Source of the DNA: Armatimonadota bacterium | GTDB taxonomy: Bacteria > Armatimonadota > Fimbriimonadia > Fimbriimonadales > Fimbriimonadaceae | Assembly (NCBI GenBank): GCA_025360125.1 | Contig: JANYCU010000021.1 | Coordinates: 163,271-227,270, forward strand | Direction: 5' to 3' | DNA: 64,000 bases | In this document: one piece after another, positions 1 through 64,000 of the stretch | How positions within the stretch are numbered: the first letter of the stretch is position 1 | Layout: every line of letters begins with the position of its first letter | The notes under the pieces: generated by a model | Database searches by the model: none | Seen by the model: only the letters and a program-made list of their open reading frames with translations | What the model was told of the DNA's origin: nothing | Made by a program: the position numbers and the translations under genes

Positions 1-71
1 GGTAATTGTGTCGAGCGCTCCGCGTTGGAACCGGTAATGTTGAGATTATATCCCTCGACCCTCGAGGACAT

Positions 72-980
72 TTACTCTCGAACAATCATCGTGCCCGAGC
101 CTTCGTTGGTAAATATCTCCTGCAGAATTGCGTCGTGCTTGGTTCCGCTGATGATGTGAACTTGATTGACACCGCCCGTTAGCGCGTTGACCGCGTTCTT
201 CAGCTTCGGAATCATGCCACCCGAAATCGACGGATCCTTGAGGAGTTTCTCAGTCTCCGCAACCGTCAAGACGCTCATCAAAGTGCCAGGGTCGTTCACG
301 TCACCCATCACACCATCAACTCCGGTCAACTGAATGAGCTTGCTCGCTTTCATCGAGATGGCAAGTTCGCTGGCCAAAGTGTCGGCATTGATGTTCAGGA
401 TGTTTCCTTCAGCATCGGCAACCAATGAGGCGACAATTGCAACTGAATCGAGCATCAAAAGGCTTTCAAGTGCTTCAGAATTCACGCCATCCACATCGGC
501 AACGAAGCCAAAGTCAACTTCCCTTTCTGCATTGACCCGGTCATCATGAATGACGACGGGCGGACGGCGATGAGCTTTGACTAGGCCGAAATCGGCCCCA
601 CTGATTCCGAACGCCGATATCCCCAGGGCGTTCATGGTCGCTACGAGATCCGAATTGAGCACTCCAGCAAAGCTCATTTTTGCTACTTCGATCATTTCTT
701 CGCTGGTCACGCGCCGACCAGAAACAAATGCGCTGCGATAGCCCAGTTTTTCACCGAGTTCGGTTGCGTGCTTACCGCCACCGTGCACAACGAGAACCTT
801 GATTCCAAACAAGCTGAGCAAAGCAATTTGCTCCATAATTTGGTTCAGAGTCGCTTTGTTTTCGCACAGTTCGCCACCAATCTTGAAGACAAACCGCTTG
901 CCTCGAAAGGTCTTGATGTACGGGAATGCGCTTCTGATGCTGGAGAAGTCGACGACGGACGAGATGTGAGGTGATGTCAT
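72..980 (-). CDS. argB: Acetylglutamate kinase
   Basis: FVFKIGGELCENKATL and LVVHGGGKHATELGEKLG kinase motifs; start placed at MTSPHISS; sits in arg cluster. Confidence 0.93.
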   Translation of the reverse strand: MTSPHISSVVDFSSIRSAFPYIKTFRGKRFVFKIGGELCENKATLNQIMEQIALLSLFGIKVLVVHGGGKHATELGEKLGYRSAFVSGRRVTSEEMIEVAKMSFAGVLNSDLVATMNALGISAFGISGADFGLVKAHRRPPVVIHDDRVNAEREVDFGFVADVDGVNSEALESLLMLDSVAIVASLVADAEGNILNINADTLASELAISMKASKLIQLTGVDGVMGDVNDPGTLMSVLTVAETEKLLKDPSISGGMIPKLKNAVNALTGGVNQVHIISGTKHDAILQEIFTNEGSGTMIVRE

Positions 981-987
981 GTTAATG

Positions 988-1989
988 TCAAGGATTAAAA
1001 ATGGTGTCGAGGAGTGAAGCTTGAGCCCAAAGTCGGTTCTCAGCTTCATCGTAAATTGCGCTTTGCGGACTGTCCAGCGCGTTATCCGAAACTTCAAGAT
1101 TTCGTCGGACGGGCAAGCAGTGCAGTAAAGTCTTGGCGTTCTTAATCTTGTCGCCCGTCATCAGCCAATCGGTATGTGCGCCAAGCATGGAGTCCAACTT
1201 GGCCGGATCACCATAAGCGGCGGCTGGGGCCCAGTTCTTGGCGTACACAATGGTCGCGTCCATCAGAGCGTCCGACTGATTATTGGTTTCTGAAAGTGTG
1301 CCACCAAACTGGGTGGCGACTTCGCGGGCATGGTTGACAAATTGAGGAGCGAGGTCAAAACCTTCGGGATGAGCCAGAACTATATCGTGGCCCAAATGAG
1401 CGGCGGCCAAAAGGGCCGAATGCGGCACCGCCATCGGTAATGCTTTAATATGAGGAGCCCAAGAAAGCACAAATTTTACTCGCTCGTTACCGTGACGCTC
1501 GCGCATTGTCATCATGTCCGCCAGGGCCTGAGCAGGGTGTTCGCAGGCGGATTCCATGCTTATGACTGGCACGTCGGCAAACTGTTCGAAACCGCGCAAA
1601 ACCGATTCTTTGAGGTCTTCTTCCAACGACTTCAGCGCGCCAAAGCTTCGAATGGCGATGCCATCAACATATCGGCTTAAGACTTTTGAGGCATCCTTGA
1701 CATGCTCGACGGTGGTTCCGTTCATCAGGGCTCGTTCACCAAACTCAAGGCTCCAAGTGTCGGACCCTGCCGCGAGGGCGATCGCATCGCCCCCAAAGCG
1801 CTTCATCGCTAGTTCAAACGAGACGCGGGTGCGCAGTGATGGATTGAAGAACAACATCCCCAGCGTTTTTCCTTGCAGGTTCTGAGGGACAATGCTTCCG
1901 TTCTTGATCCCAAGTGCTTGTTCGACGATAGCGCGAATCACGTTTGGGTCGTGGTCCAAAAAGGAGACAAAGTTCTTCACTTCAGGCAC
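988..1989 (-). CDS. argF': N-acetyl- (or N-succinyl-) ornithine carbamoyltransferase
   Basis: FFNPSLRTRVSFELA in place of the STRTR of canonical OTCase, and DTWSLEF; both typical of the AOTCase/SOTCase branch; HCLPVRRN motif. Confidence 0.85.
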   Translation of the reverse strand: MPEVKNFVSFLDHDPNVIRAIVEQALGIKNGSIVPQNLQGKTLGMLFFNPSLRTRVSFELAMKRFGGDAIALAAGSDTWSLEFGERALMNGTTVEHVKDASKVLSRYVDGIAIRSFGALKSLEEDLKESVLRGFEQFADVPVISMESACEHPAQALADMMTMRERHGNERVKFVLSWAPHIKALPMAVPHSALLAAAHLGHDIVLAHPEGFDLAPQFVNHAREVATQFGGTLSETNNQSDALMDATIVYAKNWAPAAAYGDPAKLDSMLGAHTDWLMTGDKIKNAKTLLHCLPVRRNLEVSDNALDSPQSAIYDEAENRLWAQASLLDTIFNP

Positions 1990-3110
1990 TCCGTCAGTTT
2001 TGCTCGGAAGTGAATCATATGCTGTTCTTCAAGGACGATCGGTGGAAGCAGACGCAAAACGTTCGGCTGCTTGCTTGTTCCCGTAATAATCATCTCTTTC
2101 AACAAACGATTCTTGAGTTCAACCGCAGGAAGGATTGTTTTGAGACCAATGAGGCAACCTTTCCCGAACACTGCCTCGACTCCAGGAACGGACTTGAGTT
2201 CCTGCATCAACTGGTCAATCTGCTTGACCTGCATAAGTATCGCCCCGCTTTCGAGCAGTTCGCACGTTGCTTTTACTGCGGCCATCGCAACTGGTCCACC
2301 GCCATAAGTTGAGCCGAGATCACCTTGTTTGATTTGATCTTTGACTCGTTCGGAAACGGCAAGGAGCCCGATTGGATACCCGCTCGCAATTCCTTTGGCA
2401 CTCGTCATCATGTCCGGTTCGATTCCGCTGTATCCAGAAATGAAGTATTCCCCTGTCCGTCCAAAGCCAGTTTGAACTTCGTCGAAAATCAATAGGATTC
2501 CCTTTCTGAGGCAAATCTCCTGTAGCTTGATGAGGTAGCTATGGCTGAATTCGACCATCCCTGCCATGCTTTGAATGGGTTCGAGGATCACGCAGGCAAA
2601 CTCATCGGTGAGCAGTTCAAGACTTCGCTCATCGTTTGGATTCAAAAATTCGACTCGATTTCCGACCCAATTCCCTAGTTCTTTGTGAGTCTTAGGGTTG
2701 TCCGACGTTGCCGTACAAAGCAAGCTCCGACCATGAAAAGACCCGGTGAATGCGGCAACGAGTTCACGGCCAGTTTGGCGAATCGCGAGTTTGATCGCGT
2801 TCTCATTCGCTTCCGCACCCGAGTTACAAAAGAAGAAATTTCGAAGGCTCGGATGAACAATTCGCGCCAGCGCATCGGCCGCTTCACTTCGAATCGACGT
2901 ATCCGCGATGTTCGAATAGAAAAACAGCTTTTTGGCTTGCTGAGTGATCGCGTCGATGATCGGATCGGGACAGTGCCCCATCAGCGCGACCGCATGACCG
3001 CCGTACAGGTCGAGGTACCGATTTCCCTTATCGTCGAACACGTACACACCGCTCCCACTTTCGATTGGGAACGGCAGCTTTTCGAAGGTGTCAAGAAGGA
3101 ATTTGCTCAT
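1977..3110 (-). CDS. argD: Acetylornithine/succinylornithine aminotransferase (class III PLP)
   Basis: LLIFDEVQTGFGRTGEYF, SAKGIASGYPIG; start MSKFLLDTF gives ATGA overlap with the argC stop. Confidence 0.92.
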   Translation of the reverse strand: MSKFLLDTFEKLPFPIESGSGVYVFDDKGNRYLDLYGGHAVALMGHCPDPIIDAITQQAKKLFFYSNIADTSIRSEAADALARIVHPSLRNFFFCNSGAEANENAIKLAIRQTGRELVAAFTGSFHGRSLLCTATSDNPKTHKELGNWVGNRVEFLNPNDERSLELLTDEFACVILEPIQSMAGMVEFSHSYLIKLQEICLRKGILLIFDEVQTGFGRTGEYFISGYSGIEPDMMTSAKGIASGYPIGLLAVSERVKDQIKQGDLGSTYGGGPVAMAAVKATCELLESGAILMQVKQIDQLMQELKSVPGVEAVFGKGCLIGLKTILPAVELKNRLLKEMIITGTSKQPNVLRLLPPIVLEEQHMIHFRAKLTECLK

Positions 3111-4147
3111 ACTGGTCTCCATCCTCCGGTCCAAAGTCCGGTTGTTTCAGGCAATCCAAACATCAGGTTCATGTTTTGAATCGCTTGGCCAGCCATGCCC
3201 TTCACCAAGTTATCGAGGGCGGCATGAACCACAACTTCCCCTCCGACTGCCGTCACAGAAATATCGCAAAAATTCGAGCCAACAACGTTTTCGATTTCCG
3301 CCGGGTTTAATCCCCTGCAACGAACAAACGGATGGTCTTTGTATTGAAGTTCAATGAGTCCTTCAGCCCAAACCTGAGGTCTCTCCGACTTATAGGAGAG
3401 AAACGCCGTACATAAAATTCCTCGGCTGATAGGCAGGCTATGCGCAGCAAAAGGAAGGCTGTAGGGCCTCCACCCTTCTGCACACAAGGTTTGATGAATT
3501 TCTGGTTCGTGCTGGTGGTTCAGAAGTTTATATCCCAAAACATTAGCGTGCCGAATCGGATGATGGGTCGAAGGTTTGGGTTCTTTGCCTGAGCCGGAAG
3601 ATCCGGTGGACAAATGCAAGTGGGATGACCTTGGCTTTGACTCAGAAAATGGTAATAATGCCAAGTTTGCTGCAGTAGCCAGGCAACCCGGGTTTGCTAC
3701 GATTCGGGCGGTTTTGATTTCGTCTCGGTTTACTTCGGGAAGTCCATACACGGCCTCCGCGCGCAGTTCCTTTAGTTCTGGAGTATTTTTATACCAGTGT
3801 TTGTGCACATCAAACTGCTTGATCCGCAAATCTCCGCTCAGATCGATGACCCTTGCGTCCGGAAACTTCTTCAAGACTTCCTCAATAGCTTTTCCGCTCT
3901 CTCCGTGCGGTAAAGCCGAAATAATACATTTTCCATCAAATTTCTCGAATGCATGTTCAGGAATTTCGGAAACAAAAGGTTGATCATAAAGTGATGCCAA
4001 ATGAGGATGGACTGAGGAAATCGGATTACCTGCATTTGAGCGTGAAGTCGCGGCTACAGCTGTTACTTTTGGATGGCTGGAAAACAATCGCATCAGCTCT
4101 CCAGCTCCAAATCCGGTTCCACCCATAATGGCGACGCCGATCTTCAA
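3107..4147 (-). CDS. argC: N-acetyl-gamma-glutamyl-phosphate reductase
   Basis: MGGTGFGAGELMRL NAD(P)-binding start and NPGCLATAANLALLP active site. Confidence 0.95.
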   Translation of the reverse strand: MKIGVAIMGGTGFGAGELMRLFSSHPKVTAVAATSRSNAGNPISSVHPHLASLYDQPFVSEIPEHAFEKFDGKCIISALPHGESGKAIEEVLKKFPDARVIDLSGDLRIKQFDVHKHWYKNTPELKELRAEAVYGLPEVNRDEIKTARIVANPGCLATAANLALLPFSESKPRSSHLHLSTGSSGSGKEPKPSTHHPIRHANVLGYKLLNHQHEPEIHQTLCAEGWRPYSLPFAAHSLPISRGILCTAFLSYKSERPQVWAEGLIELQYKDHPFVRCRGLNPAEIENVVGSNFCDISVTAVGGEVVVHAALDNLVKGMAGQAIQNMNLMFGLPETTGLWTGGWRPV

Positions 4148-5193
4148 AGTCCCACCTGTTTCAAGAGGAACTCGGCCAATTCGACCCCATGCGAACGAGC
4201 ATTGATTCCGGGAACCCCGACAGTGTCTCGAACAAAATCGGACCCCGCGTTATGGTCGGTCACGGGACCACTCATAACGTCGGCTTTGGTGTTAAATTGG
4301 TCTCGCAAGAAGATTTGCCCACCCCACGCTCCGACGGGGTCGTTAGCGCAGAGAACTATAGCCTTGGTTCTGGCAATTATTGCCTTGTCGGAAAGGATAT
4401 TTTGGACCCCATAGGTGCCCATGATTCCATCGCCAAGTTCGGCAATGATGACGTCTGCATCGGTCTCAATCAAAGATTGAAGGATCTTTCGCGCACCCTT
4501 GTTTGAGGACGATTCATCGGTGGTCACGATTCCTGCATCATTGAATGAGGCAGTGTAATCAGCGCCGTGATCTTGCATGTTCAAGGTGTCTCGAAGGAGG
4601 GATACGCCCGTCAGTTTGCATCCAGCGATTTTGATGCCTTTGGTATGGAAGTGCCGAATGATCTCACATGCCGCAAACGTCTTGCCTGAGTTCATACATG
4701 TGCCAGCAATGAAGATGATTGGGGTCTTCTTTGAATCTTCCAACTCGCCTTTTGGATTGATTGAATTCATCCCAATGTGGGCAGGAACTCCTTTACGCTG
4801 AGCGAGCTCAGGAAAAACTAAGACCGACCCAAGGATCTCAATGCCAAAAGGTGGTCCGATTTGCGGGTTGGCCGAAGTGCACTTACCGATGACTCCACCA
4901 AGGTTGAGGACTTGAAGAGTGTCTCCTGGCTTGATCACCTCAGGGACGTGCCCAGAATAGCCTTGCAGGGCATTTCGGTGGCCCAAAGCACCAACAATGA
5001 TATCGCCATCATGCAGTGTTACCATTCTTCCGTCGCAGCTTTCCAGCGTGTTATAAGTTGTCTTTTGTCCAATGACTCGGCCGCAGACCAAGTAGCCCTC
5101 TTTTGCGATGATCTCGGATGAAATCCGAATCTCTTTGCGAAGGGGAACGTTTTTGGATACTGATCCGATTTTGTCAACGGTTGCGCGGGTCAT
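4144..5193 (-). CDS. P-loop NTPase of unknown function in arginine operon (DUF1611/dethiobiotin-synthetase-like fold suspected)
   Basis: IFIAGTCMNSGKTFAACEII Walker A; DADVIIAELGDG; 4-bp overlaps with argR and argC. Confidence 0.7.
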   Translation of the reverse strand: MTRATVDKIGSVSKNVPLRKEIRISSEIIAKEGYLVCGRVIGQKTTYNTLESCDGRMVTLHDGDIIVGALGHRNALQGYSGHVPEVIKPGDTLQVLNLGGVIGKCTSANPQIGPPFGIEILGSVLVFPELAQRKGVPAHIGMNSINPKGELEDSKKTPIIFIAGTCMNSGKTFAACEIIRHFHTKGIKIAGCKLTGVSLLRDTLNMQDHGADYTASFNDAGIVTTDESSSNKGARKILQSLIETDADVIIAELGDGIMGTYGVQNILSDKAIIARTKAIVLCANDPVGAWGGQIFLRDQFNTKADVMSGPVTDHNAGSDFVRDTVGVPGINARSHGVELAEFLLKQVGL

Positions 5194-5609
5194 ATATTTC
5201 CTAGAAAAAGCTTAATGGGTTCATGAACTTCGGAGTTCTCGGTGGCAATAAAGATGGTGTTGTCACCCGCAACTGTTCCTACGATGCCTTGCAGCAATGC
5301 GTGATCAACCGCCTCGGCGACGGGTGATGCGCCACCGCTCTCGGTTTTAACTACGAGCATATTGGGGCCCGCCGTCGAAATTGATTGGATGAAATGGCTC
5401 AACCGAATACGATCGGTTCGTCCGGCGGTGGCTTGGTAGAACCCGCTAATCTTGGAGATTCCAAGCAAACGAAAATCCCGACTGATGGAGGATTGAGTGA
5501 CATCAAAGCCATTCCGGACCATTTGGGCGACAACATCCTCTTGCGCGGAAAAGGTTCCGGTTGAAATGAGTTTGAGGAGTGCCTCGTGTCGAGGATTGCG
5601 ATTCACCAT
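5190..5609 (-). CDS. argR: Arginine repressor
   Basis: wHTH SQEDVV..FDVTQSSISRDFRLLGISK; C-terminal GTVAGDNTIFIA. Confidence 0.92.
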   Translation of the reverse strand: MVNRNPRHEALLKLISTGTFSAQEDVVAQMVRNGFDVTQSSISRDFRLLGISKISGFYQATAGRTDRIRLSHFIQSISTAGPNMLVVKTESGGASPVAEAVDHALLQGIVGTVAGDNTIFIATENSEVHEPIKLFLGNI

Positions 5610-5613
5610 ACTG

Positions 5614-5650
5614 ATGCATAATTATGCATAATAAATTGCATAATATGCAA
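5614..5650 (-). promoter_or_regulatory. Two tandem ARG-box-like operators upstream of argR
   Basis: Perfect palindrome ATGCATAATTATGCAT (5614-5629) and near-palindrome TTGCATAATATGCAA (5636-5650), centres about 21.5 bp apart. Confidence 0.8.
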
Positions 5651-5693
5651 CTTCTGAGAATGGGGTTGGAATGGCAAGTTAGCTAAAAGCTCT

Positions 5694-6005
5694 TTACCTC
5701 ACAAAATGAATCTTTGGCTCACTCATGTTGTCTAGCAACATAACTGCTGTTACGGGCATCGGGCGCTCTTTGGCAACATCTCGAGCTTCGTCAAACGTAA
5801 GCTCCACAATTTTCAGGCCATCGAGATTGATGAACTGACCAAAGTTCGCGGCTCCGGCTTCGGTGCTGAAGCAAGCCAATCCGTGAATGTTCTGGTGACA
5901 ATAGCAGCCGTAGCGCTTACTGGTGATGTGGTTGAGGACAAACACGCTCGCTGGGAACTCATTGTCAAGTCCTAAAATCGGTTGAATCAGCGTTTGCATA
6001 TCCAT
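5694..6005 (-). CDS. Hypothetical small protein
   Basis: 103-aa ORF, no recognised motif. Confidence 0.5.
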   Translation of the reverse strand: MDMQTLIQPILGLDNEFPASVFVLNHITSKRYGCYCHQNIHGLACFSTEAGAANFGQFINLDGLKIVELTFDEARDVAKERPMPVTAVMLLDNMSEPKIHFVR

Positions 6006-6187
6006 GTTCTCCGTACATAAAGGTTTTCGGGAATTATGCCGGGTTCTTTAGGTTCGGCGAAAATCTCTGGTAATTCGGCGGGCTGTTAATAGTCGGGAGT
6101 TTAGAGTCTGGTGTTCGGAGTTACTCCAAAATCTGATGTCTGAGGGCTGACAGCTGAAAGCTATTTCGGGTATATTTTTGTCCTTAC

Positions 6188-6263
6188 CCGGACGTAGCTC
6201 AATGGATAGAGCATCAGTCTTCGGAACTGAGGGTTGGGGGTTCGAGTCCCTTCGTCCGGGCCA
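6188..6263 (+). tRNA. tRNA-Arg (anticodon TCG)
   Basis: Full cloverleaf: acceptor CCGGACG/CGTCCGG, D-stem GCTC/GAGC, anticodon stem TCAGT-CTTCGGA-ACTGA, T-arm GGGGGTTCGAGTCCCTT region, encoded CCA. Confidence 0.95.
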
Positions 6264-6268
6264 TTTTT

Positions 6269-6958
6269 TTATTCTTTGATGGCTTTATAACCATCAAATG
6301 TACAGCCGCTGGTCTTGATCTTAGGCGCATAGGCCGCATCAAATGGTTTCGCTGTTTCTCCGAGTAACTTCGACATTTCTTGGTTCATTTCGGCAAGGTA
6401 GTCCATGGAATAACCCGCCCATCGCTTCACTATCAGGCCATTTTGGTCCAGGAGAGTGCTGTACACCGAAGCGGGAGCCTGGTATGACTCCATCACATCA
6501 AGCTTTGGATTGGTGACGACGGGATACGGAATTTTGAGGTCGGCTGCCCATTTCTTCGCATCGTCAAATTTCGCGTCGGTGATCTCAATGAACTCAATCT
6601 TGCCGTCAAAGTGGTGATAGAGCTTCTGAATAATCGGCTCAGCATCAAAACTGCAAGGGCAACCCTGCTTCACAAAGAACAAAAACTGCGGCTTTGGCCC
6701 TTGGCCACCAATCAAAACAGGCTTGCCCGTCGTATCGGGGAGTTTAAAGAACTTGCCGATTTTGCGGTCAAGTCTTTTAACACTATTCGCCATCTCCTCG
6801 GTAACCGGGTGTCTGGGCTGGCCCAGGCTGGTATCGGGTCCAACAATTCCGATTCCCGGAACGTATCTGCCTCGAACTGACGCCATGTACGCCATTGCGG
6901 CTCCAGCAAGAATGAGGAGTCCGGAAAAGACCAGGGCAGCAATTCGAAGCGGTTTCAC
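6269..6958 (-). CDS. Membrane-anchored thioredoxin/peroxiredoxin-like protein
   Basis: N-terminal TM; FLFFVKQGCPCSFDAEPIIQKLY redoxin-type Cys motif. Confidence 0.65.
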   Translation of the reverse strand: MKPLRIAALVFSGLLILAGAAMAYMASVRGRYVPGIGIVGPDTSLGQPRHPVTEEMANSVKRLDRKIGKFFKLPDTTGKPVLIGGQGPKPQFLFFVKQGCPCSFDAEPIIQKLYHHFDGKIEFIEITDAKFDDAKKWAADLKIPYPVVTNPKLDVMESYQAPASVYSTLLDQNGLIVKRWAGYSMDYLAEMNQEMSKLLGETAKPFDAAYAPKIKTSGCTFDGYKAIKE

Positions 6959-7017
6959 AGTACCTTCAGTTTATCTCTTGTTGTTTCTACGGATTGTCCG
7001 TAGAATTAGTGACCTGT

Positions 7018-8241
7018 ATGGCGCTATTCATTTCAGCCCTCAAGTCGATGGTCAGTATTCGAACGATTCTGTTCGGCTGCGCCACGTTGGCGTTCTTCAC
7101 GACGATGACTTACTTTATCGTTACACCCAGAGTCGCCGAGGCAAAGGGATATGGATTTGGTCGGACATCAGGAACCCTAAATGCTGTAACTTCCATGCTC
7201 GATGGAGTAATCACAAGTGCAAAATCTGATCCTAGCAGCCCGTTACCTAACCTAGGAGGTGCCGAACTTGCGCTGAAGGGAGCCCAAGTAGAGAGTATCA
7301 AGCGATCAACTAAAGGAACTATTCTCCCTTACATTTCTGGTCTATTGGCCTCAATCAAAGAGTACCAACAGTTCATTGATGCCCACAAAGATCAGGAAGC
7401 AAGACTGGTTCTGACCGCAGGTCTGAATTCTTCAAACCAAGCCCTCAAGCAAATACTTGCCAAGACCAACGAACAAGTCAACGATCAAATCGAGTCTGCG
7501 CCAAAAATCGCGTCGATATCAAAACTTGTCTTGAGCATTACTGTTCTCATCGGGATCCTTGCGTTTGTTCAATCTTTGTCAAGTTTCGGATTCGGCAACG
7601 AAAAGAAATGGAAGCTAGAAGCACTAGACCACAGTATCGGTAGGCCAGCCCTTACTGCATTGGGTCAATTCATCGCTAAGAGAGCAGAACGGGAAGATGA
7701 TCAGCCAACTCGCGCAGCAGCGGCAAATCTCATTTATGGGTCGATCGTATCACCTGCCTTAGATAACTTTGTTTCTGCCAGTTCCATCACTTTTGAATTC
7801 GACCGCCACGATCTTGCCCGTGAAATCGAATTTGCGTCTTCGTATCTCTTTTTCATCAATGAAGGCAAGTCATCAGAAAGTGACTTCCCACATGGCGTCT
7901 GCGAAATTGTGTGTCGCCGAGGCGTCATCGGCCTGAGCCTTATTCATTGGATGGATAACCTTCGCCACGACTTGAAAGTCAAAGAATTCGCCATGACTCA
8001 TGATCAGCACGACGAAAAGTGGCGAGTGATAATCGAGACGGTTGGCGGAGAGATTCACCCTGACGCCTATCAGAACATCTCATCGAAAATGGCACTCAAA
8101 GCTGGCATCGACAAAGACCATGCCGAGTCAATTGACCTAGTCCGTGCGACCCTCCGAAGGCTCGCAGACTCCTTTACTGTCACCCACGAAAATGGCAACA
8201 TTCGACTGTCGGTTTGGTTCCCCGGCCAACCCAAGACCTAA
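7018..8241 (+). CDS. Two-TM membrane protein with degenerate histidine-kinase-like C-terminus
   Basis: N-terminal TM, second TM near SISKLVLSITVLIGILAFVQSL, end DLVRATLRRLADSFTVTHENGNIRLSVWFP resembles a HATPase tail; next to a response regulator. Confidence 0.5.
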   Translation: MALFISALKSMVSIRTILFGCATLAFFTTMTYFIVTPRVAEAKGYGFGRTSGTLNAVTSMLDGVITSAKSDPSSPLPNLGGAELALKGAQVESIKRSTKGTILPYISGLLASIKEYQQFIDAHKDQEARLVLTAGLNSSNQALKQILAKTNEQVNDQIESAPKIASISKLVLSITVLIGILAFVQSLSSFGFGNEKKWKLEALDHSIGRPALTALGQFIAKRAEREDDQPTRAAAANLIYGSIVSPALDNFVSASSITFEFDRHDLAREIEFASSYLFFINEGKSSESDFPHGVCEIVCRRGVIGLSLIHWMDNLRHDLKVKEFAMTHDQHDEKWRVIIETVGGEIHPDAYQNISSKMALKAGIDKDHAESIDLVRATLRRLADSFTVTHENGNIRLSVWFPGQPKT

Positions 8242-8398
8242 AAATCTGGTACACGAATTCTAAAACTACGTGTCCATTTACCTATATCTATTCGGGAATC
8301 ATCCATAATTACCTGTTGGGGCCACCCCCATTGATCGCTCTCTGGCGTATACATAAACAGAGAAGCATTCAAATGATTGGCCATGGTTCGGAGGATTA

Positions 8399-9148
8399 TT
8401 GAGCTCCAAAATACTCATCGTTGACGACGAAGCAACAATTTTAAAAATGATGGAATTGGTTCTTGCCAATGCAGGATATTCCGTCACAACTGCCCAAAGC
8501 GGTCCAGAAGCCCTCCAAATTTACGGCAATGGCGCGGGCTTTGACCTCGTCATAACCGATTACAAGATGCCGGAGATGAATGGTATTGAGCTTGAGGGCG
8601 AGATACTTCGACGCGATCCATCAGCCAAAGTTCTGTTGGTTTCAGGCTACGGCGGAATAGATACCGCCCTTGAGGGTCTCAATAAGGGTGCGATGGACTT
8701 TCTCAGAAAGCCTTTTGGTCCCGAAGTTCTTCGCGATGCCGTTCGATCGGTTCTCGAACGAGATAAGCAGCAATCGCCCGTCACTGCAGTCTGCCGAGAG
8801 TTCAGCCGACAGAGCATCAACGGCACGTCGTTTGAGTTGAAGGACAAGCACTTTGACGAACAATTTGGCGACCTAACATGCGACTTTGAAATCACAACTC
8901 AAGCAGGCGTTCAGCCGCTAACCGTCGTGATGCCCGCCTTTATTCAAGAACTTATCAAAGCATACATCGATAGTGAGGAGGTTCCTTGCGGTGACCGATT
9001 CTTCGAGGCGATTTGCGAGGAAACGGTATCTTCTGAACTGAAGGAAAATCGAGGAGTGCCCCACGACGGAACAATCGTGATTGACGATTTAACGAAAGAT
9101 GTTCAGAATTGGATTGACTCAATGGTAAGTGTAGCGGTGGCAACTTAA
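8399..9148 (+). CDS. Response regulator: receiver domain plus unknown C-terminal domain
   Basis: ILIVDDEATILKMMELVLANAGY..DLVITDYKMPEMNG..LLVSGYG..DFLRKPF; TTG start. Confidence 0.85.
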   Translation: MSSKILIVDDEATILKMMELVLANAGYSVTTAQSGPEALQIYGNGAGFDLVITDYKMPEMNGIELEGEILRRDPSAKVLLVSGYGGIDTALEGLNKGAMDFLRKPFGPEVLRDAVRSVLERDKQQSPVTAVCREFSRQSINGTSFELKDKHFDEQFGDLTCDFEITTQAGVQPLTVVMPAFIQELIKAYIDSEEVPCGDRFFEAICEETVSSELKENRGVPHDGTIVIDDLTKDVQNWIDSMVSVAVAT

Positions 9149-9149
9149 T

Positions 9150-10226
9150 ATGCCTGGAAAAATTAAAATCTTTTTGGGCTATGCCCCTGGTGTTGGCAAA
9201 GCAAAAGTCATGGTCGAGGAAGCCCGACGTCGCAAGCTTCGTGGTGAAGATTGCGTCTTAGCCATCCTTTCCGAAGGCGACCGCCTCATCGTCAATGCTG
9301 ACCTAAGTTCGGGCCTAGATTTCGTTCAACCCCTAACCTTTGAGTACGGCGGAACAACTGGACGAGAAATCAACATTCCCGCAATTCTCGAGAGACATCC
9401 ACATACGGTTTTGATCGATAACCTCGGCCATGTCAATGTTCCCGGTTCGTCGCATGCCTTTCGATGGCAAGACGCCGAGGAAATACTTCAAAACGGCATT
9501 AATGTCATCGCTACAATGAACGTAGAGAGCTTGGAAAGCCTTAAAGACGATATCTTTGAGATTACAAGCAAGGAAGTGACCGATACAGTTCCTGATCGAC
9601 TTTTCCATCAAGCCGAAGAAGTAGAGTTGGTTGACCTAACTCCCCAAGCACTTCGAAACCGAATTAAGCGCGGTGAAATTATTGTTGCGGACAAGATTGA
9701 GGCTGGCCTTACTGGCTACTACAGTGAAGCCGTGCTCAATGCTCTCCGTGAAATTGCGATGCGCGAAGTCGCACACCGAGTCGATGAAGACCTCATTGCC
9801 TGGAGAAAACAACAACGAATAGCCCGCCCTTGGCAGGCGACTGATCGCATTTTGATTTGTATCTCACCAACTAGATCGTCTCTCCGGCTAATTCGTCGAG
9901 GATGGCGAATTGCCCAGAAAATGCAAGGTGAAGCCAAAGCGGTTTATGTTGAAGAGCAGAAACTGCCTGAGAGTTCCCAGCGAATCCTCCAAGACGACTT
10001 TAAGCTTTGCGAGCGACTCGGAATTCCAACCTCAACCCTAACTGGCGAACCTGCTGACGCAATCATCAAGTACGTGCAGGACAATAACGTGACCCAGATC
10101 ATCATCGGCCACAGCGACCGAACCAAGATTCAAGAATTCATCAAAGGTTCTTTGATGTTAGACCTGGCCAAGCAGTTAAAGACGGTCGATATTCTCGTCG
10201 TGGCCACCGAACAGCCTCGCCATTGA
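9150..10226 (+). CDS. KdpD N-terminal domain plus universal stress protein domain, no kinase
   Basis: KIKIFLGYAPGVGKAKVMVEEARRRKLRGEDC (KdpD-like), USP-like C-terminus RILICISPTRSSLRLIRRG..IIIGHSDRTK. Confidence 0.85.
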   Translation: MPGKIKIFLGYAPGVGKAKVMVEEARRRKLRGEDCVLAILSEGDRLIVNADLSSGLDFVQPLTFEYGGTTGREINIPAILERHPHTVLIDNLGHVNVPGSSHAFRWQDAEEILQNGINVIATMNVESLESLKDDIFEITSKEVTDTVPDRLFHQAEEVELVDLTPQALRNRIKRGEIIVADKIEAGLTGYYSEAVLNALREIAMREVAHRVDEDLIAWRKQQRIARPWQATDRILICISPTRSSLRLIRRGWRIAQKMQGEAKAVYVEEQKLPESSQRILQDDFKLCERLGIPTSTLTGEPADAIIKYVQDNNVTQIIIGHSDRTKIQEFIKGSLMLDLAKQLKTVDILVVATEQPRH

Positions 10227-10235
10227 TAACTCCGC

Positions 10236-10559
10236 TTACCGCTGCCAACCTGGCAGTGGAGCGAAGTTTTCGATGTGCTGGTGGGGGAAGATGTCGATTC
10301 CGAACGCAGACTTGACGTTGTAAGCCCAGAATCCGGCGATCAACGTGAACGAAAGCGCGAACGCCAATGCATGGGCTTTATCGCTTCGGCTCTTTGAGCA
10401 AATCTGAAAATTGTAAACCACTAACGAAACGCGCTCGACCAGCGAGTAAGGCTTCGTAACCTTGGTCGCAACCACGTCCGTTTTGGGAACAACAATATAG
10501 ATAACTTCAGGTGACTGTTGCTCTTCAATGGGGAGGTGATGGATCGGCAGTGCGCTCAT
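10236..10559 (-). CDS. Hypothetical single-TM protein
   Basis: 107-aa ORF with TM LAFALSFTLIAGFWAYNV. Confidence 0.45.
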   Translation of the reverse strand: MSALPIHHLPIEEQQSPEVIYIVVPKTDVVATKVTKPYSLVERVSLVVYNFQICSKSRSDKAHALAFALSFTLIAGFWAYNVKSAFGIDIFPHQHIENFAPLPGWQR

Positions 10560-10632
10560 TACATTGAGGTCCTTCCCGAATCACTCCGAATCAAAACCAG
10601 TAGTTTTCTCGGTAATGATTGAATTCACCCAC

Positions 10633-10668
10633 AAAAATGCCCCCTCTCCAAACGGATCGGGGGCAATT
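10633..10668 (-). terminator. Rho-independent (probably bidirectional) terminator
   Basis: TGCCCCC/GGGGGCA stem with A/T runs on both sides. Confidence 0.6.
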
Positions 10669-10673
10669 GTTTT

Positions 10674-11693
10674 TTATACTCTTCGAAGGAGAGTGACTCG
10701 ACCTTGTGGTACCCACTCAACCACGAGAATGTCCCGCTTGTTGATCCAGGCGGCACCGTGCGGATGCACAAAGTGTCCAGCAACAAACTTTTCTCGTGGC
10801 TGACCTCGCAGGTCGCCATCGCCCTTACCATCACCTAATTGGGCAATGGCCTCATTTTTTCCGTCGAGAATCGTAACTCGGCTGGCAAGGTCAGGAATCA
10901 GCATCAATTCGTGGTTGAAATGGATGTGGCAAGGCTGTCGGACAGGATCTTTCACGAAACTGAGGTGCTTACCTTCCATATCGAAATACTGAAGTCGGTT
11001 ATTTCCTCGGTCAGCAACCAACAGTCGATTGTTCCCTTTTACTCGGTCATCGACCCAAAGGCCGTGGGGACATGAGACCTGACCTGCTTCCGAACCTGGC
11101 CCGATAATCGTCTTCACGTACTTACCGTCCTTCGTGTAGCGGTGAATATAGCTTGAGCCGTAGCCGTCGCCAACAAAGAAGTCATCGCTGCCCGGAATAA
11201 ACGCCACGTTGGTCGGATTCCAACCGTCATTGCCCTTATACTTGCCGGATTCAGTCGGGGCGGAAAATTCCCACACAATTCGACCATTTAAGTCAGACTT
11301 CGCTACCAACCGTCGATTGACGTCGCAAATATAAAGAAACTCTTCCGATCCTTCTTTCCGAAGGTCAAGACCGTGACCGCCACCCGCAAACTCAGAGCCG
11401 AACGACTTAATAAACTTTCCTTTCTGATCGTAGACTACAATAGCATCGCGGCTGACGCTTCCGCTACCAACCGTATGAGCAATGTAAATGTGACCTTGAG
11501 CGTCAGTCGTGACCCCATGGGTATCTCCCCACTTCAAATTCATCGGTGGTTGAATCCAATCATGAATGATCTCGTAGGTATGTTCACCTTGACCTGTGAT
11601 CATTAATTTCTTTGGATTATTTTGGCCTTTGACAACGCTAGCAAGCGCCAATGAAGATGCTCCAACGAGTACATCTCTTCGGGAGAGTTCCAT
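10674..11693 (-). CDS. Tat-exported NHL/six-bladed beta-propeller protein
   Basis: MELSRRDVLVGASSLALASV Tat signal; repeated HGLDLR.., GNNRLQYFD, HGAAW NHL-type blades. Confidence 0.7.
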   Translation of the reverse strand: MELSRRDVLVGASSLALASVVKGQNNPKKLMITGQGEHTYEIIHDWIQPPMNLKWGDTHGVTTDAQGHIYIAHTVGSGSVSRDAIVVYDQKGKFIKSFGSEFAGGGHGLDLRKEGSEEFLYICDVNRRLVAKSDLNGRIVWEFSAPTESGKYKGNDGWNPTNVAFIPGSDDFFVGDGYGSSYIHRYTKDGKYVKTIIGPGSEAGQVSCPHGLWVDDRVKGNNRLLVADRGNNRLQYFDMEGKHLSFVKDPVRQPCHIHFNHELMLIPDLASRVTILDGKNEAIAQLGDGKGDGDLRGQPREKFVAGHFVHPHGAAWINKRDILVVEWVPQGRVTLLRRV

Positions 11694-11732
11694 CGTTAGA
11701 GTATCTTCTATTTTCGGTAAAAACACAAGGGC

Positions 11733-14519
11733 TTACAACGCATCAAAAACAGTTGTTGAAGCATTCCCGCCCCACTTCGCTTTAAACGTGATTTTTCCTA
11801 TCCCAGTGTGTTGAATTATAACTTGGGCCCGACCGTTGAAAAGGCTTCGGCTCCAAGCCGCAGGCATCGTCATTCCGCTCAACGATGCGCCCTTGCTGAA
11901 TCCACCCGCACCGTCGCCGTTATGGATGAAGATCACAATCGTATTCTCGCCGTTATGAAGCAAACCCTGCACTTTCAACTGATACGTGTCGTTCCAGTTC
12001 GAGGTCTTTCGGATGAGTTTTCCGTTAATGTAAATCTCACCATCGTCATCAATCGCCCCAAGATCCAAATATTGCCACTTACTGACATCAGAGACATTGA
12101 ATTTGCGACGCACAACCGCATCAGAATTTGATGGCACGTTTTGATTCTCGTTGACGTCCACGCTTTGCCATTTTGAATCGTCAAAGTCCGCGCGCACCAT
12201 TGCCTCGGTCCCCTTTACTCTTCGGAACTTCCAGTTTGTAGAAAGGTCCTCGGAAAAGGTCTTGGCGGTAAATGTATCAGGTTCGAGACAGGTTGGATTG
12301 CCGTTTCCGACGCCAATGATCTTGCCTGGGCCCTCAATTTCAAATTCGAGCATGTCGTTGGCAGTTGGAACTACGTTTCCTGCGGTATCTTGACCCACGA
12401 TGTTCAGTACCGTGAGGTCTTTGCTGTCGCCCATGATGCCCTGATGATCGGGTTCTAGTCGCACAGACGACATTTCGCCAGTAGTCGCTACCGTATCCTT
12501 CAGCATGACCTTGCCGCCTTTGAAACCGACGGCTTCAAGCTTTCCGGGCTTGTAGTTAACTTTCCATTCCAAGTGCCCCGTATACGGCATTTTCTGCCGG
12601 CCTAGGCTCTTGCCATTGAGGCTCAACTCGACTTCATCGGCGTTGCTGTAAACCCAAACGTTCTTCTCCTTGCCCTCGTCGCCCTTCCAATTCCAGTGCG
12701 GCATGATATGTACGACCGGTAGGTTGCTCCACCACGACTGGTAGTAGTAGTAAATGTCCTTTGGAAATCCGCACATGTCCATGATTCCGAAGTGGCTATT
12801 GATGGTCGGCCAAACCGTTGGAGTGGGCTCACCCCGATAGTCAAATCCCGTCCAAACAAAACCACCGATGAACCATTCTCTTGCGGCGGCGTATGACCAC
12901 CATTCTTCAGCTCCAGAGCCCCATCCGACGGTTCTTCGATCCCATGAAGAGACTCGACCATTCTTGTAGTCATCAACGTAGATTCCGCGAGTCGTCGTCG
13001 TGCTGGCAACCTCGCTGCCATGAACGGGCTGCAAAGGATGATCCTTATGATATTGGTCTGCTTGAGGAAGGCCATAATTGAAGCCTCGAATATCGACCAC
13101 CGAATTAATTCCGTGGAATTCTCCTCCGTTGTTTCCCGCATATGTCGTGACCCGCGTTGGGTCGAGGCGATGAGCGAGTTCGACGGCCGATTTGCCCATT
13201 CGCGCTCCTTCATCCGAACCGTTGTACATAAATTCTTCGTTGCCAATGCTCCAGAAGAGGACCGATGGGTGATTTCGATCTCGTCGGATCAACCGAGTCA
13301 ACTGGTCGCGAGCCGTTTCCGAGTCACCAAAGGCTCTTGTTTCATCCAGAACAAGCATTCCCATCTTGTCGCAAGCCTCAAGAAGCTCGGGTGTCGGCGG
13401 GTTATGGCTCGTTCGATACGCATTGCAACCCATTTGTTTGAGCTGCTGGATGCGCCAATACGTCAACTTGTCTGGTAGCGCGCTGCCGACTCCCGCCGCG
13501 TCCTGGTGGTTGCAGGTTCCTTGAATCTTGGTGTACTTGCCATTGATGGTGAGGCCCTTGTTTGGGTCCCACACGACGGTCTTGAATCCAATATGCGTTT
13601 TGTATTGGTCGACCATCTTATCGCCCTCATAAAGGTCGATTTTGGCGTCTACAAGGTTCGGTGTTTCAACTGACCAAAGTGGCACTTTGGAAATTTGCGC
13701 TTTGAGTCCAACCGTGGCAGTTGCACCTGGCGCAATCGTGACATCTTTGCCAATAGACACACTCATGTTAGTCCGACCGCCACCAATTGACATGATCGGG
13801 TGGACCGTTCGCGGCGTGCTGCCATCGTTTCGGATCTCAATCTGCGAATCCACAACGCCGTCGCTCTTGCTAAGCTTTGGCATCAAGAACTGGCCATCTT
13901 TTACCAGGCTCACCGGATTGTTGATGTTCAGCCAAGTGTGGCGGTATATTCCGGCTCCTTCGTAAAACCAACCTTCGAACTCCGTGGCGTCAACTCGAAC
14001 CGTGACGACGTTCTTCCCGCCGTACTTCAGGATATTCGTAAGGTCAACCGCGAATCCCATGTATCCCGTTTCGTTGCGCTTAATGATGTTTCCGTTGCAC
14101 CAGACCTGAGCGTTTCGGAATATTCCGTCAAATTGCAACGATATCCGCTTCCCGAGGAGTTCATTGCCAATATCGAATGTCTTCCGGTACCAACCAATCG
14201 AATTCTCTGGATAAGCCCGGCCAATGGCTTTAAACCCGTGGCTCATGTCCGCGTTCTTGTCGAATGGCAACTCAGTTACCCAGTCGTGCGGGAGGTCGAT
14301 CAGCCTCCATTTGCTGTCGCCGAATCGAGTGCTAACTGGACCTTCGCCATCCCCAGCTTTGGCCAAATGTCCTCCGCCTGCTCCGTAGCCAAAGTCCTTC
14401 GTTGACGATGCCGCACTACCGAGGCTGAATCGCCAATTTGAGTCAAAACTGCTAGTTTGGAAATTTGGAGCGCTGGTTTGGTGGATCGCAGATGCTACAA
14501 GCAAAGAGAAAAGAAACAC
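11733..14519 (-). CDS. GH2 family beta-galactosidase-like glycosidase
   Basis: NAYRTSHNPPTPELLEACDKMGMLVLDE, HPSVLFWSIGNEE, ATNGS-type sandwich domains. Confidence 0.88.
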   Translation of the reverse strand: MFLFSLLVASAIHQTSAPNFQTSSFDSNWRFSLGSAASSTKDFGYGAGGGHLAKAGDGEGPVSTRFGDSKWRLIDLPHDWVTELPFDKNADMSHGFKAIGRAYPENSIGWYRKTFDIGNELLGKRISLQFDGIFRNAQVWCNGNIIKRNETGYMGFAVDLTNILKYGGKNVVTVRVDATEFEGWFYEGAGIYRHTWLNINNPVSLVKDGQFLMPKLSKSDGVVDSQIEIRNDGSTPRTVHPIMSIGGGRTNMSVSIGKDVTIAPGATATVGLKAQISKVPLWSVETPNLVDAKIDLYEGDKMVDQYKTHIGFKTVVWDPNKGLTINGKYTKIQGTCNHQDAAGVGSALPDKLTYWRIQQLKQMGCNAYRTSHNPPTPELLEACDKMGMLVLDETRAFGDSETARDQLTRLIRRDRNHPSVLFWSIGNEEFMYNGSDEGARMGKSAVELAHRLDPTRVTTYAGNNGGEFHGINSVVDIRGFNYGLPQADQYHKDHPLQPVHGSEVASTTTTRGIYVDDYKNGRVSSWDRRTVGWGSGAEEWWSYAAAREWFIGGFVWTGFDYRGEPTPTVWPTINSHFGIMDMCGFPKDIYYYYQSWWSNLPVVHIMPHWNWKGDEGKEKNVWVYSNADEVELSLNGKSLGRQKMPYTGHLEWKVNYKPGKLEAVGFKGGKVMLKDTVATTGEMSSVRLEPDHQGIMGDSKDLTVLNIVGQDTAGNVVPTANDMLEFEIEGPGKIIGVGNGNPTCLEPDTFTAKTFSEDLSTNWKFRRVKGTEAMVRADFDDSKWQSVDVNENQNVPSNSDAVVRRKFNVSDVSKWQYLDLGAIDDDGEIYINGKLIRKTSNWNDTYQLKVQGLLHNGENTIVIFIHNGDGAGGFSKGASLSGMTMPAAWSRSLFNGRAQVIIQHTGIGKITFKAKWGGNASTTVFDAL

Positions 14520-14534
14520 GAGGAAAGCATATCT

Positions 14535-14562
14535 AAAAAAAGACCAGCCTACGCTGGTCTTT
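14535..14562 (-). terminator. Rho-independent terminator
   Basis: Perfect AAAGACCAGC-CTAC-GCTGGTCTTT hairpin; T-run on minus strand. Confidence 0.8.
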
Positions 14563-14582
14563 GATCGTTTCTTGGAACTTTG

Positions 14583-14882
14583 TTAGTCTTTCTTTTCGAT
14601 CGGAGTGTCGCCAATTTTGCCATCTCGATTGAGATCAATTCCGGTGAGAGTCTCAGCTTTGTCCTTCAACTTATCGAGGAAGCTTCCTTCCTTTGTCGCT
14701 TCACCAGCGACTTCTTTGATTTTGTCAACTGCATGGCCTCCAACTTCTTTGGCCTTTTCGCCTGCTTCTTTTGCCTTTTCAAGTGCGCCATGACCGAGGT
14801 CCTTTGCAGTATCTGCAACATGTCCAGCAACGTCTTTTCCTTTCTCCAATGCCTCAGCGGCGGTGTCTTTAATATCCATCAA
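14583..14882 (-). CDS. Small LEA/YtxH-like helical protein ending with an EF-hand-like loop
   Basis: Repeating AxxKAKEAGEKAKEVGGHAVDKIKEVA and DLNRDGKIGD. Confidence 0.65.
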   Translation of the reverse strand: MMDIKDTAAEALEKGKDVAGHVADTAKDLGHGALEKAKEAGEKAKEVGGHAVDKIKEVAGEATKEGSFLDKLKDKAETLTGIDLNRDGKIGDTPIEKKD

Positions 14883-14933
14883 TCAATTCCTATGCAATCA
14901 GTTTGAGATTCCAAACTGAAGAACAATTCTATC

Positions 14934-15905
14934 TTACGTCGTACTCTTGCGTACCGTTGTGCCTTTCTTTCGAAAGACGGTGTCAGCCAAGACGCCAATG
15001 AAAATAACCACACCCATGACCGCATACTCAAGCGAAGATGGAATCTGGAGCAGCGTGACCAAATTTCGGATAACAAGCAGCAAAGTGATGCCCAGCACAA
15101 CCCCAATGACGGACCCTTCGCCACCGCGGAGCGAACACCCGCCAAGGACCGCAGCCGCAATGGCGTATAGCTCGAAGAAGTTACCATGGGTCGACGGTGA
15201 AATGGAATTGGTATAAAAGGCAAACAAGATCGCAGAGATCGCTGTCATTACGCCACAAACAACGTAAGCCAGCGTAATGACTTTTCGAGAATTGATTCCA
15301 GCGTACCGGGCCGACTCTTCGTTATATCCAGATGCGAAAAGGTATCGACCATAGGTGCTCTTATGGAGGACTAAGAAGAAGATCACACTCATCACGACCA
15401 ACAGAATGAGGGGATTCGGAATCGAAAAGAAGCTATTTCCCGTAGCCAGAGCCTTGACTCCTGAGATTCCGTTGGAGTCACCAAATCCTTTCGTCTCGTC
15501 GTTGCTGACAAAGCGCGCAAGGCCACGATAAAGTAGGAGCCCACACAAAGTCACCACAAATGGCTGCATTTTTAGTCGGGTGACAAGAAGTCCATTGGCA
15601 AGTCCAAGTAATCCACCCATCGCCACGACGATCAACATCGACAGCCCTGGTCCCATATGCTTATCGACCATAAAGATTGACAGGAGTACTCCAAGAAGCG
15701 CAATAACCGATCCAACCGAAAGGTCGATACCACCCGTGATGATGACAAACGACATTCCCAAACTCATGATTCCGTAGATTCCAATCAATCGGCTTGTGTT
15801 GATCAGGTTTTCGGGAGACAAGACGGTTCGGTTTCTGATGAAGCTGAAAGTCAGCAGGATCAAAATAATGACAAATATTCCCAGCTCTTTTCCTCGTTGC
15901 TTCAT
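14934..15905 (-). CDS. Ribose-type (CUT2) ABC transporter permease
   Basis: GIDLSVGSVIALLGVL; AAAVLGGCSLRGGEGSVIG. Confidence 0.92.
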   Translation of the reverse strand: MKQRGKELGIFVIILILLTFSFIRNRTVLSPENLINTSRLIGIYGIMSLGMSFVIITGGIDLSVGSVIALLGVLLSIFMVDKHMGPGLSMLIVVAMGGLLGLANGLLVTRLKMQPFVVTLCGLLLYRGLARFVSNDETKGFGDSNGISGVKALATGNSFFSIPNPLILLVVMSVIFFLVLHKSTYGRYLFASGYNEESARYAGINSRKVITLAYVVCGVMTAISAILFAFYTNSISPSTHGNFFELYAIAAAVLGGCSLRGGEGSVIGVVLGITLLLVIRNLVTLLQIPSSLEYAVMGVVIFIGVLADTVFRKKGTTVRKSTT

Positions 15906-15906
15906 T

Positions 15907-17382
15907 TCAATGTCCTCCTGTTGCGAGCTTCATGATTGCTTCTTCGCTCACTTGTTTGCGCTCCAAGATTCCGGTCAGTTTCCCTTCGTGCATGACCGCG
16001 ACTCGGTCGCTAACGTTGATGACTTCTTCCATGTCGCTGCTAATCATCCATATCGCCGTTCCTGTCGAGGCTATCTCGCGAAGTTGAGCATAAATTTCAG
16101 CCTTCGATCCAACATCAATTCCTCGTGTCGGCTCATCGACAATCAAAACCTTTGGTTTCATCGCTAGCCAGCGGCCCAGAACAACCTTCTGTTGGTTACC
16201 GCCTGACAGAGTTGAAATCTTGGTATTGAGGTTGGCCGTCTTGACGTTCATTTCCGCGACCGACTCCTTGGCGTAGGCTTCTTCGCGCTTAAAATTGATA
16301 AGACCAAAGTTGGTCAGAGCCTTGAGCTTGGGCAACGACGTGTTCTCTTTGACTGACATCTCGACGGTCAGGCCACATCCTCTTCGATCTTCGGGGGCCA
16401 AAAAGACCCCAGCAAAAATTGCATCTTGAGGCGACTTGATTCGTATTGCCTTACCGCCCACTTTAATCTGTCCTCGGTAGGCGTCAATGCCGTAAACCGC
16501 GCGAACAAGCTCCGATCTTCCCGCACCGACCAACCCGGCCATCCCAAGAATTTCTCCTTGACGAACCTCTAAATTGACGACTTCATCCGGATATCGAGCT
16601 GACCGAAAGTCAGAAAGTTCTAGAACGACTTCGCCTCCAACAGCATCAGACCGTTCTTCGCGTTTAATATCCCGCCCGATCATCATTTTGACCATCGCAT
16701 CCTTGGAGATTTCTGACCGCGAAAGCTTTCCAGCATTCCGTCCATCACGGAGACCAACCACCCGATCCGCAATTTGCTGAACCTCGTCGAGTCGGTGAGT
16801 GATGTAAAGTATCGCCACTCCGTGCGACCTCAGTTCCTGAACTAATCGAAGCAAGTTATTGGTCTCTTCGATGGTCAAGCTACTCGTCGGTTCATCTAAG
16901 ATCAAAACTTTAACTTCGAGAGACAAGGCGCGAGCAATTTCAACCAATTGCTTCTCAGCGATCGAAAGCCTTACAAGTTGGGTTTCTGGAGAGACATTGA
17001 GACCAACCCGCTCGAGAATCTTTTTGCTTTCGTCATTGAGCTTTTTCTGATCGACAAAAGGACCCTTGCGATACTCCCTACCGAGAAAGATGTTGGATGC
17101 AATATCGAGATTGTCCAGGCCGCTCAATTCTTGGTAAATAATTCTAATACCGTGATCGAGGGCATCACTCGGAGATTTAACCTGGAGCGTCTTTCCTTCA
17201 AAGGCCATCGAACCAGCGTCAGCCCGATGGACACCGCTCAGGATCTTCATCAACGTCGATTTTCCGGCACCGTTCTCACCGATAATAGCAACGACCTCGC
17301 CAGCGGCGAGGTCGAGATCGACATTTTCCAAGGCAATTACGCCCGGAAAGTGTTTGGTAATGCCAGACAGTTGAAGTAACAC
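15907..17382 (-). CDS. Ribose-type ABC transporter ATP-binding protein (tandem ATPase)
   Basis: GENGAGKSTLMKILSGVH, LDEPTSSL; second domain LSGGNQQKVVLGRWLAMKPKVLIVDEPTRGIDVG. Confidence 0.95.
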   Translation of the reverse strand: MLLQLSGITKHFPGVIALENVDLDLAAGEVVAIIGENGAGKSTLMKILSGVHRADAGSMAFEGKTLQVKSPSDALDHGIRIIYQELSGLDNLDIASNIFLGREYRKGPFVDQKKLNDESKKILERVGLNVSPETQLVRLSIAEKQLVEIARALSLEVKVLILDEPTSSLTIEETNNLLRLVQELRSHGVAILYITHRLDEVQQIADRVVGLRDGRNAGKLSRSEISKDAMVKMMIGRDIKREERSDAVGGEVVLELSDFRSARYPDEVVNLEVRQGEILGMAGLVGAGRSELVRAVYGIDAYRGQIKVGGKAIRIKSPQDAIFAGVFLAPEDRRGCGLTVEMSVKENTSLPKLKALTNFGLINFKREEAYAKESVAEMNVKTANLNTKISTLSGGNQQKVVLGRWLAMKPKVLIVDEPTRGIDVGSKAEIYAQLREIASTGTAIWMISSDMEEVINVSDRVAVMHEGKLTGILERKQVSEEAIMKLATGGH

Positions 17383-18392
17383 TACTTGCCTGTGAGTTCT
17401 TTTAGTTTCTTCGAAAACTCTTCTACGTTTCCTTTGTTAATCGCTTGTGTTGGGACGATGACCTTCTTCGTTGCCGGAATGGCTGACTTGTCACCACCCA
17501 AAACCTTCGCCATCATCATGACGCTTTGGTATCCAAACTCAAATGGCTGTTGAACGATGGTCGCCGCAACAATTCCGTCTTTGACTCCAGCCAGGGTGTC
17601 GGCTTCTTCATCGAAACAAACGACCAGAACTTTGCCTTCTTTCTTCGCATCTTTGATTGCGCTTATGATTGCAGGTCCGTTGTAGCTCCAAAGACCAACG
17701 CAGGCGGCGAGGTCCGGATTGCTGAGCATCGTATCTGTTACGTTGGTCTTTGCCTTCGTGTGATCGGCTTCGTCGGTTCGAATATCAAGGATTTGAATCT
17801 TCGTTCCTTCGATCGCTTTCTTGAGGCCAGCAAATCGCTCCTTTGCGTTCTGAGCGTCTTTGGAGCCAACAAATACCATGACCATGCCACCGTTTGGCAG
17901 GGCTTTCTTCAGTTCTTCTCCGGCCATCATGCCCGCAGCAACGTTATCCGTACCAACATAGCAAGCTCGGTTTGTGTCGGCTGCATCGCTGTCTTGACAG
18001 AAGAGCAGTGTTTTGGATGCCACGTCATTGAGCAAATCCTTTTGATTCTTAGGGTCCTTTGCGCTAATCGCAATTCCGGCAACCTTATTGGCGACCAAGG
18101 TGTCCAAAATTTCTTTCTGCTGAGCGGCAGTACCATCTTGGGGAATTCGGAAGTCGACCTTATATGCGCCATTCAATTCGGCAACAGCTTTATCCGTTCC
18201 TTTTCGGGCAATCGTCCAAAAGTCACTGGCATTGTTTGTGACAAAAGCAATGGTCTTAGCATCGCCTGCTGGAGCGGGAGTGTTTCCGGTAGTCGACGTA
18301 GACTGAGTATTCGTTGACGAATTGGTGTTCCCACCGGAGCAGCCAACCATAACTACGGTTGCCAGCAATGCAAAGAAAAGACCTTTCTTCAT
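17382..18392 (-). CDS. Sugar-binding lipoprotein (RbsB-like)
   Basis: Lipobox VVMVGCSGG; TIAFVTNNASDFW; periplasmic-binding fold. Confidence 0.9.
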   Translation of the reverse strand: MKKGLFFALLATVVMVGCSGGNTNSSTNTQSTSTTGNTPAPAGDAKTIAFVTNNASDFWTIARKGTDKAVAELNGAYKVDFRIPQDGTAAQQKEILDTLVANKVAGIAISAKDPKNQKDLLNDVASKTLLFCQDSDAADTNRACYVGTDNVAAGMMAGEELKKALPNGGMVMVFVGSKDAQNAKERFAGLKKAIEGTKIQILDIRTDEADHTKAKTNVTDTMLSNPDLAACVGLWSYNGPAIISAIKDAKKEGKVLVVCFDEEADTLAGVKDGIVAATIVQQPFEFGYQSVMMMAKVLGGDKSAIPATKKVIVPTQAINKGNVEEFSKKLKELTGK

Positions 18393-18484
18393 GCGAATAC
18401 GCTACCTGCTTTTTGCTGATAATTCAACCCAAAACCATAACTATTCCCAATTGACTATAAGGTTCAGGACATTGCAAATGGAAA

Positions 18485-18534
18485 AAGGCGAGGGAAAGGA
18501 CATTCATTCCTCTCCACCCGCCTTGGAGTTTTTT
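18485..18534 (-). terminator. Possible bidirectional terminator between glnA and rbsB
   Basis: AAGGCG..CGCCTT imperfect stem flanked by A- and T-runs. Confidence 0.4.
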
Positions 18535-18568
18535 GCTGAAAGCCAACAGCTGAAAGCTGAAGCTATTC

Positions 18569-20008
18569 TTAGAACTTGCCCCAAAGGTACTGATTCGTAA
18601 CTTCGTGGTGGTAGATGATTTCGCCGGTCTTGACTCGCGTTCCAAGTTCCTTCGGACTTCGCTCGGCCGCCGCCTGCTTTCGATCGATGTACTTCTCCTT
18701 GTTCTCTTCGCCCAAGAGCGTCGCCATGAAGTCGCTTTGCTTCATCAACCGGATGGCATCGTAGATGTTGTCCGGAAGGAATCGAGTTCGAGTTCGTCGC
18801 GTCTCACTCGTGATCTTCTCGGTCATCGGACCTTCAAGGCCCGTTCGGAGGAGCGTGTAGAACGTCAAATATGCGTTCGCGTCGGGAGCAACTGTTCGAC
18901 ACTCAACTCGGGCAGACTTTTCGTTCCCAAGTGGAATTCGAATCATCGAAGTTCGGTCAACTGCCGACGACTTGATCTGGTTTGGAGCTTCGTAGTGAGG
19001 ATCCAACCGTCGGTAGCTGTTGACGCTTGGGTTCAAAATTAAGCAAATGTCGTTTGCGCTGTTGAGGATTCGGTCGATGAAATCGACTGCCATTTGGCTA
19101 ATTCCGTCTTCTCCCTTCTTGTCATAAAACAAGTTCTTGCCGCTCTTGTCCGAGATCGACATGTTGCAGTGCATACCACTGCCATTGATTCCAACCATTG
19201 GCTTTGGCAAGAAGCTAGCAGTGCATCCCATATTGGCGGCAATCTGTCGAGCCGTCAATTTGTAAAGCTGAATTTGGTCGGCCGCAATAGTAGCGTCGCT
19301 GTATTTGTAGTTCAATTCGAACTGGCTAGGTGCAACCTCAGGGTGGTCCTTCTCATTTTCAAATCCGAGTGCTCGTTGCGCTTCGGCCAATCGGTCAATA
19401 AATATCCGAAGTTCATCATTTGGAAGCGAATTATAATAGCCACCGCTTGACACAATTTTGAAGCCTTCACCTGACGTGAATTTTTGCTCGGCATTTCGAC
19501 CTTCGAAGAGGAATCCTTCTACTTCAACCGCCAGGTTGAAATTATATCCATTTGCCTTAAATTGCTCATCTGAATATTCTTTGAGTAATCCTCGGAAATC
19601 AGTCTTATATGGCTTGCCATCACGATCTTGAATTAGGCCAAAGCAGATTACTTTTCCAGGACCAAATACGTCACTTGGCAACCATCGGAAGGATCCCCAA
19701 TCGATCGCAAGTCGAAGGTCGGACTCGCTGACCATGCTGAAACCTCGAATACTTGAACCATCGAAGGTCAAGTTGTCGTGGCTGCCGAGCAAGAATTTCT
19801 TGTCATAGTCAAGCATGTGAAATCGTCCTTCAAGGTCGCTGAAGCAGACGGTTACTGCCTTGATCGATTTTTCCTTTTCAAGATATTTGAGATAGTGGCT
19901 CTCAAGTTCGCTGGCTTTGACTCGGTCGAGCTGCTTCTTTTTGGCTTCTAGGTTTCGTTCTTCGAGTTCGTCGTATGGGATTTCGAGAAAAGTACGCAAT
20001 TCAGACAT
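18569..20008 (-). CDS. glnA: Glutamine synthetase type I
   Basis: FDGSSIRGF, GSGMHCNMSI, SYRRLDPHYEAPNQI, DRTSMIRIPLG. Confidence 0.9.
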   Translation of the reverse strand: MSELRTFLEIPYDELEERNLEAKKKQLDRVKASELESHYLKYLEKEKSIKAVTVCFSDLEGRFHMLDYDKKFLLGSHDNLTFDGSSIRGFSMVSESDLRLAIDWGSFRWLPSDVFGPGKVICFGLIQDRDGKPYKTDFRGLLKEYSDEQFKANGYNFNLAVEVEGFLFEGRNAEQKFTSGEGFKIVSSGGYYNSLPNDELRIFIDRLAEAQRALGFENEKDHPEVAPSQFELNYKYSDATIAADQIQLYKLTARQIAANMGCTASFLPKPMVGINGSGMHCNMSISDKSGKNLFYDKKGEDGISQMAVDFIDRILNSANDICLILNPSVNSYRRLDPHYEAPNQIKSSAVDRTSMIRIPLGNEKSARVECRTVAPDANAYLTFYTLLRTGLEGPMTEKITSETRRTRTRFLPDNIYDAIRLMKQSDFMATLLGEENKEKYIDRKQAAAERSPKELGTRVKTGEIIYHHEVTNQYLWGKF

Positions 20009-20087
20009 TGAGTATCCATTTTAACATAATTGAATTGCTATTTACTCTAATTACACTCACATTAAAGTTATTTTTGTGTTGAATTGA

Positions 20088-20939
20088 TTATTTGATGCCA
20101 GTGATCGCAATTCCTTTGATGAACTGCTTTTGACAGAAGAAGAACACGATCATAACGGGCATGATGACGATGGCTGTGGCCGCCATCAGCAAATTCCACT
20201 GCGTTCCACCTGCTTTACTGTGATAGAACTCAAGGCCAATCGCCAAGGTAAATGTGTCCTGCCGCAACAGGTAGATCAATGGCCCAAGAAAGTCATTCCA
20301 AGTTCCCATGAATGCAAACAGTGCCACAACCGAAAGGGCAGGCTTGCAAAGGGGAAGGATTATAGACTTAAAAATGAGCCATTCACCCGCACCGTCAATT
20401 CTGGCGGCTTCTGAAAGCTCAAACGGAATCGTTCGGAAGAACTGTCGTAGAAGGAAAATGCTGAATGCGCTCCCGAACCAGGCAGGAACCCAAAGGGGAC
20501 GGTAGGTGCCGATCCAATCCAGGTGCCTGAATATAGTGAACGTAGGAACCATGAGAACGGGAAATGGAACCATCATTGTGGCCAAAGTGAGTGCAAAGAC
20601 GAAGTCCCTTCCCCACCAGCGCAGCCTGGCGAAGGCGTAGGCGACGACGGAGTTGGAAATAACTCGTCCCACAACCACAAGGGTGCAAAGCATAAGAGAA
20701 TTTTGAGCGTAGACAAAAAACGGAATGTATCCGACTTTGTCCGAACCATAAGTGATGGCATCCCAAAAGTTATGAAACTCAAACTTGGAAGGAATCCAAA
20801 CCGGAGGCTCCTTCATGGTTTCACCTATCGGCTTTATCGCGGTATCAAGAAGCCAAAGAAACGGAAAAATAAAGAGACACGAAAAGCTGATAAGTACGCC
20901 GTGCGTTAGAATCGTCAACCATTTTTTCTTCGATTTCAA
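20088..20939 (-). CDS. CUT1 sugar ABC transporter permease (MalG-like)
   Basis: EAARIDGAGEWLIFKSIILPLCKPAL EAA motif; probable TTG start just after the upstream stop. Confidence 0.87.
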   Translation of the reverse strand: MKSKKKWLTILTHGVLISFSCLFIFPFLWLLDTAIKPIGETMKEPPVWIPSKFEFHNFWDAITYGSDKVGYIPFFVYAQNSLMLCTLVVVGRVISNSVVAYAFARLRWWGRDFVFALTLATMMVPFPVLMVPTFTIFRHLDWIGTYRPLWVPAWFGSAFSIFLLRQFFRTIPFELSEAARIDGAGEWLIFKSIILPLCKPALSVVALFAFMGTWNDFLGPLIYLLRQDTFTLAIGLEFYHSKAGGTQWNLLMAATAIVIMPVMIVFFFCQKQFIKGIAITGIK

Positions 20940-20941
20940 AG

Positions 20942-21820
20942 CTATACACCTCCGTAATGAACATGACGGTTGCTCAACTTTAATGCGATCCCGGTTAGGA
21001 TCATGATGACGATGAATAGGATCCACCCCATCGCGCTGGCGTAGCCCATTCGACTGTAATTGAATGCGTTATCGTACAGATACATCGAATAGAAATAGGT
21101 TGATCGAGCGGGGACTCCACCAGGAAACATGACAAATGCCTCAGTGAATACTTGAAGGGAGCCAATAATGCCCATCACCATGTTGAACTGAATCACGGGC
21201 GAAATCATTGGCAGAGTTACGTTACGCGTCTTTTGCCACGAACTGGCACCATCGAGTTCAGAAGCTTCGAGCAGAGAAACAGGAACGTCTTGCAAGCTGG
21301 CCAAGTAGATCAACATTGCGTTGCCAACCCCCCACAAGCTCATGAGGATCAGAGCTGGTTTCGACCATGCAGGATTGCTGAGCCAATTGGGGCCATTAAT
21401 CCCAATTTTGCCGAGCCCGAGATTGATAATTCCGTGTTCTCCATTGAGAAGCCAAAGCCAAAGCATCGCAAGTGATACGACCGGGACTAAGGACGGAATG
21501 AAGAATATTGTACGGTAGACCGTCAACCCTTTAACCTTCGAATTGAGCAGCATCGCCAAGCCAATCCCTAAAATCATGCTCATGGGCAAAGAAACTACTG
21601 CATAAAGCAGTGTGTTCTTGACGGTTATCCAGAAAACTTCGTCATGAAAGAGTTCCCGGTAGTTATCGGTTCCAATCCAGACGGCGGGCCTCAAAACGGA
21701 ATAATCACAAAATGAAAGGTACAAAGACATTAAAAGTGGATAGAAAAGGAAGGCACTGATTCCGAACAGCCAAGGAGAGGCAAACAGCAAACCCGCAATG
21801 CTTTCTTTTCTTTTGTTCAC
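20942..21820 (-). CDS. CUT1 sugar ABC transporter permease (MalF/UgpA-like)
   Basis: EASELDGASSWQKTRNVTLPMISPVI EAA motif. Confidence 0.9.
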   Translation of the reverse strand: MNKRKESIAGLLFASPWLFGISAFLFYPLLMSLYLSFCDYSVLRPAVWIGTDNYRELFHDEVFWITVKNTLLYAVVSLPMSMILGIGLAMLLNSKVKGLTVYRTIFFIPSLVPVVSLAMLWLWLLNGEHGIINLGLGKIGINGPNWLSNPAWSKPALILMSLWGVGNAMLIYLASLQDVPVSLLEASELDGASSWQKTRNVTLPMISPVIQFNMVMGIIGSLQVFTEAFVMFPGGVPARSTYFYSMYLYDNAFNYSRMGYASAMGWILFIVIMILTGIALKLSNRHVHYGGV

Positions 21821-23145
21821 TTTCCTGCCTTCCTCCTTGCTTCGAGCACGCGCAAATAGTTCTCCAATTTTGGCTGCATCCGAGCGGTAACCTTATCAAC
21901 GGCTTCTTTTGGAGTCAAGGTTCTTAAAGCTACTTCATCAAGGGCATTGCTTATCTCAGCTTGGTATTGAGGCATGATAGCGATTTTCGGATTGGCAAAG
22001 GCATTCTTGCTATAAGCCATCTCATCAAACAATCGAATTCGGGGATTCTCTTGCTTTGCCCAAAATTCATCAGTCTTGTTTCGAAGGGGCGAGCACTTCT
22101 TTTGCCCCAAACATAGCTTCTCCATGGCAGGCTGACTTTCGCAATACGCGAGAAATTTGATTGCTTCTGACCGATGCTTGCACCCCTTCAACAAGACAAA
22201 AATGTCTTGATCCACAATGGTGTGCCCCTTGAGGTCCGGTCGATCCTTAGGATATGGAAATGGGACCGCGTCCCACTTAAGAGTTGGTGAGTATGTCTTG
22301 ATGAAGTTACTCATCCAAACGCCCTGGACCTCCATGGCCACACGCCCGGCAAGGAAGCCGTTTTCGGGTGAAGCAAAGACACCAAACCCGCTCTTATATG
22401 CAGTCAATTGCTGATGACCAAACCGCTTGCTATACGAGCCATACCACTCCATTGCGCGAAGGTTTTCCGGATCATTGAACGTGATCTTAGACTTGCCATC
22501 CCAAAGTTTGCCACCAAAGAAAGGTCCCCATGCCCATGTCCACCAACCGGGTTCTGTTGGAAGAAACCCCGCCATAACCATTTTGCCTTCCTTAATCGTG
22601 GTGATCTTATTCTCCATCTCAGTCATCTCCTCGATTGTTTCTGGCGCCTTGGTGTATCCCGCGGATTTGAGGATGTCGGTGTTGTAGTGGAGCGCGATGG
22701 TGGCCGGAGTAGCTGGCAAGGCATAAGAATGGCCCTGATACTGCATCACATCCCAATAGCCCGGAACATATTTGTCCTCGGTTAAACCATTTTCTTTGCA
22801 AATTTCGTCAAGGATTTCGATCGCGCCAGCATCGGCGAATTGAGGAATCTCAGAAGCACTGAGTAGTGATATTTCTGGCGGAAGACCTGCTGATGCACTG
22901 ATAAGTGTTTTGAGAGAGTTGCCCGAAATCGATAGTAGATCAACAAAAATCGTGTTCTGCTGCTTGTTGTAGTCGTTGACGACCGCCTGAAAAGCGTCAT
23001 ATTCAAATCCTGACCAACCAACCCAAACGGCAATATGCGTTCGCTTCCTATCTTCGGCGGGGTGAGATCGGGCTTCCGTTCCTAGGTAAGCACCAACTGT
23101 CATGGCAGCTAAAATGGGAACAAAAACTTTGCCAATTTGAATCAT
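21817..23145 (-). CDS. Extracellular sugar-binding protein (CUT1)
   Basis: Solute-binding fold KRTHIAVWVGWSGFEYDAFQAVVNDYNKQ; ATGA overlap with permease; start placed at MIQIGKVF. Confidence 0.85.
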   Translation of the reverse strand: MIQIGKVFVPILAAMTVGAYLGTEARSHPAEDRKRTHIAVWVGWSGFEYDAFQAVVNDYNKQQNTIFVDLLSISGNSLKTLISASAGLPPEISLLSASEIPQFADAGAIEILDEICKENGLTEDKYVPGYWDVMQYQGHSYALPATPATIALHYNTDILKSAGYTKAPETIEEMTEMENKITTIKEGKMVMAGFLPTEPGWWTWAWGPFFGGKLWDGKSKITFNDPENLRAMEWYGSYSKRFGHQQLTAYKSGFGVFASPENGFLAGRVAMEVQGVWMSNFIKTYSPTLKWDAVPFPYPKDRPDLKGHTIVDQDIFVLLKGCKHRSEAIKFLAYCESQPAMEKLCLGQKKCSPLRNKTDEFWAKQENPRIRLFDEMAYSKNAFANPKIAIMPQYQAEISNALDEVALRTLTPKEAVDKVTARMQPKLENYLRVLEARRKAGK

Positions 23146-23238
23146 TTCCGCCCCGCTAACCCCCAGCCAATTCAGCTTAGCAACAAAGGATTCACGAACG
23201 CAATGTTCATCGGCCTCAGAACCTGCGATAATGTGTGG

Positions 23239-25773
23239 ATGGCGATGGCGCATCGTTTGACTTGGACAACCATACTCCGCCTGGCATTGGTCAGTGCTTT
23301 TCCGATTGGAATATATGCCAACGCGTCCATTGGCCAACAAAAAGTTGACTTCGTCCACGATGTGCAGCCGATCATAAAGGCGCACTGCCTTCAGTGCCAC
23401 GACGCAGGCAACCCCGGTGGCGGCCTCTCCGTCGCCTCATTGAAAGCAATTCGAGCAGGCGGAGGTTCTGGCTCATCCCTCATGTCCAATTCGAGTGCTA
23501 AAAGCATCCTTATGCGCCGAATCGAAGGATTAGATGGCAAACCAAGGATGCCGATGGGTTTCGCTCCTCTCAGCGAGAAAGAAACCAACACAATCAAAGC
23601 CTGGATCGATCAAGGTTGTATTGAAGGAGTCGTGTCCAACAAGCAACACTGGGCCTATAAAACTCCGAACAAACCACCAGTTCCTCTTGTCAAGAGCTCG
23701 TGGATTAAGAATCCAATCGACAACTTCGTTCTCGCCACACTCACTAAAAACAACTTGAAGCCGTCCCCGGAAGCGGAGCGAACCACCCTCATTCGTCGCC
23801 TATCGCTTGATATAACTGGAATTCCACCGACTCCAACTGAAGTTGATGACTTTGTTGGTGATCACTCTAGCAACGCTTATGAGAAAGTGGTCGACCGGCT
23901 TTTGTCTAGTCCGCATTACGGCGAGCGCATGGCCCTGCCGTGGCTCGACGCAGCCCGATACGCCGACAGCAATGGCTTCCAGATGGATGGCGACACCTAC
24001 CAATACGTCTGGCGCGACTGGGTAGTTAAAGCCTTCAACGACAACATGTCGTTCGCTGATTTCACCACAAAGCAACTCGCGGGCGATTTACTTCCGAATC
24101 CCACTCAAGATGACCTCGTCGCAACCGGATTCAACCGCAACCACATGCTCAATGGCGAAGGCGGAGCGATTCCTGAAGAACAGCGCAATGTCGGATTGTT
24201 CGACCGAGTCGACACCACCAGCACAACCTGGCTCGGCCTAACGATGACGTGTACCCGCTGTCACGACCACAAATACGATCCTCTCAAGCAGAAAGATTAC
24301 TTCAGCATGATGGCGCTGTTCAACAATGTTCCCGAGAACGGCGTGCCCACCGACAACGATGGCCGCCACTTCATTGCTCAACCCTGGATCTACGCCGGAT
24401 CACCGGCCGATATGGCCGAGATGGATCGACTCGACAAGCAACTCGCCCTCGAGCGCTCGCAGGTCAAACCCGGCGAAGAGGACGAGGCTGGCCAGCTCGT
24501 TTGGGAGAAGACCGCCAAGACCGACAACAAAGATATCAACGCGATCCTTTTAATTGAGCCAAAGAACCGCAACCAAGACCAAAAGAACAAACTTCGCAGT
24601 TTCTTTTTCGACCACGGGCTTTCCGGCGGCGTCAAAGAGCGGCGCGACCACCGACTCCTCATCGACAGCCAACTTCAAAAGCTGAGGAGCGAAATTCCCC
24701 GCGTCATGGTCATGTCCGACAAGATGCCGCGCAAGACCAACCTCCTCATCCGCGGAAACTACGAAACGAAGGGCGAAGAAGTCACACCAAATACGCCAGA
24801 ATCGTTGCCGAAACCAAGCGAGCCAATCAAGAACCGCCTTGACTTCGCAAAGTGGATGCTCAGCCCGCAAAATCCGCTCACCAGCCGCGTCCAGGTCAAC
24901 CGAATCTGGCAAATGTTCTTCGGCCGTGGCCTCGTTCGCACTCCCGAGAATTTCGGCATGCAAGGCGAACCGCCCACTCATCCCGAGCTACTCGACTGGC
25001 TCGCGGTCGACTTCCGCGAGCACAACTGGGACATGAAGCGACTGGTCAAACAGATCGTCACCAGCGCGACCTACCGCCAAACCTCCAAAACAACCCCGGC
25101 CCTACGAGCTAAAGACCCCGAGAACCGCCTCCTGGCCCGCGGATCGCGGTTCCGAATGCCGAGTCTCATCCTCCGCGACGAGGCCCTCGCGGTCAGCGGC
25201 CTGCTCAACCCCGCCATGGGCGGAAAACCCGTCTACCCCTACCAGCCCAAAGGCATCTGGGACGGCCTCAACATCACCGATGAGCGCAATTTCGACTATC
25301 CCCAGTCGAAAGGCCCCGACCTGTATCGCCGCAGCATTTACTCGTTCTGGCGGCGCACCGTCGCCCCCGGAGACATGTTCGACGCAAGCACCCGCCAAAT
25401 TTGCACTGTCCGCTCCGGGCAAACATCCACCCCGCTCCACGCCCTTACCACGCTCAACGCGGTCACCTGGGTCGAGGCGGCCCGTAACCTGGCGCAGAAC
25501 GTAATGCTATCCACAAGTGACGACGATAACCAGCTCAAAGAAGCCTTTCGGCGAGTCTGCGCTCGGCGACCTAATACTGACGAGCTAAGAATCCTCAGAA
25601 ACTCTATGCTCCGGGCCCAAGAGGGCTTCTCGGCTGACACCAAGCGGGCGGAAGAATTCCTGAGCCAAGGCGACAGCCCTCGCGACAAAAAGCTCGACAT
25701 CGTCCATCACGCGGCCCTCAGCAGCGTCTGCCTCGCCATCCTTAACCTCGACGAAGCCCTTACTAGAGAGTAA
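23239..25773 (+). CDS. PSD1-type protein (planctomycete cytochrome c motif, DUF1549, DUF1553)
   Basis: HCLQCHD haem motif; RLSLDITGIPPTPTEVDDF; MTCTRCHDHKYDP; VNRIWQMFFGRGLVRTPENFG. Confidence 0.93.
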   Translation: MAMAHRLTWTTILRLALVSAFPIGIYANASIGQQKVDFVHDVQPIIKAHCLQCHDAGNPGGGLSVASLKAIRAGGGSGSSLMSNSSAKSILMRRIEGLDGKPRMPMGFAPLSEKETNTIKAWIDQGCIEGVVSNKQHWAYKTPNKPPVPLVKSSWIKNPIDNFVLATLTKNNLKPSPEAERTTLIRRLSLDITGIPPTPTEVDDFVGDHSSNAYEKVVDRLLSSPHYGERMALPWLDAARYADSNGFQMDGDTYQYVWRDWVVKAFNDNMSFADFTTKQLAGDLLPNPTQDDLVATGFNRNHMLNGEGGAIPEEQRNVGLFDRVDTTSTTWLGLTMTCTRCHDHKYDPLKQKDYFSMMALFNNVPENGVPTDNDGRHFIAQPWIYAGSPADMAEMDRLDKQLALERSQVKPGEEDEAGQLVWEKTAKTDNKDINAILLIEPKNRNQDQKNKLRSFFFDHGLSGGVKERRDHRLLIDSQLQKLRSEIPRVMVMSDKMPRKTNLLIRGNYETKGEEVTPNTPESLPKPSEPIKNRLDFAKWMLSPQNPLTSRVQVNRIWQMFFGRGLVRTPENFGMQGEPPTHPELLDWLAVDFREHNWDMKRLVKQIVTSATYRQTSKTTPALRAKDPENRLLARGSRFRMPSLILRDEALAVSGLLNPAMGGKPVYPYQPKGIWDGLNITDERNFDYPQSKGPDLYRRSIYSFWRRTVAPGDMFDASTRQICTVRSGQTSTPLHALTTLNAVTWVEAARNLAQNVMLSTSDDDNQLKEAFRRVCARRPNTDELRILRNSMLRAQEGFSADTKRAEEFLSQGDSPRDKKLDIVHHAALSSVCLAILNLDEALTRE

Positions 25774-25775
25774 CT

Positions 25776-27242
25776 ATGAATCCATTCTTCGAACGTGACC
25801 TTCGCCTCTCTCGCCGCCAACTCTTCGGCAAAACCGCCACCGGCCTCGGCACCTGGGCCCTCACTTCCCTTCTCGCAGAATCCAGTTTCGGACAAACACA
25901 ACAAAAGCATAACCCGATTCCCGGCCTCCCCGGACTCCCCCACTTCAAACCCAAAGCCAAGCGCGTCATTGTCCTTTGGCAAGGCGGAGCCCCCTCGCAA
26001 ATCGACCTTTTCGACTACAAACCCGGCCTGGAAAAACACCGCCTCGAAGAGCTGCCCGAGTCGATCCGAAAAGGAGCAAGGCTCAGCACGATGACCGCAA
26101 CTCAGGCGAAGTTCCCCGTCCTGCCCGCCATCAAGCCTTTCAAACAATACGGCAAAAGCGGTCTTTGGCTCAGCGAAATGATCCCCTACATGGGCGGCAT
26201 CAGCGACGAATTCACTCTCATCAAGTCGATGCACACCGAAGCGGTGAACCACGCCCCCGGCGTCACCCACTTCCTCACTGGGAGCCAGATTCCGGGCCGA
26301 CCCAGCATGGGCGCCTGGGCCAGCTACGGCCTGGGAAACATGACCGACGAGCTGCCCAGCTTCGTCGTCATGACCAGCGCCGACGAAAAACACACCTGCG
26401 GCCAGCTCTTTTACGACTATTATTGGGGCAGCGGATTCCTCCCCTCCAAGTACCAAGGCGTGCGATTCCGCAGCGAAGGCGACCCCGTCCTGTACCTCAA
26501 CAACCCCGCCGGAATGACGGCCGAAATGCGGCGCGGAGTCCTGAACGACATCGATGCCCTCGACCGCAAACGCCTGGAGGACTACGGCGACCCTGAAATC
26601 GAGACCCGCATCACCCAGTACGAGCTGGCGTTTAAGATGCAGACCAGCGTGCCCGAGCTGACCGACATCAGCAAGGAGCCGCAACACATCCTCGAGATGT
26701 ACGGCCCCGACGTCACCAAGAACGGCTCGTACGCCCACAACTGCCTTTTGGCGCGGCGACTCATCGAGCGCGGAGTCCGCTTTGTCCAGCTCATGCATTC
26801 GGGCTGGGACCAGCACGGAAACCTCGCGACCCAACTGGCGCTCCAGTGCCGCGACACCGACCAAGCTTCGGCAGCCCTGGTCAAAGACCTCAAACAGCGC
26901 GGCCTGCTGGAGGACACGATCGTCATTTGGGCGGGTGAATTTGGCCGAACCACCTTCGTGCAGGGCGATATTAATAACGTTAACGGCCATGGCCGCGACC
27001 ACCTCGGCTCGGCGTATAGCCTGTGGGTGGCGGGCGGCGGATTTAAGGGCGGGACGACTTACGGCGAAACCGACGACTATGGCTATAACGTGGTGAAAGA
27101 CGGGGTCGACGCGCATGACTTTGGCGCGACGATTCTGCATCAATTGGGGATTGACCACGAGAAGTTGACCTATAACTATCAAGGGCGAAACTTCCGGCTG
27201 ACGGACGTGAGCGGGACGGTTATCAAACCGATTTTGGCGTAA
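25776..27242 (+). CDS. DUF1501 protein
   Basis: FERDLRLSRRQLFGKTATGLG; WQGGAPSQIDLFDYKP; GEFGRTTFVQ; GRDHLGSAYSLWVAGGG. Confidence 0.92.
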   Translation: MNPFFERDLRLSRRQLFGKTATGLGTWALTSLLAESSFGQTQQKHNPIPGLPGLPHFKPKAKRVIVLWQGGAPSQIDLFDYKPGLEKHRLEELPESIRKGARLSTMTATQAKFPVLPAIKPFKQYGKSGLWLSEMIPYMGGISDEFTLIKSMHTEAVNHAPGVTHFLTGSQIPGRPSMGAWASYGLGNMTDELPSFVVMTSADEKHTCGQLFYDYYWGSGFLPSKYQGVRFRSEGDPVLYLNNPAGMTAEMRRGVLNDIDALDRKRLEDYGDPEIETRITQYELAFKMQTSVPELTDISKEPQHILEMYGPDVTKNGSYAHNCLLARRLIERGVRFVQLMHSGWDQHGNLATQLALQCRDTDQASAALVKDLKQRGLLEDTIVIWAGEFGRTTFVQGDINNVNGHGRDHLGSAYSLWVAGGGFKGGTTYGETDDYGYNVVKDGVDAHDFGATILHQLGIDHEKLTYNYQGRNFRLTDVSGTVIKPILA

Positions 27243-27327
27243 GAACGGGCTAGCTGCGCTAGGGCGAAGGTTTATGGTGGGTGGGCTTCCAGCCCTCCAT
27301 TTGAACTCAAATCTCGACCTTTCATGG

Positions 27328-27567
27328 TCAAGACGCGACTTCGATTCCCAAAACGACTTTTGATTGCTTGTCTTGCCAATCGAGCACGGCCTGAATCTGA
27401 TCGCTGGAAATGTCTGGATAGGCGTCCATGAATTCAACGATCGGCACCCCTTCTCGGTGATTGTCCAAAAGGATTTTGACGGGAATGCGAGTACCGACAA
27501 AGCAGATCGACCCCGACATGATGTTCGGGTTCTGACTCAACACTCCTTTTAGCTCATCGGGAATCAT
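27328..27567 (-). CDS. DUF433 family protein (antitoxin-like)
   Basis: NPNIMSGSICFVGTRIPVKILLDNHREGVPIVEFMDAYPDISSDQIQAVLDW. Confidence 0.8.
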   Translation of the reverse strand: MIPDELKGVLSQNPNIMSGSICFVGTRIPVKILLDNHREGVPIVEFMDAYPDISSDQIQAVLDWQDKQSKVVLGIEVAS

Positions 27568-27602
27568 CGCACCTTTATTGTAACCGAACTTTGATATTTC
27601 GA

Positions 27603-27998
27603 CTACTTCATCAGGCCTAATGTCAAATCCAGCTCGGCCAAGATTACGCCGTCGCCAAAGATCGAGAATCGGTACTCGCCGGGTGAGGGAAAGGTTAGGT
27701 TTAGCATCTCGGCGACAAAGGTGATGGTGTTGGAGTTGTAGCCCTGCCCAACCTTCATGTTGGGATCGTCGATCACCCGGTTTAGGACGACGCCGTCGGC
27801 GTTGATGAGATCGGCCCATATGTGCATTCGATCCTGCAGGTCGTCTGGGACGACCTCAAACCGACCTACTAGCATCATTCGAGGGTGTCTGTACGGAAAC
27901 GAGCCGACGCTGATGGCGCGAAAAATCGTGTCGCAGGATGGGTTCCCACTGGCATCAATCCGGGCGTCATGACAGATCACGGCAAATAGCGACTTCAT
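27603..27998 (-). CDS. DUF6941-like hypothetical protein
   Basis: 131-aa ORF; all-beta pattern, family recalled only tentatively. Confidence 0.5.
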   Translation of the reverse strand: MKSLFAVICHDARIDASGNPSCDTIFRAISVGSFPYRHPRMMLVGRFEVVPDDLQDRMHIWADLINADGVVLNRVIDDPNMKVGQGYNSNTITFVAEMLNLTFPSPGEYRFSIFGDGVILAELDLTLGLMK

Positions 27999-28007
27999 GA
28001 CGAGATT

Positions 28008-28616
28008 CTACTTCTCGGGCACTTTCTCGAATAGTAAATGCGTCGAGACCACTTCGTACTTTTCCCGCGTCAAGGCATACTCCATCTTCTCTCCGCGCTT
28101 AGCTCGCAGTCTCAAGGTCGCAAAGCCCACGATGCACCGAGGGTCCATCGACCAATCGCTCAGCGACTTGGTTTCGCCAAAGGCCGTATACAGTTTGTCG
28201 CCCTCCGACGGGATGCCGACAATCGCGTCCTCGCCCACCAAGCCGCGCAGAATTCGCTGGTATAAACCTGCGTAAGCAACGTTGCATCGCTCGTCATCCG
28301 CCCATTCCTCTAAGGTCTTGGTCTCGCCAAAAGCCGTAACGGTTCGAATGGTCTTTTGTATTCTTCGGTCCGTCGTCCGTGTCCGATCCCAAGCACAACC
28401 GACTTGCAGGGTCAGCGCTTCTTCAAAGACAAAACCGTTCTTCACGCGACTGGCTAGTACGTGGTAAGGGACCAAGCACCGAGGATCGCGAGACCACTCG
28501 GCTATTGTCCCGGTGACTCCAAACGCGCTGTAGAGTTTGCTGGGTTTTCGCACTGGACTTATTTTAGCTGGACGGAATTGCATCCTGCAAAGTGAGTTTA
28601 ATTTCAGACTTGCCAA
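28008..28616 (-). CDS. Repeat protein with about three AFGETKxLxEWxxDPRC..Lxx.Rxxxg...EEAL units
   Basis: SAFGVTGTIAEWSRDPRCLVPYHVLASRVKNGFVFEEALT / TAFGETKTLEEWADDERCNVAYAGLYQRILRGLVGEDAI / TAFGETKSLSDWSMDPRCIVGFATLRLRAKRGEKMEYALT. Confidence 0.75.
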   Translation of the reverse strand: MASLKLNSLCRMQFRPAKISPVRKPSKLYSAFGVTGTIAEWSRDPRCLVPYHVLASRVKNGFVFEEALTLQVGCAWDRTRTTDRRIQKTIRTVTAFGETKTLEEWADDERCNVAYAGLYQRILRGLVGEDAIVGIPSEGDKLYTAFGETKSLSDWSMDPRCIVGFATLRLRAKRGEKMEYALTREKYEVVSTHLLFEKVPEK

Positions 28617-28661
28617 GCCGAACAGTAGCTCGCCGCCTCGTCGCTTGGTTGCCTTCCCAAC

Positions 28662-28820
28662 TTAATATCCAAACATGGCTTCTTCCATGGTTTCGCCACT
28701 TTCCAATCGCCGAACCAAGGTATTGATCGACACGGTGCAGCGGGGGTCTTTGGCCCATTGGAAGGCCGTTTTGGTCTCACCGAACGCCTGATATTTCTTG
28801 CCTGGGCCGCCCTTGAATTC
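28662..28820 (-). pseudogene. Frameshifted fragment with one more AFGETK repeat unit
   Basis: Reading minus from 28820: EFKGGPGKKYQAFGETKTAFQWAKDPRCTVSINTLVRRLESGETMEEAMFGY*; no in-frame start, ATG 28820-28822 is one nt out of phase. Confidence 0.7.
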
Positions 28821-29676
28821 ATTTTAGCCGAACGCGGTTCCACCTAGCGAGTGGAGTTTTAGTCGCTGTCTGTCCCTACTGAAGCTCGCAGCTGCGCCCC
28901 GATTCCATTTCCCTCCCGGGCTCGGCGGGGTCTTGCGACAGGTGGACGGTTAAACAGGCCACCCCTTATCTTGAAGTTGGGAACTTACGCCGCCTACGCG
29001 ATGGCTCGCTAGAAGACTGCAAAGAAAATCTTTATGAACCTTTTTGGCAAATTTGTCGTAATATACATTTACAGCATGGACTGATTGGTTACTTAGTAAT
29101 CAATCGGAGTGCATGTCGTTTGGTGACCACAAACGATTCTTATGAAAATGCCGACACCGAAGACCATTCGTCGTAATACATTGTGAATATAGTGCATCTC
29201 CTTTAATCTGGTATTGGTCTACCAGGGAAAAGGGGAATTCCTGGTTGTTGCTCTCGAAGTGAGATTGACGAAAGGGGCACGTACTCTCAATGTCGTTGTG
29301 ATTATCGGAATTTTCATAAGACTATGCCTACACCTTTCTGGTTCGCCATCCTTTCTCTGCCAACCGCAGCCATAATTCGGTTGATTTCCTATCGTCAATG
29401 GAAAGACACAATGGAGACTTCGCGACTTCTCATCTCTGAGCATCCGGAATCATCTTTTTTAATTTCAGCCACCAGCATTAGAGTGATCCGACCGGGCCAT
29501 CAACCAAAAGAGATTTCTGGAAAACTCGATTCACTCGAAATGGTAATGTCGGAACGACCCGAATTGCCCATGAGTACGGCATCGTCACAACGCAAAACTA
29601 AGAACAAAGCAAAGGTTGTGTGAGACGCCACAAATCGGAATTGGACTGGAATTTATTACGGGTACGATCGCGTTAG

Positions 29677-30636
29677 ATGATTCGCAAAAAGACTCTATTA
29701 ATTCTTGGCGCAGGTGCAAGTTATCCCTATGGCTTTCCACTTGGCGCGGGATTAATTACTAGGCTACTTTCTTACCAGGCACGTGACATCTTTGTCAATG
29801 ACGGGAATTACGATTACCGATCGACTCAATTGCATCAGTTCCAAACTCGGCTCAAGTTGTCTAGGTCCAGCTCAATTGACTACTTTCTAAACCAGCACCC
29901 GGACCTCGCAGAATTCGGGAAATTTCTCGTTTACATTTCCATCACGGGATGCGAAAGTGAGTATATCCATACCAACGAGCCGAACGAGGATTGGTACGCT
30001 CGAGTGTGGGACCAATTGCGCGAAGGTGCTAATAAATGGCAAGACTTAAAAGCAAATCAACTGAAAGTTATTACATTCAACTATGACAACTCAATTGAAA
30101 ACTATATGTTTGAAGCCTTCACAAACATGTATCAGGCTCCGGCACTGGGAGCTTTAGATTTCGTCAGCAGACTTAACGTAATTCATGTTTTTGGCGACAC
30201 GTCGGCAAGCCCAGTCGATGGAGTTCGCAAATATGGGGAGCCAGTCCGAATAGAAGACTTTGAATTAACCACCGAAAGGGCGCAGAGTCTTTTGACCATT
30301 CACGAGCGGTCCAAAGTTCACGATAAGGTAATGAACGAAATTGAACTAGCAATGCAATGGCCCGATAAGGTCATCGTGCTAGGATTTGGGTTCCACACCG
30401 AGAACATTGACATAATTGACCTTCCTCGGGTGATTAAGCCGGACTTCAAATGTGACCGCTATTTCTCTGCCCGTGGAATGTCAATGTCAACAATGGACTC
30501 AAAGATGAAATATCTTTATCGGAATGAAAACTTTCGAAACGGATGGGAGGTCCCGACACACTATTTGCCGGTAGACCAGGTAGCCAATCATGGCAATAAC
30601 AAATTCCTTGAACTCACAGGAGCACTTTTCGATTAG
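29677..30636 (+). CDS. SIR2-like domain protein
   Basis: TLLILGAGASYPYGFPLG, VITFNYDNSIENYM, VIVLGFGFHTEN. Confidence 0.7.
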   Translation: MIRKKTLLILGAGASYPYGFPLGAGLITRLLSYQARDIFVNDGNYDYRSTQLHQFQTRLKLSRSSSIDYFLNQHPDLAEFGKFLVYISITGCESEYIHTNEPNEDWYARVWDQLREGANKWQDLKANQLKVITFNYDNSIENYMFEAFTNMYQAPALGALDFVSRLNVIHVFGDTSASPVDGVRKYGEPVRIEDFELTTERAQSLLTIHERSKVHDKVMNEIELAMQWPDKVIVLGFGFHTENIDIIDLPRVIKPDFKCDRYFSARGMSMSTMDSKMKYLYRNENFRNGWEVPTHYLPVDQVANHGNNKFLELTGALFD

Positions 30637-33170
30637 TCTAATGCCACAACCGTATCATAGAGGCCGATTTTAGTCAGCCCTTCATGACTCTCAATTCCAG
30701 AATAGCTAAGAGAAGCATCCTCGTATCGCCGAAAGGCGAAAACGGCCTGGTTCATATGCTCGGTATTGAAGACTCGAAGCTGAACCAGAAGATGAAAGTC
30801 CTTCACGTCGAGACCAGTTACTATTTTAAATAAATCCGGCTCAATCTTTGTGATCACATCCTGCAAGGTGTTCTCACGAAAGTCCGTCAAATACATAAAC
30901 GCAGGAATCCGTGTAGCAAATTTGATCAACTTCTCTTGAACCAATTTTCGCTTGCTCTTTAAGTCCTTCTCCTCTTTGGTGAGCTCTTCCATTTCTAGCC
31001 CAGTGAGAGCTTCCTGCTTTGCTTTTGCTTTCAGTTTCTTGACCTTATCAGTCTTGTTGATGATGGTCTCAAGCACGTTATCAGGAAGTTTGCGCCATCC
31101 TTCGATCCGCTCAACGGCGGCCATCGCCTCGGAATTTTCCCAAACTCGGCGAAGTGTATCGTTGTCGACGTTAACCAGAAGTGGACTTTCCCATTTTCGT
31201 GCAAGAAGGGTCGCTGATGTTCCGGCCATGGCAATATCGAGAATGCCGCCAGCATCGACCTGAGTCATATTGGCGCCATCGTAAGCCAAAACGGGAAGGA
31301 ACGAAACCAAGTCCTTCACTGCCTGCTCAGGATTAGATTCATTTGGCGAAAGTCCAATTGCGTATTCCGAAAGTTGCCGCAAGGCGCGGGTCGGGGCAAA
31401 GTCGAATACGTAGCAAATCGGCTTGAGTATCTCTTCTTCGTTTGGATTGTCACCGTTTGGATTCTTAATCGACCAAGGCGATTGAACGCGAAAAGCCGCT
31501 TGGAAGTATGTTTCCGGCGATTGAAGGTTCCTTAGCATCAATATTGACGACCATTGAGCAACAGTGACCCCCGTGACGAGTTTCCCGCAAGTCAAAGTTA
31601 TCGTCTTGGTCGTAAAGCCATTGCCAATCGCCTTCCGCACTGGAGGCAGTGCGGCTAGTCCCAATCCGGCCTTTGTTCCCGCTACGACAATCGTATCGTA
31701 TTCATGCCAAAACATATTTTGCCTTTCATTCAAAAGGTTCGCCATAGCGTGGCAGGCGGCTACGTTCGGCAGAAACCATAGCGAGTGCTGAAGGTACGGC
31801 AAGAGGCGAACATCCGCATAAGGAAAAGGCGGACGGGTTCCTGTCTTCAAGTGCTCGATTGCGTTTGGCATGTATTGACCGCGAATGATGTCGAGCCATT
31901 TCTGAACTTCATTTTTGTGTTTGAATTCAGCTTTATCTTCTTGACCCGAGGCAGCGAAAAATTCGTTCAGATCGAATTCGTCGAATTGCCCCCCACTGGC
32001 CACGGCCAGCAACTCATCCGGCATTTGGTATGTAAGAAGCTGCAGCTGAGGCAGTGCGAGGTAAGGATTTTTTACATTTGGCTTTTCTATCTGAAAGGAT
32101 CGCTTTTCCCGTTGCTCATCGGTGTAAGTCCAGTTGAATATTTGTTCCTCAATGAATTCGCCAGTTGAGAGAGCACGAAACGGCGTCCCCGACAAATAGA
32201 GATAGGCGCGCGTGGTGATCGGCAATATCTCCGACTCGCTACTTGATAAGATGTTGAGACCTTCATTGAGGCTGTCGAGATCTCCACCATATTCTAGTTT
32301 CGATTCCTTCGCGGCGACCGCACTGTCCTCACCTTCAAATAACTCTTTGGCAGTATCCCTCCATGCCCCGAAGTGATATTCATCGAACACCACAAGATCC
32401 CAATTGATGGCGTGAACCCACTCATTTTTTGCCTTGACGTTGCCGAAGTTATCCCGACCAAGAAGATCTTGAAACGACCCGAAATAAACAAGAGGCTTGT
32501 CTTTCGCTACGGCTGACGGCTCATCATCCGATTTCCTCGAAAGATATTGCCATCCATCAAAATCTGTATGGGACTCAAGATCGGTCTTCCAGGCGTCCTC
32601 GACCGCCGGCTTAAAAGTGAGGACAAGAACGCGTTTCGCATCCATTCGCTTCGCCAACTGATATGCCGTGAACGTCTTGCCAAATCGCATCTTAGCATTC
32701 CAGAGAAATCTAGGTGTAGCTTGCGGATTTTCTTGCCAGATCGATTGAAAGTAGCCGAATGCTTTGGATACTGCATCAACTTGCTCCCGGCGCATTGGGA
32801 AAGACTCGTGGTGCGCACCTGAAAATTTCTTACCAGTGCGCAATTCTGCGACGACGGTCTTGACGTCATCTACCGAACATCTCATCCATTCCAATGCGTG
32901 ATTCTGAAATCCCTTCTTAACTAAAGCAGCGCGTGCATCAAAGTCCGTAAATGTCGAACCGTCGTCCCGAACAGCGAGCTCATCCAACTCAATTTTATAG
33001 TTAGTAATGTGAGCAGTCTTTAGCTGTTCCACAACCCTTTGACGCACGTCCCGAGTTGTCTGACCGACCTTAATTAGTCCAAAATGCGCATCATCCTCTA
33101 TCGCATAAGCGTAAATTCTGGGTGTGGCGCAAGGTTTAATTGCCAAAATCTCTTCGCGCGTTGATGTCAC
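30633..33170 (-). CDS. GIY-YIG/T5orf172-like domain fused to SF2 (DEAD/DEAH) helicase, restriction-type
   Basis: PRIYAYAIEDDAHFGLIKVGQTTRDVRQRV; Walker A AKMRFGKT; DEYH box VVFDEYHFGAW. Confidence 0.8.
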   Translation of the reverse strand: MTSTREEILAIKPCATPRIYAYAIEDDAHFGLIKVGQTTRDVRQRVVEQLKTAHITNYKIELDELAVRDDGSTFTDFDARAALVKKGFQNHALEWMRCSVDDVKTVVAELRTGKKFSGAHHESFPMRREQVDAVSKAFGYFQSIWQENPQATPRFLWNAKMRFGKTFTAYQLAKRMDAKRVLVLTFKPAVEDAWKTDLESHTDFDGWQYLSRKSDDEPSAVAKDKPLVYFGSFQDLLGRDNFGNVKAKNEWVHAINWDLVVFDEYHFGAWRDTAKELFEGEDSAVAAKESKLEYGGDLDSLNEGLNILSSSESEILPITTRAYLYLSGTPFRALSTGEFIEEQIFNWTYTDEQREKRSFQIEKPNVKNPYLALPQLQLLTYQMPDELLAVASGGQFDEFDLNEFFAASGQEDKAEFKHKNEVQKWLDIIRGQYMPNAIEHLKTGTRPPFPYADVRLLPYLQHSLWFLPNVAACHAMANLLNERQNMFWHEYDTIVVAGTKAGLGLAALPPVRKAIGNGFTTKTITLTCGKLVTGVTVAQWSSILMLRNLQSPETYFQAAFRVQSPWSIKNPNGDNPNEEEILKPICYVFDFAPTRALRQLSEYAIGLSPNESNPEQAVKDLVSFLPVLAYDGANMTQVDAGGILDIAMAGTSATLLARKWESPLLVNVDNDTLRRVWENSEAMAAVERIEGWRKLPDNVLETIINKTDKVKKLKAKAKQEALTGLEMEELTKEEKDLKSKRKLVQEKLIKFATRIPAFMYLTDFRENTLQDVITKIEPDLFKIVTGLDVKDFHLLVQLRVFNTEHMNQAVFAFRRYEDASLSYSGIESHEGLTKIGLYDTVVALD

Positions 33171-33172
33171 TA

Positions 33173-34789
33173 TTATTGTTCAGGCGACTCGCTGGCCTTA
33201 GTCATGTTACTTTGTCGATTTGAAATACGACTGCAAATAAATCTAACCTCATCTTCTAGCACTCCATACCTGCTGAATAGTAGTTCATCTGTCCAGACCC
33301 GATCCATCGGCAGTACAGGTACAAATTTATAGGATTCACGAGTAATATTTTGTGTTATTTTACGTAGCGAAACTAAAAACCGCACAAACCTAGTTTTCAT
33401 ATAAGCGGCAAAATATTGGGCCTCATTCTCGTCGTCAAATACTCCTGCCACCAGGTAGGTCTCTGTGCAAGCTGTACCTGGGCCAGCCAAGATGGGTTCG
33501 CCAAGGATAGTAACGTCTTCCTTCCCACTTGTGCCATGGGCTTTTACTAGAAGAACTTTCCATTTATTGATCCATTCTCTATTGGATGAAATCACATCTA
33601 GAGGAAGATACGACGTCTGCTGATTGCCATACACTAGGACAGGATTTGCAATCCCATCCGGTGAGTCTTTGCCACGCTCATTTGTCAGGCCAAACGGCCT
33701 TCTCGGAGAAACCTGCTCTGAAAGCTTCGCCTCGCGCTTTCCATTTAATTGGAATGATTCGACTCTTTCAAGGATTCTGACGCCCTCATTACTTCGTACA
33801 AGGACATCATATGCATCTAACTTTCGAACAACTGGGGCGCTTATAACTTCATTTCCAACCATCGTCGTTACTTCACAGCCACCGCTATGCTCCCTTGCCC
33901 ATAACCAATATGAAACGCCACCACGGATTTTTACACCTGGAAAAACATCGTAAAGTTGCGGAAAGTCGACAAGCTTCATTAAATGGCTGCCGTTCAGCAT
34001 TTGGTCACGAAATTCATCAAGGCCTTTTCCTCCCGAGAACCACCTTGACGGGGTGATCATACATATATACCTTGGCTCCAATGATACAGCCGCCTGAACA
34101 AAGAGATTGTACACAGGGGTAGCTGAAGCTCCTCCCCCTCCTCCCCCGTCTCCGAGTTGGTAGGGCGGGTTGCCAATAATTACATCAAATTGCATTTTCT
34201 TTCCAAATATCTCGCGGATACGAGACTTAACATCCTTCGTGTGTATAAGGGCGTACGCATGGGCCTCTAGCTGGTCACCCCGGTCCTGGATTTCCTGACT
34301 GGCTCCACAGAACGTACACTTTCCATTCTTCCAGGTGTGCTCCACTCTTCCGAACCAAATATTTCCATCTTCTTTCGGTAGGCTCCGGGCAATCGAGTGG
34401 GGTCCGTTCGCATACTTCGAGCAGTAAACACTCCTTCTCGCCATCAAGCTCGTAATCTTGGTGATCGCAATGCCGAAGACCTGGTTTTTGAGAATATGGT
34501 CGACCCGAGACTGAAGTTCCGGTATTTCCTTCTCTAGGCCTTCAGTCAACCTCCTAGTGATTTCGCGGAGAAAGACACCGGTTTTCGTGCAAGGATCGAG
34601 GAACCGCACCTCCTTGTTCGCCCAAATATTGGCTCCATCGTGATCACTGGCCCATGCCTCGGCCACCTGATCGAGCATTCGGTTCGCCAAGTCGGGCGGA
34701 GTAAAGACCTCGTCGTTAGACAAGTTGGCAATACACGAAAGGACATCTGGATTTCGCCCAACCAAAGTAAACTGTGCTTGAAGGCTCAT
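33173..34789 (-). CDS. Eco57I-like N6-adenine DNA methyltransferase
   Basis: LSNDEVFTPPDLANRMLDQV, FLDPCTKTGVFL, FDVIIGNPPYQL, GKCTFCGAS. Confidence 0.88.
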   Translation of the reverse strand: MSLQAQFTLVGRNPDVLSCIANLSNDEVFTPPDLANRMLDQVAEAWASDHDGANIWANKEVRFLDPCTKTGVFLREITRRLTEGLEKEIPELQSRVDHILKNQVFGIAITKITSLMARRSVYCSKYANGPHSIARSLPKEDGNIWFGRVEHTWKNGKCTFCGASQEIQDRGDQLEAHAYALIHTKDVKSRIREIFGKKMQFDVIIGNPPYQLGDGGGGGGASATPVYNLFVQAAVSLEPRYICMITPSRWFSGGKGLDEFRDQMLNGSHLMKLVDFPQLYDVFPGVKIRGGVSYWLWAREHSGGCEVTTMVGNEVISAPVVRKLDAYDVLVRSNEGVRILERVESFQLNGKREAKLSEQVSPRRPFGLTNERGKDSPDGIANPVLVYGNQQTSYLPLDVISSNREWINKWKVLLVKAHGTSGKEDVTILGEPILAGPGTACTETYLVAGVFDDENEAQYFAAYMKTRFVRFLVSLRKITQNITRESYKFVPVLPMDRVWTDELLFSRYGVLEDEVRFICSRISNRQSNMTKASESPEQ

Positions 34790-35445
34790 GTCTCAATTTC
34801 TCCTATCGAATTCGACAAATCTGCGATAGTCATAGGCTTGTAAGTTGCTTCGGGTGAAAATATGTCGTGCTGGGACATTACAGAGAATAAAGATTGATCA
34901 TCCGAAACGAACGACGACGATTGCGTTAGATTTGAAAATCGAAAGTCCCGTTGCTTAAACTTTCCTTTTCCAAGATACGCCCACTCCGCGAAAAGAATCG
35001 GCTCGTCATTGGCAGTTCTCATCTTAAGCGCATCACCATGAACGATGTTCAGGCTCAGAACCATTTTGGCGGCCCGATATAAATCTTTAGTGTCATCCAG
35101 ATTCAAATATTCAGAGAAAATCGCCAGTAAGTTTTCCCTGCATTCGCCGACGTTATCTTGCAGCAATTCAATACCGTAAACGCACATCAGCGCTAACAGG
35201 GCAAAATGGGTTCGCTCAAATTCGCTTTTGGCATACTTTAACTCAACGGCAGCAAGCTTCCGTTGAAGAATCTTCACCAAAAAATTCCCGCTACCGCATG
35301 CTGGTTCGAGAAATCGCGAATCGATTCTTTCTGTTTCAGCCTTGACGAGATCAAGCATGGCTTCGACCATCCACTCAGGAGTAAAGACTTCGCCGTGGTC
35401 AGCAACACGTTGCTTTGACTTTATCAAATTCTGTTCCTGAACCAC
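34786..35445 (-). CDS. N6 DNA methyltransferase-like subunit (motif I only)
   Basis: EVFTPEWMVEAMLDLV..FLEPACGSGNFLVKIL; no NPPY; ATGA overlap with next gene. Confidence 0.8.
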   Translation of the reverse strand: MVQEQNLIKSKQRVADHGEVFTPEWMVEAMLDLVKAETERIDSRFLEPACGSGNFLVKILQRKLAAVELKYAKSEFERTHFALLALMCVYGIELLQDNVGECRENLLAIFSEYLNLDDTKDLYRAAKMVLSLNIVHGDALKMRTANDEPILFAEWAYLGKGKFKQRDFRFSNLTQSSSFVSDDQSLFSVMSQHDIFSPEATYKPMTIADLSNSIGEIET

Positions 35446-35884
35446 TGATACGATCTTACAATATGTGACGTGCCATCAATGCAGGTAACAATGGATTTTG
35501 AAAAGCAAACCTGGTTGGATGATCACGGGAATATAATCATTGGAACGGTATCCACAATCACCCGCCGCGATCTTCTCAAATTCTCTCCTCCATATTGACT
35601 CTTATTAGTAGACAAATGTATACTATAGTAGTCGTATGAAAATCCAGCCTTCAGCTATCCGCTTTCGGGCTTCAGCACAAACGCCAAGAGGAGGCCTCAA
35701 CTTCTTAGGGTACTTTTTTTCATCACCCCCGCTTTTTGATGCTGACCTAATTTGGACTCCGGTTCAAGGCCAGAGTTTAGGAACAAAGTTTTTCAATATC
35801 ATTCGCGTTCGGCAGCCGAACGAGTTAACTCGCTTTTTTCATGCCCCGCTTATAATGAAATAAATGACCCGCAGCGAACAAACC

Positions 35885-36019
35885 AAAGAAGCTTTCAGCC
35901 ATCAGCTGTTAGCTCTCAGCACGGAGAGGAAATGACAAGAAGAGACCTGCTCGAAAGAGCTTTCAGCCATCAGCTTTCAGCTGTCAGCACGGAGAAGCAA
36001 TGACAAGAAGAGACTTACT
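35885..36019 (+). repeat. Tandem duplication (about 67 bp x2) with heptameric AGCTTTC/AGCCATC/AGCTGTC units, RBS and start codon
   Basis: 35885-35951 versus 35953-36019 near identical by eye, each including GGAGA..ATGACAAGAAGAGAC. Confidence 0.85.
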
Positions 36020-36962
36020 AAAGTTCAGCGCAATAAGCTTCCTCCCGAAGCTGGAAATTCCGTTATCAATCCTTCCGGCCGCGCGAAAGTCGCTCAAGTT
36101 CGCGGTCATCACCGACCTCCACCACGGCCTCGCTCCCGATGCGATGATGCGCATCAACGCCTTCATCCAAGCAGTCAACGCTCGGCGGGATCTCAGTTTC
36201 GTTCTGCAGATGGGGGACTTTTGTTACTCGGACGCAGGCGCGCAGGAGCTGCTCAACGCGTACAAAGCGATCAAGCTCCCCACCATCCACGTGCTGGGCA
36301 ACCACGACATGGACAAGGTGACCAAACCCACCGCGGTAGAGAGAATCGGCATGAAGAGCCCCTACCGAACCCACGACTACGGCGACTACCGCTTCGTCGT
36401 TTTGGACCTCAACCACTTCAAAAAGAACGGCGACCTGGTCTCGTACGCCAACGGAAACTACTTCACCGATAACGCCACCCACAATTGGGCCGACGCCGAG
36501 CAGCTTGGGTGGCTGGAACGGACGTTGATGACGTCGAAGAAGCCCGTTGTGCTGATCTCGCACCAGCCGCTGGGTTTCGCTGACCCCGCTGTTAACGGGA
36601 CGGGGCAAAGTTTGCCGCCCGAGCAGCAGCAGATTTTGGACATCGTGGCCCGTTGCGGTCGTTTGAACCCGAAAGGGGCGGTTGCGGTGTCGATGTTTGG
36701 GCATCTGCACGTCGATCGGTTAGAGCATGTTTCGGGCGTTCCTTATTTGTGCGTCAACTCGGCCAGCTACTTCTGGTCGTCGGGGATGTGGGCGTACTCG
36801 AAGCCGCTGTTTGCGTTTATGGAGCTGACGACGGATGGTCGTCTGGTGGTCGAGGGGGTCGCGGGGGAATTTGTGAAGGCTCCGCCGAAGGCGTCGGACG
36901 GGGTGGTGGGGCGGTCGGCGTCGATTTCGGGGCGGGATTTAGGGCTAGGGGGTAAATCATGA
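36000..36962 (+). CDS. Tat-exported calcineurin-like metallophosphoesterase
   Basis: MTRRDLLKFSAIS; ITDLHHG, LQMGDFCY, VLGNHDMD, ISHQPLG, FGHLHVD. Confidence 0.9.
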   Translation: MTRRDLLKFSAISFLPKLEIPLSILPAARKSLKFAVITDLHHGLAPDAMMRINAFIQAVNARRDLSFVLQMGDFCYSDAGAQELLNAYKAIKLPTIHVLGNHDMDKVTKPTAVERIGMKSPYRTHDYGDYRFVVLDLNHFKKNGDLVSYANGNYFTDNATHNWADAEQLGWLERTLMTSKKPVVLISHQPLGFADPAVNGTGQSLPPEQQQILDIVARCGRLNPKGAVAVSMFGHLHVDRLEHVSGVPYLCVNSASYFWSSGMWAYSKPLFAFMELTTDGRLVVEGVAGEFVKAPPKASDGVVGRSASISGRDLGLGGKS

Positions 36963-37047
36963 ATCTTCTTTCTTACTCACTTCGTTCGATCGACTCACCC
37001 GGTTCGATCAACTTGTGCTATTTCCTTATGTGGATTGATCTCACCGA

Positions 37048-37352
37048 CCTCTCTGTCCAAAGAGGCATTTCGCTTCGCGAGGGGAGTGTTTGGTCGGTCG
37101 GCGTCGATCTCGGGGCGGTCGGAGCGCCTCAGGCTACGATGAAATCTTCATCCCCGCGCCCGGAAATTATTCGCTTCGCTCAATCGACTCACCCGATTCC
37201 CTTTGGGAACTTTCAGTTCCTCTCCCTCGGTCATCGGCCTCTCTGTCCAAAGAGGCATTCGCTTCGCGAGGGGAGTGTTTGGTCGGTCGGCGTCGATCTC
37301 GGGGCGGTCGGAGCGCCTCAGGCTACGATGAAATCTTCATCCCCGCGCCCGG
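37048..37352. repeat. About 115-bp direct repeat, two copies at ~189-bp spacing
   Basis: 37048-37163 and 37238-37352 (CCTCTCTGTCCAAAGAGG...CCCGCGCCCGG), one indel difference. Confidence 0.9.
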
Positions 37353-38456
37353 CTATGGTTGCCGCCGCGCGACCAAACAAGTCCTCAGCAAGCCAGCGGT
37401 GTACATGAGTTTTAATTGCTCATTCGGCTTGGGCTTACGGTTCCACTGCTCGCCGAGGAGGCCCTGGTCGTTCCGGCACTTCTCGAAGATCGAAGCGACG
37501 TATTGCCCGGTATCTGGCAGTTCGAGCTTTGATGGGAACCTCATTTGATACATCACCTGGTTGACTGCTCGGAAGGCTTCGAAAAGGTGCATGGCAAACA
37601 TTCCGGGATTGTTGACCAAGTTCTGGTCGGGTTCAAGCCATCGGTCGGTCGAGGCATCGGTCATTTGGATGACTCTGACTATTCCGGGAGGAATTTCAGT
37701 CACAGGTGACTCCCTGGTGACAATAAATCCTCGCAGGCAGGCGGCTTCGATATAGCATGCCGAGTTATAGCTCCACTTGGCGCGGTCGATCTTCCCGTCG
37801 AGGTTCATGTTGTCCATGATCAGAAGGTCTTTGTCGGCCAGCTTGCTGGTCCACGCAAGCCACCTCTCGCCGTCATCTCGGAGTTTTTCGTCGTGGGTGA
37901 TCAGGAAAAGCTTGAGTGCGAGCATCGCCGCCGGAGCGCTGACGCAGGCGTTCTTCGACTCCTTTTTGTTCTCATGCCAGTAGATCCCACCGCCAAGCTT
38001 GTCGTCTTCTCCGCTCCTCAGGTACGTCATGACTTTCTTTGCGATCTCGAGATATTTCTTTTCGTGAGTGGCATCAAATGCCTCGATCGCCGCCAGCCCA
38101 ACCCACGCGTTGTCGTCGTAATAACGATCGGGATTCTTCGGATTCTGACCGGGCGAAACGGCATAGGCTCCAGGCGCCTTGGTGGTCCAATACTTGGCCA
38201 AGCCATCAAAGGCCTTTTCCATCCGAGGTTTGTACGTTGCCGGGTCAAGTTTCGCGCCGATGGCAAAAGTCGACAAGAGGACCGAGTATCCCCAAAGGAA
38301 TACTTGATCGTCTTTGCCCGCCATTTCACGCCATCGTTGGTGCTTTGCGTCCCAGAAGTGGTTGTCCAACGAGGAGAGGAGCGCCGATTCAATCTGTTCG
38401 GGTGTTTGTTTTGGCTCCTGAAAACCAATTGCCAGAGCAAGAATCAGTGCATTCAT
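37353..38456 (-). CDS. (alpha/alpha)6-barrel glycosidase, GH76-like
   Basis: Signal peptide MNALILALAIG; YYDDNAWVGLAAIEAF; GGGIYWHENKK. Confidence 0.55.
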   Translation of the reverse strand: MNALILALAIGFQEPKQTPEQIESALLSSLDNHFWDAKHQRWREMAGKDDQVFLWGYSVLLSTFAIGAKLDPATYKPRMEKAFDGLAKYWTTKAPGAYAVSPGQNPKNPDRYYDDNAWVGLAAIEAFDATHEKKYLEIAKKVMTYLRSGEDDKLGGGIYWHENKKESKNACVSAPAAMLALKLFLITHDEKLRDDGERWLAWTSKLADKDLLIMDNMNLDGKIDRAKWSYNSACYIEAACLRGFIVTRESPVTEIPPGIVRVIQMTDASTDRWLEPDQNLVNNPGMFAMHLFEAFRAVNQVMYQMRFPSKLELPDTGQYVASIFEKCRNDQGLLGEQWNRKPKPNEQLKLMYTAGLLRTCLVARRQP

Positions 38457-38458
38457 GT

Positions 38459-41299
38459 TTAGACTGTGTGAGCGTACGTCACAGTTTCGACGCCCGATGA
38501 CGATCGATCGTAAGTTCCCCAGCCGCGTTCGTTGATGAATCCGCATCGGAATTTGCCAGACTTCTTCGGGCTGAATGACATTTTGCCGTTCGGGCCGTCG
38601 ACTTTGAATCCGGTCATGCTGATGAACGCTCCGTACGAAGCCATTGCTCGTCCGTAGTGGTCGCTGCACTCGATTTCGTTATACGGATTGCGCTTTGAGC
38701 CGTGGTAGCGCTGGTGAATCGCATAAACAACTGCCAGACCCTCGTCGACGAGGTCTTCGGAAATCATGTGGGCACCAACTTGGTATTCAAAACCACTCAT
38801 GCATTCATTGAAATACATAGTGGCCCATGCGTCTCCGCCCTTACCAACGCTTTCTGCTGCGCCACCGTGAGGGAAGGAACACATGATGAGGCCAGGTTCA
38901 CCTGGTGCGGCGTACCAACGTCCACCAGGAATTCCTTTCACTTTTCGGCGATACTCCCAGACGTCATCGTAGAAGCTGTACTTGAACAAGGCTTTTAATG
39001 CCGAAACGGTTTCCTTCTTGGGGATGATGCGCCCGAGGCCAACTTGGTGAGCCCACGATTGGCCGTAGACCTGATCGATGTGGCAACCGTTGTTGGTGTT
39101 GTTTGACTCGGGATGCGCCGGGTCAAGCTTGTGGATGAAGTATTCGCCATTGTAGAGTTGATCCACCATTTGCTTCGAACCGCTTTCTGCTATTGCCGCG
39201 CACTCCTTGGCGAACTCTTTGTCGCCCATCGCGTTGGCCATCGCTTCGGTTGCCTTTACGGTAGCCAAATAGAGGGATGAAATCCAGGCGATCTTTCCAT
39301 ACCAGGCGGTGTCGAGCGTGTTGTATTGGGCTCCATCGAGGATTCCGTCTCGATCCTGATCTTGGTTGATGAGATATTGAGTTGCCTTCTTGACTTGTGG
39401 CCAAATTCCAGTCAAGAACTTGTTGTCCTTGCTCATTTGATGCTCCCGATAGGCTCGCATGATGCATCCGCATTGCCCGTCATGAGCGACAATCTGGTGG
39501 TATTCAGCTCGATAGTCAATTGCTCCAGATTCCTGGTGGAATGCCTTTTTAAAATCAATTTTCTCTCGGAGGTATCGTTCGACTCCGGGGAATACTCTGC
39601 CGATTGCCTGGGCATAACCCCAAACGTGCGTACAGGTTCCGGCGCAGCAACCAATTCCTTCCCAGAAGTAGAACCTTCCGTCATCGAAGCGATGGCAGGT
39701 TGTGGTTGCGAGGATGCTCGTGTTCACGAACGTTCGATCGAGGAACCAATGCGGAAGCGTCGAGTCGTACCAGGTCTTATTCCAAGCAAGAGTCGTGTTA
39801 CAAAGATGTGTCCATTTCGACAAAATCTCTTGGGAAACTTCGCCTGCATTCGCCCATTTGGTTGCGTACCAATTGTGCTTTCCGGGCAGCCCACTATCGA
39901 CTACTGGAAAATGCCACGCAACGATCAGGGTGACTTCTTTGGATTCACCCGGAGCCAATGAAACGCTTTTACCGACGACACTTGTGCCGCCAATTGTTGT
40001 TTGGTTTGCTCCTCCTGCAAATTCGACACTGAAAGTACCGAAGTCGTGACTTTCTTCAAGAGGTGCTGATGCCCTTGTGGCGTCGCTAAAGACAACTTCT
40101 CCGAGTGAGATCTGACCCCATCCGCCCGTAAATGAGTCAACGACTTCGATATGGGCGGCTTTTCCAGCCAGATTGCGGACATCAAAAGACTCCCACGCCA
40201 TTTCGTTGCTGTCGTGCCCGGTAACCGATCGTTCGATCTTTCCGTTGACCACTAGGTTAACGCATGTTTCACCCTTGTGACTACCACCGCCAACCCTCAT
40301 GTTGATATAGTTTCGCGCGATTATAAATTCGGGAGAAACGAGGAGGCCGACATGAGCGTCGGCTTGGCCCACATCTTCACCATTTCGGTTTTGGTGGGTA
40401 TTCACCACGAACTCGGTTCCTGCCTTTACTGGTCCCATGTACGTTGGCAACTCAGAAACCTTTCGCGGAGTTTTGCCGAACGCTGTTCCCGATGGAACCC
40501 AGTTGCCGTACGTACCACTCGACCAATCTTGATAGTGTATTTCTGATCGAATCGGTTCGTCCGACTTGACCGATGAGGTTCCAAACAAAATGCCTCCAGT
40601 TGAAGACTTTTCTGCGGTGAGTTTGAAATCGCTGCGCTTCTTCCGTGTAAACGTCAAAACTGGATTCTCGGTGACGTATTGCAGTCGGTATTGAGTCTGG
40701 ATCTTGCCAACGTTTGTTATTTTAAACGTCAAGGTTGTCGCGGGATATGACGATTCATCGACGTTGAGAGGAATGAAGGGCGAGAACGCCACCAAAATCA
40801 TCTCAACATCGGAATCAGCGTTGAGATACTCTACTTTTCCGACGGGATATTCACCGCGAAAATTGATTTTGCCAAATCGAACTCGCTTTTCTGGCTTCCC
40901 TTCGGCAATAAGCTCAAAATGTTGGTTGAACGGAGATTGTTGAGAGACAGGATCGACGTAATTGGCCCCCGTACCTTGCGACAGCGATTCGCCCATGAAC
41001 TCCGTGTTTGTCCGTTCAACTGCACCGTCCTTCTTTTGGTTAAAAATGTCCCAGTTCCAGAGCTGACCATCTCCGCCAAGATAGAGTGTCCCGGCAAACA
41101 AGCCGCCTACAGGCATTCCGATAAATCGCAAGTCTTGACCAGTGTAAACCTCTGGTTGAGTTCGATCTCGCAGTTTAGGATTCTTTGACTTCAGACTAAT
41201 TTGCGGACTTGAATCCCCTAGTGACGATGCGGCCAGCGGCACAACAGCTGCGGCTGCGGCACTGCCAAGCAGGTCTCGGCGCGATATATGATTTGACAT
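38459..41299 (-). CDS. Tat-exported GH116-like (glucosylceramidase/DUF608) glycosidase
   Basis: MSNHISRRDLLGSAAAAAVV; GMPVGGLFAGTLYLGGDGQLWNWDIFN; GCCAGTCTHVWGYAQA; YNTLDTAWYG; SDHYGRAMASYGAF. Confidence 0.82.
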   Translation of the reverse strand: MSNHISRRDLLGSAAAAAVVPLAASSLGDSSPQISLKSKNPKLRDRTQPEVYTGQDLRFIGMPVGGLFAGTLYLGGDGQLWNWDIFNQKKDGAVERTNTEFMGESLSQGTGANYVDPVSQQSPFNQHFELIAEGKPEKRVRFGKINFRGEYPVGKVEYLNADSDVEMILVAFSPFIPLNVDESSYPATTLTFKITNVGKIQTQYRLQYVTENPVLTFTRKKRSDFKLTAEKSSTGGILFGTSSVKSDEPIRSEIHYQDWSSGTYGNWVPSGTAFGKTPRKVSELPTYMGPVKAGTEFVVNTHQNRNGEDVGQADAHVGLLVSPEFIIARNYINMRVGGGSHKGETCVNLVVNGKIERSVTGHDSNEMAWESFDVRNLAGKAAHIEVVDSFTGGWGQISLGEVVFSDATRASAPLEESHDFGTFSVEFAGGANQTTIGGTSVVGKSVSLAPGESKEVTLIVAWHFPVVDSGLPGKHNWYATKWANAGEVSQEILSKWTHLCNTTLAWNKTWYDSTLPHWFLDRTFVNTSILATTTCHRFDDGRFYFWEGIGCCAGTCTHVWGYAQAIGRVFPGVERYLREKIDFKKAFHQESGAIDYRAEYHQIVAHDGQCGCIMRAYREHQMSKDNKFLTGIWPQVKKATQYLINQDQDRDGILDGAQYNTLDTAWYGKIAWISSLYLATVKATEAMANAMGDKEFAKECAAIAESGSKQMVDQLYNGEYFIHKLDPAHPESNNTNNGCHIDQVYGQSWAHQVGLGRIIPKKETVSALKALFKYSFYDDVWEYRRKVKGIPGGRWYAAPGEPGLIMCSFPHGGAAESVGKGGDAWATMYFNECMSGFEYQVGAHMISEDLVDEGLAVVYAIHQRYHGSKRNPYNEIECSDHYGRAMASYGAFISMTGFKVDGPNGKMSFSPKKSGKFRCGFINERGWGTYDRSSSGVETVTYAHTV

Positions 41300-41308
41300 G
41301 TTCCTGTT

Positions 41309-41869
41309 TTAGCCGCCCTTCTGCATTGCCTCTCGCATTTCTTTCTCGGCTGCGTCGGACCAGTAACCGCACTCAAGTTGGAAGAAGACGGAGGTGTAAG
41401 GAACAGTTAGGGGAGTTTTGATGAGCAGGACTTTGAACGTCTTTCCGGCTTCATCAAGCTTGGCGATGATTTGTTCGTGAAGCATTTTGTCGACGCTCTT
41501 GCCTTTGAGCAACCCGGTCAAGCTCTTTTTGTATGATGTGATTCCAGGTGCGTTCTTTGGGCTGACAAAGTCCATTTCGGCATCGCAGTAAATGTGGGGG
41601 CGAACGTGCTTTGCTTTGGCAAGAGCATTGAGGACTTCTTTTACCACGCTCAATTGGTCTTCGTTAACGGTGATTGTCTCCACCCCGGCGGAGACTTGCA
41701 GTGGATAGGCCGAATCAGCGACAACAATCCAGTTCCGGTGGCCGAGAGAAGGCAGCCTGGATTGAATCAGACTGGCGACGTTCATGTTCTCTGTTCGAGA
41801 ACCTTGTGCCCCAATTGCAAAAAGACAGCAAATTGACAAAATGAAGGAAAAAAGCGCTTTAAATTTCAT
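41309..41869 (-). CDS. Hypothetical exported protein
   Basis: 186-aa ORF with signal peptide. Confidence 0.55.
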   Translation of the reverse strand: MKFKALFSFILSICCLFAIGAQGSRTENMNVASLIQSRLPSLGHRNWIVVADSAYPLQVSAGVETITVNEDQLSVVKEVLNALAKAKHVRPHIYCDAEMDFVSPKNAPGITSYKKSLTGLLKGKSVDKMLHEQIIAKLDEAGKTFKVLLIKTPLTVPYTSVFFQLECGYWSDAAEKEMREAMQKGG

Positions 41870-41964
41870 GATAAGCCAGTATCAGCACCTGCAGATTCTG
41901 CAATGCTACCCCAAGGCAAAACCAATATTTATGTCAGAGCGAGCCAGTGGCTTCAGGCTTTTCG

Positions 41965-42936
41965 TTACGCAGTTGAAGCGTCGACCAATTCTCGGTCGTT
42001 ACAAGCCACAAGACCTATGGCTTTCCACAGCGATCCATCTGCGTCTTTTTGGGCATCGAGTCTTCGTGCTTGCGCATAAAAGAACATGTTGAGGATGATC
42101 ATCGTGGCGCCAAATAACCAAAGGCCAAAGCCAATCATGATTCCCAGATGCATTGCAATGAGTCCCGACACAATTACTCCACGAAATCTGCGGTAAAAGG
42201 CAAGCGGGTAGATGAATTCAAAGGCAACAACCGAGAGGCATCCGATTTGGAGCAACCAGGGCCAATTGTGGACAAAACTAAAGTCAAACAGGCGAGTTCC
42301 AGCTGAATCGCTTCGGTAAATGGACCTCCAAAGAGCCTCCCCGTTTTGCCATTGGGTTCCAATTCCTTTTGCCAGTCCAGAACTACAATATGCGATCGCT
42401 AAGTGAATCTGAAAAGCAAATCCAACCAGTCTGGCCATTCGATCACCGGAAATCCCTTTTCGGCAAACCCAACCAATAGTGGTAAACGACCAAATCATGC
42501 AATAGAACAAGCCGATGTGGATGAACTCGTACATTCCATAGACGGCTCCCATCATGGTTGCTTTAATGAAAACGAACGCAAAGAATAGGAGGGTGACGCA
42601 TCGCCAGTCTTTAGGACGCAGAAATGCCAGACAGCAAGACAGAATGGCTATTGCATAGCTAATTTTGAGAATTAAATCTTGGTGTTCGCCGAGGTGGAAA
42701 TATCGTATTAGGGCCCAAGCAGAAAATGGTGCGTCATTGGAAATATCCAAAAAGATTTCTTGCCGGATCGCTCCACCCGCTCCAAACAACTCAAGAAACG
42801 AGCGACACAACCAGACTAGGCACGCCAACAAGACGCACGCTAGCAGTTGGACGAACCAAACGAATGGTTCTCGGCTATCGATAGTAGAAAAAAGTTTCGA
42901 GCGTAATCCACTCACGGGCATGTAACTCCTTTTCAC
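41965..42936 (-). CDS. HTTM (vitamin-K-dependent gamma-carboxylase-like) multi-TM protein
   Basis: Multiple TMs; LAIAYCSSGLAKGIGTQWQNGEALW. Confidence 0.65.
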   Translation of the reverse strand: MKRSYMPVSGLRSKLFSTIDSREPFVWFVQLLACVLLACLVWLCRSFLELFGAGGAIRQEIFLDISNDAPFSAWALIRYFHLGEHQDLILKISYAIAILSCCLAFLRPKDWRCVTLLFFAFVFIKATMMGAVYGMYEFIHIGLFYCMIWSFTTIGWVCRKGISGDRMARLVGFAFQIHLAIAYCSSGLAKGIGTQWQNGEALWRSIYRSDSAGTRLFDFSFVHNWPWLLQIGCLSVVAFEFIYPLAFYRRFRGVIVSGLIAMHLGIMIGFGLWLFGATMIILNMFFYAQARRLDAQKDADGSLWKAIGLVACNDRELVDASTA

Positions 42937-43393
42937 GCAGAGGCGGGATCAGTTCGGCTTGGTACTGAATGATGACACTATCGATATCGGGATATTTTGA
43001 AAGGGCGTAGGCGCTGATTGATTCGGTAACTGCTTTTCGGGCCGGGCCCTTCAACCCCATCCCTACGAATGCGTTCAGGAAGTGTTGAGATTCTCCGCGC
43101 AACCCGACATCAATGACGTGCCAATTCGTTATTCCGCGTTGACACCCCATGACGATGATTCGCGATTCGCTGGACACCCCTGGAGCAAAAAAACCAAATC
43201 CCTGATTGGCACTAAAAAGACCGCCATATTGCTCGATCTTCTTAGGATATTCCTTCAGCTTATAGTGAGCCAATTCGGCATCATCGAGGCTGATAAGGAA
43301 TCCACGAAAAGCAGAAATGCCCACAAGAGCGAGGTGAAGACTGAGATAGATCGCAAAACTTCGAACGATCCACACAGTTTTCACCTCACTCAC
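42875..43393 (-). CDS. Membrane-anchored partner of HTTM protein
   Basis: N-terminal TM; NQGFGFFAPGVSSES; overlaps HTTM start. Confidence 0.6.
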   Translation of the reverse strand: MSEVKTVWIVRSFAIYLSLHLALVGISAFRGFLISLDDAELAHYKLKEYPKKIEQYGGLFSANQGFGFFAPGVSSESRIIVMGCQRGITNWHVIDVGLRGESQHFLNAFVGMGLKGPARKAVTESISAYALSKYPDIDSVIIQYQAELIPPLREKELHAREWITLETFFYYR

Positions 43394-43417
43394 TTGTATT
43401 CCTTAGATTGATTGAAT

Positions 43418-44083
43418 CTATTTCATCGAAGCTAACCCGACTCGGGCTTGGTTCCAGAATCGCATTGGATGGCTTTCACAGTATTGTGCAACCATTTGCT
43501 TCAATTGAGCGGAAGTCATTCCCATATCTTCGGCAGAAATTTTTGCCGAAATTCCGTCTGGTCCGGCATTGGCAAACGGGGGCTTAACTTTGGCCGTTCC
43601 GGCTTTACCAGTAGCTTGTCCGGTCGTAGTATCTCTCAAATGGTGGACTCCCTCGTCAAACACGTAGTAGAGTACAGCTACTTCTGCGGCAGATAGTTTA
43701 ACCATTGGACCGCTACTTGGACCGACGGGTCTGGCCGATGTTTCCCATTTTTGATAGCGAACTAACGTGTCGTCAACAGCGCTGAGGAACGCCTTTGTGT
43801 GCAAGATCGTTGTTTCATTGAACTTCGTCTTTTTTCCCCTCATTTGGGGGCCAGCTCCGCCGGAACCTGTGATATTTTTTTGCATATCGTTGAGATGCAA
43901 GGTCGCGGCATCATGGAATTCTGCCACTTGAGCAAGACTGACATTGTCCGGAATCATTGAGTGTTCCGGCCAATTTCCACCTTGTTGAACAGCTTCCATT
44001 CCAGGTTGACTCGTTGCGACAACAACGGTTCCCAAAATGGTACACGAGACGACGATGAATCGAGTAACTGAATTGAGTTTCAT
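43418..44083 (-). CDS. Tandem secreted paralogue 5 of unknown family
   Basis: MKLNSVTRFIVVSCTILGTVVVATSQPG; EFHDAATLHLNDMQK; DMGMTSAQLKQMVAQYCESHPMRFWNQARVGLAS. Confidence 0.85.
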   Translation of the reverse strand: MKLNSVTRFIVVSCTILGTVVVATSQPGMEAVQQGGNWPEHSMIPDNVSLAQVAEFHDAATLHLNDMQKNITGSGGAGPQMRGKKTKFNETTILHTKAFLSAVDDTLVRYQKWETSARPVGPSSGPMVKLSAAEVAVLYYVFDEGVHHLRDTTTGQATGKAGTAKVKPPFANAGPDGISAKISAEDMGMTSAQLKQMVAQYCESHPMRFWNQARVGLASMK

Positions 44084-44176
44084 TTTTATTCCCTCTTCCG
44101 ATTAGTTCAGAAGCCTGTAATAAGTACCGGGTTCCTTCGGGTTAGAAACTGGCCCGAAGGTCCTGAGTACGAATGC

Positions 44177-44782
44177 CTATCGGCCGGAAGCAAGACCTAC
44201 GCGAGCTTCATTCCAAAATCGCATTGGGCTACCTTCGCAGTATGTCGCTACCATCTGTTTGAATTGCTCAAACGTCATTCCCATGTCCTTTGGTGACACA
44301 TTTAAGCCAATACCGGATTTGGTTGCCCAGTCATCAGCTGCCGATGTCTTGCTTAATTTCATGGTGTCAATCCCCTTGTCAAATGTGTAGTAAAGCATTG
44401 CTAGTTGAGCAGGAGTCAGCTTTTTAACTACGGGCATACCGCCACCTGGGCTCGAAACCATGTCTGCTCCAACAACAACAAGGTATTTGTTGATGTAGTT
44501 TGATACAATAGTTTCTGTAAAGACGCAACGGCTAATTTGGGCGCGAGGGGAAGCATCCAATCGTCCAACTAAGCTCTTTTGAACATCATTCAAATGCAAG
44601 GTCGCTGCATCCTTAAATTCCTGGACCTGGCTAATACTGACCTTGTCTGGAATCATTTTGTGAGTTGGCCACGCGGTGGCTTGTTTTGACGATGCCATAC
44701 CTGGCTGGCTTGTGGCAATGAGTACAGTTCCTAGCACTGTAACGCCCACAACGGTGAATCGGGTGATTGAATTCAATTTCAT
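44177..44782 (-). CDS. Tandem secreted paralogue 4
   Basis: ATSQPG; EFKDAATLHLNDVQK; DMGMTFEQFKQMVATYCEGSPMRFWNEARVGLASGR. Confidence 0.88.
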   Translation of the reverse strand: MKLNSITRFTVVGVTVLGTVLIATSQPGMASSKQATAWPTHKMIPDKVSISQVQEFKDAATLHLNDVQKSLVGRLDASPRAQISRCVFTETIVSNYINKYLVVVGADMVSSPGGGMPVVKKLTPAQLAMLYYTFDKGIDTMKLSKTSAADDWATKSGIGLNVSPKDMGMTFEQFKQMVATYCEGSPMRFWNEARVGLASGR

Positions 44783-44807
44783 ATTATTTTGTTCCTCGTA
44801 AAATGTA

Positions 44808-45404
44808 CTATCTTCCGGATGCCAACCCGACTCGAGCCTGGTTCCAAAACCGCATAGGATTTCCCTCAATGTATTGGGCTACCATTTGTTTGAGTTGGTC
44901 AGCGGTCATCCCCATATCTTTTGCGGTTATGTGGGCGGTTATCCCAGTTGGCGTTACTTCAGCTTTTGCAGAACTAGCCGAGCCTGACTTTCCGATAATG
45001 TCGATACCTTGGTCAAAGGTGTAATACAGAATGGCTAACTCCGCAGGACTGATTTGATGACCATTTCCACCCTTCACGATTAAGCCGGGGATCGGGTCTG
45101 ATTTATAAATCTTCGTATTGAGAATACTCCGCCAAACCGTTTCGATAACCACGTAGCGCTGGGGAGGATACTTGCCCATCGAGCCATCCATCATTGCTTT
45201 TTGGATGTCGTTGAGATGCAAGGTTGCGGCATCCTTAAATTCCTGCATTCCTTGACCAGGACCACCCATCATCACCTTGGTAGGCATCAACTTGTGTTGG
45301 GGCCATCCATCTTGGAGGGTTCCCGGTTGGCTGGTTGCAACAATTGTTGCGCCGGTACCGGCACTGAGAACAATTGAAGTTCGGAGGAGAGTTGATAATT
45401 TCAT
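44808..45404 (-). CDS. Tandem secreted paralogue 3
   Basis: ATSQPG; EFKDAATLHLNDIQK; DMGMTADQLKQMVAQYIEGNPMRFWNQARVGLASGR. Confidence 0.88.
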   Translation of the reverse strand: MKLSTLLRTSIVLSAGTGATIVATSQPGTLQDGWPQHKLMPTKVMMGGPGQGMQEFKDAATLHLNDIQKAMMDGSMGKYPPQRYVVIETVWRSILNTKIYKSDPIPGLIVKGGNGHQISPAELAILYYTFDQGIDIIGKSGSASSAKAEVTPTGITAHITAKDMGMTADQLKQMVAQYIEGNPMRFWNQARVGLASGR

Positions 45405-45420
45405 AATCTATACTGGTTCG

Positions 45421-46011
45421 TTATCGTCCGGAAGCTAAGCCAACTCGCGCTTGGTTCCAGAATCGCATGGGGTTGTTTTCAATATACTGTCCGACCATTT
45501 GCTTAAATTGTGGCTCAGTCATTCCCATATCTTTTGGCGTCATTTGACTAGTTATGCCCGTTTGATCGACGTACGTTTTTGAGAGAGACGCAGTCCCCAT
45601 TTTGACCATCGTATCAACACCTTGATCAAACGCGTACATCAGACAGGCTAGTTCAGCGGGAGATATATTTTTCATTTCACCGCCACTCGTACCACCAGCA
45701 ACTGCGCTATTTGGAATGTAGACAAAGTGCTCGACAAAAAAGTCTCGCAACACGGTCTTAGAAATATATGTCCTCCCTTTTATTGGTCGGAGACCATCGT
45801 TGGTCAGGGCTTTTTGGGCATCTTTGAAGTGCAATGTTGCTCCATCTTTAAATTCTTGAACTCGGTTCATGCTGATTCGGTTCGGCATAGAATTATGGGT
45901 GGGCCAAACGAAGTTCTGCTGAGCAGAGCCGGGCTGACTGGTTGCCACAATAGCGGTTCCCAAGACCGTGCAAGAGACAACGACTAATCGAGTTATTGTG
46001 TTGTATTTCAT
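45421..46011 (-). CDS. Tandem secreted paralogue 2
   Basis: ATSQPG; EFKDGATLHFKDAQK; DMGMTEPQFKQMVGQYIENNPMRFWNQARVGLASGR. Confidence 0.88.
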   Translation of the reverse strand: MKYNTITRLVVVSCTVLGTAIVATSQPGSAQQNFVWPTHNSMPNRISMNRVQEFKDGATLHFKDAQKALTNDGLRPIKGRTYISKTVLRDFFVEHFVYIPNSAVAGGTSGGEMKNISPAELACLMYAFDQGVDTMVKMGTASLSKTYVDQTGITSQMTPKDMGMTEPQFKQMVGQYIENNPMRFWNQARVGLASGR

Positions 46012-46034
46012 CTTCTGTTCCATTGAATAATTAT

Positions 46035-46619
46035 CTAACGATTTGAGGCCAATTCAACCCTGGCTCGGTTCCAAAATTGCATATGATGGGAGTCGACGTA
46101 CTGAATCACAGCTTGCTTGAGCTGGCTCGGTGTCATTCCTAAGTCATTAGACGAAATGCTTGCCGTAATTCCGGTTGGAGTAGCATTGCCTTTCGCCGAG
46201 CTACCTTTTGCGATCCTATCGATGCCTTGATCAAAAATGTACGAAAGGACGGCCATTTCTGCTGCTGTTGTCGCTTTTGGCGATCCTCCGCCGACCGTCC
46301 TATCGGTTGCTCCAAGAACATAAAAGCGATCGTTCCAAATACGCACAAAGTCGATTCTGGTGATGATGATTGTCTTGGTTGGATATGCCTTACCGGCAGT
46401 GGACATCTGCAGCTTTTGCATCTCATTGAGATGAATTGTGCCTGCATCTTTGAATTCTTGGACCTGACTGATGTCCACTGATTTCGGAATGATTGAGTGA
46501 ATCGGCAATGCCATACTTTGTTGACCACGTGCGCCACCTGGCTGACTGATTACGATTACTACCGTGCCAAAAATTGCGCCCGCAACCACGAGCATCCGTC
46601 CAATCTGAGAAAATTTCAT
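46035..46619 (-). CDS. Tandem secreted paralogue 1
   Basis: ISQPGG; EFKDAGTIHLNEMQK; DLGMTPSQLKQAVIQYVDSHHMQFWNRARVELASNR. Confidence 0.88.
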   Translation of the reverse strand: MKFSQIGRMLVVAGAIFGTVVIVISQPGGARGQQSMALPIHSIIPKSVDISQVQEFKDAGTIHLNEMQKLQMSTAGKAYPTKTIIITRIDFVRIWNDRFYVLGATDRTVGGGSPKATTAAEMAVLSYIFDQGIDRIAKGSSAKGNATPTGITASISSNDLGMTPSQLKQAVIQYVDSHHMQFWNRARVELASNR

Positions 46620-46680
46620 ATATTATTAATTTCCTGTGTTAAGGAACCTAAGGCAACCTTAACACAAACGAAGTTCAAAG

Positions 46681-47700
46681 TCAATGCAAAGCGACCTTCG
46701 GCATTTGGCGAACAGCATCTCCAGGCTTGATATCCGTCCCTTCGGACAAAAAGGCAATGGACATCGTTTTTGTACCATTGCGAATCTTACATTTACCGAG
46801 AACAACATCGTCTTCACGGCCAATAACAACCCTGGTCTGAGGGTCAACCACAACCGTCCCCGGACGATAGATCTGCAAAGCTTCTCCATCCTTGATGCCG
46901 ACTTCAGAACCAAAGTTTAAGTACAAAAGCTTGACTCCATCTTTTTCGGTTATGGTTGCGATTCGACCTTCCCAAGGCATTTCATCAACTTTCTTGCAAA
47001 TCTCTTTGACTCCAAGTTCGATTGCGTTACGAATCGCTTTTGCCAATGGCATGGTTTCAAATTTTTGATGCCCAAATTGGATATCGCCTACTTGCAAGTC
47101 AATGCTTTTGGCCTTACTGTATGCGTGTCCCTCGGTTCGGATTGACTCCAATACTCGCCCAGTCTCGACTTCAATTACCTTGAGATCAATGGCACAATGC
47201 GCCGTAAACGAAGCGGTTTTGGCATCCACGAAATCACCAACAACTCCACCTGCGCCAAGTTCATTGTTGGTTTTCGAGTAAGAGAGTTCAGTAATTGCGC
47301 CGCGTACGAGAATTTGAGCCCCGAGTAATTTTCCGGGACCAGCAACCGAAGTCGCGTCAACACCTGGCAATGCGAGTTCAGCGGTTACATCGGCCAAATC
47401 CTTTCTTTCAAGAACTATAAATCGCTTAGACGCCACCAAGGCAGTGTTCAGCATGTCCGACATACCGTCACCAAAATCCATGTTGCCCGTAACCTCAAGT
47501 TTAGACTGCTTATAGCCACCGGATGGGAGAGCAATAGGAAACATAATGCTGTTGACTTTGACGGCAAAGCCGGGAACTGCCGCCCGTTTCTTGGGTCCAA
47601 AATATGCTGGCAACTTTACGTCGTCGCCAGTTATTGGCTTGCTTTGTCCAGCTAGTGGATTTTGCAGGCTCATGAAGATTAATAAGGGTATTGAAATCAT
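46681..47700 (-). CDS. CsgG-like (curli assembly/transport) domain protein
   Basis: SDMLNTALVASKRFIVLERKDLADVTAEL; GAQILVRGAITELSY; IDLKVIEVETGRVLESIRTEGHAYSK. Confidence 0.8.
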   Translation of the reverse strand: MISIPLLIFMSLQNPLAGQSKPITGDDVKLPAYFGPKKRAAVPGFAVKVNSIMFPIALPSGGYKQSKLEVTGNMDFGDGMSDMLNTALVASKRFIVLERKDLADVTAELALPGVDATSVAGPGKLLGAQILVRGAITELSYSKTNNELGAGGVVGDFVDAKTASFTAHCAIDLKVIEVETGRVLESIRTEGHAYSKAKSIDLQVGDIQFGHQKFETMPLAKAIRNAIELGVKEICKKVDEMPWEGRIATITEKDGVKLLYLNFGSEVGIKDGEALQIYRPGTVVVDPQTRVVIGREDDVVLGKCKIRNGTKTMSIAFLSEGTDIKPGDAVRQMPKVALH

Positions 47701-49670
47701 TACATTCTCGTGGAATATCCTATCATAACTTGCCGGGAAGACCGGAATCCTGGATAAAAGTTGTTGTTAGACAGATTCAAAAGACTCACCTCGAACGCGC
47801 CACCGGACGGTATTGCCAAAGAGAAATGAGCATCAATGCTCGTTCCTGGATTGGCGCGGCTTACATACCCGCCAGGCTCAATAGCTCCGTTGTTGAGGCT
47901 TTGAACGACTTGCGTTCGACTTCCAACATAATGAGCAGCTAGGGCGAAGGTTGATGACCGAGTAGACCAATCAAATGAAGCGGACGCTTCAAATCTTGGA
48001 ATATTTGGCATTTCGGTTACTTTCACTGGCTGTGGATTCCCTGAGGTTAATGACAGCGTTGGTCCTGCGTATGTTCCCGAAGAGCTTTGGACGGTAGCCG
48101 AAAGCCTCAAATTGGTCGCATTAGAAATTACGGAAGTGCTTTCAATTCCGATCCCCGTGACCTGGCCATTGGTGACCCGAGTTGTGTTCAGTTGCGAACT
48201 CGTTTGGGGGTCAGTTCCAATAAAGTTCTGATTGGTGAAGGAGTTTCGAAAGGCGCTGAGAAGAACGTTTGCGGCTAGTGGTAGCGAGACAAAGGTGTTT
48301 GTGAGTCGACTGTTTAGGCTCGGCAAGGCAATGTCCCGGTTGAATTCCAAGGCCGAGCTTTCGAGTCGGTCGAGGGGGTTTGTTCCGAGTGAACCGATCA
48401 TATCGTTAATTGGCCCGAGGTTTGTTTGCACCCGATTGATGCCTGGCTTGACACCTATCCGCAAATAACGATTCCCAAATGTGCGAATCGCCAATTGTCC
48501 CATCACACCAGCCTGGTTTGTCCCTCTGGCACTGGTGTAAATTGCCCCACTCGTAAATTTGATATTCTGGTTCAAATCCTGTCGATTTACCAAATACCCG
48601 TTGTACATATTGGTAGTTCCCTGGGGGAAGATTGCTTCAAGTGGTTCGATCGCCGGATTTAGTGAAGATGACTTAGAGACTTTGCTATAACCAGTTCCAG
48701 CCATCCACTGACCTGAATCATAGCGGGTTTCCAAGATGTATTGGTGAATACGATTATCGGTGACCATCGGCCCGAAGTTGAATGATCGCAGGCTGCTGAA
48801 CTCCTGGCGATAGTTGGCATGGAACGTAAGATCTCCTATTCGGTTTTGAAGTCCAATCATCGTGTGCCGCAGATCGAGTCGTGAGCCTGGGCTCGACGGC
48901 AAGAATAATGAAGGCATTGAAGTTCCGGGACGATCACTTTGTAGTCCACGATGGTTTCCAGCTAAAACTCCAAACGGCGTGTTCGTCGCAAAGTCGAGTT
49001 TTACGAGTTGTTGTAGGGCGCTTCCACCAACAGTCTGAGTCAATAGCTCTGCCTGATATGCGGTTGCGGCATCGGAGCTGAGCATTTGACCGCCCACCAA
49101 TATGGAACCATCGCCTGTTCCGCCAGTCACGTTTTGACTGTTCTCGTTGTGGAGTTTTGAATCCATGACGACTGGAGCACCCTGACGATAGCCTTGCCAC
49201 ATAAATCGTTCACCTTCGCGGAGGTGGGCTTGTTTCAGATTCCATTGCGCGAAACCGAGCAGCCCGAACGGCTCGTTAGGGTTTATGAACAGCGATTCTT
49301 GGTACTTAGACTTCGATGGTTCAAATTGCTTTCGAGCAAGATCAATTCCTGCCGAGATGACCTTTCCTTTCACCGATTGATCGCCCATGTGGAACGCGGT
49401 ATTCATCGCTAGTTTGGCGATTCCTAGCTTGCCCAATTCTTTTGCTGAGAGTCCACCATTGATCCATGGCACAGGCGAGTTATCGTTGGCTACTGAAGCG
49501 TCATCGTAGGCCGCTGAGGCATCTTTAAAGTTTCCGGCTAGGAAGAATTTATTACCCTTTTCAATGTCCGCCGCGCCCTTTGCCGACAGGCTCAATGTTA
49601 GCGGTTTAATTGTTGGTGTTTGCAGTTCTTTGACGGCTGCGAAAATACCTGCGAAAGCGAGAAGGTCCAT
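47700..49670 (-). CDS. TPR domain plus predicted outer-membrane beta-barrel
   Basis: N-terminal TPR-like KGNKFFLAGNFKDASAAYDDA; alternating amphipathic barrel pattern in C-terminal ~400 aa; TAATG junction with CsgG gene. Confidence 0.65.
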   Translation of the reverse strand: MDLLAFAGIFAAVKELQTPTIKPLTLSLSAKGAADIEKGNKFFLAGNFKDASAAYDDASVANDNSPVPWINGGLSAKELGKLGIAKLAMNTAFHMGDQSVKGKVISAGIDLARKQFEPSKSKYQESLFINPNEPFGLLGFAQWNLKQAHLREGERFMWQGYRQGAPVVMDSKLHNENSQNVTGGTGDGSILVGGQMLSSDAATAYQAELLTQTVGGSALQQLVKLDFATNTPFGVLAGNHRGLQSDRPGTSMPSLFLPSSPGSRLDLRHTMIGLQNRIGDLTFHANYRQEFSSLRSFNFGPMVTDNRIHQYILETRYDSGQWMAGTGYSKVSKSSSLNPAIEPLEAIFPQGTTNMYNGYLVNRQDLNQNIKFTSGAIYTSARGTNQAGVMGQLAIRTFGNRYLRIGVKPGINRVQTNLGPINDMIGSLGTNPLDRLESSALEFNRDIALPSLNSRLTNTFVSLPLAANVLLSAFRNSFTNQNFIGTDPQTSSQLNTTRVTNGQVTGIGIESTSVISNATNLRLSATVQSSSGTYAGPTLSLTSGNPQPVKVTEMPNIPRFEASASFDWSTRSSTFALAAHYVGSRTQVVQSLNNGAIEPGGYVSRANPGTSIDAHFSLAIPSGGAFEVSLLNLSNNNFYPGFRSSRQVMIGYSTRM

Positions 49671-49738
49671 TGTGTTGGCATGTTACCTAGGAATCTTTTG
49701 ATCCTGATATATTCCGACCAGTTGAACCTGCACACAAC

Positions 49739-51802
49739 CTATGGAGCGATGACTACGTACTCGAATTTCGTCATTACGTTCGGTCGAAGTCCATCTTCGA
49801 GTTTAGTTGTGATCTTGCCCTTATTTATTCTCGCAGTCCCTAAGAAATAGTGTCCCTGTTCGAACCCGAAGGAAATACCGTCATCTTCGTAGATCGGAGC
49901 TACATAGGGTCCTTCGCCATAGCATCGCAAGAGGCACGGTTTGATAGAATCTGCCCTTAAAGCCCCCGGAATAGTTGGTATTGCTGCCCCGCCTCGAACA
50001 TATAATGGTATTTCGCTCAGACTTGGTGCGATGGTAATGGTCTGCGAGGAGCCTGCGAACTTTCCGGACGAATAGTCGTACCACTTGCCTGCCGGGAGGC
50101 GAACTGTTCGAGTTTTTGCCCCAACGAACATTGGCGCAAACAGAAGATTGTCGCCGAGCATGTATTGGTCGCTTTCCACGCCGCCATCGATGAGGCACAT
50201 CGGACGGACAGGCGGGATTCCGCTCAGTCGATATTGAGCGAAGGCGGTGTAGAGATACGGTACGAGTGATTCTCTCAGAAGCATGGCTTCCCGGATCTCT
50301 TCTGATACGGCTGGATAACTCCACGGTTTTTTGCCACTATCCCATGCGTTGAGCTGGGCGATGGGTGACAGACAGGCTGACTGCATCCGTCGGACCCACT
50401 CTTCGTTTGAATCGGCGCTGCGAATCTCGGCACACCACGTGACTCCAGCGAGCGAACTGTTTATGAGGGCCGTTATGTATTGATGGTGGTCGTAGGTATC
50501 GCTATAGATAGCAAACGGAAGGCGCGACGCGGCTCCGTTCGAGCCGCGCACCAGACCGAACGTCCGTTGACCTTTCTGACGATACATATTGTCAATCAAC
50601 TTTTGCCAAAGGACGCCATAGATTTGCCGCATTTGCAGCCCATCCAACCCCGATGGGAACGTCGCATGATCCGGCCAAAGCCAGAAGTCGAAGCCGTCAA
50701 CTTCGTCAATCTTGTAGCCACTGACGCCAATATTGAGGTGTTTGTCGGTGTGGAAGTCTCGAATTGATTTGGACGCCTTATCATCAAAAACATCCGGCAC
50801 GGCCCCGAGCCACACCGTATGCGAACCGAAACGGCTTTCTAATTTTTTGAATAGTGACGAGCCCGGGGCGACGTATGGATTTTCCCAGAGGTTGACATGA
50901 ATTCCCTTCTCGGCCATCGAACTGACAAACTGTTTTGGATTGGGAAAGCGCTCAGGACTCCATTCCATTGAACCTGGATAGGATCGCGATTGCCAACCAG
51001 GCTCCAGGCCGATGACGTCTAGCGGAAACCCTCTTTTGGCAAACTCATCGACTTCTTGACTCACTTGACTAGAAGTCGCCAACGAAGGAGTTCGGTGCCA
51101 GAATCCGACGGCCCAGAGCGGAGGCATTGCTCCTCCTCCGCAAAATAGATTATATCGTTGGAGCGCCTGCATGGCGGTTGGGCCTGCGAGGATCGTGATT
51201 TCTAATCCTGGGGCTTGTACGCTTGCTTCAACTTGGCCACTGTCGGGTTGGGCATCCCAGTTTCGGTCAGTGTTTCGGTCTTTGAACGCAGGAATCTTCG
51301 GATCGGTCCGTCGATTTCCTACACCGACGTAGAAGTTTATTGGGCGGGAAGTGTTGAGAAAGACAGCATAACCGAGGCTGCTTATGTACATTGGAGTCGG
51401 CGCATGAAGGCGATCGTGCCCTTCGGCAAAATGATCAACTTGGAGATGATAGACGCCTCCACGGCGGTTGATGCCGGACATTTGCATTCCCAAACCGAAA
51501 ATCTTCTCACCTGGCTTGAGAGGGACGCTTACAACGCAATAGTCTCGGGTTTTTGTAAGCTTTACTTCGTTTATCTTAAAAGGTAGCTCAGCCCGGGGTA
51601 ATTTTTCGATTTGGCCCTTTAGTGGCGTGGAACCAGAGGCCTCAGTGAGTGTGGGGGTGTCGTGGCGGCCAAATTCCGTCGTCCATACGCCAGGATTTCT
51701 CTCTTCCCATCGCGAGGCTCCAGACTGATTTGAAACGTGCGTGACGAAAAGGGATAGGGCAAGTAACATATGGCTCCGAGTTGCCATGAACTCTACCCTC
51801 AT
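49739..51802 (-). CDS. GH31 family alpha-glycosidase
   Basis: PLWAVGFWHRTPS; FPLDVIGLEPGWQ; GVSGYKIDEVDGFD; GVTWCAEIRSAD. Confidence 0.85.
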   Translation of the reverse strand: MRVEFMATRSHMLLALSLFVTHVSNQSGASRWEERNPGVWTTEFGRHDTPTLTEASGSTPLKGQIEKLPRAELPFKINEVKLTKTRDYCVVSVPLKPGEKIFGLGMQMSGINRRGGVYHLQVDHFAEGHDRLHAPTPMYISSLGYAVFLNTSRPINFYVGVGNRRTDPKIPAFKDRNTDRNWDAQPDSGQVEASVQAPGLEITILAGPTAMQALQRYNLFCGGGAMPPLWAVGFWHRTPSLATSSQVSQEVDEFAKRGFPLDVIGLEPGWQSRSYPGSMEWSPERFPNPKQFVSSMAEKGIHVNLWENPYVAPGSSLFKKLESRFGSHTVWLGAVPDVFDDKASKSIRDFHTDKHLNIGVSGYKIDEVDGFDFWLWPDHATFPSGLDGLQMRQIYGVLWQKLIDNMYRQKGQRTFGLVRGSNGAASRLPFAIYSDTYDHHQYITALINSSLAGVTWCAEIRSADSNEEWVRRMQSACLSPIAQLNAWDSGKKPWSYPAVSEEIREAMLLRESLVPYLYTAFAQYRLSGIPPVRPMCLIDGGVESDQYMLGDNLLFAPMFVGAKTRTVRLPAGKWYDYSSGKFAGSSQTITIAPSLSEIPLYVRGGAAIPTIPGALRADSIKPCLLRCYGEGPYVAPIYEDDGISFGFEQGHYFLGTARINKGKITTKLEDGLRPNVMTKFEYVVIAP

Positions 51803-51984
51803 TTTCGGACACAGCTTGGGTCTTCGTGCAACACATTGCTGTCATGTTCGCTAATCGTTGGACCGTGATAGAATGTCGAAGACAGTGTTCTCAAAACAGG
51901 AGACTCTTTATGGACCACTCAAAGAACTTTGCCTTAAATCAATTTCACGCTACTATGACTACAAACATGGGAGAATTCTAGCTT

Positions 51985-54675
51985 GTGATTACCTCCCTGA
52001 TTGCTGGATATCTGCTTAGCAGCCAAAGTGCGTGGTCGATTGCAGCTGAAAAACTTCGTTCGGTATCGGAGACCTACAAAAAGTGGGGCGTTACATTCGA
52101 GGCTGAAGAAGGGTTATCTAGTTCTGCTGGTAATTTTGCCCCTGCCGAGTTTGAAATTTCGGGAGTAATGGAAACACCCGACACTTTAAAAATCAAATTT
52201 CACACCCGATTAGGCGAAAAGCTATCCACAGCGTTTGATCTCGGCGGAGTTTTCAAGATCGATCCTGATGGAACTGCTTCCGAAGGTAGCGGGACTGTGT
52301 ATTTGAACGGTTCCGGACTTGCTGGAAAATTCAAGATGGATCGAATCACAGGGATGTCGATCGAAACGGAACTCAAAGAAGCCTTCTATTCCATTGGGGT
52401 GAAATTTGGTGAGGTCTCAGACGGAATCTTAACTCTCGGGCTCAATTACGGTCCATTTGGCGTAAAGCTGAATCCGTCAAAGTGGGTCAAAAGGTTTCGT
52501 GAAGTTGCACCTGACATGAAATCTAAGATTGGAGGGATGTCGCTTCGGGTTGATGCCGACGCCCTTGTGGCTGCTTTGAAGCAATCTAATGCTCCCCCTG
52601 GCCGGTTCTTGCAAATGCGGATATCAGTTTCCCTACGAGAGTCGAAAGGCGAGTTTGGAAGGCTGAACAACTTGCAAGGCCTGGTGGTAGACGAAAGTCG
52701 TCATGATCTGATTTTTGTCGGGACACATGAAGACGGACTTCCGGCTATTTCGAAGGGAATCTTGCAGGCGGTGGCGAGATCGGTCTACGTCCAAAACACC
52801 TATCCTTACATTAGTATCGATCCTCAAGAAATGGACATATTGGCGCCTCACAAACCACGAGTCGGAGGTATTTCAAATGATCTACGGAACAGCGAGCTGA
52901 TCCTCAATATGTTGACCGCGGACTACGCGATGAAGCAGATTTATCTCGGAAACAAGAAGGTTGAGGGGGTTCCAGAAATTATGGATTTCGTTGACGGAAG
53001 TAGTCGGGCCTATTTAGCTCCTCTAGGACGATTTTGGATCAATCCGAGACCGATGAGCTATGGAGATATCGTCCTGTCGAAGAGCGAGAAACGGCGAATG
53101 TATGAAGTCAAGAGTTCTCCTTTGATTTCTGCTGAACAGTTGGGAAGTGGAGTCTCGACCACAAGTCCATCCTTGACTCCCTTAGGCGGAGTCGACACGG
53201 AATTTAGCAAGATCATCCTAAAAATGTCCGAAGCCCTGACACAAAAGTACTCGCTCATTGAGCAACGTTATCCTGCGTCAGGATTCTCGAAAGCACGGCA
53301 GGCGTTGCAGGTAACCAGCATATTCAGCGTTTTGAGACGATGGGAAAAGTCAGCCTGGCTTGATGCGCTTGTCAAATCAGTACTAGGAGGTCCGGTAGTA
53401 AAATCCATTATTCCCTCAGAGTTCAAAGGACTAAGGAGTCCGAAAATGATGACTTCTAGCAATGGAGTCATGTGGGGAATGCAGGGAGGCATGACCTCGG
53501 CGGTTGAGTTGCCTACCATCGCAGTCGGACACTCTAGTTTTTCTGACATCGTGCATTCGGGCTCAGTGGGACCAATGAAGCCAACATTCGAAGCTCCTTT
53601 ACCCTTGACAGAGGATCAAGTAACGGATCAAATGCTTGCGGAGGCAAAACTAGCCCTTGCCTCTCGTGATTGGGAATCGGCGGCAAAGAGTTCTTCGTGG
53701 GTAGTTTTGAGGCGAAAAAATGATCTTGAAGGTGTGTTGGTTTTGCTGAATGCCGTGATCAATATCGGAACTTTAACCGATGTTAATGACATCCTGGTCC
53801 TTGGTTTGACGGCGCACCCAAATTCATGGCAATTGCTGATGGTAAAAGCTACCCTCAACGAGCAGTTAGCCCTTGATAATGCTGGTGGCTTCTCAAACTC
53901 CGTCGATACGCCCAGAAGTGCCGCAAGAGAAGCTGCCCTTAAGGTGATCTCTTTGAACCCGAAAGCGACCACAGGTTATGGGTTATTGGGGCGAGTGGAG
54001 CACGAGAGCGGCGACGACGAAGCTTCTTTGAAGTATTGGAATAAGGCAATTGAAATCGATCCGCTGGATGCGACACACTTTGCGGGCCGTGCAGCCGTGA
54101 GATTTGGCGCCGAAGCTTGGGCGTCGGGACTTACCGATTTGAATCATGCCATTGAGTTAGCTCCTCTCGAAAAGAGTCTCTATGTTGTGCGGGCCCAGGT
54201 GAAGCGCCGGACAAAGAGAGCACCTGAGGCGGTCAAGGACCTCGAAGCCGCCCTTAAGACTGATAGCAAGGATTGGTTAACCTGGGACCTTCTCGGTCAA
54301 GCTAGGCTTGAAGCGGGTGACGACGCTGGTGGTATCACTGCGCTTTCGAATGCGCTTGCTTTGTCGCCTCAAGATTCCATTCAGAATCTGTATGTCCAGA
54401 ATGGCGAGATTTTCGTTCCGAAACCATTCCGGATACCCATTGACCCTTTTGTGAACTTCGTGAAGCGGTTTGGAGAACCGCCTCGAAACATTATCCAGTC
54501 CATCCGACTGCTTGATCCCGAAATTTGGTTTCTAAGGGGGAAGGCGAACTTTAGGCTCCAAAATTGGAAGAAGGCACAAACAGACTTTCTTTGGTACGTA
54601 TCTGCATATCCAGAGAAGAAGGCGGACCTTGATACGATGCTCAAAATCTGCGCCGCTAACATTGGCGGAGGATGA
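51985..54675 (+). CDS. Large TPR protein
   Basis: GTG start; C-terminal TPRs GYGLLGRVEHESGDDEASLKYWNKAIEIDPLDATHFAGRAAVRFG. Confidence 0.7.
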   Translation: MITSLIAGYLLSSQSAWSIAAEKLRSVSETYKKWGVTFEAEEGLSSSAGNFAPAEFEISGVMETPDTLKIKFHTRLGEKLSTAFDLGGVFKIDPDGTASEGSGTVYLNGSGLAGKFKMDRITGMSIETELKEAFYSIGVKFGEVSDGILTLGLNYGPFGVKLNPSKWVKRFREVAPDMKSKIGGMSLRVDADALVAALKQSNAPPGRFLQMRISVSLRESKGEFGRLNNLQGLVVDESRHDLIFVGTHEDGLPAISKGILQAVARSVYVQNTYPYISIDPQEMDILAPHKPRVGGISNDLRNSELILNMLTADYAMKQIYLGNKKVEGVPEIMDFVDGSSRAYLAPLGRFWINPRPMSYGDIVLSKSEKRRMYEVKSSPLISAEQLGSGVSTTSPSLTPLGGVDTEFSKIILKMSEALTQKYSLIEQRYPASGFSKARQALQVTSIFSVLRRWEKSAWLDALVKSVLGGPVVKSIIPSEFKGLRSPKMMTSSNGVMWGMQGGMTSAVELPTIAVGHSSFSDIVHSGSVGPMKPTFEAPLPLTEDQVTDQMLAEAKLALASRDWESAAKSSSWVVLRRKNDLEGVLVLLNAVINIGTLTDVNDILVLGLTAHPNSWQLLMVKATLNEQLALDNAGGFSNSVDTPRSAAREAALKVISLNPKATTGYGLLGRVEHESGDDEASLKYWNKAIEIDPLDATHFAGRAAVRFGAEAWASGLTDLNHAIELAPLEKSLYVVRAQVKRRTKRAPEAVKDLEAALKTDSKDWLTWDLLGQARLEAGDDAGGITALSNALALSPQDSIQNLYVQNGEIFVPKPFRIPIDPFVNFVKRFGEPPRNIIQSIRLLDPEIWFLRGKANFRLQNWKKAQTDFLWYVSAYPEKKADLDTMLKICAANIGGG

Positions 54676-54711
54676 AAGGCTTACTATCTGATTTGCGCTG
54701 GTGCCATGGCA

Positions 54712-54741
54712 TAAAAAAGCCGCCTATCGGCGACTTTTGAA
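54712..54741 (-). terminator. Bidirectional terminator-like hairpin
   Basis: AAAAAAGCCGCC-TATC-GGCGACTTTT. Confidence 0.65.
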
Positions 54742-54750
54742 CTTAAAAAC

Positions 54751-54795
54751 TGGTGGACCGTGAAGGGCTCGAACCTTCGACCCGCTGATTAAGAG
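54751..54795 (-). other. tRNA-Lys(CTT) 3' fragment, probable attachment site
   Basis: Minus strand CTCTTAATCAGCGGGTCGAAGGTTCGAGCCCTTCACGGTCCACCA: anticodon loop through CCA, but no 5' half (expected GCTGA is TTAAA). Confidence 0.8.
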
Positions 54796-54958
54796 TTTAA
54801 TGCGCATACTTCCGAGCGCGTCCAGGTCCGTCCGCTTAGGTTCAGATATTGAACCTATTATTCCGACATTGTCCAAGATCTTCTGCGACTTTCCGCCGAG
54901 TAAGCGGTAGATAGGCGGTAATTATTGCTCCGATAAGCGGTATTATTACGTACAGATT

Positions 54959-56080
54959 ATGGCACGGCAGCGACGGGAACGAGGGGCGGGATCAATATAT
55001 AAACGAGGCGCCTCATTCATTGCTCAAATGAAGTACGAATGCCCTCAAACAGGCAAAATAAAGACCAAGCAGGTCTATGGCAAGACTCAGGGCGAAGCTG
55101 TGGCGGCGCTGAAGCAGCTGCAAGCTTCCCTTCTCGCTGGCAATGCTCCAACCACGGGCAAAAGCCTCACGGTTTCCTCCTGGATCGACCTTTGGCTCGA
55201 AGACTATATCAAGCCGAACCGGGAAGTCAAAACGTACCAGTTCTACAAGCTCATGGCCGACAAGCGAATCAACCCATACATCGGCCGCATGGAACTCAAT
55301 AAGGTAACTCCGACTGACGTCAGCCGAATGTTCAAGAGCATTGAGAAGGACAAGGCGACTCCGAACACGGTTGCTGCTGTTAAAAGAACGCTCCGCGCCG
55401 CATATGGGGTCGCCATTAAATACGGGCACGTGAACGATAACCCGGTTTCAAAGACATTTGCCACAAAAGTGAAGCGAGAACCGAAAGTCTATTTCGACTC
55501 AGACCAGGTCAAGGCTCTGCTCAAATCGCTTCAGGGATCTCCGATTGAGAGCCTGGTCAAATTCACACTTGCGACAGGTATGAGAATTGGTGAGGTCACC
55601 GGAATCACCTGGGACAATGTCGATCTCAAACAGAAAACCGTCCTTGTTCAAAATCAACTTCAGCGCATAAATAAGGAACTGATTCTAAAGCGGCTCAAGA
55701 CTGAAAAAAGTATTCGCACCATGCCGCTTGTCGGCCATTCGCTCGATGCTGTCTTGTCCGAAGAAGCTATGAAGAATCAGAAGGCGAGTCAGAATGCTTT
55801 GAACCTAGTCTTTACGAATCCTTGGGGACGACCCTTTGATCAAAAGTACGTGAGTGAGCACCTTCATAGGGTCCTTGAGACAGCAAAGCTCCCAAAGACA
55901 GGTATGCACTCGCTTAGGCACTCTGCCGCAACGTTTATGCTGATGGCCGGGCTCAATCTCCACCAGGTCAGTCGCTATCTTGGGCATTCGCAAATTGCTC
56001 TTACATCAAACCTATATGGACATGTTCTTGATGGCGCGATGCGAGATGCCGCCGAACAACTTCAGCAAGCCTATTCGTAG
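54959..56080 (+). CDS. Tyrosine recombinase / integrase
   Basis: TLATGMRIGEVTGITWDNVD; GMHSLRHSAATFMLMAG; RYLGHSQIALTSNLYGH. Confidence 0.95.
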   Translation: MARQRRERGAGSIYKRGASFIAQMKYECPQTGKIKTKQVYGKTQGEAVAALKQLQASLLAGNAPTTGKSLTVSSWIDLWLEDYIKPNREVKTYQFYKLMADKRINPYIGRMELNKVTPTDVSRMFKSIEKDKATPNTVAAVKRTLRAAYGVAIKYGHVNDNPVSKTFATKVKREPKVYFDSDQVKALLKSLQGSPIESLVKFTLATGMRIGEVTGITWDNVDLKQKTVLVQNQLQRINKELILKRLKTEKSIRTMPLVGHSLDAVLSEEAMKNQKASQNALNLVFTNPWGRPFDQKYVSEHLHRVLETAKLPKTGMHSLRHSAATFMLMAGLNLHQVSRYLGHSQIALTSNLYGHVLDGAMRDAAEQLQQAYS

Positions 56081-56097
56081 GCTTGCATCGCAACAAG

Positions 56098-56775
56098 TTA
56101 GTTGACCAGTTGAACCTGGGGAATTGAATAGTCCTCAAAGGTCCTCAGCGTTTCACCAACATTGAGGGCATCAAGCCAATTGCCTGCCACCTCGGTGCCA
56201 CTTTGTTCAGCAAACCACTTTCGCATGAACTGGCTCGGAATCGGCTCGTCTTTGGCAACAACTACGAATGACTGACTTTGAGCATTGCAATAATATGCGT
56301 ATTCGCGCCCCTGCACAATAGCTGCTAAATCGCCCAGATCCGACCGAACTGGTTCCCATTTCATTCCGCTTGGAAGAGTTAATTGATGCTTCTCAGACAA
56401 GACAAAATGTAAGTGTGCATGTCCTGTTCCGCAAATGATCCGATCGGAACCGTTGGCAGAACCATGCTCAAATTGATGGACGAATCGGCCATACCTAGTT
56501 GACAAAAAGGTGGCCAATTTAAACCGAAGGTGGTTTATCTCCGCATACGGAATGGCTTCAATCATCTCTGCAACAGAAATAAAGTGCTCCTTAGGGCAAA
56601 GAAGCCAATGTCCTTTGCTTAATGGGGCCAAGCTAGGTACGCAGGCTAGCGAATCTGTCTCGAAAGCAATCCTTCGGATATATTCTCCGCCAACGTTGTT
56701 AAAAATAAGATCGTTCAGGCTATCGCCTTTGATCTGGCTGCAAATTGCGCACTGCTTTTTGTTCATTAAGTCCAT
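56098..56775 (-). CDS. HIT-family nucleotide hydrolase/transferase-like
   Basis: CAICSQ start; SKGHWLLCPKEHFISVAEM; GTGHAHLHFVLSE histidine triad. Confidence 0.78.
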   Translation of the reverse strand: MDLMNKKQCAICSQIKGDSLNDLIFNNVGGEYIRRIAFETDSLACVPSLAPLSKGHWLLCPKEHFISVAEMIEAIPYAEINHLRFKLATFLSTRYGRFVHQFEHGSANGSDRIICGTGHAHLHFVLSEKHQLTLPSGMKWEPVRSDLGDLAAIVQGREYAYYCNAQSQSFVVVAKDEPIPSQFMRKWFAEQSGTEVAGNWLDALNVGETLRTFEDYSIPQVQLVN

Positions 56776-58740
56776 TTATGGGTTCAAGTGAGGATGACTG
56801 TAATCCCTCAAGTCCTTCGTAAATTGTTGGAAGTCTAGTTCTGAAATTGTAAGCCCTTGAGCCATATTTGTCGATATGTCCTCCATGAGCTTCTTCGCCG
56901 CTGGAAAATTCGTGGCTTTTTTAGCCGCGACCAGTTTGGCGAATCTCACAAGCTCTGGACGCACAAATCTCTCCGTGCATAACGCCGCTTGTTCCAGAAA
57001 CGCTGTTTTCAAGTCAGATCCATTCGCTTGCTTATGGGCCTTTTGGATAATTCGCTTCCTTGCTTCGAGATCGGGTGGCCCGACGGCTACAAGATGATCC
57101 ATGCGGCCTCCTCTACAAACAGCCGAATCCATTGATTCAAGATGGTTTGTGCACACCACGAAGACAATCCTACCGCTGTCGTGGAGCTGCTGTAACTTTG
57201 GCAACATGCAGGCTGTGAGGAATGCGGTAATATTTCTTGATTGCTCGTTCTCCGACGACGGTTGTCGATCTCTGAAAAGCTCATCGCATTCATCGAAGAG
57301 TACTACCGTCTTTCTGAGTTTACCAAGTCGGTCGAACACTACGCGTGATTGGGACTCAATTAGATCTAGTCCACGGTCGACGAAATCACCGGGACTCAAT
57401 GAAACTATTGGCCATGACAACGCACCTGCGATTGCCTTTACAATCGTGGTTTTGGACGTCCCGGGAGGTCCAAAGAGTAACAGTGAGTTTGAGCTTCCAT
57501 TTATAGGCGGGACCTGTTGAGGATGATTAAGGATTGGCCGTATTATTTCTTTGTCTATATAAGTCAAAATTGGTGACTTTGAATCGACCTCGCCTTCGAT
57601 CAAGAAAGTGCTCCAAGCCAGGTATGACGGCCAGTCAACATCCCCGGGCCTCTGGAACGAGAAAGTTTTCAGTGCTGAATTACTATTCAACTCGTCCACA
57701 AACGCAACATATTCTCGGGCAAAATCAATGACGAGGGCCGAAGTCCAAGACTCTATCATCCTAGTGCCATACACATGGTCGCTACACCATCCTAGGTGGG
57801 GCTCAGTACCGCCTGAGACATGCACTGCCGATTTCTGAATGTAACTAGCTGCCGAGATCGCTTTGGGCAGGACTTCCCTTCTAATAAATTCCTGGTCATT
57901 GGCATTCCCTCTGCACCATAGCTGCCTTGCTCCCCGTACAACTGCCCACCCAACTTCGTATGTGGAAATTTGAGGATAGGTCTCAGATCCTGCGCTATGG
58001 TGAGTCATAACCCAACCGAAAGGCCAGCAACCGCTAGAATCCTGACTTTCCAAGCATGCGCTTAGCGCCAAACGCGCGGACGCTTGATCCTGAATTTCAC
58101 CAAACCCTGAAAGAATTACTGAGCAAAACCCAAGGGCTACAAGTTCAGCGGGACTTATATCTTCGATGGCCTTTTTTGAAAGTAGCTTTGTCGTTTCTTC
58201 ACGGGTCACTTGGATAAGTTTTTCTTTGAGCTCTTCTGCCGCACTTGCATCAGCATGCGATAGACAGTCGAGCGCATCAAGCACGTTGAAGAGGATATAA
58301 GGGTGTATTCGCGAAGCGGGATCTAGTTGCGGATGGTGTATAAGTTCACTTAAAGCAAACCTGAGTTGAGTTTCAGCTTGTGTTGCGGTAGCACATCCAG
58401 TTTTCAAAGCGGTAGCCATGGCCTTACAAAGGAGCGCCAAAGTCAGTGGGTGCGATTTTCCGTCTTCCGGGCTTGCCATTGAGGACGCCAATGAGAGTTT
58501 GTGTTGCTCAGATGTGACTTCTGGGACGATTTCCTTTAGTATCTGTTCCTTCTGTCCGGAGGTGAGGGAATAATGGTCATCAAGACACAAGCTGGAAAGG
58601 CTGTAGAGCGAGCGGAAAGTGACTGTCGGATTCCCTTTCTGATTTGGATGGCTATCTCGTTGATACGTTGACCTCCAGAAGCATTTCTCCGGTTGATTGT
58701 AAAGCGATAATGTAGCTTTCACAGCTTGTTCCGAAACCAC
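56776..58740 (-). CDS. AAA+ ATPase with long N-terminal alpha-helical domain
   Basis: LLLFGPPGTSKTTIVKAIAGAL Walker A; TVVLFDECDELF Walker B; MDSAVCRGGRMDHLVAV; directly abuts HIT gene (TAA-ATG). Confidence 0.85.
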   Translation of the reverse strand: MVSEQAVKATLSLYNQPEKCFWRSTYQRDSHPNQKGNPTVTFRSLYSLSSLCLDDHYSLTSGQKEQILKEIVPEVTSEQHKLSLASSMASPEDGKSHPLTLALLCKAMATALKTGCATATQAETQLRFALSELIHHPQLDPASRIHPYILFNVLDALDCLSHADASAAEELKEKLIQVTREETTKLLSKKAIEDISPAELVALGFCSVILSGFGEIQDQASARLALSACLESQDSSGCWPFGWVMTHHSAGSETYPQISTYEVGWAVVRGARQLWCRGNANDQEFIRREVLPKAISAASYIQKSAVHVSGGTEPHLGWCSDHVYGTRMIESWTSALVIDFAREYVAFVDELNSNSALKTFSFQRPGDVDWPSYLAWSTFLIEGEVDSKSPILTYIDKEIIRPILNHPQQVPPINGSSNSLLLFGPPGTSKTTIVKAIAGALSWPIVSLSPGDFVDRGLDLIESQSRVVFDRLGKLRKTVVLFDECDELFRDRQPSSENEQSRNITAFLTACMLPKLQQLHDSGRIVFVVCTNHLESMDSAVCRGGRMDHLVAVGPPDLEARKRIIQKAHKQANGSDLKTAFLEQAALCTERFVRPELVRFAKLVAAKKATNFPAAKKLMEDISTNMAQGLTISELDFQQFTKDLRDYSHPHLNP

Positions 58741-59181
58741 CTTAACCCAGGCGCAATCAATGTACTCTTCTTTGAAATCTTGACCTATTTTAGCCCCCTC
58801 TCACGATCACAAACAAGTGCGACCGGAGCGAGTCTGGATTATACGTACTCCAATCACGGTAAGTCAACAACTTTTTATCTGCATAGCCCGAATAGCACCA
58901 ATCGGTTTCGTAACTTCGTTACAGCAACCAGCACCTATGCGACTGAGCGACTGAGCCTTTCCCAGGGAGCAATATGAGCTGACTTATGAAGAATTAGGGA
59001 AGTTGTAGAACCCAAATTGCAGCGTAATGTGTATTAAATCGGCTAAACAGCCGACAGAGATTCCATCTCAACAGTTCGGAGCCAAAAGCCCGTTCCAACT
59101 AGCCCTTCACTCTGTCAAGTCCAATGTTCTCAATAAACTATCGTTCAACTAGCAAGATTGCGGATAAGATGTTTATTAGTC

Positions 59182-62100
59182 ATGGCTGTTTGCGTTGCCC
59201 TTTGCGTTCACGATGACAGTACATTCCTGTCGGCTGCACTTCACATTCTGCAAGACATTCCTCGGCATGTCTTTATCGGCAAGCTTTCCTGGGCTGGGGA
59301 CGAGGGAGAATGGCAGCAAGTCCAGGCAATCTGCGAAGAAGCTGGTGCTACAGTCATTCTGGGTACATGGCTCAGCGAAGAGGGTCAAAGAAAAGCGGCT
59401 TATGACCATGTCCGAAAGTTAGGCTTCACACATGCCATCATTGCGGACTCCGACGAGCTAGTTGAGCCTAAGCTTCTCGATCATCTGAAAAGGCTTGCCG
59501 AAGGAGATATGGCAGATCGCGTGTATGTTGAGTGGGACACCTACTGGAAGTCTCCCCAGTACGTCATTCGGCCACGCGAGCGGTTTACGCCGTGCATCAT
59601 GATTAAACTCGATACCGCGGTCAACACCCACCACCGTGAATTCGAAAACGGACGAATGCTTTTCCTTAACGAGAGTTACGGAATTATCCACCATATGAGC
59701 TATGCCGGTTCCGATGAACGCATCTGGAACAAGATCACTAGTTGGGGACACAAGGACGAAGTCGTACCAAACTGGTGGGAACAGGTTTGGAAACGATGGG
59801 ATGCGGACAAGATGCTGCGCAACATCCATCCCACTCATCCACCAGCCTATGGCTTTGCTGAACATATTCCCTTGCAAGAGTTCTTAGCTAAGGCCGGGAT
59901 TCAAGCGGTTGAGGAAAAGCCGCCTAATGTGAAGTTGAAACAACAACCGAAAGTATCGGTCATTATTCCAGCCCTTGGCGGACAAGAGGATGTCACTCGT
60001 TGTTTAGCAAGCCTGAAAGAATGCGGAGAGCTTATCCACGAGATCTTTGTAATCGACAATGGTAGCTCGCCAAAGATCAAGGTCTCTAAGGGCGTCAAGC
60101 TCGTTCGCAACGAGACCAACCTCGGCTTTGGCAAAGCAAGTAACCAAGGCGCTGTAATGAGTACAGGAGACGTCGTTCTGTTCCTCAACAGCGATACCAT
60201 CGTTCCCAAAATTGCTCTGGAAAGGTTAATGGAATCGTTGTTTTCCGGTGATGCGGTGGCGGCGGCTGGACCTTACACAAATAACTCCGGTCATTTCCAA
60301 CGAATCGAACCTACCTACAATTCCGAGGAAAACCTGGACCTTTTCGCTCAAGACTTCGCCACGCGTTCGGCCAAAGATGTCGAGGTCGATATGCTCGTTG
60401 GTTTCTGCATGGCGTTGAAACGAGCCACACTCGATGAGGTGGGTCTGTTTGACGAGAGATTTGGCTACGGTACGTTCGAAGATAATGATTTGAGCTATCG
60501 GCTCCGCCGTGCAGGATATCAGTTAGTCATATCAGCTCGCTCTTACATTCATCACGAAGGTTCAAAGACGATGAAGCGGATGGCAACCGAAGAACAGGAA
60601 AAGCCTTTAGACCTTCAACTCTTGCTTCAGGAAAACCACGACAAATTTGCATCCAAGTGGCGGAACGATCTTCAATCGGGATTTGCGTCGGGCCTAAGCG
60701 GTCTCTCTGCCGATCGGATTCAATTTAACGGAGAGCGCAAACCAGAGAAGCGCTTGGAGCGAACCACTGCAATGGTGGAAAAAGCCGACATATCGCTCTG
60801 CATGATCGTCAAGAACGAAGAGCGGGTCATCCGGGATTGCTTAGAAAGCGCGGTTCCATTCTTCTGCGAGGTGCTTGTGCTCGACACTGGCTCGACAGAT
60901 CGGACGATAGAAATCGCACGCGAGTGCGGAGCGGTGGTGAGGGAAACGAAGTGGCCCGACAGTTTTGCTAAGGCAAGAACGGAATCAATGAAGCACGCCA
61001 AAGGAAAGTGGATCATGTGGATCGATGCTGACGACACCTTACCGATGCAAAGCGCGGAAGTCATCGTCAATGCTGTTGCATCGGCGCAGCAGGACGTAAT
61101 TGGATTCATTGTGCCAGTCCAGTTTGTCGAAGAGCATGGCCAGGGCACGGAAGTAGATCACGTGAAAATCTTTCGGAATTTTCCGGGCATCGAATGGGAA
61201 GGACGAATCCATGAGCAAGCCCTGCAGTCCGTCCGTCGTCAAGCAGAGAAGGCAGGAATTCGAGATGGTGGTCGACTAATTCGCCTGGAGGCAAAAGTCA
61301 TGCACTCCGGCTACGACACCTCGGAGGCTGGTCAGGAAGGCAAACGGATTAGAGATGAAAAGCTTCTCAAGCTGGATCTCAAAGACCGGCCAAATCATCC
61401 GTTTGTGTTGTTCAACTTAGGAATGACCGAGCATTTCACCGGAACCCAAGAAAGGGCGGTAGAGTGGCTGGAGAAGTGCCTCAAACATTCCAAGAAGGGC
61501 GAAACACACATTCGTAAGGCGTACGCACTCCTCGGCGCGGCTTTGCGAAAGCTTGACAAGCGCGACCAAGCAAAAGCGAGGCTGGAAAAGGGATATAAAG
61601 AAATTCCGGGAGACCCGGAAATAGCCTTTCACCTAGCCCAAATCGCAGCGGAAGAGAAACTGTATCAAAAAGCGGCCGACCTTTACCATGAAGTTTTGAA
61701 TGCTGACGTGTCGGGAGTGTTCACAAGCCTAGATCCAGGAATCATGGGTTACAAGACAAGGCATAACCTTGCCTACGTGTACGTGTCGCTCGGTAAATAT
61801 GAGGAGGCGTTAGAGCAGTGGCGACTCGCTCTGGAGAATTCTCCAAGAATTGAACTCGCAAGAAATCTTTTCGACACCGCCTTGTCTCACAAAGACTTTA
61901 AGACGTGCAAAGAAGCCATGGATTGGGTTCACCAACGTAATGGCCATGATGAGCACTGGGCAAATATGTTGGTACAATTGTCCGACGCGACCGGAACTGA
62001 TCCCGCTCACCAATTTGACTTCATCTGTAACGCGGAACCTGAAAACTCAGGAGTGCGGAAAGTCTTTGCACTGCACTTGATGAATACTGGTCGCAACCAG

Positions 62101-62301
62101 TGGGCGGTGGATCACTTCTACTATTTGTACCAGCGCAATGTGCCTGAAGGAGCTTATTTCCTCGGCGTCATGTCTGAGCAGGATGGTCAACCAGAAAAGG
62201 CGCTCGAATGGTACGAACAGGCGCACCTCTTCAATCCCGGCCATCTCCAGACCATCGAAAAGCTTAATGAGCTGCGGCGAGGCGGGCCGCGACCAGAATA
62301 G
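59182..62301 (+). CDS. Multidomain GT2 glycosyltransferase with TPRs
   Basis: VSVIIPALGGQEDVTRCLASLKE..VIDNGSS; ISLCMIVKNEERVIRDCLESA..LDTGSTDRT; C-terminal TPRs. Confidence 0.87.
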   Translation: MAVCVALCVHDDSTFLSAALHILQDIPRHVFIGKLSWAGDEGEWQQVQAICEEAGATVILGTWLSEEGQRKAAYDHVRKLGFTHAIIADSDELVEPKLLDHLKRLAEGDMADRVYVEWDTYWKSPQYVIRPRERFTPCIMIKLDTAVNTHHREFENGRMLFLNESYGIIHHMSYAGSDERIWNKITSWGHKDEVVPNWWEQVWKRWDADKMLRNIHPTHPPAYGFAEHIPLQEFLAKAGIQAVEEKPPNVKLKQQPKVSVIIPALGGQEDVTRCLASLKECGELIHEIFVIDNGSSPKIKVSKGVKLVRNETNLGFGKASNQGAVMSTGDVVLFLNSDTIVPKIALERLMESLFSGDAVAAAGPYTNNSGHFQRIEPTYNSEENLDLFAQDFATRSAKDVEVDMLVGFCMALKRATLDEVGLFDERFGYGTFEDNDLSYRLRRAGYQLVISARSYIHHEGSKTMKRMATEEQEKPLDLQLLLQENHDKFASKWRNDLQSGFASGLSGLSADRIQFNGERKPEKRLERTTAMVEKADISLCMIVKNEERVIRDCLESAVPFFCEVLVLDTGSTDRTIEIARECGAVVRETKWPDSFAKARTESMKHAKGKWIMWIDADDTLPMQSAEVIVNAVASAQQDVIGFIVPVQFVEEHGQGTEVDHVKIFRNFPGIEWEGRIHEQALQSVRRQAEKAGIRDGGRLIRLEAKVMHSGYDTSEAGQEGKRIRDEKLLKLDLKDRPNHPFVLFNLGMTEHFTGTQERAVEWLEKCLKHSKKGETHIRKAYALLGAALRKLDKRDQAKARLEKGYKEIPGDPEIAFHLAQIAAEEKLYQKAADLYHEVLNADVSGVFTSLDPGIMGYKTRHNLAYVYVSLGKYEEALEQWRLALENSPRIELARNLFDTALSHKDFKTCKEAMDWVHQRNGHDEHWANMLVQLSDATGTDPAHQFDFICNAEPENSGVRKVFALHLMNTGRNQWAVDHFYYLYQRNVPEGAYFLGVMSEQDGQPEKALEWYEQAHLFNPGHLQTIEKLNELRRGGPRPE

Positions 62302-63799
62302 GTTCGAAGATGGTGGAATTCCAAAGTAACTCGGAGTTCAGGATATCCAGACTGCCATAGTAATCCACCAATTTTGCAAGGAAGGCTGCATCGCTTCGGC
62401 CCACGTATTCATTGGTCTGCTCTTCGGGCAAGGATTTGAAGCTGGATCCATGGTTGTGCAAGACGATCGTATCTAGCGCGATAAGCAATTTGTATCCGAG
62501 ACTGGAAAGTCTCCACGAAAAATCCAAATCGTCGCTGCCAAGGAAGAGGTTTTCATCGAGCAATCCAACTTCGTTCAATATGCTGCGTTTGGTTGCGAGG
62601 CAGAACCCGATAAGGAGCTTTGTCTCTTCAGATTCTCCTTCGTGGACATCTTGGAGAATCGGTGGAAGCTCTCGGGCCGGAACCGTTACGTCTCTGGGCA
62701 AGTGATGAGTCACGAACTGCCGATCGCTGACTTGATCACTGAGAGGTCCGACTGCTCCAACTTCTGGATCCTCGAGTTTGACGATCAATGATTCAATCCA
62801 GCCCAGAGACACTTCCGTATCTGGATTTAAAATTACAATGTATTCGCCTTTGGATTGGAGAATTCCGACGTTGTTACCTTTGGAAAACCCTAGGTTCTCA
62901 CTGCTCTCGATGACCTTTATTCGGGAATCTTTCTTGGCCCAGGTTTTCAGAATTGCTCGCGTGGCGTCGGTCGAGCAGTTGTCGACGAGGATGACCTCGT
63001 CGGCAAGATCGAGAGTCTTCAGAACACTTTCCAAGCATGTATTGATTGTCCCGGATGAATTGAACGTGACGATAATTGCTGACGCTCGACAGTTGGCCTC
63101 ACCGAGTTGCAACTGGTGTGGACCAACGAGCTTTGATCGGACACCTTCATCTTCAGTTGCGTCCGGTAAGAGCTTCGCAACGAAGAGCGTCTGGTATGTG
63201 CTTGCGGTTACGAATGCCTTTTCACCCGGCAAGCCAAGTGTCTTCGCTAGGTCTCCGATGTGCTGACAAGCCGAGGATTGGATGAGGTTGGGTTCTTCTT
63301 TGTTGACCCCGTAGCCTGCGTTCCAGAGCATCTTTCGAAATGAGTCTGGAGTGAAAAAGGTGAGATGGGTCCTATCGAGGAGGCCACTGTTTGTGTAGTC
63401 GAATTTACCTTGGAGAAGTTCGAGAAGAACAGTCCAGTGAGCGATATTGGGTACGTTTGCGATAAGAGTTGCGTCTGGAGTCAGGTTCTTTCTGAGTTTT
63501 GCGAGGACGATTTCGGGTCTCCTGAGGTGTTCCAGCACATCGCCGAAAATAAGGCAGTCAAAAGGCACATCCGGAAAATCATCTAAGAGCTCAATATCGT
63601 CTTGAATTATGTGGTCCAATCGAGCTGATGCATCGTCAAAAGCACTTTTCTCAGGTTCTATGCCCCAGTAAACACAAGACTGTCGGAGTTTGGTCGCCTC
63701 TCCTAGCAGGCCTCTCGAGCATCCAATTTCCAAAATTCTTTTTGCCTGCAACGGGATTTGCTCGAAAATTCGATAATTTAAACCACCAAAATAGTCCAA
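62264..63799 (-). CDS. SAM-methyltransferase fused to GT2 glycosyltransferase
   Basis: ILEIGCSRGLLGEATK..FGDVLEHLRRPE; ASAIIVTFNSSGTINTCLESV..LVDNCSTDAT. Confidence 0.9.
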   Translation of the reverse strand: MDYFGGLNYRIFEQIPLQAKRILEIGCSRGLLGEATKLRQSCVYWGIEPEKSAFDDASARLDHIIQDDIELLDDFPDVPFDCLIFGDVLEHLRRPEIVLAKLRKNLTPDATLIANVPNIAHWTVLLELLQGKFDYTNSGLLDRTHLTFFTPDSFRKMLWNAGYGVNKEEPNLIQSSACQHIGDLAKTLGLPGEKAFVTASTYQTLFVAKLLPDATEDEGVRSKLVGPHQLQLGEANCRASAIIVTFNSSGTINTCLESVLKTLDLADEVILVDNCSTDATRAILKTWAKKDSRIKVIESSENLGFSKGNNVGILQSKGEYIVILNPDTEVSLGWIESLIVKLEDPEVGAVGPLSDQVSDRQFVTHHLPRDVTVPARELPPILQDVHEGESEETKLLIGFCLATKRSILNEVGLLDENLFLGSDDLDFSWRLSSLGYKLLIALDTIVLHNHGSSFKSLPEEQTNEYVGRSDAAFLAKLVDYYGSLDILNSELLWNSTIFEPILVAARLAAAH

Positions 63800-63927
63800 T
63801 AGGGATGAAGTGTATCACCAGAACAGTTGCTTCAATCAACATCTTGTTGCTAATGCAAAATGACTTGTTCCCCAAAAAACGATCCATGGTGATGTGATGA
63901 TTCGTCTCTTTTTGAAAGAGAGTGAGC

Positions 63928-64000
63928 ATGTCAACCAAAGCAAAGAAATATAGTGAAGAGCAGATCCTTCAGATAGTGAAGGAGATCAATGAAGGCGGAA
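63928..64000 (+). mobile_element. Start of IS3-like transposase OrfA, truncated by window edge
   Basis: ATG..: MSTKAKKYSEEQILQIVKEINEGG resembles IS3-group OrfA N-termini. Confidence 0.6.

Follow-up and report, generated by a model that had tools for sequence, protein, structure and literature searches.

How proteins pass the outer membrane is little known for diderm phyla that are distant from Proteobacteria and Bacteroidota. The CsgG channel of curli is an oligomeric 36-strand pore built from a lipoprotein. The TPR domain of PelB docks a ring of PelC below its barrel (PMC12141448), and TPR-bearing outer-membrane proteins of the type XI (DUF560) family secrete the products of neighbouring genes (PMC8406197). 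Secretion of PopC requires a TonB-dependent transporter, Oar (PMC6434023). Here we describe a gene cassette of a bacterium assigned to Fimbriimonas that holds a TPR-barrel gene with an adjacent CsgG-like gene; in the literature searched we found no report of a plugless TonB-receptor-type barrel combined with a CsgG-like partner.

The cassette comprises nine same-strand open reading frames, located by the ORF listing on the minus strand at 41965-49670 of the window, i.e. the whole stretch of 64,000 nucleotides analysed (Table 1), where the original prediction had placed them. As also predicted, the stop codon of the barrel gene and the start codon of the CsgG-like gene overlap by 1 nt in a common TAATG. 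The CsgG-like gene is separated from P1 by 61 nt, the successive distances between P1 and P5 are 11, 16, 25 and 93 nt, and 24 nt lie between P5 and gene 8, which overlaps gene 9 by 62 nt, or by ~41 nt when the start codon is set as in G009, a second Fimbriimonas genome. A GH31 glycosidase gene lies 68 nt upstream of the barrel gene on the same strand and was not found upstream of the G009 cassette; its product is a possible cargo candidate.

Table 1. Genes of the cassette and its flank, in window coordinates.
Feature	Position	Strand	Evidence or remark
TPR + plugless TonB-receptor-type outer-membrane beta-barrel (as modelled), 656 aa	47700..49670	-	AlphaFold2, Foldseek, Pfam matches of relatives
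CsgG-like protein, 339 aa, with C-terminal extension weakly FlgT_C-like	46681..47700	-	PF03783
Paralogue P1, 194 aa, secreted (predicted), no known family	46035..46619	-	
Paralogue P2, 200 aa; 196 aa from ATG at 46011	45421..46023	-	
Paralogue P3, 198 aa	44808..45404	-	
Paralogue P4, 201 aa from ATG at 44782	44177..44782	-	
Paralogue P5, 221 aa	43418..44083	-	Closest to the single G009 paralogue, 58% identity
Gene 8, 172 aa, one N-terminal hydrophobic segment	42875..43393	-	No family match
Gene 9, 323 aa, multi-pass HTTM-domain membrane protein	41965..42936	-	hhalign, hydrophobic segments
GH31 glycosidase, signal-peptide-like start	49739..51802	-	PF01055 5.4e-43; flanking gene

In G009 the five gene types recur in unchanged order, with a single paralogue in place of the five found here, and this conservation fixes the limits of the cassette. 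The whole cassette thus recurs, bearing out the view of a tight gene cluster. Among 291 Armatimonadota genomes the paralogue family is present in two, each with the whole cassette; no paralogue was found outside a cassette. Of the two findings named as refuting the original prediction, a match of the paralogues to a characterised unrelated family and paralogues without the barrel and CsgG genes, neither was seen. Viral contigs and plasmids yielded no paralogues.

The AlphaFold2 model of the barrel protein (pLDDT 76.9, pTM 0.81) places helices at residues 33-172, followed by ~22 strands, and the top 50 PDB matches returned by Foldseek are all TonB-dependent receptors (BtuB, E 2e-13). Relatives of the protein match TPR and PF00593 in a Pfam scan, the Plug family matches none of the ten TPR-barrel proteins scanned, and in the model only the TPR helices stand N-terminal of the strands. 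The statistic for amphipathic strands is weak (z -0.2 to 3.1). Neither the Slam barrel nor TPR_Slam matches the window barrel; TPR_Slam reaches only E 0.048, in a distant protein of G209. As modelled, the protein is a TPR domain joined to a ~22-strand barrel of the TonB-receptor type that has no plug, which upholds the earlier call of a TPR-barrel and adds its type.

Its partner matches PF03783 (E 1.4e-27), confirming the CsgG-like assignment, and as a profile it matches CsgG structures (E 4.5e-6). It can be aligned with E. coli CsgG over residues 81-198, and by our own reading of the sequence its hairpin regions are similar in length to those of CsgG, while the match to FlgT_C reaches only E 0.07. 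Neither the window protein nor its G009 counterpart has any cysteine among its 40 N-terminal residues, which leaves no lipobox Cys.

In 8/8 close relatives of the barrel, one of which belongs to another class, the barrel and CsgG genes are adjacent on the same strand at a distance of -1 to 9 nt, and the CsgG proteins from such pairs cluster in a tree (support 81/94). Judged from these sequences, the two genes are an old unit. Six other genomes keep the pair beside different secreted neighbours, among them PGAP1/DUF676 esterases, a GDSL lipase, Zn-PLC-like proteins, proteins of ~1000 and ~900 aa and a 148-aa Cys-rich protein, nearly all of which start with a hydrophobic, signal-peptide-like N-terminus. 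As other secreted proteins accompany the pair in these six genomes, it does not belong to the paralogues alone; at the same time, being secreted and encoded beside the pair does not by itself make a protein a substrate, and inspection by eye recognised no export motif common to the differing cargo candidates. CsgG-like proteins occur in many relatives with no barrel detected (solitary in G011, G017, G026, G028 and G095), so that CsgG alone is no sign of a channel.

The five paralogues are 194-221 aa long (P4 taken from the ATG at 44782) and 39-52% identical in pairs. Each has a single N-terminal hydrophobic segment ending in SQPG, as originally described, which fits a signal peptide cleaved before QPG. 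None has a second hydrophobic segment, the highest 19-residue mean hydropathy past residue 30 being 0.65-1.3. Both ends of the sequence are conserved and the middle, at about residues 75-120, is hypervariable; pN/pS values of 0.39-0.58 support that the genes are protein-coding. A Pfam scan and further family searches matched the paralogues to no known family, and a fold search with their poor structure model (pLDDT 49) gave no match better than E 1.1, in agreement with the earlier statement that no family was recognised.

The last two genes had been called an HTTM pair, which holds for gene 9 and fails for gene 8, a one-TM protein of no family. Gene 9, with five hydrophobic segments, aligns by hhalign with PF05090 proteins over 175-288 (probability 96.7, E 3.7e-10), while the Pfam HTTM HMM itself does not reach it, and its G009 copy scores 13.9 bits (E 0.03) against the SdpB model, for which the NCBIfam cut-off is 178.4. 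By these alignments its HTTM domain belongs to the SdpB/gamma-carboxylase superfamily. Gene 8 is 65% identical to its G009 counterpart, is lacking in the remaining 111 genomes of its class and is known only in the cassette; the region after its hydrophobic segment is probably an extracytoplasmic domain. The SdpA model (TIGR04034) does not match gene 8, and hhalign found no relation between gene 8 and eight DUF5819-like partners of other HTTM proteins. In another part of the genome L060 matched the SdpA model, a match that was rejected as noise.

Starting from what the analysis shows, i.e. the genes and the conservation of their order, the model of the TPR domain and barrel, the fixed barrel-CsgG pairing beside varying secreted neighbours, and the HTTM domain, we tentatively favour, at somewhat less than even confidence, a cassette that encodes an outer-membrane export or surface-assembly complex in which the barrel is joined to the CsgG-like protein and which in this cassette is dedicated to the paralogues. 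The two proteins would form one complex, with the TPR domain in the periplasm beneath the barrel, binding a CsgG-like ring and the cargo. This complex would move adjacent-encoded, Sec-exported proteins outward, the cargo leaving through the plugless barrel, or would assemble them at the surface. In the window the cargo would be the paralogue family, with conserved ends that could act as scaffold and in recognition and a variable middle that could be exposed; the paralogues might build a multi-subunit surface structure. Gene 8 and the HTTM protein may act on them at the inner membrane, as SdpA and SdpB probably do on their secreted precursor.

A TonB-receptor-type barrel, the presence of a TonB_C gene at another site of the genome and the lipases and phospholipases at several other pair loci would also suit a device in which the barrel imports, or the pair maintains lipids or the envelope, the paralogues being periplasmic binding or regulatory proteins. 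This we hold to be unlikely, as TonB-dependent import needs a plug domain, which the barrel lacks, and the neighbouring genes code for enzymes with signal sequences, not for transporters of the inner membrane. It is fairly improbable that the cassette is an Sdp-like antibacterial system, in which the paralogues are precursors of secreted killing factors, gene 8 and the HTTM protein serve their maturation, and barrel and CsgG carry them through the diderm outer membrane. SdpC-type precursors are ~200 aa long, divergence among tandem copies is in keeping with a toxin family, and a precursor, a one-TM protein and an HTTM protein of the SdpB superfamily make up the sdp parts list. SdpC-type precursors likewise bear an N-terminal secretion signal, but SdpC and YitM possess a C-terminal hydrophobic domain (PMC6818787) that the paralogues lack. 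Moreover, a match to SdpA is missing, no immunity gene is recognisable, and in many relatives HTTM proteins are found with other partners.

The alignable CsgG domain and several small homologous secreted proteins in tandem recall a curli-like or holdfast-like surface fibre, with CsgG as pore and the paralogues as subunits. Yet CsgE (PF10627) is missing from the whole genome (the E. coli control was positive), a Pfam scan found no CsgF or curlin in the cassette and no curlin repeats in the paralogues, the CsgG-like protein has no lipobox and is tied to a separate barrel, and the paralogue model is, at low confidence, helical rather than a beta-solenoid. We consider such a fibre quite improbable, and the curli analogy of the original prediction is weak. 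Very improbable, finally, is that the cassette exports a polysaccharide in the manner of PelB-PelC or PgaA, the paralogues being accessory proteins of the periplasm: the plan of a TPR-barrel with a ring-former is that of PelB-PelC (PMC12141448), but the barrel resembles 22-strand TonB receptors and not the 16-strand PelB or PgaA, and inspection and partial Pfam scans recognised no polysaccharide synthase or glycosyltransferase, either in the cassette or at the other pair loci.

The barrel-CsgG pair, constant where the secreted proteins next to it vary, is a concrete, testable export candidate. The export reading can be widened to an undescribed outer-membrane protein-export system of Armatimonadota, in which a TPR-bearing plugless barrel of the TonB-receptor type, always with a CsgG-like ring, would handle exchangeable cargo, perhaps spread by integrative elements, and in Fimbriimonas would serve tandem variable surface proteins processed by the HTTM protein; this wider form we regard as doubtful. 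A search at the tRNAs next to the loci of G015 and G091 found no att repeats.

Among known systems, curli (type VIII) shares the CsgG domain with the cassette, and membership was rejected on a genome without CsgE, a cassette without curlin and a CsgG-like protein without lipobox; this protein is also paired with a separate barrel. TonB-dependent receptors share the barrel fold, with PF00593 matches in the barrel relatives, but have a plug where the cassette barrel has a TPR domain. SdpABC and YitPOM of Bacillus subtilis likewise bring small secreted proteins together with an HTTM and a one-TM protein, whereas the sequence of gene 8 is not that of an SdpA and the paralogues lack the hydrophobic toxin part. 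Slam (type XI, DUF560) joins TPR and barrel and has adjacent-encoded cargo varying between loci, but it has no CsgG partner and a different barrel. PelB-PelC, too, consists of an outer-membrane barrel with a periplasmic TPR domain and a small periplasmic partner, which in PelC forms a ring; PelB, however, is a 16-strand barrel exporting polysaccharide, whereas the cassette has ~22 TonB-receptor-like strands, a CsgG-domain partner that lacks a lipobox and no recognised synthase genes. By analogy, the cassette may best be read as PelB-PelC-like in its anatomy and Slam/type XI-like in its cargo logic.

The barrel gene and the adjacent CsgG-like gene form an old, fixed unit with exchangeable secreted neighbours. 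A barrel profile matched seven genomes among the 113 of the class, and a second, wider profile run over the phylum added an eighth close relative from another class (G120). In 8/8 of these loci, a small set with five from one genus, found by whole-genome profile searches of Armatimonadota only, the CsgG-like gene lies directly after the barrel gene (-1 to 9 nt apart). CsgG-like proteins without a nearby barrel occur in many genomes, but a tree branch with support 81/94, recovered in 82% of bootstrap trees, has all eight paired proteins on the same side.

The AlphaFold2 model of the barrel protein is good (pLDDT 76.9, pTM 0.81) and consists of helices at residues 33-172 followed by about 22 strands, in agreement with the TPR-barrel originally predicted. 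The N-terminal part of its profile matches TPR proteins among PDB sequences, and the best 50 Foldseek matches of the model are all TonB-dependent receptors (BtuB, E 2e-13). PF00593 is matched by its relatives in G061 (9.2e-9) and G120 (3.5e-5) and by a longer protein at locus L071 (3e-15). No plug domain was found in the barrel, and the TPR helices and first strands leave no space for one between them. These features make it a barrel of TonB-receptor type in which TPR repeats stand in place of the plug. Distant members of about 1170-1200 aa, which combine TPR repeats with a barrel of TonB-receptor type, are present in many other Armatimonadota (L071 1472-4990, L073-L081); they have no plug match and no CsgG neighbour in the flanks seen, the L071 member shows a FecR domain, and at both L071 and L070 the next gene on the same strand encodes a secreted protein of 350-400 aa.

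In the window the pair is followed by five tandem paralogues (P1-P5) and two further genes, and the nine tightly spaced same-strand genes of the original prediction were all located. Distances from the barrel gene to gene 8 are -1, 61, 11, 16, 25, 93 and 24 nt, and the reading frames of genes 8 and 9 overlap.

Genes of the window cassette, in order from the barrel gene
Gene	Position	Strand	Status
barrel	47700-49670	minus	ORF present
CsgG-like	46681-47700	minus	ORF present
P1	46035-46619	minus	ORF present
P2	45421-46023	minus	ORF present
P3	44808-45404	minus	ORF present
P4	44177-44782	minus	ORF present
P5	43418-44083	minus	ORF present
gene 8	42875-43393	minus	ORF present
gene 9	41965-42936	minus	ORF present

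Scanning GTDB genomes gave one further cassette locus, in a Fimbriimonas MAG (G009:C36, locus L007), where barrel, CsgG, a single paralogue, gene 8 and gene 9 keep the order and strand of the window at 54-70% identity. As the gene order is common to both and the flanks differ (GH31 glycosidase on the upstream side and RbsD/FucU-like gene on the downstream side in the window, a divergent metallophosphoesterase and a PEP-CTERM protein in G009), the cassette consists of five gene types. Values of pN/pS of 0.24-0.58 across all five mark them as real proteins under constraint. Glycosidases GH76, GH116 and GH31 flank the window cassette on the same strand (37353-41299 and 49739-51802).

P1-P5 share 39-52% pairwise identity, with common N- and C-terminal parts and a divergent middle. 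Each begins with what looks like a Sec signal peptide, plausibly cleaved before QPG, and no second hydrophobic segment was found after it. Searches of Pfam, NCBIfam, PADLOC, PHROGs and PDB sequences gave no confident match, as the original prediction of an unrecognised family would have it, and thus the family appears new as far as these libraries reach. Viral contigs and plasmids gave no match, nor did Foldseek with a weak AlphaFold2 model from six sequences (pLDDT 49, pTM 0.53; four main helices, middle part disordered). Paralogues in relatives lacking the barrel and CsgG genes, which would have spoken against a joint system, were not seen: the phylum-wide profile search found the family in 2/291 Armatimonadota genomes, the window genome and G009, both with the cassette. 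The single G009 paralogue is 58% identical to P5, whose position it occupies, and 41-43% identical to P1-P4. Hence either the duplications predate the split of the two lineages and copies were lost in G009, or P1-P4 evolved faster; the paralogue tree favours neither.

The 'HTTM pair' originally predicted held for gene 9 but not for gene 8. As the gene 9 profile matches HTTM proteins of many Fimbriimonadaceae (E 1.9e-8 to 8.4e-4), themselves matching PF05090 (1.9e-19) and weakly SdpB-like, and hhalign aligns it to them (probability 96.7, E 3.7e-10), gene 9 belongs to the HTTM superfamily. In the other genomes inspected, a weakly DUF5819-like protein of about 200 aa with a W-D-M-F-A-P-N-P motif precedes the HTTM gene, an arrangement conserved across Fimbriimonadaceae (L024-L030, L036); several of these loci carry a third gene of about 300 aa, with no assigned function, after the HTTM gene. 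Gene 8, found only in this cassette (window and G009), resembles these partners in position and topology and contains the residues G-F-F-A-P, but none of the sequence tests supported homology to them.

The neighbours of the pair vary: G016, G015 and G061 have esterases upstream, G016 and G015 also zinc phospholipase C-like proteins downstream, G091 has a GDSL lipase beside it, and in the window GH31 and the paralogues lie around it. Two large secreted proteins of about 1000 and 900 aa, with no confident Pfam family, are kept downstream in G005 and G015 (L020 1924-7667, L021 3102-8811). Nearly all neighbours have a hydrophobic, signal-peptide-type N-terminus, the G061 esterase, which starts near a contig end, not being assessable. 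Directly upstream in G120 (L082 11141-11587) is a secreted protein of 148 aa whose C-terminus is rich in Cys (CCSVTSGPKWCVWVCGKRFCIRVCKW); it has no Pfam match and is possibly a small secreted peptide precursor.

Integrase or AlpA/HTH_17-type genes occur near several pair loci (L021 53-1042, L019 14515-15462, L017 11774-12052, window 54959-56080). The distance is 41 nt to the zinc phospholipase C gene in G015, 244 nt to the phospholipase C gene in G016, 92 nt to the CsgG-like gene in G091 and, in the window, 5.3 kb to the barrel gene. A tRNA lies 86 nt past the HTH gene in G091 and another 1.3 kb past the module in G015; att repeats sought at these two loci were not found. Integrative elements are a possible vehicle for the pair.

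The simplest reading of a fixed pair with exchangeable secreted neighbours would be a unit for export or surface assembly at the outer membrane, with the genes of its cargo alongside. We infer that the barrel and CsgG-like proteins could form a complex at the outer membrane, that the proteins encoded next to them would be its cargo, and that the HTTM protein and gene 8 might act on the paralogues at the inner membrane. For this last step the analogy is SdpB/SdpA; a role in processing a secreted precursor has been suggested for their paralogues YitO and YitP (PMC6818787). Closest in anatomy to the pair is PelB-PelC, where the barrel protein docks the ring of its partner through its TPR domain (PMC12141448), and closest in cargo arrangement is type XI secretion (PMC8406197). 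Among TonB-dependent transporters, Oar is required for secretion of the protein PopC (PMC6434023). By their defining features the pair belongs to none of these families.

What the first reader, a model, noticed from the sequence alone, without database searches (positions are those of the whole stretch)
56098..58740. HIT hydrolase + AAA ATPase pair on an integrase-bearing element: candidate novel defence or regulatory module
The AAA stop and HIT start are adjacent (TAA-ATG), showing tight coupling. The AAA protein has a ~380-aa helical N-terminal region with no domain I recognise. The pair lies next to a tyrosine integrase and a tRNA fragment, where defence cargo is common. A sensor AAA plus a nucleotide-handling HIT effector would be an unusual combination.
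Basis: partly seen in the sequence, partly recalled or inferred. Interest (0 to 1): 0.72.

Follow-up and report, generated by a model that had tools for sequence, protein, structure and literature searches.

The report
Mobile AAA-ATPase plus CWF19-like HIT pair
On a mobile DNA island sits a rarely seen but recurring pair of genes, an ATP-driven protein machine and a nucleotide-handling enzyme shaped like a human splicing factor, which is probably an undescribed bacterial defence or nucleotide-control module.

Summary
A 654-aa AAA ATPase (56776-58740, -) is followed with no gap by a 225-aa HIT protein (56098-56775, -), beside a tyrosine integrase. The "tRNA fragment" is a real attachment-site remnant: 47 bp identical to the 3' part of the intact tRNA-Lys gene on another contig. 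The pair is co-conserved: 5 of 6 full-length AAA relatives found in named genomes, and 1 of 3 opened on plasmids, have the HIT gene directly downstream. It is not core: 0 of 100 relatives have the full AAA, and 2 of 290 other genomes of the phylum a strong HIT. The HIT protein is not an ordinary HIT: fold and sequence match the C-terminal region of spliceosomal CWF19 proteins (Z 14.6-18.1, against 11.1 or less for other HITs), with HxHxH intact. The AAA N-terminus is helical, with a tentative profile match to squalene-hopene cyclase repeats. A sister arrangement replaces HIT by a DUF4406 enzyme plus a dikinase-like protein, in prophages and rhizobial plasmids. Partners are repeatedly nucleotide enzymes. 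Best reading: a mobile, nucleotide-targeting AAA-plus-enzyme module, probably defence. Function is untested; a metabolic role (ThyX/DHFR context in Bacteroidales) remains possible.

The parts
56776..58740 (-). AAA ATPase gene, 654 aa, GTG start
   Evidence: ORF; Pfam AAA 1.3e-22; full-length relatives L002-L007, L039
57571..58740 (-). N-terminal domain of the AAA protein (residues 1-390), helical, QxxxGxW motif at 233-239; tentative alpha/alpha toroid
   Evidence: no Pfam family; helical model; hhalign to squalene-hopene cyclases score 33.7-38.2 against best 24.0 of 100 column shuffles
57082..57483 (-). AAA domain (residues 420-553): Walker A 424-431, Walker B 479-487, arginine-finger positions invariant
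56098..56775 (-). CWF19-type HIT protein gene, 225 aa; CxxC 9-12, HAHLH 119-123, C-terminal CwfJ_C_2-like region
56407..56421 (-). HIT motif HAHLH codons
54959..56080 (+). tyrosine integrase, 373 aa
   Evidence: Phage_integrase 1.3e-26
54750..54796 (-). attachment-site core: 3' part of tRNA-Lys(CTT), one end of the element
   Evidence: 47 bp identical to C55:33459-33505, where the intact gene lies
54899..54921 (+). putative integrase arm-type repeat, imperfect copy at C55:33380-33402
58838..58867 (-). promoter-like site TTGACT-18-TATAAT, 11 of 12, about 100 bp upstream of the AAA start
   Evidence: consensus scan only; 3 sites found, 3.1 expected in shuffles

Best explanation
A mobile two-gene operon carried next to the integrase of an island inserted at tRNA-Lys. 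The first protein is a classical AAA ATPase (Vps4/spastin/FIGL1-like motor) with a helical N-terminal domain; the second is a zinc-type HIT nucleotidyl hydrolase/transferase with the extra C-terminal domain of CWF19 proteins. Most likely the AAA ring binds and controls the HIT enzyme (or an infection-linked substrate through its N-domain), and when triggered the HIT enzyme, through covalent nucleotidylation of His121, attacks a nucleotide or nucleotidylated molecule, so that phage or other invaders cannot replicate; in related loci MazG/PRA-PH, dCTP-deaminase-like, DUF4406 or dikinase-like enzymes extend or replace this nucleotide step. Shown: gene order, intact catalytic motifs, co-conservation, patchy and mobile distribution, predicted folds. 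Inferred: physical interaction, trigger, substrate and defence role.
For: Co-conservation: the AAA query returned 7 loci in named genomes, 6 with the family's N-domain, 5 of those 6 with HIT directly downstream; 7 of 13 N-domain AAA loci in all, every one within 22 nt, four overlapping by 4 nt. AAA and HIT identities correlate over the 7 pairs (r 0.67; 26 of 5040 relabellings as high). Patchiness: strong HIT (E<=1e-15) outside the query genomes in 2 of 290 of the phylum, then 1 of 247, 2 of 294, 0 of 147, 0 of 246, 0 of 395 in five other samples (samples overlap). Full-length AAA in 0 of 100 relatives. Catalytic residues conserved. Defence or mobile neighbours of relatives: DndB and GmrSD-type Orf5 in L006, TIR-NACHT in L086, Cap4/LmuA-like in L002 (weak), prophage terminase in L059; the likely other half of the island carries ArdC, an Mrr-like nuclease, a T4CP-like and a ZorA-like protein. 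Precedent for AAA plus nucleotide enzyme: RADAR (PMC9994260, passages).
Against: No phage assay exists. HIT stands without the AAA in 10 of 17 strong HIT loci, and the AAA without HIT in 6 of 13, so neither strictly needs the other. In Bacteroidales the pair sits in a ThyX - AAA - HIT - PRA-PH - DHFR order among ordinary genes, which suits metabolism. In L040, L131, L132 and L134 HIT sits with a cysteine desulfurase or class V aminotransferase and other biosynthetic-looking genes. No relative in 50,697 named phage records for the HIT or for the sister N-domain. PADLOC hits for the AAA cover the ATPase domain only.
Confidence: 0.5

Rival explanations
1. A nucleotide-metabolism or nucleotide-sanitation module: the HIT enzyme and PRA-PH/MazG partners clean up or remake unusual nucleotides, and the AAA is an activase or chaperone for the enzyme set. 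It travels on islands like other accessory metabolism.
For: ThyX-AAA-HIT-PRA-PH-DHFR in Parabacteroides and ThyX-AAA-HIT with a DHFR-like ORF (read by eye) in L004; MazG/PRA-PH in L002, L005, L085, L098, L131-L133; dCTP-deaminase-like gene next to HIT in Streptomyces plasmid L131; PRPP-synthetase-like and Glycos_transf_3 genes with HIT in L040.
Against: Rare and patchy within every sampled clade; neighbours of relatives include Dnd, TIR-NACHT and prophage genes; some of the same enzymes (dCTP deaminase) are also used in defence (recalled).
Confidence: 0.28
2. A biosynthetic or nucleic-acid-modification module: HIT with cysteine desulfurase, methyltransferases, AIRS/PurM-like and dikinase-like proteins makes a modified (perhaps sulfur-bearing) nucleotide, as a small molecule or as a DNA/RNA mark; the AAA helps load or guard it.
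For: Cysteine desulfurase or class V aminotransferase beside HIT in L040, L131, L132, L134 (L040 read by eye); AIRS domain in L096 and methyltransferase-HIT fusion in L086; AAA of L006 beside DndB and Orf5 of a Dnd (phosphorothioation) cluster.
Against: None of those modification genes lies by the window pair; the AAA-bearing loci mostly lack them.
Confidence: 0.12
3. An addiction or plasmid-competition module of the element itself (island maintenance), with HIT as poison and AAA as restraint.
For: Zero-gap operon next to the integrase; presence of the sister form on plasmids typed conjugative.
Against: HIT and AAA occur without each other; no small antitoxin-like partner seen.
Confidence: 0.1

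Closest known systems
RADAR (RdrA AAA ATPase + RdrB adenosine deaminase)
   Same: Two-gene operon, AAA ATPase plus an enzyme acting on mononucleotides; the AAA raises the enzyme's activity (PMC9994260, passages)
   Different: Unrelated enzyme class; no deaminase here; no RADAR model among the PADLOC hits
CWF19L1 / CWF19L2 / Cwf19 (intron-lariat spliceosome proteins)
   Same: Near whole-length fold of HIT plus CwfJ_C_2-like domain (Z 18.1, 17.1, 14.6); sequence E 3.8e-10 to 4e-11 over both domains
   Different: Bacterial protein keeps HxHxH where the aligned human CWF19L1 reads HLQLQ; it is 225 aa and lacks the long N-terminal part of the eukaryotic proteins; no spliceosome
IetAS anti-phage system
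   Same: PADLOC's best match to the AAA is IetA, 4.1e-15
   Different: Match covers the AAA domain only (117-264 of 330); no protease gene beside it; HIT partner instead
Hint/Fhit/Ap4A phosphorylase HIT enzymes
   Same: HIT fold, HxHxH, nucleotide chemistry expected
   Different: Z 11.1 or less; no CwfJ_C_2-like half

Membership tests
HIT superfamily | HxHxH catalytic motif | tested here: met
   HAHLH 119-123; HxHxH in 16 of 17 strong family members, L098 lacks the first His
HIT superfamily | HIT fold | tested here: met
   Z 8-18 to many HIT structures, on a predicted model
CWF19/CwfJ | HIT domain followed by CwfJ_C_2 domain | tested here: met
   Model residues 1-225 align to CWF19L2 665-891; profile covers both parts; but Pfam CwfJ_C_2 itself is hit in only 1 of 13 members
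CWF19/CwfJ | long N-terminal region of the eukaryotic proteins | tested here: not met
   Window ORF starts 8 residues before the CxxC; so it is CWF19-like, not a CWF19
Classical AAA (Vps4/spastin/FIGL1-like) | Walker A/B, sensor 1, arginine fingers | tested here: met
   Invariant in 13 of 13; FIGL1 Z 20.9 over 353-650
Squalene-hopene cyclase type alpha/alpha toroid (N-domain) | toroid fold with QxxxGxW repeats | tested here: inconclusive
   hhalign probability only 27%, though above shuffles; the fold lists were filled by the AAA domain
IetAS | IetA full length plus IetS protease | tested here: not met
   partial match, no protease-like ORF beside it (that IetS is a protease is recalled)
CBASS with TRIP13/Cap6 | CD-NTase and HORMA genes | tested here: not met
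   TRIP13 matched only over the AAA domain; neighbours are integrase and glycosyltransferase-like ORFs
RADAR | RdrA-like AAA and adenosine deaminase RdrB | tested here: not met
   No such match in PADLOC; that PADLOC holds RADAR models is recalled
Anti-phage defence system | protects cells from phage | not testable with these tools
   needs plaque assays

The most novel reading that the evidence does not exclude
A new class of nucleotide-centred bacterial immunity built around a family of bacterial CWF19-like HIT enzymes, governed by an AAA ATPase with a toroid-like sensor domain, with interchangeable nucleotide enzymes (MazG, dCTP-deaminase-like, DUF4406, dikinase-like). The spliceosomal CWF19 proteins would then descend from, or share origin with, enzymes of bacterial mobile conflict systems.
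Probability: 0.25. Interest if true: 0.82.

Novelty: new variant of a known kind. Interest (0 to 1): 0.6.

Why it matters
AAA-plus-nucleotide-enzyme modules are a growing mode of phage defence; this would add a new enzyme class (HIT) and a new AAA N-domain, with a modular partner set. It would also give the CWF19/CwfJ family, whose activity in splicing is poorly defined (recalled), apparently active bacterial relatives that can be purified and assayed. Both are directly testable.

Tried and rejected
Housekeeping locus: rejected for the window's clade, full AAA in 0 of 100 relatives and strong HIT in 2 of 290 other genomes of the phylum, neither with the AAA on the fetched stretch. Ordinary HIT hydrolase: rejected by fold ranking. 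IetAS, CBASS-TRIP13: rejected, AAA domain only. Phage-borne gene: HIT not in 50,697 phage records, nor in viral contigs with window peptides; sister N-domain and sister DUF4406-dikinase not in the phage records either, only in viral contigs. Pfam scan of 13 N-domains: no family in more than 1 member; PDB profile search: nothing below E 0.36, squalene-hopene cyclase at E 5. Dikinase identity: group 1 reaches PEP-synthase structures only at E 0.0084, group 2 reaches none, a mixed alignment reaches none, and the two groups match each other only over 24 columns; 'dikinase-like' is therefore a motif-based label. Controls for the N-domain comparison: unrelated profiles scored 16.6 and 17.6, reversed 17.5. 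Literature: searches returned no paper; others returned lists without a HIT-AAA module in titles or abstract starts; passages of PMC10853773 and PMC7159879 searched for HIT, PPDK, DUF4406, MazG and (second only) CwfJ, none found. So 'not in print' rests on these searches of an open-access library only. The mirror-tree with 7 pairs is small, and Spearman is weaker (0.48). Rfam gave only two sub-threshold chance-level matches.

Full report
What is there. Two minus-strand genes lie head to tail: an AAA ATPase (56776-58740, 654 aa, GTG) and a HIT-like protein (56098-56775, 225 aa) whose ATG follows the AAA stop TAA without a gap. A promoter-like site (11 of 12) lies about 100 bp upstream of the AAA start, but the scan finds no more sites than shuffles. 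The ATPase motifs are complete: GPPGTSKT 424-431 and VVLFDECDE 479-487, and the sensor and arginine-finger positions are invariant in 13 of 13 family members. The nearest solved folds to residues 353-650 are FIGL1, Vps4 and spastin (Z about 19-21).

Mobile setting. The integrase (54959-56080, +) is real. The 47 bp at 54750-54796 equal the 3' part of an intact tRNA-Lys(CTT) gene at C55:33460-33535 of the same genome, and an imperfect arm-type repeat lies on the inner side of each copy (54899-54921 and C55:33380-33402). The window ends at the end of contig C22. The orientation fits one island running from 54750 rightwards through the end of C22 and on to C55:33505; that the contigs join is inference. 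The C55 side holds ArdC, an Mrr-like nuclease, a serine recombinase, a T4CP-like ATPase, a Replic_Relax protein and a tubulin-like/MotA cluster with weak ZorA matches.

Co-conservation. The AAA query found 7 loci among named genomes; 6 carry the family's N-domain (L002-L007; L008 does not), and 5 of these 6 (two Solirubrobacteraceae, a Bacteroidales, a Pyrinomonadaceae, a Mycobacterium sp.) have the HIT gene directly downstream; the sixth, a Myxococcales locus (L006), has none. On plasmids 516 records matched, mostly over the ATPase domain; I opened 3 AAA hits reaching beyond it: one (Parabacteroides, L039) has HIT, two (rhizobial L041, L042) do not. Of 26 viral-contig loci 3 carry the N-domain (L059-L061), none with HIT. 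In total 7 of 13 N-domain AAA loci, the window included, have HIT; the spacing runs from a 4-nt overlap (L002, L003, L005, L007) through 0 (window) and 1 (L039) to 22 nt (L004). AAA and HIT identities correlate over the 21 pairs of these seven loci (r 0.67, 26 of 5040 relabellings as high; Spearman 0.48).

The other partner. In 5 of 13 N-domain loci (L041, L042, L059-L061) the AAA is followed by a DUF4406-type domain and a protein with PPDK/PEP-synthase-like motifs, fused in four of the five (DUF4406 was scored by Pfam in L041 and L042 only, the three viral ones by alignment). L059 lies between a prophage terminase (gpA) and a portal-like ORF, the latter read by eye. A second dikinase-like type, often fused to PRA-PH/MazG, accompanies HIT in L002, L003, L085, L098 and L133. 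The label dikinase is weak: PEP synthase at E 0.0084 for one group, none for the other.

The HIT protein. The model (pLDDT 82.4, pTM 0.84) matches CWF19-like proteins of the intron-lariat spliceosome over nearly its whole length: 8ro1_L1 Z 18.1 (rmsd 2.9, 179 aligned), 6id0_U Z 17.1 (rmsd 3.2, 202 aligned), 3jb9_c Z 14.6 (rmsd 3.6, 199 aligned); the best ordinary HIT has Z 11.1. By sequence the family profile finds CWF19-like protein 1 first (E 4e-11; 3.8e-10), across both the HIT part and the C-terminal part (psQflR...dWR). The human protein has HLQLQ where the bacterial ones have HAHLH, so the bacterial family looks catalytically competent. Pfam CwfJ_C_1 matches 11, HIT 10, CwfJ_C_2 1 of 13 members at E<=0.1; the window protein itself reaches none of these three.

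The N-domain. No Pfam family, no solved relative by sequence. The model (pLDDT 76.7) gives about a dozen long helices. A QxxxGxW motif (233-239) has Q and W invariant in 13 of 13. Profile comparison with four squalene-hopene cyclases from the same phylum (4 of the 5 genomes with a match; the fifth was a short fragment) scores 38.2 (probability 27%) or 33.7; 100 column shuffles reach at most 24.0, reversal 17.5, two unrelated profiles 16.6 and 17.6. I call it a tentative alpha/alpha toroid.

Distribution. Full-length AAA: own genome only among 101 (the matches in the other 27 genomes lie within the ATPase part of the protein). Strong HIT (E<=1e-15): 3 of 291 in the phylum including the own genome (searched at 1e-8 with 16 matching genomes; the other 13 are weaker), 3 of 249 including two query genomes, 3 of 295 including one, 1 of 148, 1 of 247 and 1 of 396, the last three being the query genome itself; samples overlap. 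This is the pattern of an accessory, transferred gene.

HIT without the AAA. Of 17 strong HIT loci (score above 100, fragments and duplicate fetches dropped) 10 have no adjacent AAA: HIT - membrane protein - dikinase/PRA-PH (L085, L098; L133 with a methyltransferase), HIT with an AIRS-domain gene (L096), methyltransferase-HIT fusion with a PurM-like (by eye) and a TIR-NACHT gene (L086), HIT fused to a membrane-like segment (L097, by eye), HIT with cysteine desulfurase or class V aminotransferase (L040, L131, L132, L134), the Streptomyces locus L131 also with a dCTP-deaminase-like gene. The shared theme is nucleotide chemistry on mobile or conflict-prone DNA.

Mechanism. HIT enzymes work through a nucleotidyl-histidine intermediate (established knowledge); His121 is the middle histidine. 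AAA rings remodel proteins. The most economical model is that the AAA controls the HIT enzyme, which then destroys or converts a nucleotide species on demand, as RdrA controls the ATP deaminase RdrB in RADAR (PMC9994260, passages read). Interaction, trigger, substrate and outcome are inferred. The main rival is accessory nucleotide metabolism, favoured by ThyX - AAA - HIT - PRA-PH - DHFR in Parabacteroides.

Novelty. PADLOC has no model for the HIT gene and only ATPase-domain matches for the AAA. Ten literature searches in an open-access library showed no description. I file it as a new variant of the AAA-plus-nucleotide-enzyme kind; the CWF19 link is the surprising part.

Noticed in passing
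L115 9612-19975 and L116 1-679 (G000:C55:9612-20678): Zinc-ribbon, Tubulin_2 and MotA/ExbB (weak ZorA) genes in a row on the likely other half of the island: a candidate Zorya-like or tubulin-based conflict cluster.
   Followed up: partly
L125 1462-4440, L128 4605-7347: A 450-aa relative of the group-2 dikinase-like domain sits beside an HD dGTPase-like ORF (by eye) in two viral contigs; others (L126, L127) lie in phage replication clusters.
   Followed up: no
L086 3864-8970: TIR-NACHT protein, PurM-like protein and a methyltransferase-HIT fusion in a row in another genome of the same phylum.
   Followed up: partly
L131 4392-10704, L132 4449-10741: Closely similar Streptomyces plasmid clusters: MazG-like, Exo_endo_phos-methyltransferase fusion, LysR regulator, dCTP-deaminase-like, HIT, hypothetical protein, cysteine desulfurase.
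   Followed up: partly
L040 2603-11353: CWF19-type HIT in a Rhizobium leguminosarum plasmid cluster with thymidylate-kinase-like, PRPP-synthetase-like, ribokinase-like, cysteine-desulfurase-like and Glycos_transf_3 genes; looks like a nucleoside pathway.
   Followed up: partly
window 36542-36629: ARAGORN calls an 88-base tRNA-Val with the anticodon at position 37, an unusual geometry that may be a false call.
   Followed up: no
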